From a bacterium (GTDB lineage Bacteria; Patescibacteriota; Minisyncoccia; Minisyncoccales; RBG-13-42-11), in NCBI GenBank assembly GCA_030646565.1, contig JAUSLA010000023.1, positions 1 to 37,148 on the forward strand: a stretch of 37,148 bases of DNA. The letters run 5' to 3'. Below are positions 1 to 37,148 of this stretch, one piece after another. Below the pieces are notes generated by a model that saw nothing but the letters and a program-made list of their open reading frames with translations, ran no database searches and was not told the DNA's origin. The position numbers and the translations under genes were made by a program. How positions within the stretch are numbered: the stretch's first letter is position 1; the number at the start of each line of letters is the position of its first letter.

Positions 1-1
1 T

Positions 2-91
2 CAAATGAGCTGGCCGGGGATCGTCTTACAGTTAATTTTAATTCCGTTTATTGTTTTTATTCTGCAAAAGATTGTCTTTGAAAAAAAATGA
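2..91 (+). CDS. C-terminal tail of a membrane protein (5' truncated by window edge)
   Basis: Frame 2 reads QMSWPGIVLQLILIPFIVFILQKIVFEKK*; hydrophobic segment then a basic tail and TGA. Confidence 0.5.
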   Translation, partial: QMSWPGIVLQLILIPFIVFILQKIVFEKK

Positions 92-275
92 ATGAATTGA
101 TTGAAAATTAATTTTTCAAAAAAAATAAAAGAGCCCCGGTGCTTAAAGCGTCGGGGTTTGGTCTTGCGACACTATGCATGGCTCAACACCTTGTAACCAT
201 AACAGTAGGTAAAAATTATTAAATATGCTTTTATAATACTAAGTTAAAAATAGAAAAAGAAAGGATGGCATAAAG

Positions 276-797
276 TTGGCTGATATAGTTGCTTTGACCA
301 AGGAGCTGCTGGGGGAAGCGATAATATTGGTGGATAAAATATTTCCGCCGGAATACGAGGAAGAGCCTGCCAAAGATGAAATTGCTGCCAGCTTGTTTCC
401 AGAGAAATATGAAAAGTACTTTAATAAGACAGGAATTCGGCCAAGTCTAAAGTATTGGGTCGCGATCAGCAAGGGAAAGGTTGTCGGCATAGTCGGGCTT
501 TATAACTATGTGTTTGACCTCGCAGACATTACTTGGCTAGGCTGGTATCTCGTTTCCCCGAAGGCGCGGAAACACGGTACAGGCACTTCTCTTTTGCTAT
601 TTGCCATAGAAGAAGCAAAAAGACAAGGGAAGAAGCGCTTGATGGTTTATACGACCGATGATCCGGAAGAACTTTACAGCCATCATTTTTACAGAAAGCA
701 CGGGTTCCGGGAGATTGGTCAAAATCCTTGGGGGCCTAATCCGGAATTAACAGAGTTTTATTTTGAACTCGATCTTATGAAGGCGCAAGCTGAATAG
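276..797 (+). CDS. GNAT-family N-acetyltransferase (TTG start)
   Basis: 173 aa; GWYLVSPKARKHGTGTSLLLFAIEEAKRQGKKRLMVYTTDD...FYRKHGFREIG matches the GNAT acetyl-CoA motif and C-terminal pattern. Confidence 0.85.
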   Translation: MADIVALTKELLGEAIILVDKIFPPEYEEEPAKDEIAASLFPEKYEKYFNKTGIRPSLKYWVAISKGKVVGIVGLYNYVFDLADITWLGWYLVSPKARKHGTGTSLLLFAIEEAKRQGKKRLMVYTTDDPEELYSHHFYRKHGFREIGQNPWGPNPELTEFYFELDLMKAQAE

Positions 798-812
798 CTT
801 GCGCCCTTTTTT
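781..812 (+). terminator. Intrinsic terminator overlapping the 3' end of the GNAT gene
   Basis: GGCGCAAGC-tgaata-GCTTGCGCC followed by CTTTTTT. Confidence 0.85.
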
Positions 813-832
813 ATAAGCAAAAATAAGCGCAG

Positions 833-861
833 TTTACAAAAACGTAATTTTTAAGTATGAT
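833..861 (+). promoter_or_regulatory. Putative secA promoter
   Basis: TTTACA-17 nt-TATGAT, with the -10 only about 10 nt upstream of the secA ATG. Confidence 0.55.
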
Positions 862-871
862 ATAGAATATT

Positions 872-3445
872 ATGTCATTCTTATCTAAGGTCTTTGGCGA
901 CGCTAACGAGAAATATGTAACTAATATCCAGCCCATTATTGAGAAGATAAATTCCCTTGAAGAACAGTTCAAGGGTTTTTCTGATGAAAATTTAAAAGAA
1001 AAAACACAAGAATTGAAGGCAAAATTAAACGAAGCCCGAGGTTGTTTATTGGATGATATTCTTCCCGAAGCATTTGCTTTAATCAGAGAAGCTGCTAAAA
1101 GAACTCTTAATCAAAGGCATTTTGATGTGCAGTTGGTTGGTGGTATTGTTTTGCATGAGGGTAACATTGCTGAAATGAAAACAGGCGAAGGAAAGACATT
1201 GGCTGCCACCTTGCCTGTCTATTTAAACGCTTTAACCGGAAAAGGGGTTCACGTAGTCACGGTGAACGACTATTTGGCAAAAAGAGACGCGGTTTGGATG
1301 GGGCAGATTTATAATCTTCTTGGATTGTCAATAGGATGTATTATGCATGAGGGGGCATATACATATGACTCTGCTTATATGAGTCCCGCGAAGCGGGATG
1401 AGTCGAAGAATATCCATTCTTCTTCATCCCTCGCTACGCTCGGACAAATTAAGAAGAGAACGCAGTTCTCTTCGCCTCAACAGGAAGCTCCTGTTTTAGC
1501 TGGCGAACGCGACAAAGAAAGAGATATTATTGGAGGATTTAAGGTTTTTGATAGTTATCTAAGGCCTTGTCAGAGGAAAGAAGCGTACGCGGCCGATATT
1601 ACTTATGGTACCAACAATGAGTTTGGGTTTGATTATTTGAGAGATAATTTAGTATATGATCTGCAACAACAAGTTCAGAGAGGGTTTAATTATGCCATTA
1701 TTGATGAAGTCGACTCAATCTTAATTGATGAAGCCAGAACTCCTCTGATTATTTCAGCTCCCGATACGGAAAGCTCGACATGGTATCGAGAATTTTCCAG
1801 AATAATCCCGAAATTAGATTCAAAAACCGATTATGAAATTGATGAAAAAATGAAGGCCGTTACTTTGACGGAGGGAGGAATTAATAAAATTGAAAAAATC
1901 CTGGGAATGGAGAATATTTATGAAGCGCGGGGAATAAAGTATCTGCATTATTTAGAGCAGGCTTTAAAGGCAGAAGTTCTTTTTAAAAAAGACAAAGACT
2001 ACGTAGTGAAGAATGGCGAAATTATTATTGTGGATGAATTTACCGGAAGATTGATGCCGGGCAGAAGATGGTCGGGCGGACTTCATCAGGCAATTGAAGC
2101 AAAAGAAAATGTAAGAATTCAGGCAGAATCAATTACTTTAGCTTCAATTACTTTTCAGAATTATTTTCGTCTTTATAAGAAATTAGCCGGAATGACCGGA
2201 ACTGCCGCCACTTCAGCTGAAGAATTTGATAAAGTTTATAATCTGGATGTAATTACAATTCCGACTCATAGACAGCTGATAAGGAAAGAGTTGCCGGATA
2301 GAATTTATAAAAATGAAAAAGGAAAATTTGAAGCGGTTGTCAGAGAAATTAAAGAAAGGCATAATTTAGGACAGCCTATCTTGGTTGGCACCACCTCAAT
2401 TGAAAAAAATGAATATTTGGGAAAGTTATTGGACAGAGAGGGTGTTCCCCACGAAATTCTTAACGCAAAGAATCATGAAAAGGAAGGAGAAATTATCGCG
2501 CAAGCAGGCAGATTTGAAGGTGTTACCATAGCTACAAATATGGCGGGCAGAGGAGTGGATATCGTTTTGGGAGGCAACCCGCCGAATTCCGATGGGGCTC
2601 AAAAAGTTGTAGAACTCGGCGGACTTCATATAATTGGCACAGAAAGGCATGAAGCCAGAAGAATTGATAATCAGCTAAGAGGAAGATCTGGCAGGCAGGG
2701 AGACCCGGGTTCCTCTCAATTTTTTCTTTCTTTGGAAGACGATATATTGAGAATTTTTGGGTCAGATAGAATAAAATCTTTAATGGGTGTTCTTAAAATT
2801 CCAGATGACGAGGCCATTGAGGCAAAAATGGTTTCCGGAGCAATTGAGTCGGCCCAGGCGAAAATCGAAGGAATGAATTTTGATTTGAGAAAGCATGTTC
2901 TAGAATATGATGACGTAATGAATAAACATAGAGAGGTGATTTATAAAAAAAGAAGAGAGATACTGGAAAAGTCTAAAGTCCAAAGTCTAAAGTCCGAAGA
3001 CGGCCTAAGATTCCATATCCTTGAATTAATTAAAAAAAATGGTTTTACAGAAGCCGATTATGAAAAAAAAGAGAAAGAGATTGGCGAGGAAAAAATGAGA
3101 GAAGCAGAAAAAATTGTTTCCTTGAGAGTTTTAGATATGTTTTGGCTGGAACATTTGGAAAATATGGAGCATCTAAGGGATTCTGTGAGATTGAGGGCTT
3201 ACGGCCAGAAAGATCCTTTAATTGAATATAAATCAGAGGGCCACAAAATGTTCCAGGGATTATTAAGCCAGATTGAAAAGACCACCGCGGATACTTTAAT
3301 GAAAGTTATGATTGAAGAAAATCCTTCACCGACTTCTTTGGTTTCTCGAGCACCCTCAACTATCAAATCAAAAAATATTCCTGGTCGCAATGACCCATGC
3401 GTGTGTGGAAGCGGGAAAAAATATAAAAGGTGTTGTGGGAAGTAG
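872..3445 (+). CDS. secA: Preprotein translocase subunit SecA
   Basis: 857 aa; MKTGEGKTLAATLPVYLNAL, YGTNNEFGFDYLRDN, DEVDSILIDEARTPLIIS, TNMAGRGVDIVLGGNP, C-terminal CVCGSGKKYKRCC zinc motif. Confidence 0.98.
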   Translation: MSFLSKVFGDANEKYVTNIQPIIEKINSLEEQFKGFSDENLKEKTQELKAKLNEARGCLLDDILPEAFALIREAAKRTLNQRHFDVQLVGGIVLHEGNIAEMKTGEGKTLAATLPVYLNALTGKGVHVVTVNDYLAKRDAVWMGQIYNLLGLSIGCIMHEGAYTYDSAYMSPAKRDESKNIHSSSSLATLGQIKKRTQFSSPQQEAPVLAGERDKERDIIGGFKVFDSYLRPCQRKEAYAADITYGTNNEFGFDYLRDNLVYDLQQQVQRGFNYAIIDEVDSILIDEARTPLIISAPDTESSTWYREFSRIIPKLDSKTDYEIDEKMKAVTLTEGGINKIEKILGMENIYEARGIKYLHYLEQALKAEVLFKKDKDYVVKNGEIIIVDEFTGRLMPGRRWSGGLHQAIEAKENVRIQAESITLASITFQNYFRLYKKLAGMTGTAATSAEEFDKVYNLDVITIPTHRQLIRKELPDRIYKNEKGKFEAVVREIKERHNLGQPILVGTTSIEKNEYLGKLLDREGVPHEILNAKNHEKEGEIIAQAGRFEGVTIATNMAGRGVDIVLGGNPPNSDGAQKVVELGGLHIIGTERHEARRIDNQLRGRSGRQGDPGSSQFFLSLEDDILRIFGSDRIKSLMGVLKIPDDEAIEAKMVSGAIESAQAKIEGMNFDLRKHVLEYDDVMNKHREVIYKKRREILEKSKVQSLKSEDGLRFHILELIKKNGFTEADYEKKEKEIGEEKMREAEKIVSLRVLDMFWLEHLENMEHLRDSVRLRAYGQKDPLIEYKSEGHKMFQGLLSQIEKTTADTLMKVMIEENPSPTSLVSRAPSTIKSKNIPGRNDPCVCGSGKKYKRCCGK
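1379..1477 (+). repeat. Palindromic element inserted in frame in secA
   Basis: gagtcccgcgaagcgggatgagtcgaagaat...tcgctacgctcgg...GAAGAGAACgcaGTTCTCTTCgcc; encodes SPAKRDESKNIHSSSSLATLGQIKKRTQFSSP. Confidence 0.85.
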
Positions 3446-3456
3446 GGGTAGGGTAT

Positions 3457-3489
3457 AATAAAAAAGCCAGTTATTAGGGAATAACTGGC
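3457..3489 (-). terminator. Intrinsic terminator of the minus-strand small gene
   Basis: On minus: GCCAGTTATtccctaATAACTGGC then TTTTTTATT. Confidence 0.85.
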
Positions 3490-3500
3490 GGATACATAAG

Positions 3501-3638
3501 CTAGGAGAAACCAACAGCGATCCCTCCTTGTTGCGTGAAGCATTTATCACAGAGAAGAGTATTCTTCCCTGCGATCTTCCACACTGCTGGTCTTTCGCGA
3601 CAGCACTCACAAGTGGGCCGCTCGTTACAATCTTTCAT
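3501..3638 (-). CDS. Small four-Cys (zinc-ribbon-like) protein, 45 aa
   Basis: Translation MKDCNERPTCECCRERPAVWKIAGKNTLLCDKCFTQQGGIAVGFS*; SD AAAGGAG upstream, own promoter and terminator; below the track's length cutoff. Confidence 0.8.
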   Translation of the reverse strand: MKDCNERPTCECCRERPAVWKIAGKNTLLCDKCFTQQGGIAVGFS

Positions 3639-3768
3639 GATCCACTCCTTTCCGAGAGGAACATATCATAATTTGTGATAGTTTGTCAAGAATTCGCTTT
3701 TATGGAATTTAACAAAGTTTAGAAAAATGAGTTTAAAACTTTATGAGAAATAACTATCAAATAAAAAT

Positions 3769-4209
3769 ATGGAGCATTTGGCGATAATGAAAAAATCTTG
3801 GGAATTGACTGATAAAATTTTGAATAAACAGAAGAAGATTGAATCGCGCTGGTATTCCGTAAAATATAAACCTTGGGATAGTATTAAAGAGGGAGAGACA
3901 ATTTACTTTAAAGATTCGGGAGAGCCGGTAAGAATAAAAGCAGAGGTCAGTAAGGTTATACAATTTGCCGATTTGACTCCGAGTCGAGTAAAAGAAATTT
4001 TGGACGAGTATGGCAAGGATGATGGCATAGAAAAAGTAAAAATTCCTGAATTTTTTGAGAGATTCAAAAATAAAAAATATTGTATGCTTATATTTCTAAA
4101 AAATCCAAGAGCAATAAAATCATTTGAAATTGACAAAACAGGATTCGGAGCGATGTCGGCGTGGATTGAAGTTAATAATATAAATAGAATAAAGCGCTAT
4201 GGAAAATAA
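3769..4209 (+). CDS. ASCH/PUA-like domain protein (tentative)
   Basis: 146 aa; RWYSVKYKPWDSIKEGETIYFKDSGEPVRIKAEVSKVIQF resembles ASCH-type folds; overlaps the Nudix gene by 11 nt. Confidence 0.55.
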   Translation: MEHLAIMKKSWELTDKILNKQKKIESRWYSVKYKPWDSIKEGETIYFKDSGEPVRIKAEVSKVIQFADLTPSRVKEILDEYGKDDGIEKVKIPEFFERFKNKKYCMLIFLKNPRAIKSFEIDKTGFGAMSAWIEVNNINRIKRYGK

Positions 4210-4666
4210 TCCTAAAAAAATTTTGACGCTTTGCATTATTCACCAAAAGAACAAAGTTTTGCTTGGAATGAAAAAGCGAGGATTCGGACAGGGAAGATGG
4301 AACGGTTTTGGCGGAAAAATTAAAGAAGGGGAGTCAATTATCGACGCGGCAAATAGGGAATTAATGGAAGAGATTGGAATTAAGGTTCAGGATTTTCAGC
4401 ATTTGGGCGTTTTGGATTTTAGCTGGAAAAATAAGCCGGAAATTTTGCAAGTTCATATTTTTAAAGCAAGCGATTTTATCGGCGTGCCGTCAGAAAGCGA
4501 AGAAATGAAGCCAGAATGGTTTAGTGTCAATGAAATTCCTTTTCAAGAAATGTGGCAAGACGACAAACACTGGCTTCCTTTATTTTTGGAAAACAAGAAA
4601 TTTCAGGGAAAATTCCTTTTTGACGACGCAGATAATATCCTTGATTATTCTTTGGATTTAGTTTAA
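4199..4666 (+). CDS. Nudix hydrolase (MutT/MTH1-like)
   Basis: 155 aa; Nudix box GFGGKIKEGESIIDAANRELMEEIGI. Confidence 0.92.
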   Translation: MENNPKKILTLCIIHQKNKVLLGMKKRGFGQGRWNGFGGKIKEGESIIDAANRELMEEIGIKVQDFQHLGVLDFSWKNKPEILQVHIFKASDFIGVPSESEEMKPEWFSVNEIPFQEMWQDDKHWLPLFLENKKFQGKFLFDDADNILDYSLDLV

Positions 4667-4685
4667 AATAATAAAATATGCAAAT

Positions 4686-5999
4686 ATGCCGAAAAAGAAA
4701 GTTTATATAACTATTGCCGTTATTTTTATTTTGGTTTTTTTTGCCGGGTATTTGGTGTACCCTTTTTTCAAATTGCCGTATATCCCGCAAGTCCCTTTTA
4801 AGTTAGGGCTGGATTTACAGGGGGGAACCCACTTGATTTTTGAAGCGGACCTATCAAAAATCAAAGACGCGGAAAAGAAGGATTTAATGCAGGGATTAAA
4901 AAACGTAATTGAAAGAAGGGTTAATTATTTCGGGGTTAGAGAGCCGGTTGTCCAGACCCAGGAGGCAAGCGGCCAGTATAGGTTGATTGTAGAGCTGGCA
5001 GGCATTAAGGATCCTGCCGAAGCTATAAGAATGATAGGGGAGACGCCATTTTTGGAATTCAAGGAGCAAAAGCCAAATTATGACGAGATTATTGCGAATG
5101 ACAAGAAGGTTCAAGAGACAGGATCTGGAAATTTTGAAGATCCATTTCAGTCCACAGACCTTACTGGTCAGTATCTGCAGAAATCCGGTATTGATTTTGA
5201 CCAGACAACGGGAAAACCTTCCATTTCCATCCAGTTTAACGATGAGGGAGCTAAAATTTTTGAGGAGCTTACTGAACGAAACGCTGGGAAACTTTTGGCA
5301 ATTTCTATTGATCAAATTATAATTTCCAGCCCGGTTGTTCAGGAAAAGATTTCTGGAGGAAAAGCCCAGATTACAGGCAACTTTTCAATTGATGAAGCTA
5401 AAACGCTGGTCAGGAATTTAAACGCCGGAGCATTGCCAGTTCCAATTAAAATTATTTCGCAAGAAACAGTGGGTCCTATACTAGGAAAGGTTTCTTTGGA
5501 GCAGAGCTTGAAGGCAGGCATCATCGGTTTTTTGGGCGTAATTTTATTTATGATTTTATTTTACCGCTTGCCGGGTGTTTTGGCTGCCCTAGCTTTGTTG
5601 ATTTATGTGATTTTTGTTTTAGCTATGTTTAAAATTGTTTCCGTTACACTTACTCTAGCTGGCATTGCCGGCTTTTTACTTTCCATCGGCATGGCTGTGG
5701 ACGCCAATATTTTGATTTTTGCCAGAATGAAAGAAGAGCTATCTTTAAAAAAGAGTCTGCCGACAGCCATTGAAGAAGGATTTAGAAGGGCTTGGCCTTC
5801 TATCAGAGACAGTAATTTTAATTCTTTGATCGTTTGCGCTATTTTATTCAGCGTTGCCGCCAGCTTTATTAAGGGGTTTGCCTTGACTTTAGGAATTGGT
5901 ATTTTAGGCAGCATGTTTTCGGCAATTTTTATCACCAGAAATTTCCTCAAATTATTTATGGGCACAAAAATTGAAAAAATTACGTGGTTGTGGAAATAG
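4686..5999 (+). CDS. secD: Protein translocase subunit SecD
   Basis: 437 aa; FKLGLDLQGGTHLIFEAD, SIGMAVDANILIFARMKEEL, ...EEGFRRAWPSIRDSN. Confidence 0.97.
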   Translation: MPKKKVYITIAVIFILVFFAGYLVYPFFKLPYIPQVPFKLGLDLQGGTHLIFEADLSKIKDAEKKDLMQGLKNVIERRVNYFGVREPVVQTQEASGQYRLIVELAGIKDPAEAIRMIGETPFLEFKEQKPNYDEIIANDKKVQETGSGNFEDPFQSTDLTGQYLQKSGIDFDQTTGKPSISIQFNDEGAKIFEELTERNAGKLLAISIDQIIISSPVVQEKISGGKAQITGNFSIDEAKTLVRNLNAGALPVPIKIISQETVGPILGKVSLEQSLKAGIIGFLGVILFMILFYRLPGVLAALALLIYVIFVLAMFKIVSVTLTLAGIAGFLLSIGMAVDANILIFARMKEELSLKKSLPTAIEEGFRRAWPSIRDSNFNSLIVCAILFSVAASFIKGFALTLGIGILGSMFSAIFITRNFLKLFMGTKIEKITWLWK

Positions 6000-6011
6000 T
6001 TTATTTTCAAT

Positions 6012-6899
6012 ATGATTAATTTTGTAAAATATTCAAAACTGTATTATATTTTTTCAGGGATTATTTTTGCGGTTGCGGTTTATTCATTGATTAGCTTTGG
6101 ATTGAAATTCGGGATTGATTTTACCGGCGGAAGCATTTTAGAAGTGCGTTTTGAGCAGAGGCCAGAAAACGCCGTGATTCAGGAAAAGCTGAAGGATTTT
6201 AATCTGGGCGAGATTGTTGTTCAGCCGACCGGGGAAAAGGGGATTATTTTGAAAACGAAAGAGGTTTCAGAGGAAACGCATCAATCAATCATTGTTAAAT
6301 TGGGCGAGATTAATAAGGTAGAAGAATTAAGCTTTGAATCAATCGGTCCGGTAATTGGAAAAGAGCTGGAACAGAAAACAAGGAATGCGATTATTTTAGC
6401 TTTGATTGCCATAACTTTGTATATTACATTTGCTTTCAGAAAGATCTCAAAAGTTATAAATTCCTGGCAGTGCGGAATCGCTTCTTTAATCGCCCTTTTC
6501 CATGATATTTTAATCCCTTTGGGAGTTTTTGCTGTTTTGGGAAAACTTTACAACATTGAAATTACAATACCGATTATCGCGGCTTTATTGACTATTTTGG
6601 GTTTTTCGGTTCACGACACGATTGTAATTTTTGACAGAATTAGAGAAAATGTGCTTAGGGGCGGATTTTCTTCTTTTGGGGAGACGGTAAATGTAAGTTT
6701 GAACCAGACACTTGGCCGCTCTATCAACACGGTTTTAACGGTTTTGATTGTTCTTTTTGCTATTTTCTTTTTCGGCGGCCAAACCCTTAAATATTTTTCC
6801 TTAGCCTTGATTATTGGAATTACTTCCGGCGCTTATTCTTCAATCTTCATTGCCAGTTCTTTATTGGTTAGTTGGTTTAGGGAGAAAAAGAAAGCTTAA
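6012..6899 (+). CDS. secF: Protein translocase subunit SecF
   Basis: 295 aa; FGIDFTGGSILEVRF, LGFSVHDTIVIFDRIRENV, NQTLGRSINTVLTVL. Confidence 0.97.
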   Translation: MINFVKYSKLYYIFSGIIFAVAVYSLISFGLKFGIDFTGGSILEVRFEQRPENAVIQEKLKDFNLGEIVVQPTGEKGIILKTKEVSEETHQSIIVKLGEINKVEELSFESIGPVIGKELEQKTRNAIILALIAITLYITFAFRKISKVINSWQCGIASLIALFHDILIPLGVFAVLGKLYNIEITIPIIAALLTILGFSVHDTIVIFDRIRENVLRGGFSSFGETVNVSLNQTLGRSINTVLTVLIVLFAIFFFGGQTLKYFSLALIIGITSGAYSSIFIASSLLVSWFREKKKA

Positions 6900-6904
6900 A
6901 AGAA

Positions 6905-7262
6905 ACATAATCTTCGGGCAATTTACCCCGGGTGACCACGCAGTTTCCGTTCGGCCAACTTGCCTTAGGGAGCACGCCATCGGCTTAATTAGAAGAAAGA
7001 AGTTTATTTCCAGCCGTGGCTATTTCTCGCCCCGCCTCCTTAACTTAGAAGATAGTTTATAGTCAGTAGCGGGCGGGGCTGCGAAGTGCACCCTTCGGCA
7101 AGATTGGCCTCGCTTAAAGATTTTTTATTCGTACATTCGTATACCGAGTCCCGCTTTGCGAAGAACTTTCGTTCTTCTTTACCCTTCGCCTGTGGCTCGG
7201 GTGCGGGACGAAGGTGAAGAAGAGAACGAAGTTCTCTTCGCCTTAATTCGTAATTCGTAGGG
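6905..7262. repeat. Intergenic cluster of palindromic repeat modules
   Basis: tcttcgggcaatttaccccgggtga; gagtcccgctttgcg / aagaactttcgttctt / cccttcgcctgtggctcgggtgcgggacgaagg; GAAGAGAACgaaGTTCTCTTC at 7219-7239. Confidence 0.75.
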
Positions 7263-7313
7263 TATTTGACAATCTGTCTGCAAAATGCTTAAATAGGATA
7301 ACATAATATCAGC

Positions 7314-7421
7314 GACGAGGACTACGTCCTCGTCTTCACCTTCGTCCGCCAGAGGCGGACTCGGTGGTTAAAGAAGATAAATCTTCTTTTCCACCTCGCT
7401 CAATTTTATTGAGCTCGGTTT
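7314..7421 (+). repeat. Two tandem bipartite palindromic elements directly upstream of the ATG
   Basis: GACGAGGACtacGTCCTCGTC-ttcaccttc-GTCCGCCagaGGCGGAC-TCGGTgg, then AAGAAGATaaATCTTCTT-ttccacctc-GCTCAATtttATTGAGC-TCGGTTT-ATG. Confidence 0.9.
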
Positions 7422-8402
7422 ATGAAGTTCAATTATTCTCAAATTTGTTTCGAAATTCTAAAAGATCTTCCCAAGCGGCAAAAGGATGTATTACTGCGGC
7501 GTTTTGGTTTACGTTCAAAAGCCGGCAAAAGGGAAACTTTAGAATCAATCGGGAAAAGCATGAATGTTACCAGGGAAAGGGTGCGTCAGATTGAAAGAGA
7601 CGGATTTTTAGGGTTAAAATCGGAAGTCAAAAATTCTTCCGTTGTTTTCCAATTTTTGCAGGAATGTCTTAAGAAAAAAGGCGGTTTAAAAAGAGAAGAA
7701 GCTCTTTTGGAAGAATTGGGGGGACAGAAAGAAAAAAATCAGATTTATTTTTTATTGACTTTAAGCGAAAATTTTCAACGTTTCGCAGAGACGGAAGATT
7801 TCTATAGTTTATGGACCTTGGGCCAAAATTATCTTTTAAAGGCGGAAAAAGTTTTAACTTCAATTTATAGCAAGCTCAAAAAATTCGGCAAACCCGCCAC
7901 CTTCAATGGTTTAAAATCTTTCGGTCTCGTAAACCAAAATACTCTTGCTTCTTGTTTGGAGGTTTCCAGAAAAATTCAGCGAAATTCGGAAGGGTTTTAT
8001 GGTTTGAAAGAGTGGCCGGAAATTAATCCGAGAGGAGTAAAAGATAAGGCCTACATAGTGTTTAAGAAGGAAAAAAGGCCCCTCCACTTTAATGAGGTTG
8101 CTTCTCTTTTGGAAAAGGCCTTGCCCCAAACCGTCCATAACGAATTGATAAAGGACCCAAGGTTTGTTTTGGTCGGCAGGGGATTGTACGCTTTGCAAGA
8201 ATGGGGATACGAGCAGGGTTATGTCAAAGACGTTATTTACAAGATTTTAAAAGAGGCAAAAGGGCCATTAAGCAAAGAAGATGTGTTGGCTAAAGTTTTA
8301 AAGCAGAGAATGGTCAAAGAAAATACTATTTTGCTCAATCTGAACAACAACCAATATTTCTCAAAAACGCCAGAGGGCGGCTATACGATCAAAGAAGCGT
8401 AA
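7422..8402 (+). CDS. Sigma-70 region 4-like HTH protein with HARE-HTH-like C-terminal region
   Basis: 326 aa; LPKRQKDVLLRRFGL...TLESIGKSMNVTRERVRQIERDGF (sigma-70 region 4 signature); C-terminal region resembles HARE-HTH/RpoE-delta domains. Confidence 0.75.
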   Translation: MKFNYSQICFEILKDLPKRQKDVLLRRFGLRSKAGKRETLESIGKSMNVTRERVRQIERDGFLGLKSEVKNSSVVFQFLQECLKKKGGLKREEALLEELGGQKEKNQIYFLLTLSENFQRFAETEDFYSLWTLGQNYLLKAEKVLTSIYSKLKKFGKPATFNGLKSFGLVNQNTLASCLEVSRKIQRNSEGFYGLKEWPEINPRGVKDKAYIVFKKEKRPLHFNEVASLLEKALPQTVHNELIKDPRFVLVGRGLYALQEWGYEQGYVKDVIYKILKEAKGPLSKEDVLAKVLKQRMVKENTILLNLNNNQYFSKTPEGGYTIKEA

Positions 8403-8410
8403 AGATATTT

Positions 8411-8479
8411 GCCCCGTAGTGAATTTCGACTGCTGCGGGGCAGCAAAATAATGTAATTAGTCGAAATTCTACTACGGGG
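8411..8479. repeat. Long imperfect inverted repeat between two genes
   Basis: CCCCGTAGTGAATTTCGAC ... GTCGAAATTCTACTACGGGG (one inserted base). Confidence 0.8.
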
Positions 8480-8480
8480 T

Positions 8481-9773
8481 ATGTTGGTCGAATTTTCTTC
8501 TCAAGCATTTGACATCATCTGGCAAATTTTCAAAGCTTGGTGGTGGCTTCCAACTCCTTTTATTTTGCAAAAGCCCTTTTTATTTCTCTATAAATGGTGG
8601 CGAATTGACGGCTGGATAAGCAAGCGCAAAATGGTTTTGCTGGAAATAAAAACGCCGAGAGAATTTTTAAAGCCCATCAAAGCAATGGAAACCGTATTGG
8701 CAGGCATCCACGGCGCTGCTTACCAGCCCCCCGATTGGTGGGAAAGATGGATTGAAGGCCAAATTCAGCTTTCCGTCCATTTTGAGATTGCTTCAATTGG
8801 AGGAGAAACCCATTTTTATATCAGGTTTGACTCACCTTATCGCGACTCAATTGAGGCAAGCATTTATTCTCAATATCCTCAAGCTGAAATTAGAGAAGTG
8901 CCGGAATACGCAAAACAAGTGCCCCAAAATATTCCCAACGCTGAAATAGATATGTGGGGTTCTGATTACAAGCTGCTGAAAGACGACCATTATCCCATTA
9001 AGACCCATCAGGAATTTGAAACAGGCCGTGAGGCGGAAAAAGAAGAAGTGGTTGACCCGGTAGCCACGCTTTTGGAGGCAATGGGCAAAGTAAAGCCCGG
9101 GGAACAGTTTTGGATTCAAATTTCAGCAGAGCCGTTTTCAGAAGGGCCCTTAATGGCTTGGCTTGAGAAAGGAGCAGAAATCAGGGATAAGTTAGCCAGA
9201 AGGGAGGATAAACCAAAAGACCAGTCAATTATTCAGGAGGCGGCCAAAATTTTAATAACCGGAGAGCCAACAGTAGCCAAAGAAGAAAAAAAAGAGGTTT
9301 TGCCGCCGGAAATGAAGCTTACTCCCGGTGAAAAAGTAATCATCACCGCTTTAGAGGAAAAGATGTCAAAACCAATTTTCAATACAAACATTAGGTTTGT
9401 TTATTTTGGCCAAAAAGATATTTTTTTCAGGGCGAATTTCAGATTAGCTTTCGCCTATTTTAACGCCTACACGACTCTCAACTGCAACAGCCTTGTTCCT
9501 CTGGGAAGCACTTTCCCCAAAGTTCATAAATCCTGGTTTTTGCCTAAGAATCGGCTGGTTCCCCAGAGGCGTTATTTAAGATTAAGAAAATTGTTCAGAA
9601 ATTACGTTAACAGGTTCTCTCCTTTTTTCCCAAGAAGCGGCGGAAAATTTATGCTAAATACCGAGGAGTTAGCTTCTCTTTATCACTTCCCGAGCGAAGC
9701 GACAGCTCCTGCTCCAGGCGCTCCGAGGATAGAAGCGAAAAAAGGAGAAGGGCCTTTAACACTGCCTATTTAA
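8481..9773 (+). CDS. Conserved-looking membrane-anchored protein upstream of a VirD4-like ATPase
   Basis: 430 aa; hydrophobic/aromatic N-terminus IIWQIFKAWWWLPTPFILQKPFLFLYKWWR; gene order with the conjugation-type ATPase. Confidence 0.6.
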   Translation: MLVEFSSQAFDIIWQIFKAWWWLPTPFILQKPFLFLYKWWRIDGWISKRKMVLLEIKTPREFLKPIKAMETVLAGIHGAAYQPPDWWERWIEGQIQLSVHFEIASIGGETHFYIRFDSPYRDSIEASIYSQYPQAEIREVPEYAKQVPQNIPNAEIDMWGSDYKLLKDDHYPIKTHQEFETGREAEKEEVVDPVATLLEAMGKVKPGEQFWIQISAEPFSEGPLMAWLEKGAEIRDKLARREDKPKDQSIIQEAAKILITGEPTVAKEEKKEVLPPEMKLTPGEKVIITALEEKMSKPIFNTNIRFVYFGQKDIFFRANFRLAFAYFNAYTTLNCNSLVPLGSTFPKVHKSWFLPKNRLVPQRRYLRLRKLFRNYVNRFSPFFPRSGGKFMLNTEELASLYHFPSEATAPAPGAPRIEAKKGEGPLTLPI

Positions 9774-9783
9774 CAAGGTGGAC

Positions 9784-9836
9784 GAAGAGAGCCTTGCTCT
9801 CTTCTTTATTATTCACCCCGCTTCGCGGGATTCATA
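9784..9836 (+). repeat. Bipartite palindromic element abutting the ATG
   Basis: GAAGAGAGCcttGCTCTCTTC ... CCCGCttcGCGGG-attcata-ATG. Confidence 0.85.
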
Positions 9837-11630
9837 ATGGCTGATGAAATAATTTTTTTTGGAGAGACCACCTTCCGGGACAAGAGAAGGAGATTTGGCA
9901 TTAAGACCGATGATAGGCGAAGGCACACGTATCTCATTGGAAAAACCGGCATGGGAAAATCAGCGATGCTGGAAAATATGGCGATTCAGGACATTCAGTT
10001 GGGCCACGGCATTGGCTTTGTTGACCCTCACGGAGAAGCGGCCGAGGGCTTGCTGGATTTTATCCCCAGCAACAGAATCAACGATGTCGTATATTTTAAT
10101 CCGGCCGACATTGACTATCCGGTTGCTTTTAATATTATGGAAAAAGTTGATTTTGGGCATCGACATCTTGTTGCTTCGGGTTTAATGGGCGTTTTCAAGA
10201 AGATTTGGCCAGACGTTTGGTCAGCCAGGATGGAGTATATTTTAAATAACTGTATTTTAGCCCTTTTGGAATATCCGGGCTCCACTCTTTTGGGGGTGAA
10301 CCGAATGTTAGCCGACATAGATTACAGAAAAAAAGTGGTGGATATGGTTACAGATCCAATGGTAAAATCGTTTTGGGTTAAGGAGTTTGCCAGATACACC
10401 CAGAGATACGAGGTTGAGGCAACCGCCGCAATTCAGAACAAAGTCGGCCAGTTCATATCCGCTCCCTTGATTAGAAATATTATCGGGCAAGTTCAGTCAA
10501 AGCTTGATATGCGAGAAATTATGGATGAAAATAAAATTCTAATCCTCAACCTGTCAAAGGGAAGAATCGGCGAAGATAATTCAATGCTTTTGGGAGCGCT
10601 TCTAATCACAAAATTGCAGTTGGCCGCAATGTCCAGAGTGGATATTCCGGAGGAAAAAAGAAAAGATTTTTTCCTTTATGTTGACGAGTTCCAGAATTTT
10701 GCCACGATTTCCTTTGTCAATGTGTTGTCTGAAGCAAGAAAGTATCGACTGTCCCTAATTTTAGGCCACCAATATATTACTCAAATGGAAGAAGAAGTAA
10801 GAGACGCTGTTTTCGGGAACGTGGGAACTCTGGTTTCTTTTCGGATTGGAGCCGACGACGCAGAGTTTTTAGAAAGAGAATATAGCCCGGATTTTATTGC
10901 CGCTGATTTCGTCAATTTAAAAAAGTACAATATTTATGTTAAATTAATGATAGACGGCTTAGCCAGCAGGCCTTTTTCCGCTGAGACCCTTTCGCCTTTC
11001 CCGACTTTAGAAAAATCGAATCGGGAAAAAATCATTCAGGTTTCCAGAGAAAGATACAGCTCTTCAAGGCAAAGCGTTGAGGAAAAAATTTCTAAATGGT
11101 CAGGGGTTATGGACGAGCCGCAAACTTCTTCGCAGACTCAATCCCAATTCCAATCTCAATCTCAATCTCAATATCAACCACAATCTCAAGTAGTTTTATA
11201 TGATGCAAAATGCGCCAGTTGTGAAAAATGGACAAAAGTAACATTTTTACCAGATCCTTTAAGGCCTGTTTATTGCAAGTCTTGTTTGAAAAAGATTAAA
11301 AATCCTCCTGCCAAGCCAGAGGAAAAACTTTCATCCGTCGAGGCTTCCGTCCCGCCCGCAAGCGAGACTTTTACGGATAAGTCGGCGGAGAAACTAGAGG
11401 GCGAACCCGCCTTCGCCGAGGCTTCGGCGGGCAAGGAAAAACCTGAAACCAAAACCATTTCTCTCACAGAGGCAACTAAAAGAGAGCCCTTCACCTTCTC
11501 AAAAAAGAGGTCGGAAGAAAAGCAAGCCCAAAGAAAAGAAGTCAACTTAGAAGAACTAAAAAGCGTTTTAGAGGAGTCATTAAAAAAGATAGAAACCGAG
11601 AAAAAAGATGCTGACTCTAAAGGAACTTAA
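9837..11630 (+). CDS. Type IV secretion/conjugation-type DNA-transfer ATPase (VirD4/TraD/HerA-like)
   Basis: 597 aa; Walker A LIGKTGMGKSAMLENMA, GIGFVDPHGEAAEGLLDFIP, Walker B FFLYVDEFQNFAT, ...LSEARKYRLSLILGHQYITQM; Gln/Ser-rich linker and CxxC...CxxC C-terminal region. Confidence 0.88.
   Translation: MADEIIFFGETTFRDKRRRFGIKTDDRRRHTYLIGKTGMGKSAMLENMAIQDIQLGHGIGFVDPHGEAAEGLLDFIPSNRINDVVYFNPADIDYPVAFNIMEKVDFGHRHLVASGLMGVFKKIWPDVWSARMEYILNNCILALLEYPGSTLLGVNRMLADIDYRKKVVDMVTDPMVKSFWVKEFARYTQRYEVEATAAIQNKVGQFISAPLIRNIIGQVQSKLDMREIMDENKILILNLSKGRIGEDNSMLLGALLITKLQLAAMSRVDIPEEKRKDFFLYVDEFQNFATISFVNVLSEARKYRLSLILGHQYITQMEEEVRDAVFGNVGTLVSFRIGADDAEFLEREYSPDFIAADFVNLKKYNIYVKLMIDGLASRPFSAETLSPFPTLEKSNREKIIQVSRERYSSSRQSVEEKISKWSGVMDEPQTSSQTQSQFQSQSQSQYQPQSQVVLYDAKCASCEKWTKVTFLPDPLRPVYCKSCLKKIKNPPAKPEEKLSSVEASVPPASETFTDKSAEKLEGEPAFAEASAGKEKPETKTISLTEATKREPFTFSKKRSEEKQAQRKEVNLEELKSVLEESLKKIETEKKDADSKGT
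11399..11441 (+). repeat. In-frame palindromic repeat encoding a PAFAEASAGK-type peptide
   Basis: gggcgaacccgccttcgccgaggcttcggcgggcaagg encodes EPAFAEASAGKE; CCCGCCttcgccgaggcttcGGCGGG palindrome. Confidence 0.75.
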
Positions 11631-12654
11631 CGTCCAAAATAAAAGAGTTTTATTAAGGTGTGATTTTAATGTTCCCCTTTCCAACGAAGGGGTTATTTTA
11701 GATGATTTTCGGATTAAAGAAACTGTTCCAACCATTGAACACTTGATTAAAAACGGGGCAAAAGTTGTTTTAATGAGCCACTTGGGCAGGCCAAAAGGAA
11801 AAGTTGTTGAATCGTTAAAACTGGCTCCAATTCAAGAAAAACTATCGGAATATCTTAATAGAAAAATAGCAAAAGCTTCAGATTGTATTGGCATAGAAAT
11901 TGAGAAAAAAACAAATGAAATGAAGCCGGGAGAAGTTTTACTTTTGGAGAATTTAAGGTTTCACAAAGAAGAAGAGGAAAACGACGCTCAATTCGCCTTA
12001 GAATTGGCAAAGCTGGGCGATATATACATAAATGACGCGTTTGGCGCTTCTCATAGGGCTCACGCTTCAATTGTCGGGGTGCCCAAATATCTGCCTTCTG
12101 CAGCCGGGTTGTTGTTGGAAAAAGAAATAAAGATTTTAACCAAATTAATGGAAAATCCGGTAAAACCGCTTGTTGTAATAATCGGAGGAGCTAAAGCTGA
12201 AACAAAGACAAAATTAATTGACAGGATTTCAGAAATTTCCGATTTCACGCTCATTAACGGTTTGATTCAAAGAGAAATAAAAGAGAAAAATATAAAATTA
12301 AAATATCCTCAAAAAATTATCGGGCCGCTTGACGAAGTTGAGGGAAAAGATATCGGGCAAAAAACAATAAAACTTTTCAAGGAAAAAATATTTTCCGCCA
12401 AAACTGTTTTTTGGAACGGCCCCTTGGGAATGTTTGAGAAAAAAGAGTTTGCCAAGGGAACTGAAGAAATTGCAAGAGCCATTGTTCGAAGTGGCGTTTT
12501 TTCGGTGGTCGGAGGAGGAGAGACGGTAGATTTTATTAACAGTTTAGGCTTACTGTCTAAATTTAACCATGTTTCAACCGGCGGAGGGGCTATGATAGAG
12601 TTTTTATCTGGAGAAAAACTGCCGGGCATTGAAGTATTGCGCTCGGCAAGCTAA
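11608..12654 (+). CDS. pgk: Phosphoglycerate kinase (shortened)
   Basis: 348 aa; KRVLLRCDFNVPLS, VLMSHLGRPKG, LLENLRFHKEEE, NDAFGASHRAHASIVGVPKY, VFWNGPLGMFE, FSVVGGGETVDFI, VSTGGGAMIEFLSG. Confidence 0.95.
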   Translation: MLTLKELNVQNKRVLLRCDFNVPLSNEGVILDDFRIKETVPTIEHLIKNGAKVVLMSHLGRPKGKVVESLKLAPIQEKLSEYLNRKIAKASDCIGIEIEKKTNEMKPGEVLLLENLRFHKEEEENDAQFALELAKLGDIYINDAFGASHRAHASIVGVPKYLPSAAGLLLEKEIKILTKLMENPVKPLVVIIGGAKAETKTKLIDRISEISDFTLINGLIQREIKEKNIKLKYPQKIIGPLDEVEGKDIGQKTIKLFKEKIFSAKTVFWNGPLGMFEKKEFAKGTEEIARAIVRSGVFSVVGGGETVDFINSLGLLSKFNHVSTGGGAMIEFLSGEKLPGIEVLRSAS

Positions 12655-12667
12655 TTTTAGGAGATAG

Positions 12668-12765
12668 TCTTCGGGCAGAATTGCCTCGGGTGAATTAAGT
12701 TCTCTTCGCCTACCGAAGGTGAAGATAAAAACGCAGTTTTCATCGCCTTAATTCGTAATTCGTAG
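12668..12765 (+). repeat. Palindromic repeat modules between pgk and the DHH gene
   Basis: tcttcgggcagaattgcctcgggtga (cf. 6911-6935) and GATaAAAACgcaGTTTTcATC-gccttaattcgtaattcgtagg (cf. 7239-7261). Confidence 0.75.
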
Positions 12766-12769
12766 GATT

Positions 12770-14011
12770 ATGGAGATTAAAAATCTAAAAAAGGCGGCAA
12801 AAAGAATCCTGAAAGCGATAGAAAAAAAGGAAAAAATCATTCTCTACGGAGACGCGGATTTAGACGGCGCGGCTTCGGTAATTATTTTGAAAGAAAGCGT
12901 TAAAAGCTTGGGCGGAAATATTTGCGCGATTTATTTTCCGGATAGGGAAATTGAAGGACATGGCATTACAAAAATGGGTTTGGAATTTCTAAAAAAAGAA
13001 GCTCCGGCTCTTTTAATCGCCGTGGACTGCGGCATTGGAAACTTAAAAGAAACGGCAATGGCAAAGAAAATGGGTTTTTCGGTTTTGATTGTTGACCATC
13101 ACGAGGTTTTGGATAAAATGCCAAAAGCCGATATTATTGTCGACCCTAAACAAAAAGGGGATAAATACTATTTTAAGGGATTGGCCGCAGCCGGAGTTGT
13201 TTTCAAACTCGCAGAGGCCCTTTTTGAGGAGAAAATGGCGAAGAGGACTGCGTCCTCGTCTTCAACTACCCGAGCGAAAACGAAGGGTGGAGAAGAACGA
13301 AAATTCTTCGATTCGTCCTGCAAGCAAGACTCAATGACGGAGAATCTAAGAAAGAATTTTTTGGAATTGGTGGCTTTGGCCACTTTAGCGGATATGATGC
13401 CTCAAGAAGCAGATAATAAGGTTTTTATTTCAGAAGGGCTTCAATCTTTGGAAAATTCCTGGCGGCCCGGAATAAAGGCGTTTTTTGAAACAGAATTTTT
13501 GGAGGAATTTTCCGGAATAAGTCAGAAGGTCGCCAAAATTATTTCTGTTTTAAACGTCAGAGACGTTGAGAGTCGGTTTCCGGCAAGTTTCAGATTGTTG
13601 ACCGTCGTTTCTCTTTCGGAGGCCGGAAGAATCATTGAAGAACTTTTTGAAAGGAGTAAAATTAGAAAGGAAGTAATAAATGGCACCGTAGATGAAATTG
13701 AAAAAATTATAGCTGAAAAAGACGAATCTATTGTTTTTGAAGGAGATTCCTCTTTTGACCTTGCCTTGTTGAGTGCGGCTGCATCAATAATTTGTCAAAA
13801 ATTCCAAAAGCCCGTTTTTCTTTATAAAAAAATGGCAAAAGAGTCCCAGGGTACGGTGCGTGTGCCCTCTGGCGTAGACAGTATTGCCTTAATGAAAAAA
13901 TGCTCAAAATATCCCTTGGCTTTTGGCGGCCATCCGAAAGCGTCGGGTTTCAGGATAAAAAACGATAATTTAGAAAAATTTAAAACTTGTTTAATAGAAA
14001 ATTATCGGTAG
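12770..14011 (+). CDS. DHH-family phosphoesterase / RecJ-like single-strand exonuclease
   Basis: 413 aa; ILYGDADLDGAASVIIL, VDCGIGN, LIVDHHEV, ATLADMMP, C-terminal GGHPKASGF. Confidence 0.9.
   Translation: MEIKNLKKAAKRILKAIEKKEKIILYGDADLDGAASVIILKESVKSLGGNICAIYFPDREIEGHGITKMGLEFLKKEAPALLIAVDCGIGNLKETAMAKKMGFSVLIVDHHEVLDKMPKADIIVDPKQKGDKYYFKGLAAAGVVFKLAEALFEEKMAKRTASSSSTTRAKTKGGEERKFFDSSCKQDSMTENLRKNFLELVALATLADMMPQEADNKVFISEGLQSLENSWRPGIKAFFETEFLEEFSGISQKVAKIISVLNVRDVESRFPASFRLLTVVSLSEAGRIIEELFERSKIRKEVINGTVDEIEKIIAEKDESIVFEGDSSFDLALLSAAASIICQKFQKPVFLYKKMAKESQGTVRVPSGVDSIALMKKCSKYPLAFGGHPKASGFRIKNDNLEKFKTCLIENYR
13240..13335 (+). repeat. Palindromic element inserted in frame in the RecJ-like gene
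   Basis: GAAGAGGACtgcGTCCTCGTC-ttcaactacccgagcgaaaacgaagggtgg-agAAGAACgaaaATTCTTcgattcgtcctgc; encodes RTASSSSTTRAKTKGGEERKFFDSSCKQDS. Confidence 0.88.
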
Positions 14012-14013
14012 TC

Positions 14014-14127
14014 AAAGAGAACTTTGTTTTCTTTTCCACCTGCGTCCCGCTTACAGCGGGACTTGGTAGGCGACGAGGCCTTCGGCCTCGTCTTAATCTT
14101 CGCTTTCGCTACGCGAAAGCTTGATGA
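14014..14127 (+). repeat. Two tandem bipartite palindromic elements abutting the RNase H ATG
   Basis: AAAGAGAACtttGTTTTCTTT-tccacctgc-GTCCCGCttacaGCGGGAC-TTGGTAG, then GACGAGGCCttcGGCCTCGTC-ttaatctt-GCTTTCGctacgCGAAAGC-TTGatga-ATG. Confidence 0.92.
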
Positions 14128-14571
14128 ATGAAGAAAATTATTATTTATACGGACGGCGGTTCGAGAGGGAACCCGGGGCAGGCGGCAATTGGAGTTGTTT
14201 TTTGCAACGAGAAGGTCCAATGCTTTAAAAATTACACAGAATACCTGGGAGATAATTTCACCAACAACGAAGCTGAATACATGGCGGTGATTTTTGGCTT
14301 GAAAAAATTTAAAGCCCTTTTCGGGAAGAAAATCGCCAAGACCTCGGATATTGAAATAAGGACGGATTCAGAGCTTTTAGTCAAACAACTTAAAGGTGAG
14401 TATAAAATTTTAGAACCAAAAATCCAACTTTTGTTTATTGAAATTTGGAATATTAAAATTGATTTTCAGAAAATAAAATTTACACATATTCCCCGTGAAA
14501 AGAATAAAGAGGCAGATGCATTGGTTAATGAGGCCTTAGACATTCAAGGGAGACAAGCAACGATAATATAA
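14128..14571 (+). CDS. rnhA: Ribonuclease HI
   Basis: 147 aa; IIIYTDGGSRGNPGQAAIGVVF, NNEAEYMAVIFGL, RTDSELLVKQLKGEYKI, HIPREKNKEADALVNEALD. Confidence 0.93.
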   Translation: MKKIIIYTDGGSRGNPGQAAIGVVFCNEKVQCFKNYTEYLGDNFTNNEAEYMAVIFGLKKFKALFGKKIAKTSDIEIRTDSELLVKQLKGEYKILEPKIQLLFIEIWNIKIDFQKIKFTHIPREKNKEADALVNEALDIQGRQATII

Positions 14572-14584
14572 AGATATTACAGTC

Positions 14585-14636
14585 GACGAGAACTGCGTCC
14601 TCGTCTTGACCTGGGTCCTGCTTCGCAGGGCTTGTG
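14585..14636 (+). repeat. Bipartite palindromic element
   Basis: GACGAGAACtgcGTCCTCGTC-ttgacctgg-GTCCTGCttcGCAGGGC-TTG. Confidence 0.85.
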
Positions 14637-14649
14637 TTTTAACGGGGGC

Positions 14650-14677
14650 TTGACAAGATTTGTGGGTATGCTATAAT
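14650..14677 (+). promoter_or_regulatory. Strong sigma-70-like promoter
   Basis: TTGACA-16 nt-TATAAT with extended -10 TGC immediately upstream. Confidence 0.85.
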
Positions 14678-14683
14678 GGCTTT

Positions 14684-14907
14684 ATTAGGTAAAGGAAGGA
14701 GGTGGTTTACTTGATTGTGATCAGTCGCGGCCCTTGCATTTTTGAAATGCCGTGATCTCGATCATCGCCGGCATCCCCATTCCCTCCCGAGGGAAGAGCG
14801 AGTAAGAATCCGAGGGGGCGCGAGTAGCGCCTCCTCCCAAGAGAAAAAGCGAGCTTCTGCTCGCTAAGATATATAGGGGCCTGACTATTATTAGTTAGGC
14901 TCTTTTA
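14684..14907 (+). ncRNA. Candidate stand-alone structured small RNA (identity unknown)
   Basis: Own promoter, no ORF of normal length, several hairpins (GCATTTttgAAATGC; GGGCGCgagtaGCGCC; AGCGAGcttctGCTCGCT), and a terminator-like hairpin with TTTT at 14876-14907. Confidence 0.55.
14876..14907 (+). terminator. Terminator of the candidate ncRNA
   Basis: GGCCTGACTAttaTTAGTTAGGCTC-TTTT. Confidence 0.6.
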
Positions 14908-14934
14908 CATTAACCGACTTCTCTTCTCCCTCAA

Positions 14935-14968
14935 CAAAAAAACAATTCGTCAAGGAATTGTTTTTTTG
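14935..14968 (-). terminator. Intrinsic terminator of rnpB (symmetrical)
   Basis: AAAAAAACAATTC-gtcaag-GAATTGTTTTTTT. Confidence 0.85.
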
Positions 14969-15405
14969 TGTCCCAGCAAGTCTGTAAGCCGAATTCTGTA
15001 TCCTTCGTTCCGCTTCGCGGAACTCGGGATGGTGATTATCTATCTGGTCCCTCGATTACTCTCGGGATCAAGCGAGTTACCTTTTCAGGAAAATTCTAAG
15101 ATATAAAAACCCAGAACCTCCCGTTTACTCTTGCGCCCGATAAGGATTTAGCCGTTTCACTCCCAAGATTACTCTTGAGATTCGCCCTATTCCGCCTTAC
15201 GGCGGACGGGCGCCCGACGCCTTTCGGCGTCTAGGGCGTCACTGTTCGCACCTCTAGCCTTGCTCCATAAATTACAGAGTTTGCGCCGATGGATGTTATC
15301 CACTATCTTTTTAGATCCCGCTAAAAGCGGGAAATGAGTGTTCGGACTTTCCTCCCGACCAAATATTTATATTGGTATAGGGCAATCACCCGACTTACTG
15401 GGACA
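14969..15405 (-). ncRNA. rnpB: RNase P RNA, bacterial class A-like
   Basis: Minus strand has GAGGAAAGTCCGAAC (P4 5' side), GCGAACAGTGACGCC, GAGTGAAACGGCTAAATCC, ACAGAATTCGGCTTACA; ends pair as P1 (GTCCCAGTAAGTC / GACTTGCTGGGAC). Confidence 0.95.
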
Positions 15406-15410
15406 ACTAT

Positions 15411-15439
15411 ATCTTATCAAAATATGTGGCCTTTGTCAA
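15411..15439 (-). promoter_or_regulatory. rnpB promoter
   Basis: On minus: TTGACA-17 nt-TAAGAT just upstream of the P1 5' strand. Confidence 0.85.
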
Positions 15440-15510
15440 ACTTTTTGTTTCTTGGCCTTTTTTCTTGTTTAACGTGGTAATTTAGATTAGAATACAAAGG
15501 ACTAATTGGT

Positions 15511-17151
15511 ATGCTTAACCGCGTTTTTAATCATAAAACTAAAACCGTTACTTTTGCCGCTGTTTTGCTTTTTTTATCCTCTGGAGTGAGCGCTCTTTTG
15601 GGATTGATAAGGGATAGATTGCTGGCTCATTACTTAGGAGCTGGAGCTGAAATGGATATTTACACAACAGCTTTCAGGATTCCAGACTTTGTCTACGGTA
15701 TTTTAATTATGGGAGGAATTTCAGCGGTTTTTTTGCCTATATTTTCTGAAGAATATAAAAAAAATACAAATGGGGCATGGGAGTTCGCCAATAATCTTTT
15801 GCACTGTTTTTTGATTTTACTTGTTTTAATCTGCGGAATCTTGTTTATTTTTGCCCCTTTTTTGATTAATATAATTGCTCCCGGCTTCTCTCCTCAGGCC
15901 AAAGAAACCACGGCTGTTTTGGCAAGAATAATGTTTTTAAGCCCGATTCTTTTCGGTCTAAGCAGTATTTTCTCCGGAGTATTGCATTATTTTAATCGGT
16001 TTTTAATTTATTCAATCGCTCCGATTTTATATAATATCGGCATAATTTTGGGAATTATTTTTTTTCTTCCGAAATTCGGATTAAAAGGTTTGGCTTTTGG
16101 CGTTATTTTGGGAGCTATTTTTTATTTTCTTTTGCAGATACCGGCCGCAAGATTTTCAGGATATAAATATAAGTTCATTCTGAATTTTGGAGACCCAGGA
16201 TTGAAAAAGGTCTTTAAGCTAATGCTTCCCCGGACGATTGGAGCCGCTGTCTATCATTTTAATCTCATAGCTGTTACCGCTATCGCTTCAACCATATCCA
16301 CCGGCTCCATTGCCATAGTTCTTTATTATTCCAACAACCTTCAGCAACTGCCAATAAGCTTGATCGGGGTTTCGTTCGCCTTAGCTGTTTTTCCGACTCT
16401 GTCGAAAATCGCTTCAGACGGATCGAAAGAAGAATTTTTTAAAAATTTTTCGTCGGTTTTTCGCCAGATTCTTTTTTTAATAATCCCGATCTCTGTTATG
16501 ATTTTTCTTTTAAGGGCCCAGCTGGTTCGGCTTATTTTAGGCACGGGCAACTTTGGCTGGACAGAAACCCGGCTTACTGCTGCTTCTCTCGGCATTTTTG
16601 CTCTCGGCATTTTTGCTTTAGCTTTTATTCCTTTTTTAGCCAGGGTCTTTTATTCTTTTCAGGACACAAAAACTCCTTTTTTAATCGGGTTGATTTCTAT
16701 GGTTTTCAATGTCGGGTTAAGCTTGTCTTTGGTTAGATTTCTGTCTTTCCCTAATTTTTTTCACGACTTTACCATAAATGTTTTGAAGCTTCATGGAATT
16801 GAAAATATCGCCGTTATCGGCCTTCCTTTGGCCCTTTCAATTTCAGGAATTTTCCAGTTTTTTTTGCTTTTACTTTTCTTGAAAATAAAAATAAAAAACT
16901 TAGCTTTTAGAGAGATTTTTCTTTCCGCTAAAAGAATTTTATTGTCTTCTTTTTTGATGGCTCTGGCAGTACTTCTTACTTTATATCTGGCAGCTAATAT
17001 TGTTGAATTGAAAACTTTTTTCGCCGTTTTTCTTCAGGCGTTATTGGCCGGCGCAGCCGGAATTATTGTTTATATTCTTCTTTCTTTCTTTTTGAAATCT
17101 CCGGAGCTAAAAACATTTAGAATATCAATCTTGGGCCAATTCCAAAAATAG
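15511..17151 (+). CDS. murJ: Lipid II flippase MurJ/MviN
   Basis: 546 aa polytopic protein; LLGLIRDRLLAHYLGAGAEMDIYTTAFRIPDF, NLIAVTAIASTISTGSIAIVLYYSNNLQQLPISLIGVSFALAVFPTLSKIA. Confidence 0.95.
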   Translation: MLNRVFNHKTKTVTFAAVLLFLSSGVSALLGLIRDRLLAHYLGAGAEMDIYTTAFRIPDFVYGILIMGGISAVFLPIFSEEYKKNTNGAWEFANNLLHCFLILLVLICGILFIFAPFLINIIAPGFSPQAKETTAVLARIMFLSPILFGLSSIFSGVLHYFNRFLIYSIAPILYNIGIILGIIFFLPKFGLKGLAFGVILGAIFYFLLQIPAARFSGYKYKFILNFGDPGLKKVFKLMLPRTIGAAVYHFNLIAVTAIASTISTGSIAIVLYYSNNLQQLPISLIGVSFALAVFPTLSKIASDGSKEEFFKNFSSVFRQILFLIIPISVMIFLLRAQLVRLILGTGNFGWTETRLTAASLGIFALGIFALAFIPFLARVFYSFQDTKTPFLIGLISMVFNVGLSLSLVRFLSFPNFFHDFTINVLKLHGIENIAVIGLPLALSISGIFQFFLLLLFLKIKIKNLAFREIFLSAKRILLSSFLMALAVLLTLYLAANIVELKTFFAVFLQALLAGAAGIIVYILLSFFLKSPELKTFRISILGQFQK

Positions 17152-17154
17152 GAG

Positions 17155-18966
17155 ATGGATAATATACGTAATTTTTGTATAGTCGCGCATATAGACCACG
17201 GAAAGTCCACTTTAGCTGACAGATTTTTAGAATTGACCAAAACTGTTTCAATTGAAAAAATGCGGCCGCAATTTTTAGATATGATGGATTTGGAGAGAGA
17301 GAAGGGGATAACAATCAAAATGCAGCCCGTAAGGATGGAGTATATCTTAAATAATAAACTTTACATCTTAAATTTAATAGACACTCCCGGGCACGTAGAT
17401 TTTTCTTATGAGGTTTCAAGGTCTTTGGCAGCTGTTGAAGGGGCAATTCTTTTGGTTGACGCAACTAAAGGAATTCAGGCCCAGACAATTGCTAATCTGG
17501 AATTGGCCCAAAAACAGAATCTGGTCATTATACCGACCATTAATAAAATTGATTCGGCCCAGGCCAGAATTGAAAGCGCGAGGACTGAATTGGCCGATCT
17601 TCTGAAGATTCCGGAAAACGATATTTTTTTGATTTCCGGAAAAATGGGAACCAATATTGAAGAGCTTCTAAAAGTTGTAATAGAAAAAGTTCCAAAACCC
17701 TCGGGCAGTTTTGACAAGCCGTTTAGGGCTTTAATTTTTGATTCAAAATACGATCCTTTCAAGGGCATTATCGCTTATGTGAGGGTGGTTGACGGGGAAA
17801 TAGGGGCGGGAGAAAAAATTTATTTAATCCAAACAAAAAGCTCGGGCGAAGTAAAAGATTTAGGATATTTTAGGCCCCAAATGGAAAAAGCCGGGCAATT
17901 AAAAGAGGGGGAAATCGGCTGGCTGGCGACAGGAATTAAAGAGCCGGGGAAAGTAATGATTGGAGACACTATTATCAATTATCAATTTTCTCCCCAAAAA
18001 AGCGGGATTCAAACGAAATTGGAAGTGTTGCCGGGATATCAGGCGCCAAAACCTATGGTATTTCTTAGCATTTATCCCGAAAACCCGAATGATTTTGACG
18101 TATTGAAAGACGGTTTGGAAAAATTACGGCTGACCGACGCCGCTTTATCTTTTAAACTGGAACATAAAGAGGCCCTGGGCCGTGGTTTTCAATGCGGATT
18201 TTTAGGTCTTTTGCACGCAGAAATTATTACCGAAAGGTTGAGAAGAGAATTTAATCTGGACTTGGTTTTGTCCACCCCTTCGGTTGTTTATAAAGTAATA
18301 ACAGAAGACGACAAAGAAATTTTTATATATACGCCAAGCGAATGGCCTGATCCCTCCAAAATAAAAGAATCCCAAGAGCTTTGGGCCAGATTGAAAGTTT
18401 TGGCCGAGATTAAATACTTGGGAAATGTTCAGGAACTTTTAAAAAATATTGAGTCCGTTTATATTGAGAGAGAGCATTTGGGCATAGAAAAATTTGAGCT
18501 GGTTTATGAAGTGCCCCTCCGGGAGATTATCAATAAAAATTTTTACGACCAGCTTAAAAGCGTTTCTCAAGGATTTGCCTCAATGAATTATGAAATTTTA
18601 GATTGGAGAAAATCGCGTCTGCAAAAACTGGATATTTTAATCGCGGGACAAAAAGAAGAAGCGCTTTCCAGGATTGTTTCTGAAAAAGAAGCCCAAAAGG
18701 CGGCACGGAGAACGGTTGAGAAATTAAAAGAGAACTTGCCCTCGCAATTGTACGCCGTCGCCATTCAGGCGGCAGTAGGCGGAACAATTATTGCGAGAGA
18801 AACAATATCAGCCAAAAGAAAAGACGTTATAGCTCCTCTTTACGGAGGAGACTACTCAAGAAAGAGAAAACTGCTGGAAAGGCAGAAAAAAGGCAAGAAG
18901 GAATTAAAAGAAAAAGGAAGAGTAAGAATTCCTCCAAAAGTATTTTTGGAATTATTCAGAGATTGA
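17155..18966 (+). CDS. lepA: Elongation factor 4 (LepA)
   Basis: 603 aa; NFCIVAHIDHGKSTLADRFLE, DTPGHVDFSYEVSRSLAAVEGA, LGRGFQCGFLGLLHAEIITERLRREF, C-terminal KRKDVIAPLYGGDYSRKRKLLERQKKGKK. Confidence 0.97.
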   Translation: MDNIRNFCIVAHIDHGKSTLADRFLELTKTVSIEKMRPQFLDMMDLEREKGITIKMQPVRMEYILNNKLYILNLIDTPGHVDFSYEVSRSLAAVEGAILLVDATKGIQAQTIANLELAQKQNLVIIPTINKIDSAQARIESARTELADLLKIPENDIFLISGKMGTNIEELLKVVIEKVPKPSGSFDKPFRALIFDSKYDPFKGIIAYVRVVDGEIGAGEKIYLIQTKSSGEVKDLGYFRPQMEKAGQLKEGEIGWLATGIKEPGKVMIGDTIINYQFSPQKSGIQTKLEVLPGYQAPKPMVFLSIYPENPNDFDVLKDGLEKLRLTDAALSFKLEHKEALGRGFQCGFLGLLHAEIITERLRREFNLDLVLSTPSVVYKVITEDDKEIFIYTPSEWPDPSKIKESQELWARLKVLAEIKYLGNVQELLKNIESVYIEREHLGIEKFELVYEVPLREIINKNFYDQLKSVSQGFASMNYEILDWRKSRLQKLDILIAGQKEEALSRIVSEKEAQKAARRTVEKLKENLPSQLYAVAIQAAVGGTIIARETISAKRKDVIAPLYGGDYSRKRKLLERQKKGKKELKEKGRVRIPPKVFLELFRD

Positions 18967-18990
18967 CAAAATAAATACCCGTGCTATGCT
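18963..18990 (+). promoter_or_regulatory. Putative promoter overlapping the lepA stop codon
   Basis: TTGACA-16 nt-TATGCT. Confidence 0.7.
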
Positions 18991-19053
18991 ACGGGATGAA
19001 ATGCGGCAAATATCTTATGCCGCGAAAGCACCTTAAGAAAGGGGATAACAATC

Positions 19054-19671
19054 ATGGCAATGATGAGAGACGCAGTTCCAACTATGGATGCGGGACAGTT
19101 TGGCGAGTTTGTTGAAGCGGTGGTTAGGCAACTTTGGCCAACTATCAAAGACGCGGATCCCCAAAGGATTCGGAGACTGGTTAGGAATCCTGCAAAACTC
19201 AAAGGAATACTTAGAAAAGCCTTTCCCGGAGAACCTTCCAGTATTCTCGGCTGTCCCGTCATTGTTGACTACGAAGTGACCGTTGAGGAGGCAATAAGGC
19301 TCGGGGGCTATGACCGAGTTAATTCGTTTATTACATCTAAGAATTTCCCAACAGGTCGGAGAGGAATAGTTGAATTAGATATTGATCTTATGTGTATTAA
19401 TCGCCTAATCTCCACAAGAGATTTTTTTAAGGAAATCGGAGAAGTGTATCGTCAAGCCGAACTGCGAGAACTTCTTGCTCTGGGGGCTAAATATCCAAAC
19501 CTTCAAAGAGAATTTCCAATTGCCGGCCTTGGCTCTGTCTGGCAGTCTAAGAGCGGTCATCACCGAGTTTCGGTTCTTGATGGCAGTGACTCGGAGAGAG
19601 GACTAGACCTAGAGACTCTGGACGAGAGCGTTTGGCAACGGTATTGGCAGTTTGCCGTTGTTCGCAAGTAG
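19054..19671 (+). CDS. Hypothetical protein, monocistronic
   Basis: 205 aa; SD-like AAGAAAGGGGA, own promoter and terminator; no family recognised. Confidence 0.75.
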   Translation: MAMMRDAVPTMDAGQFGEFVEAVVRQLWPTIKDADPQRIRRLVRNPAKLKGILRKAFPGEPSSILGCPVIVDYEVTVEEAIRLGGYDRVNSFITSKNFPTGRRGIVELDIDLMCINRLISTRDFFKEIGEVYRQAELRELLALGAKYPNLQREFPIAGLGSVWQSKSGHHRVSVLDGSDSERGLDLETLDESVWQRYWQFAVVRK

Positions 19672-19693
19672 CGCTTTGGTGTTCTTTAATCTG

Positions 19694-19726
19694 AAACCCG
19701 ATAAAAAGATTTATCGGGTTTTTTTC
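19694..19726 (+). terminator. Intrinsic terminator
   Basis: AAACCCGATAAaaagaTTTATCGGGTTTTTTT. Confidence 0.9.
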
Positions 19727-19783
19727 TTCGCCTTCAAAAACTGCTATTATTAAAAATAGTTAACAGACAAATTTGACAAAGGG

Positions 19784-19812
19784 TTGAAAAATCTATTCGC
19801 TTTGGCTAAAAT
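19784..19812 (+). promoter_or_regulatory. Putative promoter for the ftsB-like gene
   Basis: TTGAAA-17 nt-TAAAAT. Confidence 0.6.
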
Positions 19813-19909
19813 AGAGGAGCGACAAGAAAGCCAACCATGCTTAAAGCCACCAAAGAGACAAGAATAATCCAGATTATTTTTATAAATTTTCGCGACATAC
19901 ACCGAGCTT

Positions 19910-20006
19910 TCGCGTAGCGAAAGCGAAAGTTAAGATGAGGACGCAGTCCTCATCGCCTACTCGAGCGAAGCGAAGAGTAAAGATGAGGACGCAGTCCTCA
20001 TCGCCT
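19910..20006 (+). repeat. Palindromic element cluster; H1 hairpin duplicated exactly
   Basis: GAGCTTTCGcgtagCGAAAGC; GATGAGGACgcaGTCCTCATCgcct at 19934-19958 and 19982-20006 flanking a tcgagcgaagcgaagagt spacer. Confidence 0.9.
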
Positions 20007-20011
20007 AATCT

Positions 20012-20398
20012 ATGTTAGCAAAAAATACCGGAATTAAAAAGCAGCAAACCGGCCAGCCGATGCTATTTATAGCAATTGTCGGTATTTTAACAGCCGGTTT
20101 AATTGTTTTTCTGATTTTTGCCAATATTAAAATCAGTCAAAAAAGAACGGAATTAAAAGACAGAGTTGATTCGTTGAATAAAGAATTAACAGCGCTTAAC
20201 GAAGAAAAGAAAAAACTGGAAGAAGGAATAAATCAGGCCCAAAGCGATTTTTATTGGGAGGGCAAAGTAAGGGAACAGGGCTATAAGCAGCCCGGAGAAA
20301 AGACAGTGGTGGTTCTGCCTCCGGAAGGAAAAACAGGAACGTCTTCTACGGAACAAAAAAGTTTTTGGGGAAAAGTTTTAGAAAAAATAGGATTTTAG
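20012..20398 (+). CDS. FtsB/DivIC-like septum formation initiator protein
   Basis: 128 aa; one TM segment then coiled coil NIKISQKRTELKDRVDSLNKELTALNEEKKKLEEGI...YWEGKVREQGYKQPGEKTVVVL. Confidence 0.8.
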   Translation: MLAKNTGIKKQQTGQPMLFIAIVGILTAGLIVFLIFANIKISQKRTELKDRVDSLNKELTALNEEKKKLEEGINQAQSDFYWEGKVREQGYKQPGEKTVVVLPPEGKTGTSSTEQKSFWGKVLEKIGF

Positions 20399-20399
20399 G

Positions 20400-20470
20400 G
20401 CGGGCATAGTATAGCGGCAGTACGTAACCTTCCCAAGGTTGAAGTGTGGGTTCGACTCCCATTGCCCGCT
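20400..20470 (+). tRNA. tRNA-Gly(CCC)
   Basis: GCGGGCA...TGCCCGC acceptor, TAACC-TTCCCAA-GGTTG anticodon arm, GTGGGTTCGACTCCCAT T-arm. Confidence 0.95.
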
Positions 20471-20489
20471 TATCTGCATTATATATTGT

Positions 20490-20560
20490 GCCGGAGTAGT
20501 TCAATGGCAGAACACTACTTTCGTAAAGTAGGAATGTGGGTTCGATTCCCACCTTCGGCT
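20490..20560 (+). tRNA. tRNA-Thr(CGT)
   Basis: GCCGGAG/CTTCGGC acceptor, CTACT-TTCGTAA-AGTAG anticodon arm, GTGGGTTCGATTCCCAC T-arm; followed by CCA. Confidence 0.95.
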
Positions 20561-20562
20561 CC

Positions 20563-20597
20563 AAAAAAATCTCCCGCTGCCACGGGAGATTTTTTAT
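20563..20597 (+). terminator. Intrinsic terminator after the tRNA pair
   Basis: AAAAAATCTCCCGctgccaCGGGAGATTTTTT. Confidence 0.9.
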
Positions 20598-20639
20598 CTT
20601 CTTTTCATTCCTCAAAAAAAATGTTATACTATTTTTAAA

Positions 20640-20731
20640 GTCCCGCAAAGCGGGGGAAGTCAAAGAACACGTTCGTGTTCTTTTCCACCCGTCGCCTTCA
20701 GCTAGGGTGAACGGAGTTCTCTTCGCCTTAG
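20640..20731 (+). repeat. Palindromic element cluster upstream of prfB
   Basis: TCCCGCaaaGCGGG; AAAGAACACGttCGTGTTCTTT; ttccacccgtcgccttcagctagggtg; ggagttctcttcgcctta. Confidence 0.8.
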
Positions 20732-20738
20732 AAACAAT

Positions 20739-21861
20739 ATGGCAAATTTAAATTTTCAGATTGAAGCATTACAACAAAGACTCCTCATCGTTGAGGACCG
20801 TCTTTGACTTGGCCCAAAAACGCAAAGAATTTTCTAAATTGGAAAAAGAACTGCAAAATCCGGACATTTGGAAAGACAGAGAAAAGGCGGTAAAATTCAG
20901 CCAGAGAGCATCTCAAATCCAAGAAGAGCTCGGCCAACTGGATGAATTAAAAAAGGAGCTTAGCGACATAAAAGATATAATAAGCTCGGCAAACGAATCG
21001 GAGAGAGAGTCTTTTCTTGAGGACTTTGAGAAGAAATTGAAAAACGCAGAACTTAGGATTTTTCTTTCCGGCAGATACGACAAGGGAAACGCTATTTTGT
21101 CAATTTATTCAGGAGCCGGCGGCCAGGACGCCCAAGATTGGGCAGCGATGTTGTTTAGAATGTACGAAAGATATTGCGGGAAATCCGGTTTTCAGGTAAA
21201 AATATTGCATCAGTCCTTCAGCGGCGAAGGAGGGGGGCCGGAAGGAAGGATTGGTATTAAATTAGCCACTTTTGAAATAAAAGGAAAATACGCTTTCGGC
21301 TTTTTGAAAAAAGAAAATGGAGTCCACAGGTTGGTCAGGATTTCTCCGTTTTCAGCCCAGTCTTTAAGACATACTTCATTCGCGCTGGTAGAAGTTCTGC
21401 CCGAATTGTCGGAAGATGAAGAATCGGAAATAAAAATTAAACCAGAGGAATTAAGGGTAGATACTTTCCGGTCTTCTGGCCCCGGCGGCCAGAATGTCAA
21501 CAGAAGAGAATCGGCAGTAAGGATAACCCATCTGCCAACCGGAATTGCCGTTGCCTGCCAGGTGGAAAGAACGCAGGGGCAGAATAAAGCAAAAGCAATG
21601 AAAATTCTGTTGGCAAAGCTCTACCAATTAAAAGAAGAAAAGACAAAAAAAGAGCTAAAAGAGATTAAAGGAGAGTTAATGTCAGCCAGCCCCCACACCA
21701 AAATTGGTGTGGGGGCCAGCTGGGGAAACCAGATAAGGTCTTATGTTTTGCATCCATACAAACTGATTAAAGATTTAAGAAGTAACTTTGAAACCTCCGA
21801 TGTGGAAGTTGTTTTGGACGGCGATTTAGACGAGTTTATTGCGGCCGAAGTTAAACTTTAG
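20739..21861 (+). CDS. prfB: Peptide chain release factor 2, expressed via +1 programmed frameshift
   Basis: ATG at 20739 reads MANLNFQIEALQQRLLIVEDRL then TGA (20805-20807) in CTTTGAC; +1 frame continues DLAQKRKEFSKLEKELQNPDIW...; GGQ motif SSGPGGQNVNRRESAVRITH. Confidence 0.95.
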
Positions 21862-21863
21862 GT

Positions 21864-22018
21864 CAAAGAGATTTGCGTTCTCTTTTCCATCTTCGCTTTC
21901 GCTACACGAAAGCTCGGTAGGCGACGAGGACTGCGTCCTCGTCTTCATCTACCCGAGCAGAGCGAAGGGTGGAGAAGAACGAAAGTTCTTCGACTCGTTC
22001 CGCTTTGCGGGACTTGGT
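21864..22018 (+). repeat. Tandem bipartite palindromic elements upstream of ftsE
   Basis: GCTTTCGctacaCGAAAGC-TCGGTAG, GACGAGGACtgcGTCCTCGTC, tacccgagcagagcgaagggtgg, AAGAACgaaaGTTCTT, TTCCGCtttGCGGGAC-TTGGTA. Confidence 0.92.
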
Positions 22019-22034
22019 AATAAATTAAAACTCG

Positions 22035-22730
22035 ATGGTAAAGTTTCAAAATATCAGCAAAATTTATCCTGCTTGCCCCGGCGGACATCCGTGCGTTGCC
22101 TTAGACGATGTTTCTTTTGAGATAAAGCCAAAAGAATTTGTTTCAATTGTCGGCAGGTCGGGCGCCGGAAAAACAACCTTGTTCCGTTTACTTTTGGCCG
22201 AAGAAATGCCGACCCAAGGCGAAATTTTTTTTGACGGCAACGATATCTTGAATGTAAAATCAAAGCATTTACCCCTGCTCCGCCGGCAAGTTGGAGCGGT
22301 TTTCCAGGATTATAAATTATTGCCCAATAAAACCGCTTACGAGAACATAGCTTACATTATGGAAATTATAGGCGCTTCCGACGAAGAAATTAGCAGAGAC
22401 GTCTCGGATGTTCTGGAAGTTGTCGGATTAAAGAATAGGGCGAATAATTTTCCTGCCGAGCTTTCAGGTGGGGAGCGGCAAAGAGTGGCGATTGCCAGGG
22501 CTCTGATTCACCGGCCAAAGGTTATATTAGCCGACGAACCGACGGGAAATCTGGACCCTTACAATACTTCGGATATAATACAGCTTTTATTAAAAATTAA
22601 TGAAATCGGGACAACGGTAATTTTGGCCACCCACAACAAAGAAATAATAAATTATTTGCAAAAGAGAGTGATTACTCTGGACGAGGGGAAAGTAATTCGC
22701 GACGAAGAAAAGGGAAGATTTGTAATATAA
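22035..22730 (+). CDS. ftsE: Cell division ATP-binding protein FtsE
   Basis: 231 aa; Walker A GRSGAGKTTLFRLL, GAVFQDYKLLPNKTAYENIA, LSGGERQRVAIARAL, VILADEPTGNLD; adjacent to ftsX. Confidence 0.95.
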   Translation: MVKFQNISKIYPACPGGHPCVALDDVSFEIKPKEFVSIVGRSGAGKTTLFRLLLAEEMPTQGEIFFDGNDILNVKSKHLPLLRRQVGAVFQDYKLLPNKTAYENIAYIMEIIGASDEEISRDVSDVLEVVGLKNRANNFPAELSGGERQRVAIARALIHRPKVILADEPTGNLDPYNTSDIIQLLLKINEIGTTVILATHNKEIINYLQKRVITLDEGKVIRDEEKGRFVI

Positions 22731-22875
22731 GGCGACGAAGACTGTGTCTTCGTCTTCAGCTACCCGAGCCGTAGGCGAAGGGTGAAGAAGAGCTTCGCTC
22801 TTCGACTCACTTTCGTTACACGAAAGCTCGGTAAGGGAAGATTCGTAATATAAGGCGACGAAGACTGTGTCTTCG
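22710..22875 (+). repeat. Palindromic element flanked by a 43-bp direct repeat that includes the ftsE 3' end
   Basis: aagggaagattYgtaatataaggcgacgaagactgtgtcttcg at 22710-22752 and 22833-22875 (one mismatch). Confidence 0.92.
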
Positions 22876-22884
22876 CCTACTAAT

Positions 22885-23793
22885 ATGTATATCGATTTTC
22901 AGCGCGTTGTTAAATCGGCTTGGAAAAGTTTTTTCAGAGACGGCGGCATGCTGGCAGCCGATATTTTTATTATGCTCTTGGTTATTTCCGCCGCCACGTC
23001 GCTTTTACTTTTAAACGATTTGAGCAATTTTCTGGCGGCGGAACTTCAGAAAAAGGTTGATATTTCCGTTTATTTCAAGGAGGCCTCTTTGGAATCGGAT
23101 ATTTTAACACTGAAAGAAGATATTGAAAAAATTCCCGAAGTGAAAGGGGTTGAATATCTTTCAAAAGAGAAAGCGTTTGATTATTTTACCGAAAAGCATT
23201 CAGATAACCCGATTCTAATGGAGGCATTGATAGAAGTGGGGGTTAATCCTTTTTTAGCTTCGTTAAACATCCAGGCTTTTACGGCCAGCCAATATCAGGC
23301 AGTAGCTGATTTTTTAGCAAAACCCGATTTTAAAAATATAATTGAAAAAGTTGACTATTATCAGAGAAAGCCGATTATTGACAGAATTTTCTCTTTGACT
23401 TCCAACCTGAAAACAGCCGGAATTTTGTTTTCAATAATTTTAGCGTTTATATCAATTTTAGTGGCTTTCAACACTATCCGACTGGCGATTTATAATGCAA
23501 GGGAAGAAATCAAAATCCAGCGGCTTGTTGGAGCTTCCAACTGGTTTATCAGAGGTCCTTTTTTAGCCCAAGGGGTGATTACCGGTTTTTTTGCGGCCGT
23601 CATTGCTTTTTTTCTTTTCTTTTCTGGTTCTTTTCTCGTGGGAGCCAAAGCAGGGTTTTTATTCACGGGATTTAACGCCTTTAATCTTTTTATGAGCAAT
23701 TTCTGGCTTTTAATTTTTGTTCAGTTATTGACCGGAATCGGCATAGGGGTAATATCAAGCCTGATCGCCATCAGAAAATATTTAAAAGCGTAA
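22885..23793 (+). CDS. ftsX: Cell division protein FtsX (ATG start preferred over the track start at 22867)
   Basis: FtsX-like topology; VDISVYFKEASLESDILTLKEDIEKIPEVKGVEYLSKEKAFDYF, NTIRLAIYNAREEIKIQRLVGASNWFIRGPFLAQGVITG. Confidence 0.93.
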   Translation: MYIDFQRVVKSAWKSFFRDGGMLAADIFIMLLVISAATSLLLLNDLSNFLAAELQKKVDISVYFKEASLESDILTLKEDIEKIPEVKGVEYLSKEKAFDYFTEKHSDNPILMEALIEVGVNPFLASLNIQAFTASQYQAVADFLAKPDFKNIIEKVDYYQRKPIIDRIFSLTSNLKTAGILFSIILAFISILVAFNTIRLAIYNAREEIKIQRLVGASNWFIRGPFLAQGVITGFFAAVIAFFLFFSGSFLVGAKAGFLFTGFNAFNLFMSNFWLLIFVQLLTGIGIGVISSLIAIRKYLKA

Positions 23794-23807
23794 AATCTGT
23801 AAATTTT

Positions 23808-23878
23808 TGCGGGGTCGTCTAACGGTAGGACACATTCCTCTGGAGAATGGTATCTTGGTTCGAATCCAAGCCCCGCAG
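23808..23878 (+). tRNA. tRNA-Gln(CTG)
   Basis: TGCGGGG/CCCCGCA acceptor, CATTC-CTCTGGA-GAATG anticodon arm, CTTGGTTCGAATCCAAG T-arm. Confidence 0.93.
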
Positions 23879-23879
23879 C

Positions 23880-23974
23880 ACTTCGATTTTCACTTCGTTC
23901 AAATCTCAGTGTCTGCGTCCTTCACTAAAGTTCAGGACTACGACCCGCCTCAATAACTATAAGAAAATCGAAGT
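23880..23974. repeat. Inverted repeat enclosing a palindromic region just after tRNA-Gln
   Basis: ACTTCGATTTTC (23880-23891) and GAAAATCGAAGT (23963-23974). Confidence 0.65.
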
Positions 23975-24049
23975 CCCCGAGGAATAAAATGACGAGGGGT
24001 ATACTATTTCGCTCCCCAGAGCCTTCGGCTCGCTATATTATAATAGCGA

Positions 24050-24133
24050 CGAAGACACTGAGCGGAGCGAAGTGATACAATATAAAATATATAGAAAAGA
24101 AAAGACACTGAGGAGCAAAGTGACGAAGTGACA
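24050..24133 (+). repeat. Short repeated motif gacactgagcggagcgaagtga upstream of the GIY-YIG gene
   Basis: gaagacactgagcggagcgaagtga and aagacactgaggagcaaagtgacgaagtga. Confidence 0.6.
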
Positions 24134-24145
24134 AAAATCAAAACA

Positions 24146-24394
24146 ATGTCATACAGCGTATATATTTTAGAATGCGCAGATAAGTCTCTCTACGTCGGTT
24201 GCACAAATGACCTAGAAAAACGGATAAAACAGCATAATAATTCAAAACGGGGCGCGCATTATACTAAGATACGGAGGCCAGTAACCTTAAAATATTTAGA
24301 AGAATTTAAAACGTTAAAAGATGCCAGGCAAAGAGAATCAGAAATCAAAAGTTGGAAAAGAGAAAAGAAGTTAACTTTGATTAATTCAAAATAG
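24146..24394 (+). CDS. Small GIY-YIG nuclease family protein
   Basis: MSYSVYILECADKSLYVGCTNDLEKRIKQHNNSKRGAHYTKIRRPVTLKYLEEF; GIY-YIG motif (YVYIL..LYVG); ATG at 24146 preferred to GTG 24128. Confidence 0.9.
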   Translation: MSYSVYILECADKSLYVGCTNDLEKRIKQHNNSKRGAHYTKIRRPVTLKYLEEFKTLKDARQRESEIKSWKREKKLTLINSK

Positions 24395-24488
24395 TGAACC
24401 GATACGACGCCTTGGTGAAGAACCTAATCATCGTAGCCGTAAATCTATGGAAAACTGAGGAATTACAAAAGAGCAGGCAGAAAAATTA

Positions 24489-25034
24489 GTGGATATTTAC
24501 ATAAGCAATCCGGTTACCAAGTTGCATTTGTTTGAGGCAGAAGCAATTATGAGGGCTTTAGCTAAATATTTCAATGAAGATGAAGAAGCGTGGGGAATAA
24601 TCGGACTGCTCCACGATATTGATTGGGATTTGACTAAAGACAATCAAAAAGAGCATTGTGTAAAAACGCAAGAGATTTTGCGCAAAGCAGGCGCGAACGA
24701 TTTCCTGATTGAAACTGTGATTTCCCACGGCTACGCTAATGAAATGATCCCGGAATTTTTATCAAGACAGCGTTCCTCAAGGATTCAACATTCCTTAGTC
24801 GCAGCCGAAACACTGACCGGCTTGATAATAGCTTCGGCTTTGATTCAGCCAGACAAGAAGCTGGCGAGCGTCAAACCAGAATCGCTTAAAAAGAAATTTA
24901 AGAATAAGGCCTTTGCCGCTAATTGTAAAAGAGAATTGATTTTGGAATGCGAAAAAGCCAGTATTCCGCTGGACGAGTTCCTAAACATCGGTCTGAAAGC
25001 TTTGCAGGAAATCTCAGGCAAACTGGGACTGTAA
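24489..25034 (+). CDS. HD-domain (HDIG-type) hydrolase
   Basis: 181 aa; HLFEAEAIMRALAKYFNEDEEAWGIIGLLHDIDWD...; reading frame extends upstream to 24462. Confidence 0.85.
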   Translation: MDIYISNPVTKLHLFEAEAIMRALAKYFNEDEEAWGIIGLLHDIDWDLTKDNQKEHCVKTQEILRKAGANDFLIETVISHGYANEMIPEFLSRQRSSRIQHSLVAAETLTGLIIASALIQPDKKLASVKPESLKKKFKNKAFAANCKRELILECEKASIPLDEFLNIGLKALQEISGKLGL

Positions 25035-25068
25035 TCTTAATTTGAAAATATTAAGTCCGTGTTTGTTG

Positions 25069-25094
25069 CCACCTCGCAGGAAAGGTGGTTTTTT
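25069..25094 (+). terminator. Intrinsic terminator
   Basis: CCACCTcgcaggaaAGGTGGTTTTTT. Confidence 0.85.
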
Positions 25095-25114
25095 AGTAGA
25101 ATAAAGCTAGAGGC

Positions 25115-25167
25115 GAAGAAAACTTTGTTTTCTTCTTCACCTTCACTGGCATAAATGCCAGCTTGGT
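25115..25167 (+). repeat. Bipartite palindromic element upstream of engB
   Basis: GAAGAAAACtttGTTTTCTTC-ttcaccttca-CTGGCAtaaaTGCCAG-CTTGGTA. Confidence 0.92.
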
Positions 25168-25186
25168 AAAAGAGTAGGGTATAAAC

Positions 25187-25765
25187 ATGGAAATATTAAA
25201 AGCAGAATTTGTTAAGGGTGTTATTGGCGACGATTACAGTTTAAGAGACAATTTGCCACAGGTCGCTTTTTTTGGCCGTTCCAATGTGGGAAAATCAAGC
25301 GTGATCAACTCTTTGGTTGGCAAAAAAGATATTGTAAAAGTAAGTAAGGTCCCAGGAAAAACCCGCGAAGCAAATTTTTTTCGCATCAATAATTCTTTTT
25401 ACTTTGTGGATTTTCCTGGATATGGATATGCCAAGTGTTCAATAAAGGAGCGCAATAAAATGATTAAGAGAATTTTTTGGTATGTGGAGCATTCCAATGC
25501 CAGACCTAAAGCAGTTTTCTTGATTATTGACGTTAAAGTCGGCTTGACCGCTCTTGATCGCGAAATGATAAAAATTCTTGGAGAAAATAAACATCAAGTT
25601 GTTATTATCGCAAACAAAATTGATAAATTCGGGAAGATTGCCGCGGAAAAACAGCTTTCATCTATTCAAAAAGAGGTGCTGAATATACCTGTTTTGGCAT
25701 ATTCTGCGAAAACAAAAGAAGGGAAAGGCGAATTCATCAAAAAAATCATGAGTTTTGTTTTATGA
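25187..25765 (+). CDS. engB: Ribosome biogenesis GTPase EngB/YsxC/YihA
   Basis: 192 aa; VAFFGRSNVGKSSVINSLVGKKDIVKVSKVPGKTREANFF, FVDFPGYGYAKCS, NKIDKFGK. Confidence 0.95.
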   Translation: MEILKAEFVKGVIGDDYSLRDNLPQVAFFGRSNVGKSSVINSLVGKKDIVKVSKVPGKTREANFFRINNSFYFVDFPGYGYAKCSIKERNKMIKRIFWYVEHSNARPKAVFLIIDVKVGLTALDREMIKILGENKHQVVIIANKIDKFGKIAAEKQLSSIQKEVLNIPVLAYSAKTKEGKGEFIKKIMSFVL

Positions 25766-26502
25766 AAAAATTAGATCCAAAAATCGTGGAGAAAAAATTG
25801 CAAGACTTGATAGACAGGTACAAGATCGGAGATAAATTAAACATAGAAAAAGTTAAAAGTTTTGTTTTTAACGACGAAGGCGCTTGGGCTATGGATGCCA
25901 GCAATAGGTTTAATAAAAAGTTTTTTGATTATTTTACTGATTCTCCGGATAGTGGCGATGATTTTTTTAATATATTTAAGATAGCGACGGATGCATGGAA
26001 TGCTTTTCCTCATAAATCATTGAAGGGGATGTCGCCGCAAGAGATGTTTGAAAAAGAATCAAAAAAAATACCTCGGTCAACAAAGAAAGACCAAAATAAA
26101 ATGCCTAAAGTCATTATGGGGGGCAGAGAAATGTCTTGGGAAGAACATCAGGCTATGTTGAAGGAAATGGAAAAACACCAAAAGCCGTTTAAAGAATTTA
26201 TCGAAAAAGAAATAATACCAAGCTATAAAATTTTTTTTGAAGAGCAAGCGGGCCTATCGAAAGAAGTAAAAGAAAAATATATTCTAGTGGCGGAGAAGTT
26301 TTTTGATAGGGTGTTGTGGGTTGGTTTTGTAGATTACGAAATGATTCGGCTAGAGCTTGCCAAAGATGAATTTCCCAGCTGGTGGCAAACTCATGTAATG
26401 TTCAGTCGTCTAGATGAAAGTCAGGTTTGGATGGCTTTGCGTCACTTAATTAATTTTATCAAAATCCGTTACGGATTAGAAATGAAAGGACGTAAAGACT
26501 AA
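25762..26502 (+). CDS. Hypothetical protein overlapping engB
   Basis: 246 aa; ATGA overlap with engB; no recognised family. Confidence 0.7.
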   Translation: MKKLDPKIVEKKLQDLIDRYKIGDKLNIEKVKSFVFNDEGAWAMDASNRFNKKFFDYFTDSPDSGDDFFNIFKIATDAWNAFPHKSLKGMSPQEMFEKESKKIPRSTKKDQNKMPKVIMGGREMSWEEHQAMLKEMEKHQKPFKEFIEKEIIPSYKIFFEEQAGLSKEVKEKYILVAEKFFDRVLWVGFVDYEMIRLELAKDEFPSWWQTHVMFSRLDESQVWMALRHLINFIKIRYGLEMKGRKD

Positions 26503-26613
26503 AGGTAAGGTATAAAAATCAGTGGCGGTATTCCTTCACTAAGAGTTTTGGAAGCGCATGGCGGAAAAGTCTTCCTTTGTCGAGGATTAGATAGGTAAAC
26601 TTTTATGATGTAC

Positions 26614-26642
26614 TTGACTTTTAATAGGCGTTTTGGTAAATT
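26614..26642 (+). promoter_or_regulatory. Putative promoter of the AbiE-like operon
   Basis: TTGACT-17 nt-TAAATT ending 6 nt before the ATG. Confidence 0.55.
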
Positions 26643-26648
26643 GACAAT

Positions 26649-27248
26649 ATGGTCAAATTAGTGAATCAGACAATTTTTGTGGCTAAAATAAAGGAGAAAA
26701 AGCTCTCCTTATTCAATGCGAATGATATTCGCGCGCTTTTTGGGGTATCGGCGGTAGCCACGGCTGGTTTACTTCATAGGTATAAAAAACAAGGGTTTAT
26801 CTTGCAGATTAAGCGCGGGATTTATGTTTTTCCTGATGCTTTGCCACCGGATGTTTACGTTGCTAATAAAATTTACAGTCCGTCATATATATCGCTTGAA
26901 TTTGCGCTGTCATATCACGGCATTATTCCAGAGACAGTGTACGAAATTACTTCAGTCACCACTAAAGCTACGCGCCGATTCGAAGTGTTAGAGAAAACTT
27001 TTTCTTACCGCAAAATAAAAAAAGCGGCTTATACTGGCTACGAAGTCCAAAAACAACAAGGGTTAAGTTTTTTTATAGCAGACGCCGAGAAAGCGTTCGT
27101 GGATGTGAACTACTTGCGGTTGATGAATAGGCAAAAGCCAATTTCCCGTTTTAATAAAGAAAAGATCAATCCGGAAAAAGCTTTGCAATATGCAAAATTA
27201 TTCGGGAATGAGAAACTAATTAGTATAATTAGATCTACATTAAAATGA
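26649..27248 (+). CDS. AbiEi-like antitoxin / winged-helix regulator (type IV TA)
   Basis: 199 aa; LFNANDIRALFGVSAVATAGLLHRYKKQGFILQIKRGIYVFPD...YISLEFALSYHGIIPE...FFIADAEKAFVDVNYL; overlaps the AbiEii-like gene. Confidence 0.82.
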   Translation: MVKLVNQTIFVAKIKEKKLSLFNANDIRALFGVSAVATAGLLHRYKKQGFILQIKRGIYVFPDALPPDVYVANKIYSPSYISLEFALSYHGIIPETVYEITSVTTKATRRFEVLEKTFSYRKIKKAAYTGYEVQKQQGLSFFIADAEKAFVDVNYLRLMNRQKPISRFNKEKINPEKALQYAKLFGNEKLISIIRSTLK

Positions 27249-28006
27249 TATCAATGGAAACACTTGAAAAATTAGGCAGGCAATATCAAATGGGAGTATT
27301 TCCGAATATCGTCCGTGAATACTTCCAGCATGTTTTCTTGGGAGAGTTATATAGATCACCGGATGCTGGAAAATTACTTTTTAAGGGTGGCACCGCGCTT
27401 CGCATTGTGTATGGCAGTCCAAGATTTTCCGAAGATTTAGATTTTTCTTTGTTTGGAATTGGTCAAAAGGAAATTAAATCATTTGTTGAGCAACTCTTTA
27501 TACATGTTTTGGCGGAAATGGCGCATGCTGGTATAAAAGTTGAACTTGGAGATAAAATAGGCGCTACAAGCGGAGGATATTTTGGCGTCGCTACATTCCA
27601 TATGTTTGAATATCCGCCGGTTAGTGTGGAAATAAATGTATCATCACGCAACGGCCGAAGCGTTACGGGAGAAGTAGATAGTGTTGCAAATAATTTTGTG
27701 CCCACCTATACGGTTATTCATTTGCCACAAGTTGAAATTGTGGAAGAAAAGATTTTTGACGCACTTATTAAACGGAAGAAACCCCGCGATTTTTACGATT
27801 TATATTTTCTTATGCGTAAAAGCATGCTGTCTTCCGAGCAAAAGAAAAAACTTGCCGAAGTTAAGGATGGTATTATGGAAGATGCAAGAAAGGTTGATTT
27901 TAAAGGCGAACTTGGCGCTTTTTTACCCTCCGATCAGCACGCAGTCATAAAGGATTTTTCGGATATGCTTAAACGTGAGTTGGAACGTCAAATCGGGTCA
28001 CTTTAG
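27245..28006 (+). CDS. AbiEii-like nucleotidyltransferase toxin
   Basis: 253 aa; LLFKGGTALRIVYGSPRFSEDLDFSL nucleotidyltransferase signature, EIVEEKIFDALIKRKKPRDFYDLYFL. Confidence 0.9.
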   Translation: MISMETLEKLGRQYQMGVFPNIVREYFQHVFLGELYRSPDAGKLLFKGGTALRIVYGSPRFSEDLDFSLFGIGQKEIKSFVEQLFIHVLAEMAHAGIKVELGDKIGATSGGYFGVATFHMFEYPPVSVEINVSSRNGRSVTGEVDSVANNFVPTYTVIHLPQVEIVEEKIFDALIKRKKPRDFYDLYFLMRKSMLSSEQKKKLAEVKDGIMEDARKVDFKGELGAFLPSDQHAVIKDFSDMLKRELERQIGSL

Positions 28007-28041
28007 GATCTAAAGAATACGCCGAAAATTCTTATACGATT

Positions 28042-28560
28042 ATGCAAAAAGAAAAAGAGGAAATTCTTTACGAAGAAGTTTTCGCGGCATTAAATAAAGA
28101 GAAAATAAACTACGTGGTCTGCGGTGGGGCAGCCGTAGTTATACTTGGTTTTTCTAGATTAACAATTGATTTAGATTTGATCGTTTCTTTGGAGAAAGAA
28201 AACCTAGATAAGCTTTATGATGTTTTATCTCGATTGGGATACAGAACAAGAGCTTCTATCAAAAAAGAGGAATTTATTCAAAGAGAAGTATTGATAAAAT
28301 TAGCCAGTGAAAAAAATATGAAGGTAGTATCTTTTTATGATCCGAAAGATGCTTTTAAAATCGTAGACATTGGCGTGAACTTGCCGGGTGCTTCCGAAAT
28401 TTTGAAAAGAAAAAGATTTATTAAGATTGGAAAATTGAGCATTCCCGTAATTAATATCGATGATTTAATAAAGATGAAAGAAAATTTGGCTAGACCCAAA
28501 GATATAATAGACGCAGAAAATCTTAAAAAGATTAAGCAGGAACAAGATGAAAAAAAATAA
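28042..28560 (+). CDS. Nucleotidyltransferase-fold protein (DUF6036/MNT-like)
   Basis: 172 aa; INYVVCGGAAVVILGFSRLTIDLDLIVSLEKENL...IPVINIDDLIKMKENLARPKDIIDAENLKKI. Confidence 0.82.
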   Translation: MQKEKEEILYEEVFAALNKEKINYVVCGGAAVVILGFSRLTIDLDLIVSLEKENLDKLYDVLSRLGYRTRASIKKEEFIQREVLIKLASEKNMKVVSFYDPKDAFKIVDIGVNLPGASEILKRKRFIKIGKLSIPVINIDDLIKMKENLARPKDIIDAENLKKIKQEQDEKK

Positions 28561-28693
28561 TAAATATTCGGATAAATACGTGGACGAAAATTTAATTTAT
28601 GTTTTTAGAAACAGCACTCCGTACGAGCGGTTAATTTGGTTAAAAAAAGCTTTCAATTTTTGGAAAATGGCAGTTAAAAATAAAAAATATTAA
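28547..28693 (+). CDS. Small protein overlapping and partnered with the nucleotidyltransferase
   Basis: 48 aa, MKKNNKYSDKYVDENLIYVFRNSTPYERLIWLKKAFNFWKMAVKNKKY*; 14-nt overlap; below track cutoff. Confidence 0.75.
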   Translation: MKKNNKYSDKYVDENLIYVFRNSTPYERLIWLKKAFNFWKMAVKNKKY

Positions 28694-28717
28694 TTTTGGA
28701 GTTTCTTTATCATTCTT

Positions 28718-29242
28718 GTGGAATTCGGGCAACTCTTCGAATCTAATCCTCCCAGCCGTCACATGCTAAGTCAGACTACTGAGACGCATAATTTAATGTC
28801 TTTCAAAAGGAAGAAAAATTTATTAGCAGAAGAAATTAGAAAAACCTACAGAGAAAAAGAAGGGTTGGCTTTTCACAACTCATTTTTGAGCATTAGAGAT
28901 CCTAGAGAAAAGATCGCATGTGCCACGCATTATAATGAGTTTAATTATTTAAAGGTAAATACTACAGAAACTACATATGTTATTTGTCCAGATTATTTGC
29001 ACAATAGGCTTAAGCTTTATGAATACTATCTTAGTGGAAATTTTAATGACGGCGGAACAATATTGGAAGTTGAGAAAAAAGATATACCAAAACACTATAT
29101 TACAAATATAAATGAAATACCTTATTACATCAGAGAACAAGCGCCGGAGGAAGTGTGGAAAAAATTAAAATGGTTTTTAATCGAGAATAAGCGGCGGAAC
29201 TTGACCGAGACGCGTTGGTGTGGCACGCTAAAAGTCGTCTAA
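28718..29242 (+). CDS. Hypothetical protein
   Basis: 174-aa ORF; true start may be ATG 28763 or 28796; no recognised family. Confidence 0.55.
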   Translation: MEFGQLFESNPPSRHMLSQTTETHNLMSFKRKKNLLAEEIRKTYREKEGLAFHNSFLSIRDPREKIACATHYNEFNYLKVNTTETTYVICPDYLHNRLKLYEYYLSGNFNDGGTILEVEKKDIPKHYITNINEIPYYIREQAPEEVWKKLKWFLIENKRRNLTETRWCGTLKVV

Positions 29243-29247
29243 TTTAC

Positions 29248-29277
29248 CCTTAAAATCTCGGTTCTAGACCGAGGTTG
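29248..29277. repeat. Hairpin repeat copy 1 (TAAAATCTCGGTTcYAGACCGAGGTTG)
   Basis: Near-identical copy at 31945-31975. Confidence 0.8.
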
Positions 29278-29341
29278 CCAGTCCGACCAATCAAGACCTG
29301 GAAAATAAAATGTTAATATTAAATAATTTAAAATTTATCCG

Positions 29342-30076
29342 ATGATCTGTCCAAGATGTAAAATCACCAATTTGGTTGTAGAAGATAATAATTATTTTTG
29401 TCCGAATTGCCAAATATACATCGGATCGGTTGATTCTTTGGGTGGCATTGAAAAGGAGGATTCTAGTTCTGTCCCCAGTTCTATTCCAAGCCCGAAAGAT
29501 ATTATTATTGAGGGAAGAATTGTGAAGGTTCCCAAGTTGATACTTTTTATTGCCTGGTTCTATCTCATAATAGGTATTCTGCAAATTATCGGCAGCGTGG
29601 CGGTGTTGTTGCTTATGTTTCTTAGGGGAGAATCATACGGAACGTTCTTTTGGTTTATTTTTTTTATTCCTTTATGGGGCATAATGCTGGCGATAAATCT
29701 GGCAATTGCATTCTTTTTTATTATCCTTTCTTTCGGTTTGCGCCATTTGCGCAAATGGGCGTTTATTATCTATGAAATATTATCTGTAATTGCAATAGTG
29801 GCGTTTATCTATCTGTATCTTTTTTCCAACGCTAAACTCAATTTCGGGAATGGAATCGGAATTGCAATAAGCGTGTTTATCGCTCTCTATCTTTGGTTAA
29901 ACTCCGCTTTGTTTTTTTCCAAGAGAGAACTGGCGGAAAAGAAAATTATCATTGATAACAAATTTTCCATGTTCGGAAAAATTATCCTTGCCATAATCGT
30001 TTTTCTTGCGTTGTCTCCCGCGCTGTTTCTTCTTTTTAAAATTTTATCTCCCTTTATCACTGGATTATTATCCTAA
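29342..30076 (+). CDS. Zinc-ribbon plus multi-TM membrane protein
   Basis: 244 aa; N-terminal MICPRCKITNLVVEDNNYFCPNCQIYIG, then four or so hydrophobic segments. Confidence 0.7.
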   Translation: MICPRCKITNLVVEDNNYFCPNCQIYIGSVDSLGGIEKEDSSSVPSSIPSPKDIIIEGRIVKVPKLILFIAWFYLIIGILQIIGSVAVLLLMFLRGESYGTFFWFIFFIPLWGIMLAINLAIAFFFIILSFGLRHLRKWAFIIYEILSVIAIVAFIYLYLFSNAKLNFGNGIGIAISVFIALYLWLNSALFFSKRELAEKKIIIDNKFSMFGKIILAIIVFLALSPALFLLFKILSPFITGLLS

Positions 30077-30244
30077 TTTTTAAAGAGTAAAAAACCGCCA
30101 AGAAGGTCGAAAGATCTCATTCGAGCCTGAGGCTCTCAGAGCCGAATGGCCTGAACGTAGTTGAATGGACGGCTTTTGCTTTTAAATTTTCAAGATGATA
30201 TAATAAAAGGGTCGCATAAAAATAAAAATAATTCTAATAAAAAT

Positions 30245-30643
30245 ATGAAAGGATACGTAGTAAACATAAACCAAATAACAAAAGAAAACGAAAATTTCCG
30301 AAAAGTGCTTTATACTGCCAAAAACAGCCAATTGGTGCTGATGGCTTTAAAGCCGGGCGAGGAGATTGGGGAAGAAGTGCACACCTTAGACCAGTTTTTC
30401 CGCATTGAAGAAGGCGAGGGAAAAATTGTTTTAGACGGAGTGGAGTACGAAATCAGAGATGATTTTGCAATAGTCGTGCCGGCCGGCGCAAAACACAATA
30501 TTATCAATACTTCGACAGACAGAATGATGAAGCTTTACACGATTTATTCTCCTCCGAACCACAGAGATGGGGTAATGCACCAGACAAAAGAGACAGCTGA
30601 AGCGGATGATGAGACTTTTGACGGAATAACTACGGAAAATTAA
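30245..30643 (+). CDS. Cupin-domain protein
   Basis: 132 aa from ATG 30245; PGEEIGEEVHTLDQFFRIEEGEGKIVLDGVEYEIRDDFAIVVPAGAKHNIINTS. Confidence 0.9.
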   Translation: MKGYVVNINQITKENENFRKVLYTAKNSQLVLMALKPGEEIGEEVHTLDQFFRIEEGEGKIVLDGVEYEIRDDFAIVVPAGAKHNIINTSTDRMMKLYTIYSPPNHRDGVMHQTKETAEADDETFDGITTEN

Positions 30644-30751
30644 AAATTGCCCCTGAGTGTCAACTCTGATTTTATTCATTAAAACCTCGGCGGACAAGCC
30701 GGGTAAACTCTTTGAGCTCTAGCCTCGTGATTGATTTTATCCTGACTAATT

Positions 30752-30780
30752 TTGACACAGTTCGGATGATTTAATATAAT
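30752..30780 (+). promoter_or_regulatory. Perfect-consensus promoter of hicBA
   Basis: TTGACA-17 nt-TATAAT; ATG begins 8 nt after the -10. Confidence 0.9.
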
Positions 30781-30787
30781 AAAACAT

Positions 30788-31009
30788 ATGGCAAGACAGT
30801 TTACAGCAATATATAAAAAAAGCGGAAAATGGTATCTAGGATGGATAGAAGAAATCCCGGGGGTTAATACTCAAGGAAAAACTCTAAAAGAGGCAAAAGG
30901 AAATCTAAAAGAGGCACTTTTGTTAATTCTGGAAACTAATCGCGTTTTCAATAAAAAAGAAATTTCCAAGGGTAAGGTTATTCGTGAACCTCTTTCTGTT
31001 TCTATATAA
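30788..31009 (+). CDS. hicB: HicB-family antitoxin
   Basis: 73 aa; FTAIYKKSGKWYLGWIEEIPGVNTQGKTLKEAKGNLKEALLLILE. Confidence 0.88.
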   Translation: MARQFTAIYKKSGKWYLGWIEEIPGVNTQGKTLKEAKGNLKEALLLILETNRVFNKKEISKGKVIREPLSVSI

Positions 31010-31012
31010 GAC

Positions 31013-31067
31013 GAAGAGGAATTTATCTTCTTCTTCACCATCGTTTCTATAAATAGAAACTCGGTTG
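31013..31067 (+). repeat. Bipartite palindromic element separating hicB and hicA
   Basis: GAAGAGGAAtttATCTTCTTC-ttcaccatc-GTTTCTAtaaaTAGAAAC-TCGGTTG-ATG. Confidence 0.92.
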
Positions 31068-31262
31068 ATGAAACGAAAAGATTTAATTAAACATCTTTCT
31101 AAAAATAACTGTATTTTTATAAGAGTGGGCGCAAGACATAGCGTCTTTTTTAATCCATTGCTTAGAAAATCATCTACCGTTCCTCGCCACGTAGAAATTG
31201 ACAACTTTTTAGCAGAGAAAATTTGTCGAGACCTTGGAATAGTGTCACCAAAAAGAAAATAG
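31068..31262 (+). CDS. hicA: HicA-family mRNA interferase toxin
   Basis: MKRKDLIKHLSKNNCIFIRVGARHSVFFNPLLRKSSTVPRHVEIDNFLAEKICRDLGI. Confidence 0.88.
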   Translation: MKRKDLIKHLSKNNCIFIRVGARHSVFFNPLLRKSSTVPRHVEIDNFLAEKICRDLGIVSPKRK

Positions 31263-31288
31263 TTTTATTAATAGATAAATTTTATTTT

Positions 31289-31311
31289 ATCGCCAAGAAG
31301 GCGGTTTTTTG
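31289..31311 (+). terminator. Intrinsic terminator after hicA
   Basis: TCGCCaagaaGGCGGTTTTTT. Confidence 0.75.
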
Positions 31312-31324
31312 ATAAAATAAGAGT

Positions 31325-31897
31325 ATGAATATTGAGGTAGAAATAAAAGTTAAAATAGATAGCTTTGAGGGAATAAAAGAGAAATTATTCAGATACGGAA
31401 AATTAAAAAAGAGCATAAAACAAATTGATGAATATTACGTTCCTTATCATAGGGATTTTTTCGCCCAAAAACCCCATCCTACAGAGTGGTTAAGGATAAG
31501 AACAAATCCCGATAAAACAGTTTTTGAATACGATATTTCTATAAATAAAAAGGCGGATGGAGAGCAGGAGTGCGCTGAGGAGTATGAAGCAGAAGTTTCT
31601 CGGGCAGATGAATTTAGAAAAATTCTGGAATTTTTAAATTTTAAAAAAGTGATAACGATTAATAAAAAAAGAGAATATTGGGATTGCGGAGATTTTGAGG
31701 TTGCCTTGGATGACGTTGATGGCTTAGGATTTTTTGTAGAAGTGGAAGCGAAGGGAAATTTTGGAAGCAATGAAAGAGCAAAAGATAAATGCATTAAATT
31801 TTTGGAAAAAGTTGGGGTGCAAAACGGCGATCAAAAATCCATCAAAAAAGGTTATCCGGTTTTACTTTTAGATAAAATAAATTCAAAAGGAACTTAG
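31325..31897 (+). CDS. CYTH-domain protein (class IV adenylate cyclase-like)
   Basis: 190 aa; MNIEVEIKVKID...IKQIDEYYVPYHRDF...EWLRIRTNPDKTVFEYD...VALDDVDGLGFFVEVEAKG. Confidence 0.9.
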   Translation: MNIEVEIKVKIDSFEGIKEKLFRYGKLKKSIKQIDEYYVPYHRDFFAQKPHPTEWLRIRTNPDKTVFEYDISINKKADGEQECAEEYEAEVSRADEFRKILEFLNFKKVITINKKREYWDCGDFEVALDDVDGLGFFVEVEAKGNFGSNERAKDKCIKFLEKVGVQNGDQKSIKKGYPVLLLDKINSKGT

Positions 31898-31944
31898 AGA
31901 GGCAATTCCGACAATTGAACTCTTGCAAAATAAAAAATAGATTC

Positions 31945-31975
31945 CCTTTAAAATCTCGGTTCCAGACCGAGGTTG
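31945..31975. repeat. Hairpin repeat copy 2
   Basis: TTTAAAATCTCGGTTCCAGACCGAGGTTG; cf. 29248-29277. Confidence 0.8.
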
Positions 31976-31987
31976 TCATTCTTAGAT

Positions 31988-32015
31988 TTGACACTAATAC
32001 TTGGGAGATTATAAT
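31988..32015 (+). promoter_or_regulatory. Promoter of the interrupted small gene
   Basis: TTGACA-16 nt-TATAAT. Confidence 0.8.
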
Positions 32016-32022
32016 TAAAGGC

Positions 32023-32075
32023 GATGAGGACTTCGTCCTCATCTTCAGCTTCGTCCCATAAATGGGACTTGCTAT
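32023..32075 (+). repeat. Bipartite palindromic element in the 5' leader
   Basis: GATGAGGACttcGTCCTCATC-ttcagcttc-GTCCCATaaATGGGAC-TTGctat-ATG. Confidence 0.92.
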
Positions 32076-32338
32076 ATGGAAAAGAAAAACATTACAATTG
32101 ATGATTTAGCGGTAATGGTTCAAAAAGAATTCCGTGAGATTGACCAGAAATTGAGTAAATTAGATAGTAATGATCAAATAATACTTAAGCGATTAGAGGG
32201 CGTAGTTTATCGAACAGAGTAGGGCGAAGAGAACTGCGTTCTCTTCTTTACTTTCGTCCGCCAGAGGCGGACTTAGTATTAGAAGTTAGGGTTATTGAAT
32301 TAGAAAATCTGCTCGCAGTAAATACTAAAAAGCGGTAG
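32076..32338 (+). pseudogene. Small coiled-coil gene interrupted by a palindromic element
   Basis: MEKKNITIDDLAVMVQKEFREIDQKLSKLDSNDQIILKRLEGVVYRTE* (32076-32222), element 32226-32280, then in a different frame EVRVIELENLLAVNTKKR* (32282-32338). Confidence 0.7.
32226..32280 (+). repeat. Bipartite palindromic element inside the small coiled-coil gene
   Basis: GAAGAGAACtgcGTTCTCTTC-tttactttc-GTCCGCCagaGGCGGAC-TTAGTA. Confidence 0.9.
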
Positions 32339-32398
32339 TTCTCAATTTTTTTGTTTGTCAAAAATAGGTACACTATACAGATAGACATATATAGGCAA

Positions 32399-32422
32399 AA
32401 TCGCCGAGTCGGCGATTTTTTG
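32399..32422 (+). terminator. Intrinsic terminator
   Basis: AATCGCCgagtcGGCGATTTTTT. Confidence 0.8.
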
Positions 32423-32426
32423 ATAA

Positions 32427-32454
32427 TTGACAAGATTTTATTTTATGATATAAA
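32427..32454 (+). promoter_or_regulatory. Promoter of the 336-aa hypothetical gene
   Basis: TTGACA-16 nt-TATAAA, followed by AGGAGG-type SD sequences. Confidence 0.75.
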
Positions 32455-32505
32455 TAATTTCAGGAGGTGGGTCATTGAAAACTGAATATCTCAAGGAGGA
32501 AGGCC

Positions 32506-33516
32506 GTGCCAAGGACATTTGACATCGACACGCTGGTGGATCTGGTAGTTAATAGGGCGAGAGTGGATACTACCGCGCCAGATCCCAATAATTTGCGAAA
32601 CGGCTGGCTTACGGACGCTTTGCTGACCCAAGCGATTGATGGGTTGGTAGTGGGCCAATATAATGAGCCAGCTGCTTACGCTGAAATCGGCCGAAAAGTT
32701 TTAGCTCAAGTTGGCAATTTGCCGGAGATAGCAGCGCTCGCGCAGTTAGCTATTTTCCGTGGCGAGCGGCTTTTGCCTCTTACCCTAGGGCGTGAACTGT
32801 CCGCGATTCTAATTATTAAAGAATTAGAGCATGGCATTGCGGCTTTGCCAGATGGCCCAAGGAAAATGCGTTGCAGATCACTTCTCCAGTATCACCAAGG
32901 CGTTTTTTATGACGCATGCGGCCGTTTCGCCCTAGCCGCCGAATTTCAATTACGGTCGGCGCAAGAGGCGAGTCGCTTCGATGATTTGTCTGGCATGGCA
33001 ATTGCTCTTTTTATGAATAAGATTTACTGTCTGAAAGATGCGTTACGTACAGGAGAGCCAATTGCTGAATCGATTTTTCCCGATATCGAGAGGGGTTTTG
33101 CGGCTCTTGTCACGACGATGCGTGGATTCATACTTGAGGTACAGTGGGCTGAAGCTAATGGCCCCGTGTACATGATAGAGGCGTGCATATGGCTTAATCG
33201 AATTCATCCCGATTGGAATGATTGGGTTGCGACAGCTCTGGCCGCAGCAGAAAAACTGGGAACATCGTGGGATCTTTGCGCAGAATTTGTTCGCGCGGTG
33301 GACATGGACAGGCGGGGAGATCCACTGGCTGAAGAGGCTTTGAATGCTGTTGCTGAAAGCAGTGATGCGAATGAAAGAAGAGCTGCAGCCCTTCTTATTC
33401 TCGCTCGCCGCGCTATGGACAAAGGACGAGCAGAGAAAGCAAGAGAGATTGTAGCTCGCATGCCGGAACAAGGAGCCCAGCATGTGATAGCTGTCGCTAA
33501 TCGTCGTGTAAAATAG
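32506..33516 (+). CDS. Hypothetical helical-repeat (TPR-like) protein, GTG start
   Basis: 336 aa, Ala/Leu-rich helical segments; SD AAGGAGGAA 6-7 nt upstream of the GTG; own promoter and terminator. Confidence 0.75.
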   Translation: MPRTFDIDTLVDLVVNRARVDTTAPDPNNLRNGWLTDALLTQAIDGLVVGQYNEPAAYAEIGRKVLAQVGNLPEIAALAQLAIFRGERLLPLTLGRELSAILIIKELEHGIAALPDGPRKMRCRSLLQYHQGVFYDACGRFALAAEFQLRSAQEASRFDDLSGMAIALFMNKIYCLKDALRTGEPIAESIFPDIERGFAALVTTMRGFILEVQWAEANGPVYMIEACIWLNRIHPDWNDWVATALAAAEKLGTSWDLCAEFVRAVDMDRRGDPLAEEALNAVAESSDANERRAAALLILARRAMDKGRAEKAREIVARMPEQGAQHVIAVANRRVK

Positions 33517-33536
33517 ACTAAATAAATATCATCCAA

Positions 33537-33588
33537 TGCGCCTTGCGGTTTCGCGAAAAACGAAATTACCGCAAGGTGCTTTTTTATA
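33537..33588 (+). terminator. Intrinsic terminator
   Basis: GCGCCTTGCGGTttcgcgaaaaacgaaattACCGCAAGGTGCTTTTTT. Confidence 0.9.
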
Positions 33589-33660
33589 AATTTAATCTCA
33601 CGACTTACCCTTGCTTTTATCAAAGCTTTTTTTGTGGTATTTTCAATAGGTTAAACTCGC

Positions 33661-35211
33661 ATGGATAATCAAGAAGTTATTTTAAGATTTGACAAAGTTT
33701 CTTTTAGCCACGGCCACAGCAAACCCATTTTAAATGAGGTCAGTTTTTCTATGAGGCGGGGATCAAAAATTACTTTAATGGGCCAGAACGGCGCGGGCAA
33801 AAGCACTATTTTCCATCTCATCATCGGCGTCTTGGAGCCTGATTCGGGCGCTATTCATCTTGGCGCCGGGCTTACTGTGGCCGCAGCCAAACAAATCATT
33901 CCCCGGGATCAGCTCCATCTTACCTTGAGGGAGTTCTTCCAGAACTGCTTTAAAGAAAAGATTTATGATATTGATCCTAGGATTGACGAGGTTTTGAAAG
34001 TGGTCAATATGTCGCCGAGTCCTGCGAAGCAGGGCGAATCGAAGAACTTACGTTCTTCTCTACCCTTCGTTGCTACTCGGGCAGGCAAAGATGAAGCAAA
34101 GCTTCATCGCCCAGCTGACCATGGCAGGTTGATTAAATCGTTTTCTGGCGGACAACAAGCCAGGCTGCTTTTGGCTTCAGCTATTATCCAAAACCCTGAT
34201 TTGTTGCTTTTAGACGAGCCGACTAATAATCTGGATAAGGAGGGGATCAGCCATTTGACGCAATTTCTGATTGATTATCAGAAAACCTGCATTGTTATTT
34301 CCCACGACGCTGATTTCCTGAATGCTTTTACCCATGGCGTTTTATATTTAGATATTTTCACCCGTAAAATTGAGCAATACACGGGAAATTATTTTGATTT
34401 ATTGGTTGAAATCGCGGCCAGAATCGAAAGGGAAAACAGGAAAAATGCGCAGTTAGCCAAGAGAATTTTAGAGAACAAAGAAAAGGTAAACTATTTTGCC
34501 CAAAAAGGAGGCAAGATGAGGCTGGTGGCGAAGAAAATGCGGGACCAAGCCAAAGAGATGGAAGAAGCCAAAGTTGACGTTAGGAAGGAGGATAAGACCA
34601 TCAGGCCTTTTACTATTCCTTGCCAGCAGAATATTGGCGGGGAAATTTTGAATATCACTTCTTTCTCGGTTGTGGAGAAACACAAGCTTGTAAAAAAAGA
34701 AGCCAAGATTTCTTTAAGGAAAAAAGAGCGCTTGCTTTTAGTTGGGCCCAATGGTATTGGCAAAACCACTTTGCTTGAATCTTTGGCTTCGGGTAAAGCC
34801 AAGGGCGCAAAAATCACTCCGGGCGTTAAGGTGGGATATTACCGTCAGGATTTTTCTACTCTTAACTTTGACGACACGGTCTATCAATCTCTAATTTCAG
34901 TAGCCGAGGATTCGTCTGAAGAGAGTATCCGTTCTCTGGCGGCCGGTTTTTTAATTACCGGCGACTTGATTTATTCGAAAATCGGCAGCTTGTCCGAAGG
35001 CCAAAAAGGTTTAGTGTCTTTAGTTAGGCTCGTGCTCCAAAAACCCGGCCTGCTTATTTTGGACGAGCCAACCAATCACATCAACTTCCGTCATTTACCG
35101 GTTATTGCAGACGCTTTGAATCAATACGATGGCGCCATGGTTTTGGTCAGCCATATGCCTGAATTCGTCGGGCAAATCAGGATCGATGAGATTCTTGATT
35201 TGAGCAAATAA
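33661..35211 (+). CDS. ABC-F family ATP-binding protein
   Basis: 516 aa; two ABC domains: GQNGAGKSTIFHLI / FSGGQQARLLLASAI / LLLLDEPTNNLD and GPNGIGKTTLLESL / LSEGQKGLVSLVRLVL / LLILDEPTNHI. Confidence 0.95.
   Translation: MDNQEVILRFDKVSFSHGHSKPILNEVSFSMRRGSKITLMGQNGAGKSTIFHLIIGVLEPDSGAIHLGAGLTVAAAKQIIPRDQLHLTLREFFQNCFKEKIYDIDPRIDEVLKVVNMSPSPAKQGESKNLRSSLPFVATRAGKDEAKLHRPADHGRLIKSFSGGQQARLLLASAIIQNPDLLLLDEPTNNLDKEGISHLTQFLIDYQKTCIVISHDADFLNAFTHGVLYLDIFTRKIEQYTGNYFDLLVEIAARIERENRKNAQLAKRILENKEKVNYFAQKGGKMRLVAKKMRDQAKEMEEAKVDVRKEDKTIRPFTIPCQQNIGGEILNITSFSVVEKHKLVKKEAKISLRKKERLLLVGPNGIGKTTLLESLASGKAKGAKITPGVKVGYYRQDFSTLNFDDTVYQSLISVAEDSSEESIRSLAAGFLITGDLIYSKIGSLSEGQKGLVSLVRLVLQKPGLLILDEPTNHINFRHLPVIADALNQYDGAMVLVSHMPEFVGQIRIDEILDLSK
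34012..34115 (+). repeat. Palindromic element inserted in frame in the ABC-F gene
   Basis: CCTGCgaaGCAGG, GAAGAACttacGTTCTTC, tacccttcgttgctactcgggc, GATGAAGCaaaGCTTCATC; encodes SPSPAKQGESKNLRSSLPFVATRAGKDEAKLHRPA. Confidence 0.88.
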
Positions 35212-35254
35212 GGGTGTTACATACTAAAGTCAGATGACCGAAGCGTATCAAAAA

Positions 35255-35279
35255 TGCCCATCGCTGGGCAGTTTTTGTT
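35255..35279 (+). terminator. Intrinsic terminator after the ABC-F gene
   Basis: TGCCCAtcgcTGGGCAGTTTTTGTTT. Confidence 0.8.
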
Positions 35280-35380
35280 TTAAATCATTTTGTTTCTCCC
35301 TTTAAAAGGAGTATATTAGATTAATAGATTTTAATTCGTATAAAACAGTTTTAAAAAGGATAGCGGGTTAATTTTTTATT

Positions 35381-37081
35381 ATGGGTAAGCCTAAAAAGAA
35401 AAGAGAGAAAACTAAAATAGGGGCTACAAAAGTTCTTTCAAGTTTGGGCCGACCAGAGAGCGGGAAAAAATTAAGCAGTGATAAAAAACTTATTTTGTCG
35501 CTTCAGGAGATTTCTCGACATCTTACCTCAGAGACTGATATTGCCGGCATATTAAGCAAAATGGCAGAAACTATCGGCAAAACTCTGGGAGCTAAATGGG
35601 TGAATTTCTGGGATTTTACTGCCGACAAAAAACATATCTACATTATTGCTGCTTATAAAATGCAAAAGCAATACATAGAGCATGTCAAGAATCGTCCATT
35701 AGAACTTGGGGAGGCCTGGATTGGCCGTGCTATGAAAACCGGAAAAGTATGGTGTACAAGCGACATGTTAACTGACCCCTTTTTACCGTCGGATTTCAAG
35801 GAAACTATCAAAAAACAAGGGAATCGGGGAATGTTATGCGCTCCGCTTTTGGTAAAAGATGAAGTTGTCGGCGGCGTTTGCATTTATTTTAGCAAACCCC
35901 ATCACTTTAGTGATTTTGAATTGCGTCTTGTTGATGTGGTTACCCATCAGGCGGCTACTGCCGTAGAAAACACCAAAATTTTCAGAGCTCTTCTTTCTGA
36001 AAAGAAAAAAAACGAGGTTATTGTGATGAGTCTTCACGACGGCCTCATTGTTTATGATCTCGATGGGAAAATAGTCGGCTTTAATCGCCGAGCCGAGGAA
36101 TTGCTTTGGGCGCGAAGAGCAGAAGTGATAAATAAATTGCCAAGCAGTCTTAATTTTAAAGCAAACAAATTTTTAAAAAATATTAAAGAAATTTCTTTAC
36201 TTTATCTTGTTTATTTTGAAAGCAGGGAATTCAAAATAAATGATCCCGAAAGGCGAGTTTTACAAATTACCCTTTTGCCGCTAAGAGATGAAAATGATCA
36301 GAAAACCGGTTCAATGATAGTTCTCCACGATATTACTTCGCAGAAAGAGAGCGAAGAACTAAAAAGCCAATTTGTTTCGATAGCCTCTCATCAGTTAAGA
36401 ACTCCTTTATCTGCTTTCAAATGGGCTTTGAATACGATTTTAAGAGAAGAATTTGGGCCAATCAGCGAAAAACAGAGAGAGATTATTAAAAATTGCTATA
36501 CTAAAAATGAAAATCTCATTGATCTTATCAGCGATCTTTTAGATGTTTCCCGGATTGAAGAGGGGAGATTTGGCTATTCTTTTGTTTCAGTTGATATCGA
36601 AAAATTTATCGCAATGATTAAACAAGTTATTCAAGATTTTTCTAACCAGATTGCTATTTCGCATTTCCGGTTTTCGTTTAAACAGCCGGAAAAAATATCC
36701 GGAAAGGTTAAGGTTGATCAAAAAAGAATTAAAATGGCGATCCAAAATATTCTTGACAATGCGTTAAAATATACAAAATCAGGCGGGTCTATAACGGTCT
36801 CCGTTGACATTGGAGAATCAAGCGTTATTCTAAACATATCTGACACAGGCATTGGCATTCCCGAAGACCAAAAGAAATATATTTTTACAAAATTTTTTCG
36901 GGGCCGCAATGCTGTTCTAGTGCAAGTTGAAGGGTCTGGTTTTGGGCTTTGGATTGCCAACGAAATTATCAAAAAACATAACGGCCGCATTCTCTTTGAA
37001 TCAAAAGAAAATGTTGGCAGTTCTTTTTCTGTTCAGCTCCCATTAGAAAAAATGCCAATCGCAGTAAAAAATATAACTTAG
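35381..37081 (+). CDS. Sensor histidine kinase with GAF and PAS domains
   Basis: 566 aa; GAF-like N-terminus, PAS-like middle, H-box SHQLRTPLSAFKWAL, N-box NILDNALKYTKSGGS, DTGIGIPEDQKKYIFTKFFRG, GSGFGLWIANEIIKKHNG. Confidence 0.93.
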   Translation: MGKPKKKREKTKIGATKVLSSLGRPESGKKLSSDKKLILSLQEISRHLTSETDIAGILSKMAETIGKTLGAKWVNFWDFTADKKHIYIIAAYKMQKQYIEHVKNRPLELGEAWIGRAMKTGKVWCTSDMLTDPFLPSDFKETIKKQGNRGMLCAPLLVKDEVVGGVCIYFSKPHHFSDFELRLVDVVTHQAATAVENTKIFRALLSEKKKNEVIVMSLHDGLIVYDLDGKIVGFNRRAEELLWARRAEVINKLPSSLNFKANKFLKNIKEISLLYLVYFESREFKINDPERRVLQITLLPLRDENDQKTGSMIVLHDITSQKESEELKSQFVSIASHQLRTPLSAFKWALNTILREEFGPISEKQREIIKNCYTKNENLIDLISDLLDVSRIEEGRFGYSFVSVDIEKFIAMIKQVIQDFSNQIAISHFRFSFKQPEKISGKVKVDQKRIKMAIQNILDNALKYTKSGGSITVSVDIGESSVILNISDTGIGIPEDQKKYIFTKFFRGRNAVLVQVEGSGFGLWIANEIIKKHNGRILFESKENVGSSFSVQLPLEKMPIAVKNIT

Positions 37082-37089
37082 ACAAAAAT

Positions 37090-37148
37090 ATGAAGCTTCA
37101 AAACAAAAAAATTGCGATTTTTTTGCTAATTATTGTTGCTCTCGGAGG
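37090..37148 (+). CDS. Start of a secreted/membrane protein (3' truncated)
   Basis: MKLQNKKIAIFLLIIVALG..., signal-peptide-like N-terminus. Confidence 0.6.
   Translation, partial: MKLQNKKIAIFLLIIVALG

Follow-up and report, generated by a model that had tools for sequence, protein, structure and literature searches.

Double-hairpin elements in the window

The window, the whole 37,148-nucleotide stretch of DNA analysed here, is one contig of a 770-kb genome in 74 contigs (G000; completeness 93%). It carries secA, a recJ-like gene, a TraD-like gene, an ABC-F gene and the RNase P RNA gene rnpB, and between and within these lie short palindromic elements built of two hairpins, H1 and H2 (Table 1). 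The hairpins that a preliminary description had placed at 7314, 9784, 14072, 19934, 22734, 25115 and 32226 were all found as written there, and only that at 20662 departs from the 9+3+9 geometry claimed for it, being 9+4+9. The element at 7367..7419 has its 3' end two nucleotides ahead of an ATG at 7422. A scan of the window with Rfam 15 placed three tRNAs and nothing else above the gathering threshold; the element matches no family.

The preliminary description had proposed that a covariance model be built from the copies and run against this genome and its relatives. The resulting model, R1, was built from 11 copies, all with 7-nt H2 arms, and with a cut-off of E<=1e-3 it detects at least 157 copies across the 770-kb genome, its best E-value being 5e-19; at E<=1e-8 there are 188 matches in 531 kb of genome stretches, and the genome probably holds two hundred or more copies. 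Maximal perfect 9+3+9 hairpins number 12 in the window and 0-2 in each of 20 block shuffles, and in 241 kb of the genome the arm-9/loop-3 class numbers 66, every other arm/loop class reaching at most 33.

From the listed hairpins and their flanks, elements of type A, about 55 nt long within an overall range of roughly 45-57 nt, follow the grammar GGC-H1(9+3+9)-TTC-[xyz-TTC-H2(7/8+3/4+7/8)-TC-z'y'x']. The 9-nt H1 arm has the form [AG]A[ATC]GA[AG][AG][AGC][CT], its 3-nt loop is TGC or TTC in most copies, and 3' of H1 come TTC, the triplet xyz, TTC or TGC, H2, then TC or TT, and finally the triplet complementary to xyz. Because the two triplets are complementary across copies, what had been described as a TTCACCTTC spacer and a YTYGGTA tail, both of which are present, are not plain spacer and tail; they form in part the two strands of a third, covarying helix of 3 bp, which encloses H2 and leaves an internal loop of TTC/TC or TGC/TT. 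The commonest triplets are ACC/GGT (26), ATC/GAT (10), ACT/AGT (4) and AGC/GCT (3). The supposedly fixed 9+3+9 geometry holds for one of two subtypes only, GGC...TTC, whereas the GTC...TCC subtype has a 7+4+7 or AAAG-type H1. In subtype B, GTC and TCC flank an H1 that is often 7+4+7, and a short H2 is set in ACCC-TTCGC...GC-TCGGGT. Nor is the order H1, spacer, H2 always simple, as several copies are interrupted by a second element and so form composites. The intrinsic ends are GGC or GTC at the 5' side and the last base of z'y'x' at the 3' side, and the 5' foot is preceded by A in 70 of 97 GGC-type copies.

Table 1. Hairpin elements in the window (positions of the whole stretch; R1, score against the covariance model)
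Feature	Position	Strand	Details
Composite, in frame within secA (ORF 872-3445 +)	1384..1476	-	
Type A, H2 loop broken by type B	7143..7242	-	R1 69.8 bits over 100 nt; sequence
Type B nested in H2 loop of 7143..7242 element	7157..7202	+	pattern and R1
Type A, the element first described	7311..7365	+	foot AGC (GGC type), H1 9+3+9, TTC, ACC-TTC-H2(GTCCGCC/GGCGGAC)-TC-GGT; R1 78.6 bits
Second element, directly 3' of 7311..7365	7367..7419	+	AAAGAAGA-type H1 (8+4+8), H2 GCTCAA/TTGAGC; R1 41.9 bits
Type A, GAC foot	9781..9838	+	R1 44.0 bits; ends at start codon of TraD-like gene (9837)
Truncated type A (H1 and spacer)	12712..12747	-	R1 40.1 bits
Composite, in frame within recJ-like gene (ORF 12770-14011 +)	13237..13312	+	
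GTC-type, first of head-to-tail pair	14011..14067	+	R1 62.6 bits
GGC-type, second of head-to-tail pair	14069..14125	+	R1 56.9 bits; ends two nt before ATG 14128
GTC-type	14582..14637	+	R1 50.0 bits
Possible H2-type half element within rnpB (15401-14969, -)	15000..15031	+	R1 27.3 bits at 14988-15028; extra bases in RNase P alignment
Type A	19901..19957	-	R1 59.6 bits
Type A, short H2, tandem with 19901..19957	19959..20005	-	R1 43.7 bits
GTC-type, 9+4+9 H1 (AAAGAACAC gttc GTGTTCTTT)	20659..20708	+	R1 23.3 bits; sequence
GTC-type	21862..21918	+	R1 42.6 bits
Composite: type A H1, reversed type B (21951-21994), H2 of A	21920..22022	+	outer limit from sequence
Composite: type A H1, reversed type B (to ~22806), H2, TCGGT	22731..22843	+	outer limit from sequence
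Type A	25112..25167	+	R1 53.5 bits
Type A, GAC foot, H2 GTTTCTA/TAGAAAC	31010..31065	+	R1 48.3 bits
Type A, xyz = AGC/GCT	32020..32073	+	R1 69.7 bits
Type A, xyz = ACT/AGT	32223..32277	+	R1 75.2 bits
Composite, in frame within ABC-F gene (ORF 33661-35211 +)	34017..34111	-	

The RNase P RNA gene is of class A and scores 98.3 bits, just below the Rfam gathering score of 100; a perfect 15-bp hairpin adjoining it at 14934-14969 is probably a terminator. The H2-type hairpin near the 3' end of the gene may be a half element or instead a native helix of the RNA, and it recalls the insertions of Rickettsia palindromic elements (RPEs) that occur in Rickettsia rnpB. A second dispersed repeat, ATTCGTATATTCGTAATAAATTCGTAATTCGTAGGG, is present in the window at 7246-7262 and 12751 and at least 17 times in 531 kb, often adjoining hairpin elements and often ending directly ahead of TTATG start codons. 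Further repeats are an identical 85-nt stretch at L028:3897 and in L080 (minus strand, position 95), with a long palindrome and an end that resembles the start of a tRNA gene, and a stretch of 44-64 nt, TTTCCCATCTTTCAGACCG...GGGCTGAAGTATGGGAGG, that occurs several times in one 3-kb region (L071:7692-10700).

Target rule, nesting and the search for a mobiliser

Insertion follows the rule A^element^NNN-[ACT][AG]A, the last triplet being mostly TGA or TAA. This triplet occupies positions +4..+6 in 98 of 116 non-tandem copies, compared to 0-33 at other offsets and 15% as genome background; for copies in relatives the figure is 65 of 70. TGA alone stands at +4 in 40 of the non-tandem copies and at other offsets in at most 5; it likewise starts at +4 in 48/142 where no further copy follows, and at any other offset in no more than 5. 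Among type B copies 27/39 obey the rule, and the rest mostly have GGA at the H2-loop site. Target-site duplication was looked for with k=1-8 nt, and flank identity was near chance throughout; a classical MITE moved by a DDE enzyme was rejected for want of duplication beyond chance. The first bases of the element itself, AGGCGA, AGTCGA or AGTCAA, fit the same NNN-YRA pattern, and thus both junctions could be the work of a single enzyme that cuts before NNN-YRA.

Insertions of type B in type A copies recur at three sites: the internal loop, the H1 arm and the H2 loop. The internal-loop site GACGA^AGNTGAAG (B strand) occurs 40 times intact, and in 9 cases a complete type B element breaks it; the H1-arm site AAAGA^GAACGAAG is intact twice and broken by type B three times. 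The motif is a property of the target and not of the element, since TGA or CGA is already in place, correctly spaced, at the intact site. Insertions in the H2 loop carry small ambiguities at the left junction. Furthermore, two loci whose outer flanks differ have an identical 98-nt composite, which suggests that composites may also move as units.

Copies also lie within genes, 18 of 142 H1 copies falling in predicted reading frames as against a coding density of 75%. Open, in-frame copies are present in SecA, a RecJ-like protein, ABC-F, PheT (two), GatA, TsaD, MurD, UvrB and an NrdG-like protein, and several sit well within conserved genes with the frame kept open. In SecA the insert lies at the position of a loop; the SecA of seven of eight relatives is without any such insert, and in that of the eighth (G001) the insert is a different and shorter one whose peptide is similar. 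Two further long reading frames of the genome encode matches to the SecA insert peptide. In another family of the class, a 775-aa ORF (L127, G211:C20) contains two nearly identical composites, inverted relative to each other, neither of which interrupts the frame; the inverted pair was considered as the flanking ends of a transposase and set aside, since both copies are within that one ORF.

The carriers are MAGs of Candidatus Nealsonbacteria and other Parcubacteria. Copy numbers fall from the at least 157 of G000 through 135 in a member of another genus (G007) to 64, 49, 49, 43, 24, 17 and 8, the other relatives having 0-2, and the spread is patchy, with element-rich and element-poor genera within one family. 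A class-wide search of 191 genomes under stricter filters gave strong matches in four only. Pattern matches in Spirochaetales and Alphaproteobacteria look like coincidences of coding sequence and were discarded, and one exact pattern, a weak probe, had no match among viral contigs that would point to a phage origin.

A RAYT-like Y1 transposase had been suggested as a resident mobiliser. No Y1/RAYT gene was found in G000, and G007, which is 100% complete, has a sub-threshold fragment only. Y1 genes above the cut-off occur in 20/39 relatives with no clear relation to element copy number, and none of the eight Y1 loci inspected in relatives is flanked by elements. Reverse transcriptase, TnpB, IscB and IS110 proteins were not confidently found in G000 or G007, the two richest genomes. 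Each of these has a single tyrosine recombinase, as do most relatives, element-free ones included; its presence there, uncorrelated with copy number, led us to reject it as the mobiliser.

It is nonetheless possible, if unlikely, that a visiting Y1 enzyme, since lost, moved the elements by strict single-strand transposition of the IS200/IS605 or RAYT type. Miniature elements derived from IS200/IS605 have hairpin ends and a short target motif and make no target duplication, and the elements described here share these three features with them, the lack of duplication being seen in their flanks and in exact nested junctions; their hairpins lie near both ends, the target resembles the element's own end, and about half of the relatives do have Y1 genes. 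Against such transposition are the lack of a Y1 gene in the richest genomes, the eight unflanked loci, and a target motif that is offset three nucleotides from the junction. Guide-target covariation as in IS200/IS605 is also absent, as the TC and TT variants share +5 base usage and no strong mutual information was seen.

Pairing of the arms

The paired substitutions reported in dispersed H1 and H2 arms were borne out. The 150 best R1 matches, a set that favours well-paired copies, were aligned to the structure; standard pairs fill 97.6% of their pair cells, double changes are seen in 484 cells, and 17/19 pairs have changed on both sides. Slid controls, in which partners were shifted by 1-3 columns, are 37-55% paired with at most 55 double changes, and none of 500 shuffles reached the observed covariation. 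Because the alignment had been fitted to the structure, H1 was also checked free of the model, on 142 hairpins picked by their flanks and arm pattern with up to three mismatches permitted; these have 0.35 mismatches each, compared to 1.86 with the arms re-dealt. The covariation was replicated in relatives' copies (234 cells, 98.6% paired).

One-sided changes number 25 against the 484 double ones, and the variable arm positions are weakly linked, so that combinations arise nearly freely; both observations would suit hairpin-templated (quasi-palindrome) repair or template switching, the latter raised in the preliminary description, either of which would rewrite one arm from the other with no selection on pairing. 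However, a pairing requirement at each mobilisation gives the same scarcity of intermediates, the 150-copy set is in any case biased to well-paired copies, and 28% of H1 copies carry from one to three mismatches that have gone uncorrected. As template switching would also leave dispersal, the target rule and nesting unexplained, we judge it improbable.

Alternatively, the hairpins could be kept at each site by a function in RNA, such as mRNA stabilisation, translation initiation or operon punctuation, with mobility secondary. Consistent with this, pairing is near-perfect, 30 of the 150 best copies end just 5' of a start codon on their own strand (in 21 cases exactly two nucleotides before ATG), and 62/90 copies between co-directional genes share the direction of those genes. 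The position two nucleotides before ATG is also what insertion would give, because the target rule there reads NN-ATGA and insertions that spare the coding frame are tolerated; the most constant base of the rule is the A at +6 and not the A of ATG at +3. RNA-level selection at a site is expected to favour G-U mismatches, and no such excess was seen, A-C/C-A numbering 23 and G-T/T-G 19 on the element strand, and A-C 12 and G-T 13 on the host-transcript strand. Copies lie within reading frames and within other copies, and many relatives have none or almost none. A role in RNA at each site is therefore quite improbable as the reason for the family's upkeep. In 531 kb no Shine-Dalgarno signal is apparent, an SD-like motif being found at -18..-5 in 10% of crudely predicted starts and in 12% of a control stretch.

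Since A-C mismatches are as frequent as G-U, pairing would be enforced when an element is copied or moved, and not by lasting selection on RNA at each site, with resident copies decaying neutrally; the mismatch numbers are small, and we take them as supportive, not conclusive. Short hairpins are frequent in AT-rich intergenic DNA, and chance palindromes or terminators there are already refuted as a source of the family, and their likelihood is practically nil, given the 12 hairpins against 0-2 per shuffle, the specific geometry, the shared sequence and E-values down to 5e-19.

Known palindromes and a proposed mechanism

The preliminary description likened the family to REP/BIME or Rickettsia palindromic elements, with a grammar of its own. 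The likeness is upheld by dispersed, covarying, modular palindromes that match no Rfam family, and it fails on a resident RAYT. RPEs, including RPE-4 and RPE-6, are short palindromes, described as 105-150 bp long, that lie between genes and also open in frame in conserved proteins, with no dedicated transposase known (PMC10969869, PMC2229807, PMC3733652). The present elements likewise insert in frame in unrelated conserved genes (SecA, RecJ, ABC-F, PheT, GatA, TsaD, MurD, UvrB). Set against RPEs by description only, they differ in the phylum of the host, in having a 55-nt double hairpin with a third helix that covaries, and in their explicit target rule. Their behaviour thus appears RPE-like, and we do not claim RPE membership.

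In CGTC-tagged REPs (Di Nocera 2013) the stem measures 8-9 bp, the loop is small and the 5' tag is unpaired; copies occur within genes, and there is no dedicated transposase (PMC3733652). All of these features recur here, the tag being GTC, and a CCA-containing tail (TCCACC) is seen in the GTC type only. CGTC itself is found in 7/47 GTC-type and 0/97 GGC-type copies, AGTC dominating; moreover, the stems start with GA or AA, not AT, the loops are of 3-4 nt, and an H2 module usually follows. With GTAG REP/BIME elements that have a RAYT, the family shares dispersed hairpins, tandem and inverted composites and a preference for intergenic DNA. It differs from them in the absence of a RAYT from the genome, in a fixed H1-H2 order and in the inconsistent presence of a GTAG tag. 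GTAG is near the foot in 25/97 GGC-type and 5/33 GTC-type copies; tandem junctions GGT-A-GGC create it.

As far as PMC4478555 describes them (with Paquin 2000 cited there), the double-hairpin elements of Allomyces mtDNA and the GC clusters of yeast mitochondria are tiny double-hairpin or GC-rich palindromes that spread, merge and shuffle, the yeast clusters with a putative AG target duplication. They are alike in form and shuffling, and unlike in their organelle host, their sequence and the duplication, which is lacking here. Of known systems RPEs and REPs come closest, the CGTC-tagged REPs most of all. Reports of such elements in CPR were not found in the literature searched, which included few subscription journals. 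This is a genuine CPR mobile-palindrome family, its REP/RPE-like kind already known and the variant new.

As read from the sequences, the family has defined ends, a target rule, no target duplication, clean nesting, in-frame insertion in genes and a patchy distribution. We consider it likely that these are very short non-autonomous two-hairpin mobile elements, spread through Nealsonbacteria-type CPR genomes by a trans-acting, hairpin-recognising enzyme, because mobility accounts together for the covariation, the target rule and absent duplication, the nesting, the SecA site that is empty in seven of eight relatives, the in-frame copies, the patchy numbers and the A-C mismatches. Counting against this reading, no Y1, reverse transcriptase, TnpB, IscB or IS110 protein was confidently found in G000 or G007, their one tyrosine recombinase is shared with element-free genomes, and guide-target covariation was not seen. 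The enzyme would recognise the hairpins in folded form, single-stranded DNA being its most likely substrate, cut just 5' of an NNNYRA-like motif, which the element carries at its own 5' terminus as AGGCRA or AGTCRA, and then rejoin. If well-folding copies alone are moved, surviving lineages would retain paired arms whose sequences drift in compensated fashion, and resident copies would then decay neutrally. The enzyme may have been lost, may have diverged, or may be a co-opted host protein. More tentatively, and with the balance somewhat against it, the mechanism could be one not yet described, in which an enzyme, perhaps a normal cell protein, inserts folded double hairpins before NNN-YRA with no duplication, in genomes that have no Y1, reverse transcriptase, TnpB, IscB or IS110.

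Very small CPR genomes are usually regarded as streamlined, and here one of them carries a selfish-looking palindrome whose copies probably number two hundred or more, some of them located in essential proteins. The family also provides an independent case of palindromes turned protein segments, best known before from Rickettsia and Wolbachia. Furthermore, with exact ends, a target rule and nested copies, the movement of transposase-less REP- and RPE-like palindromes becomes testable.
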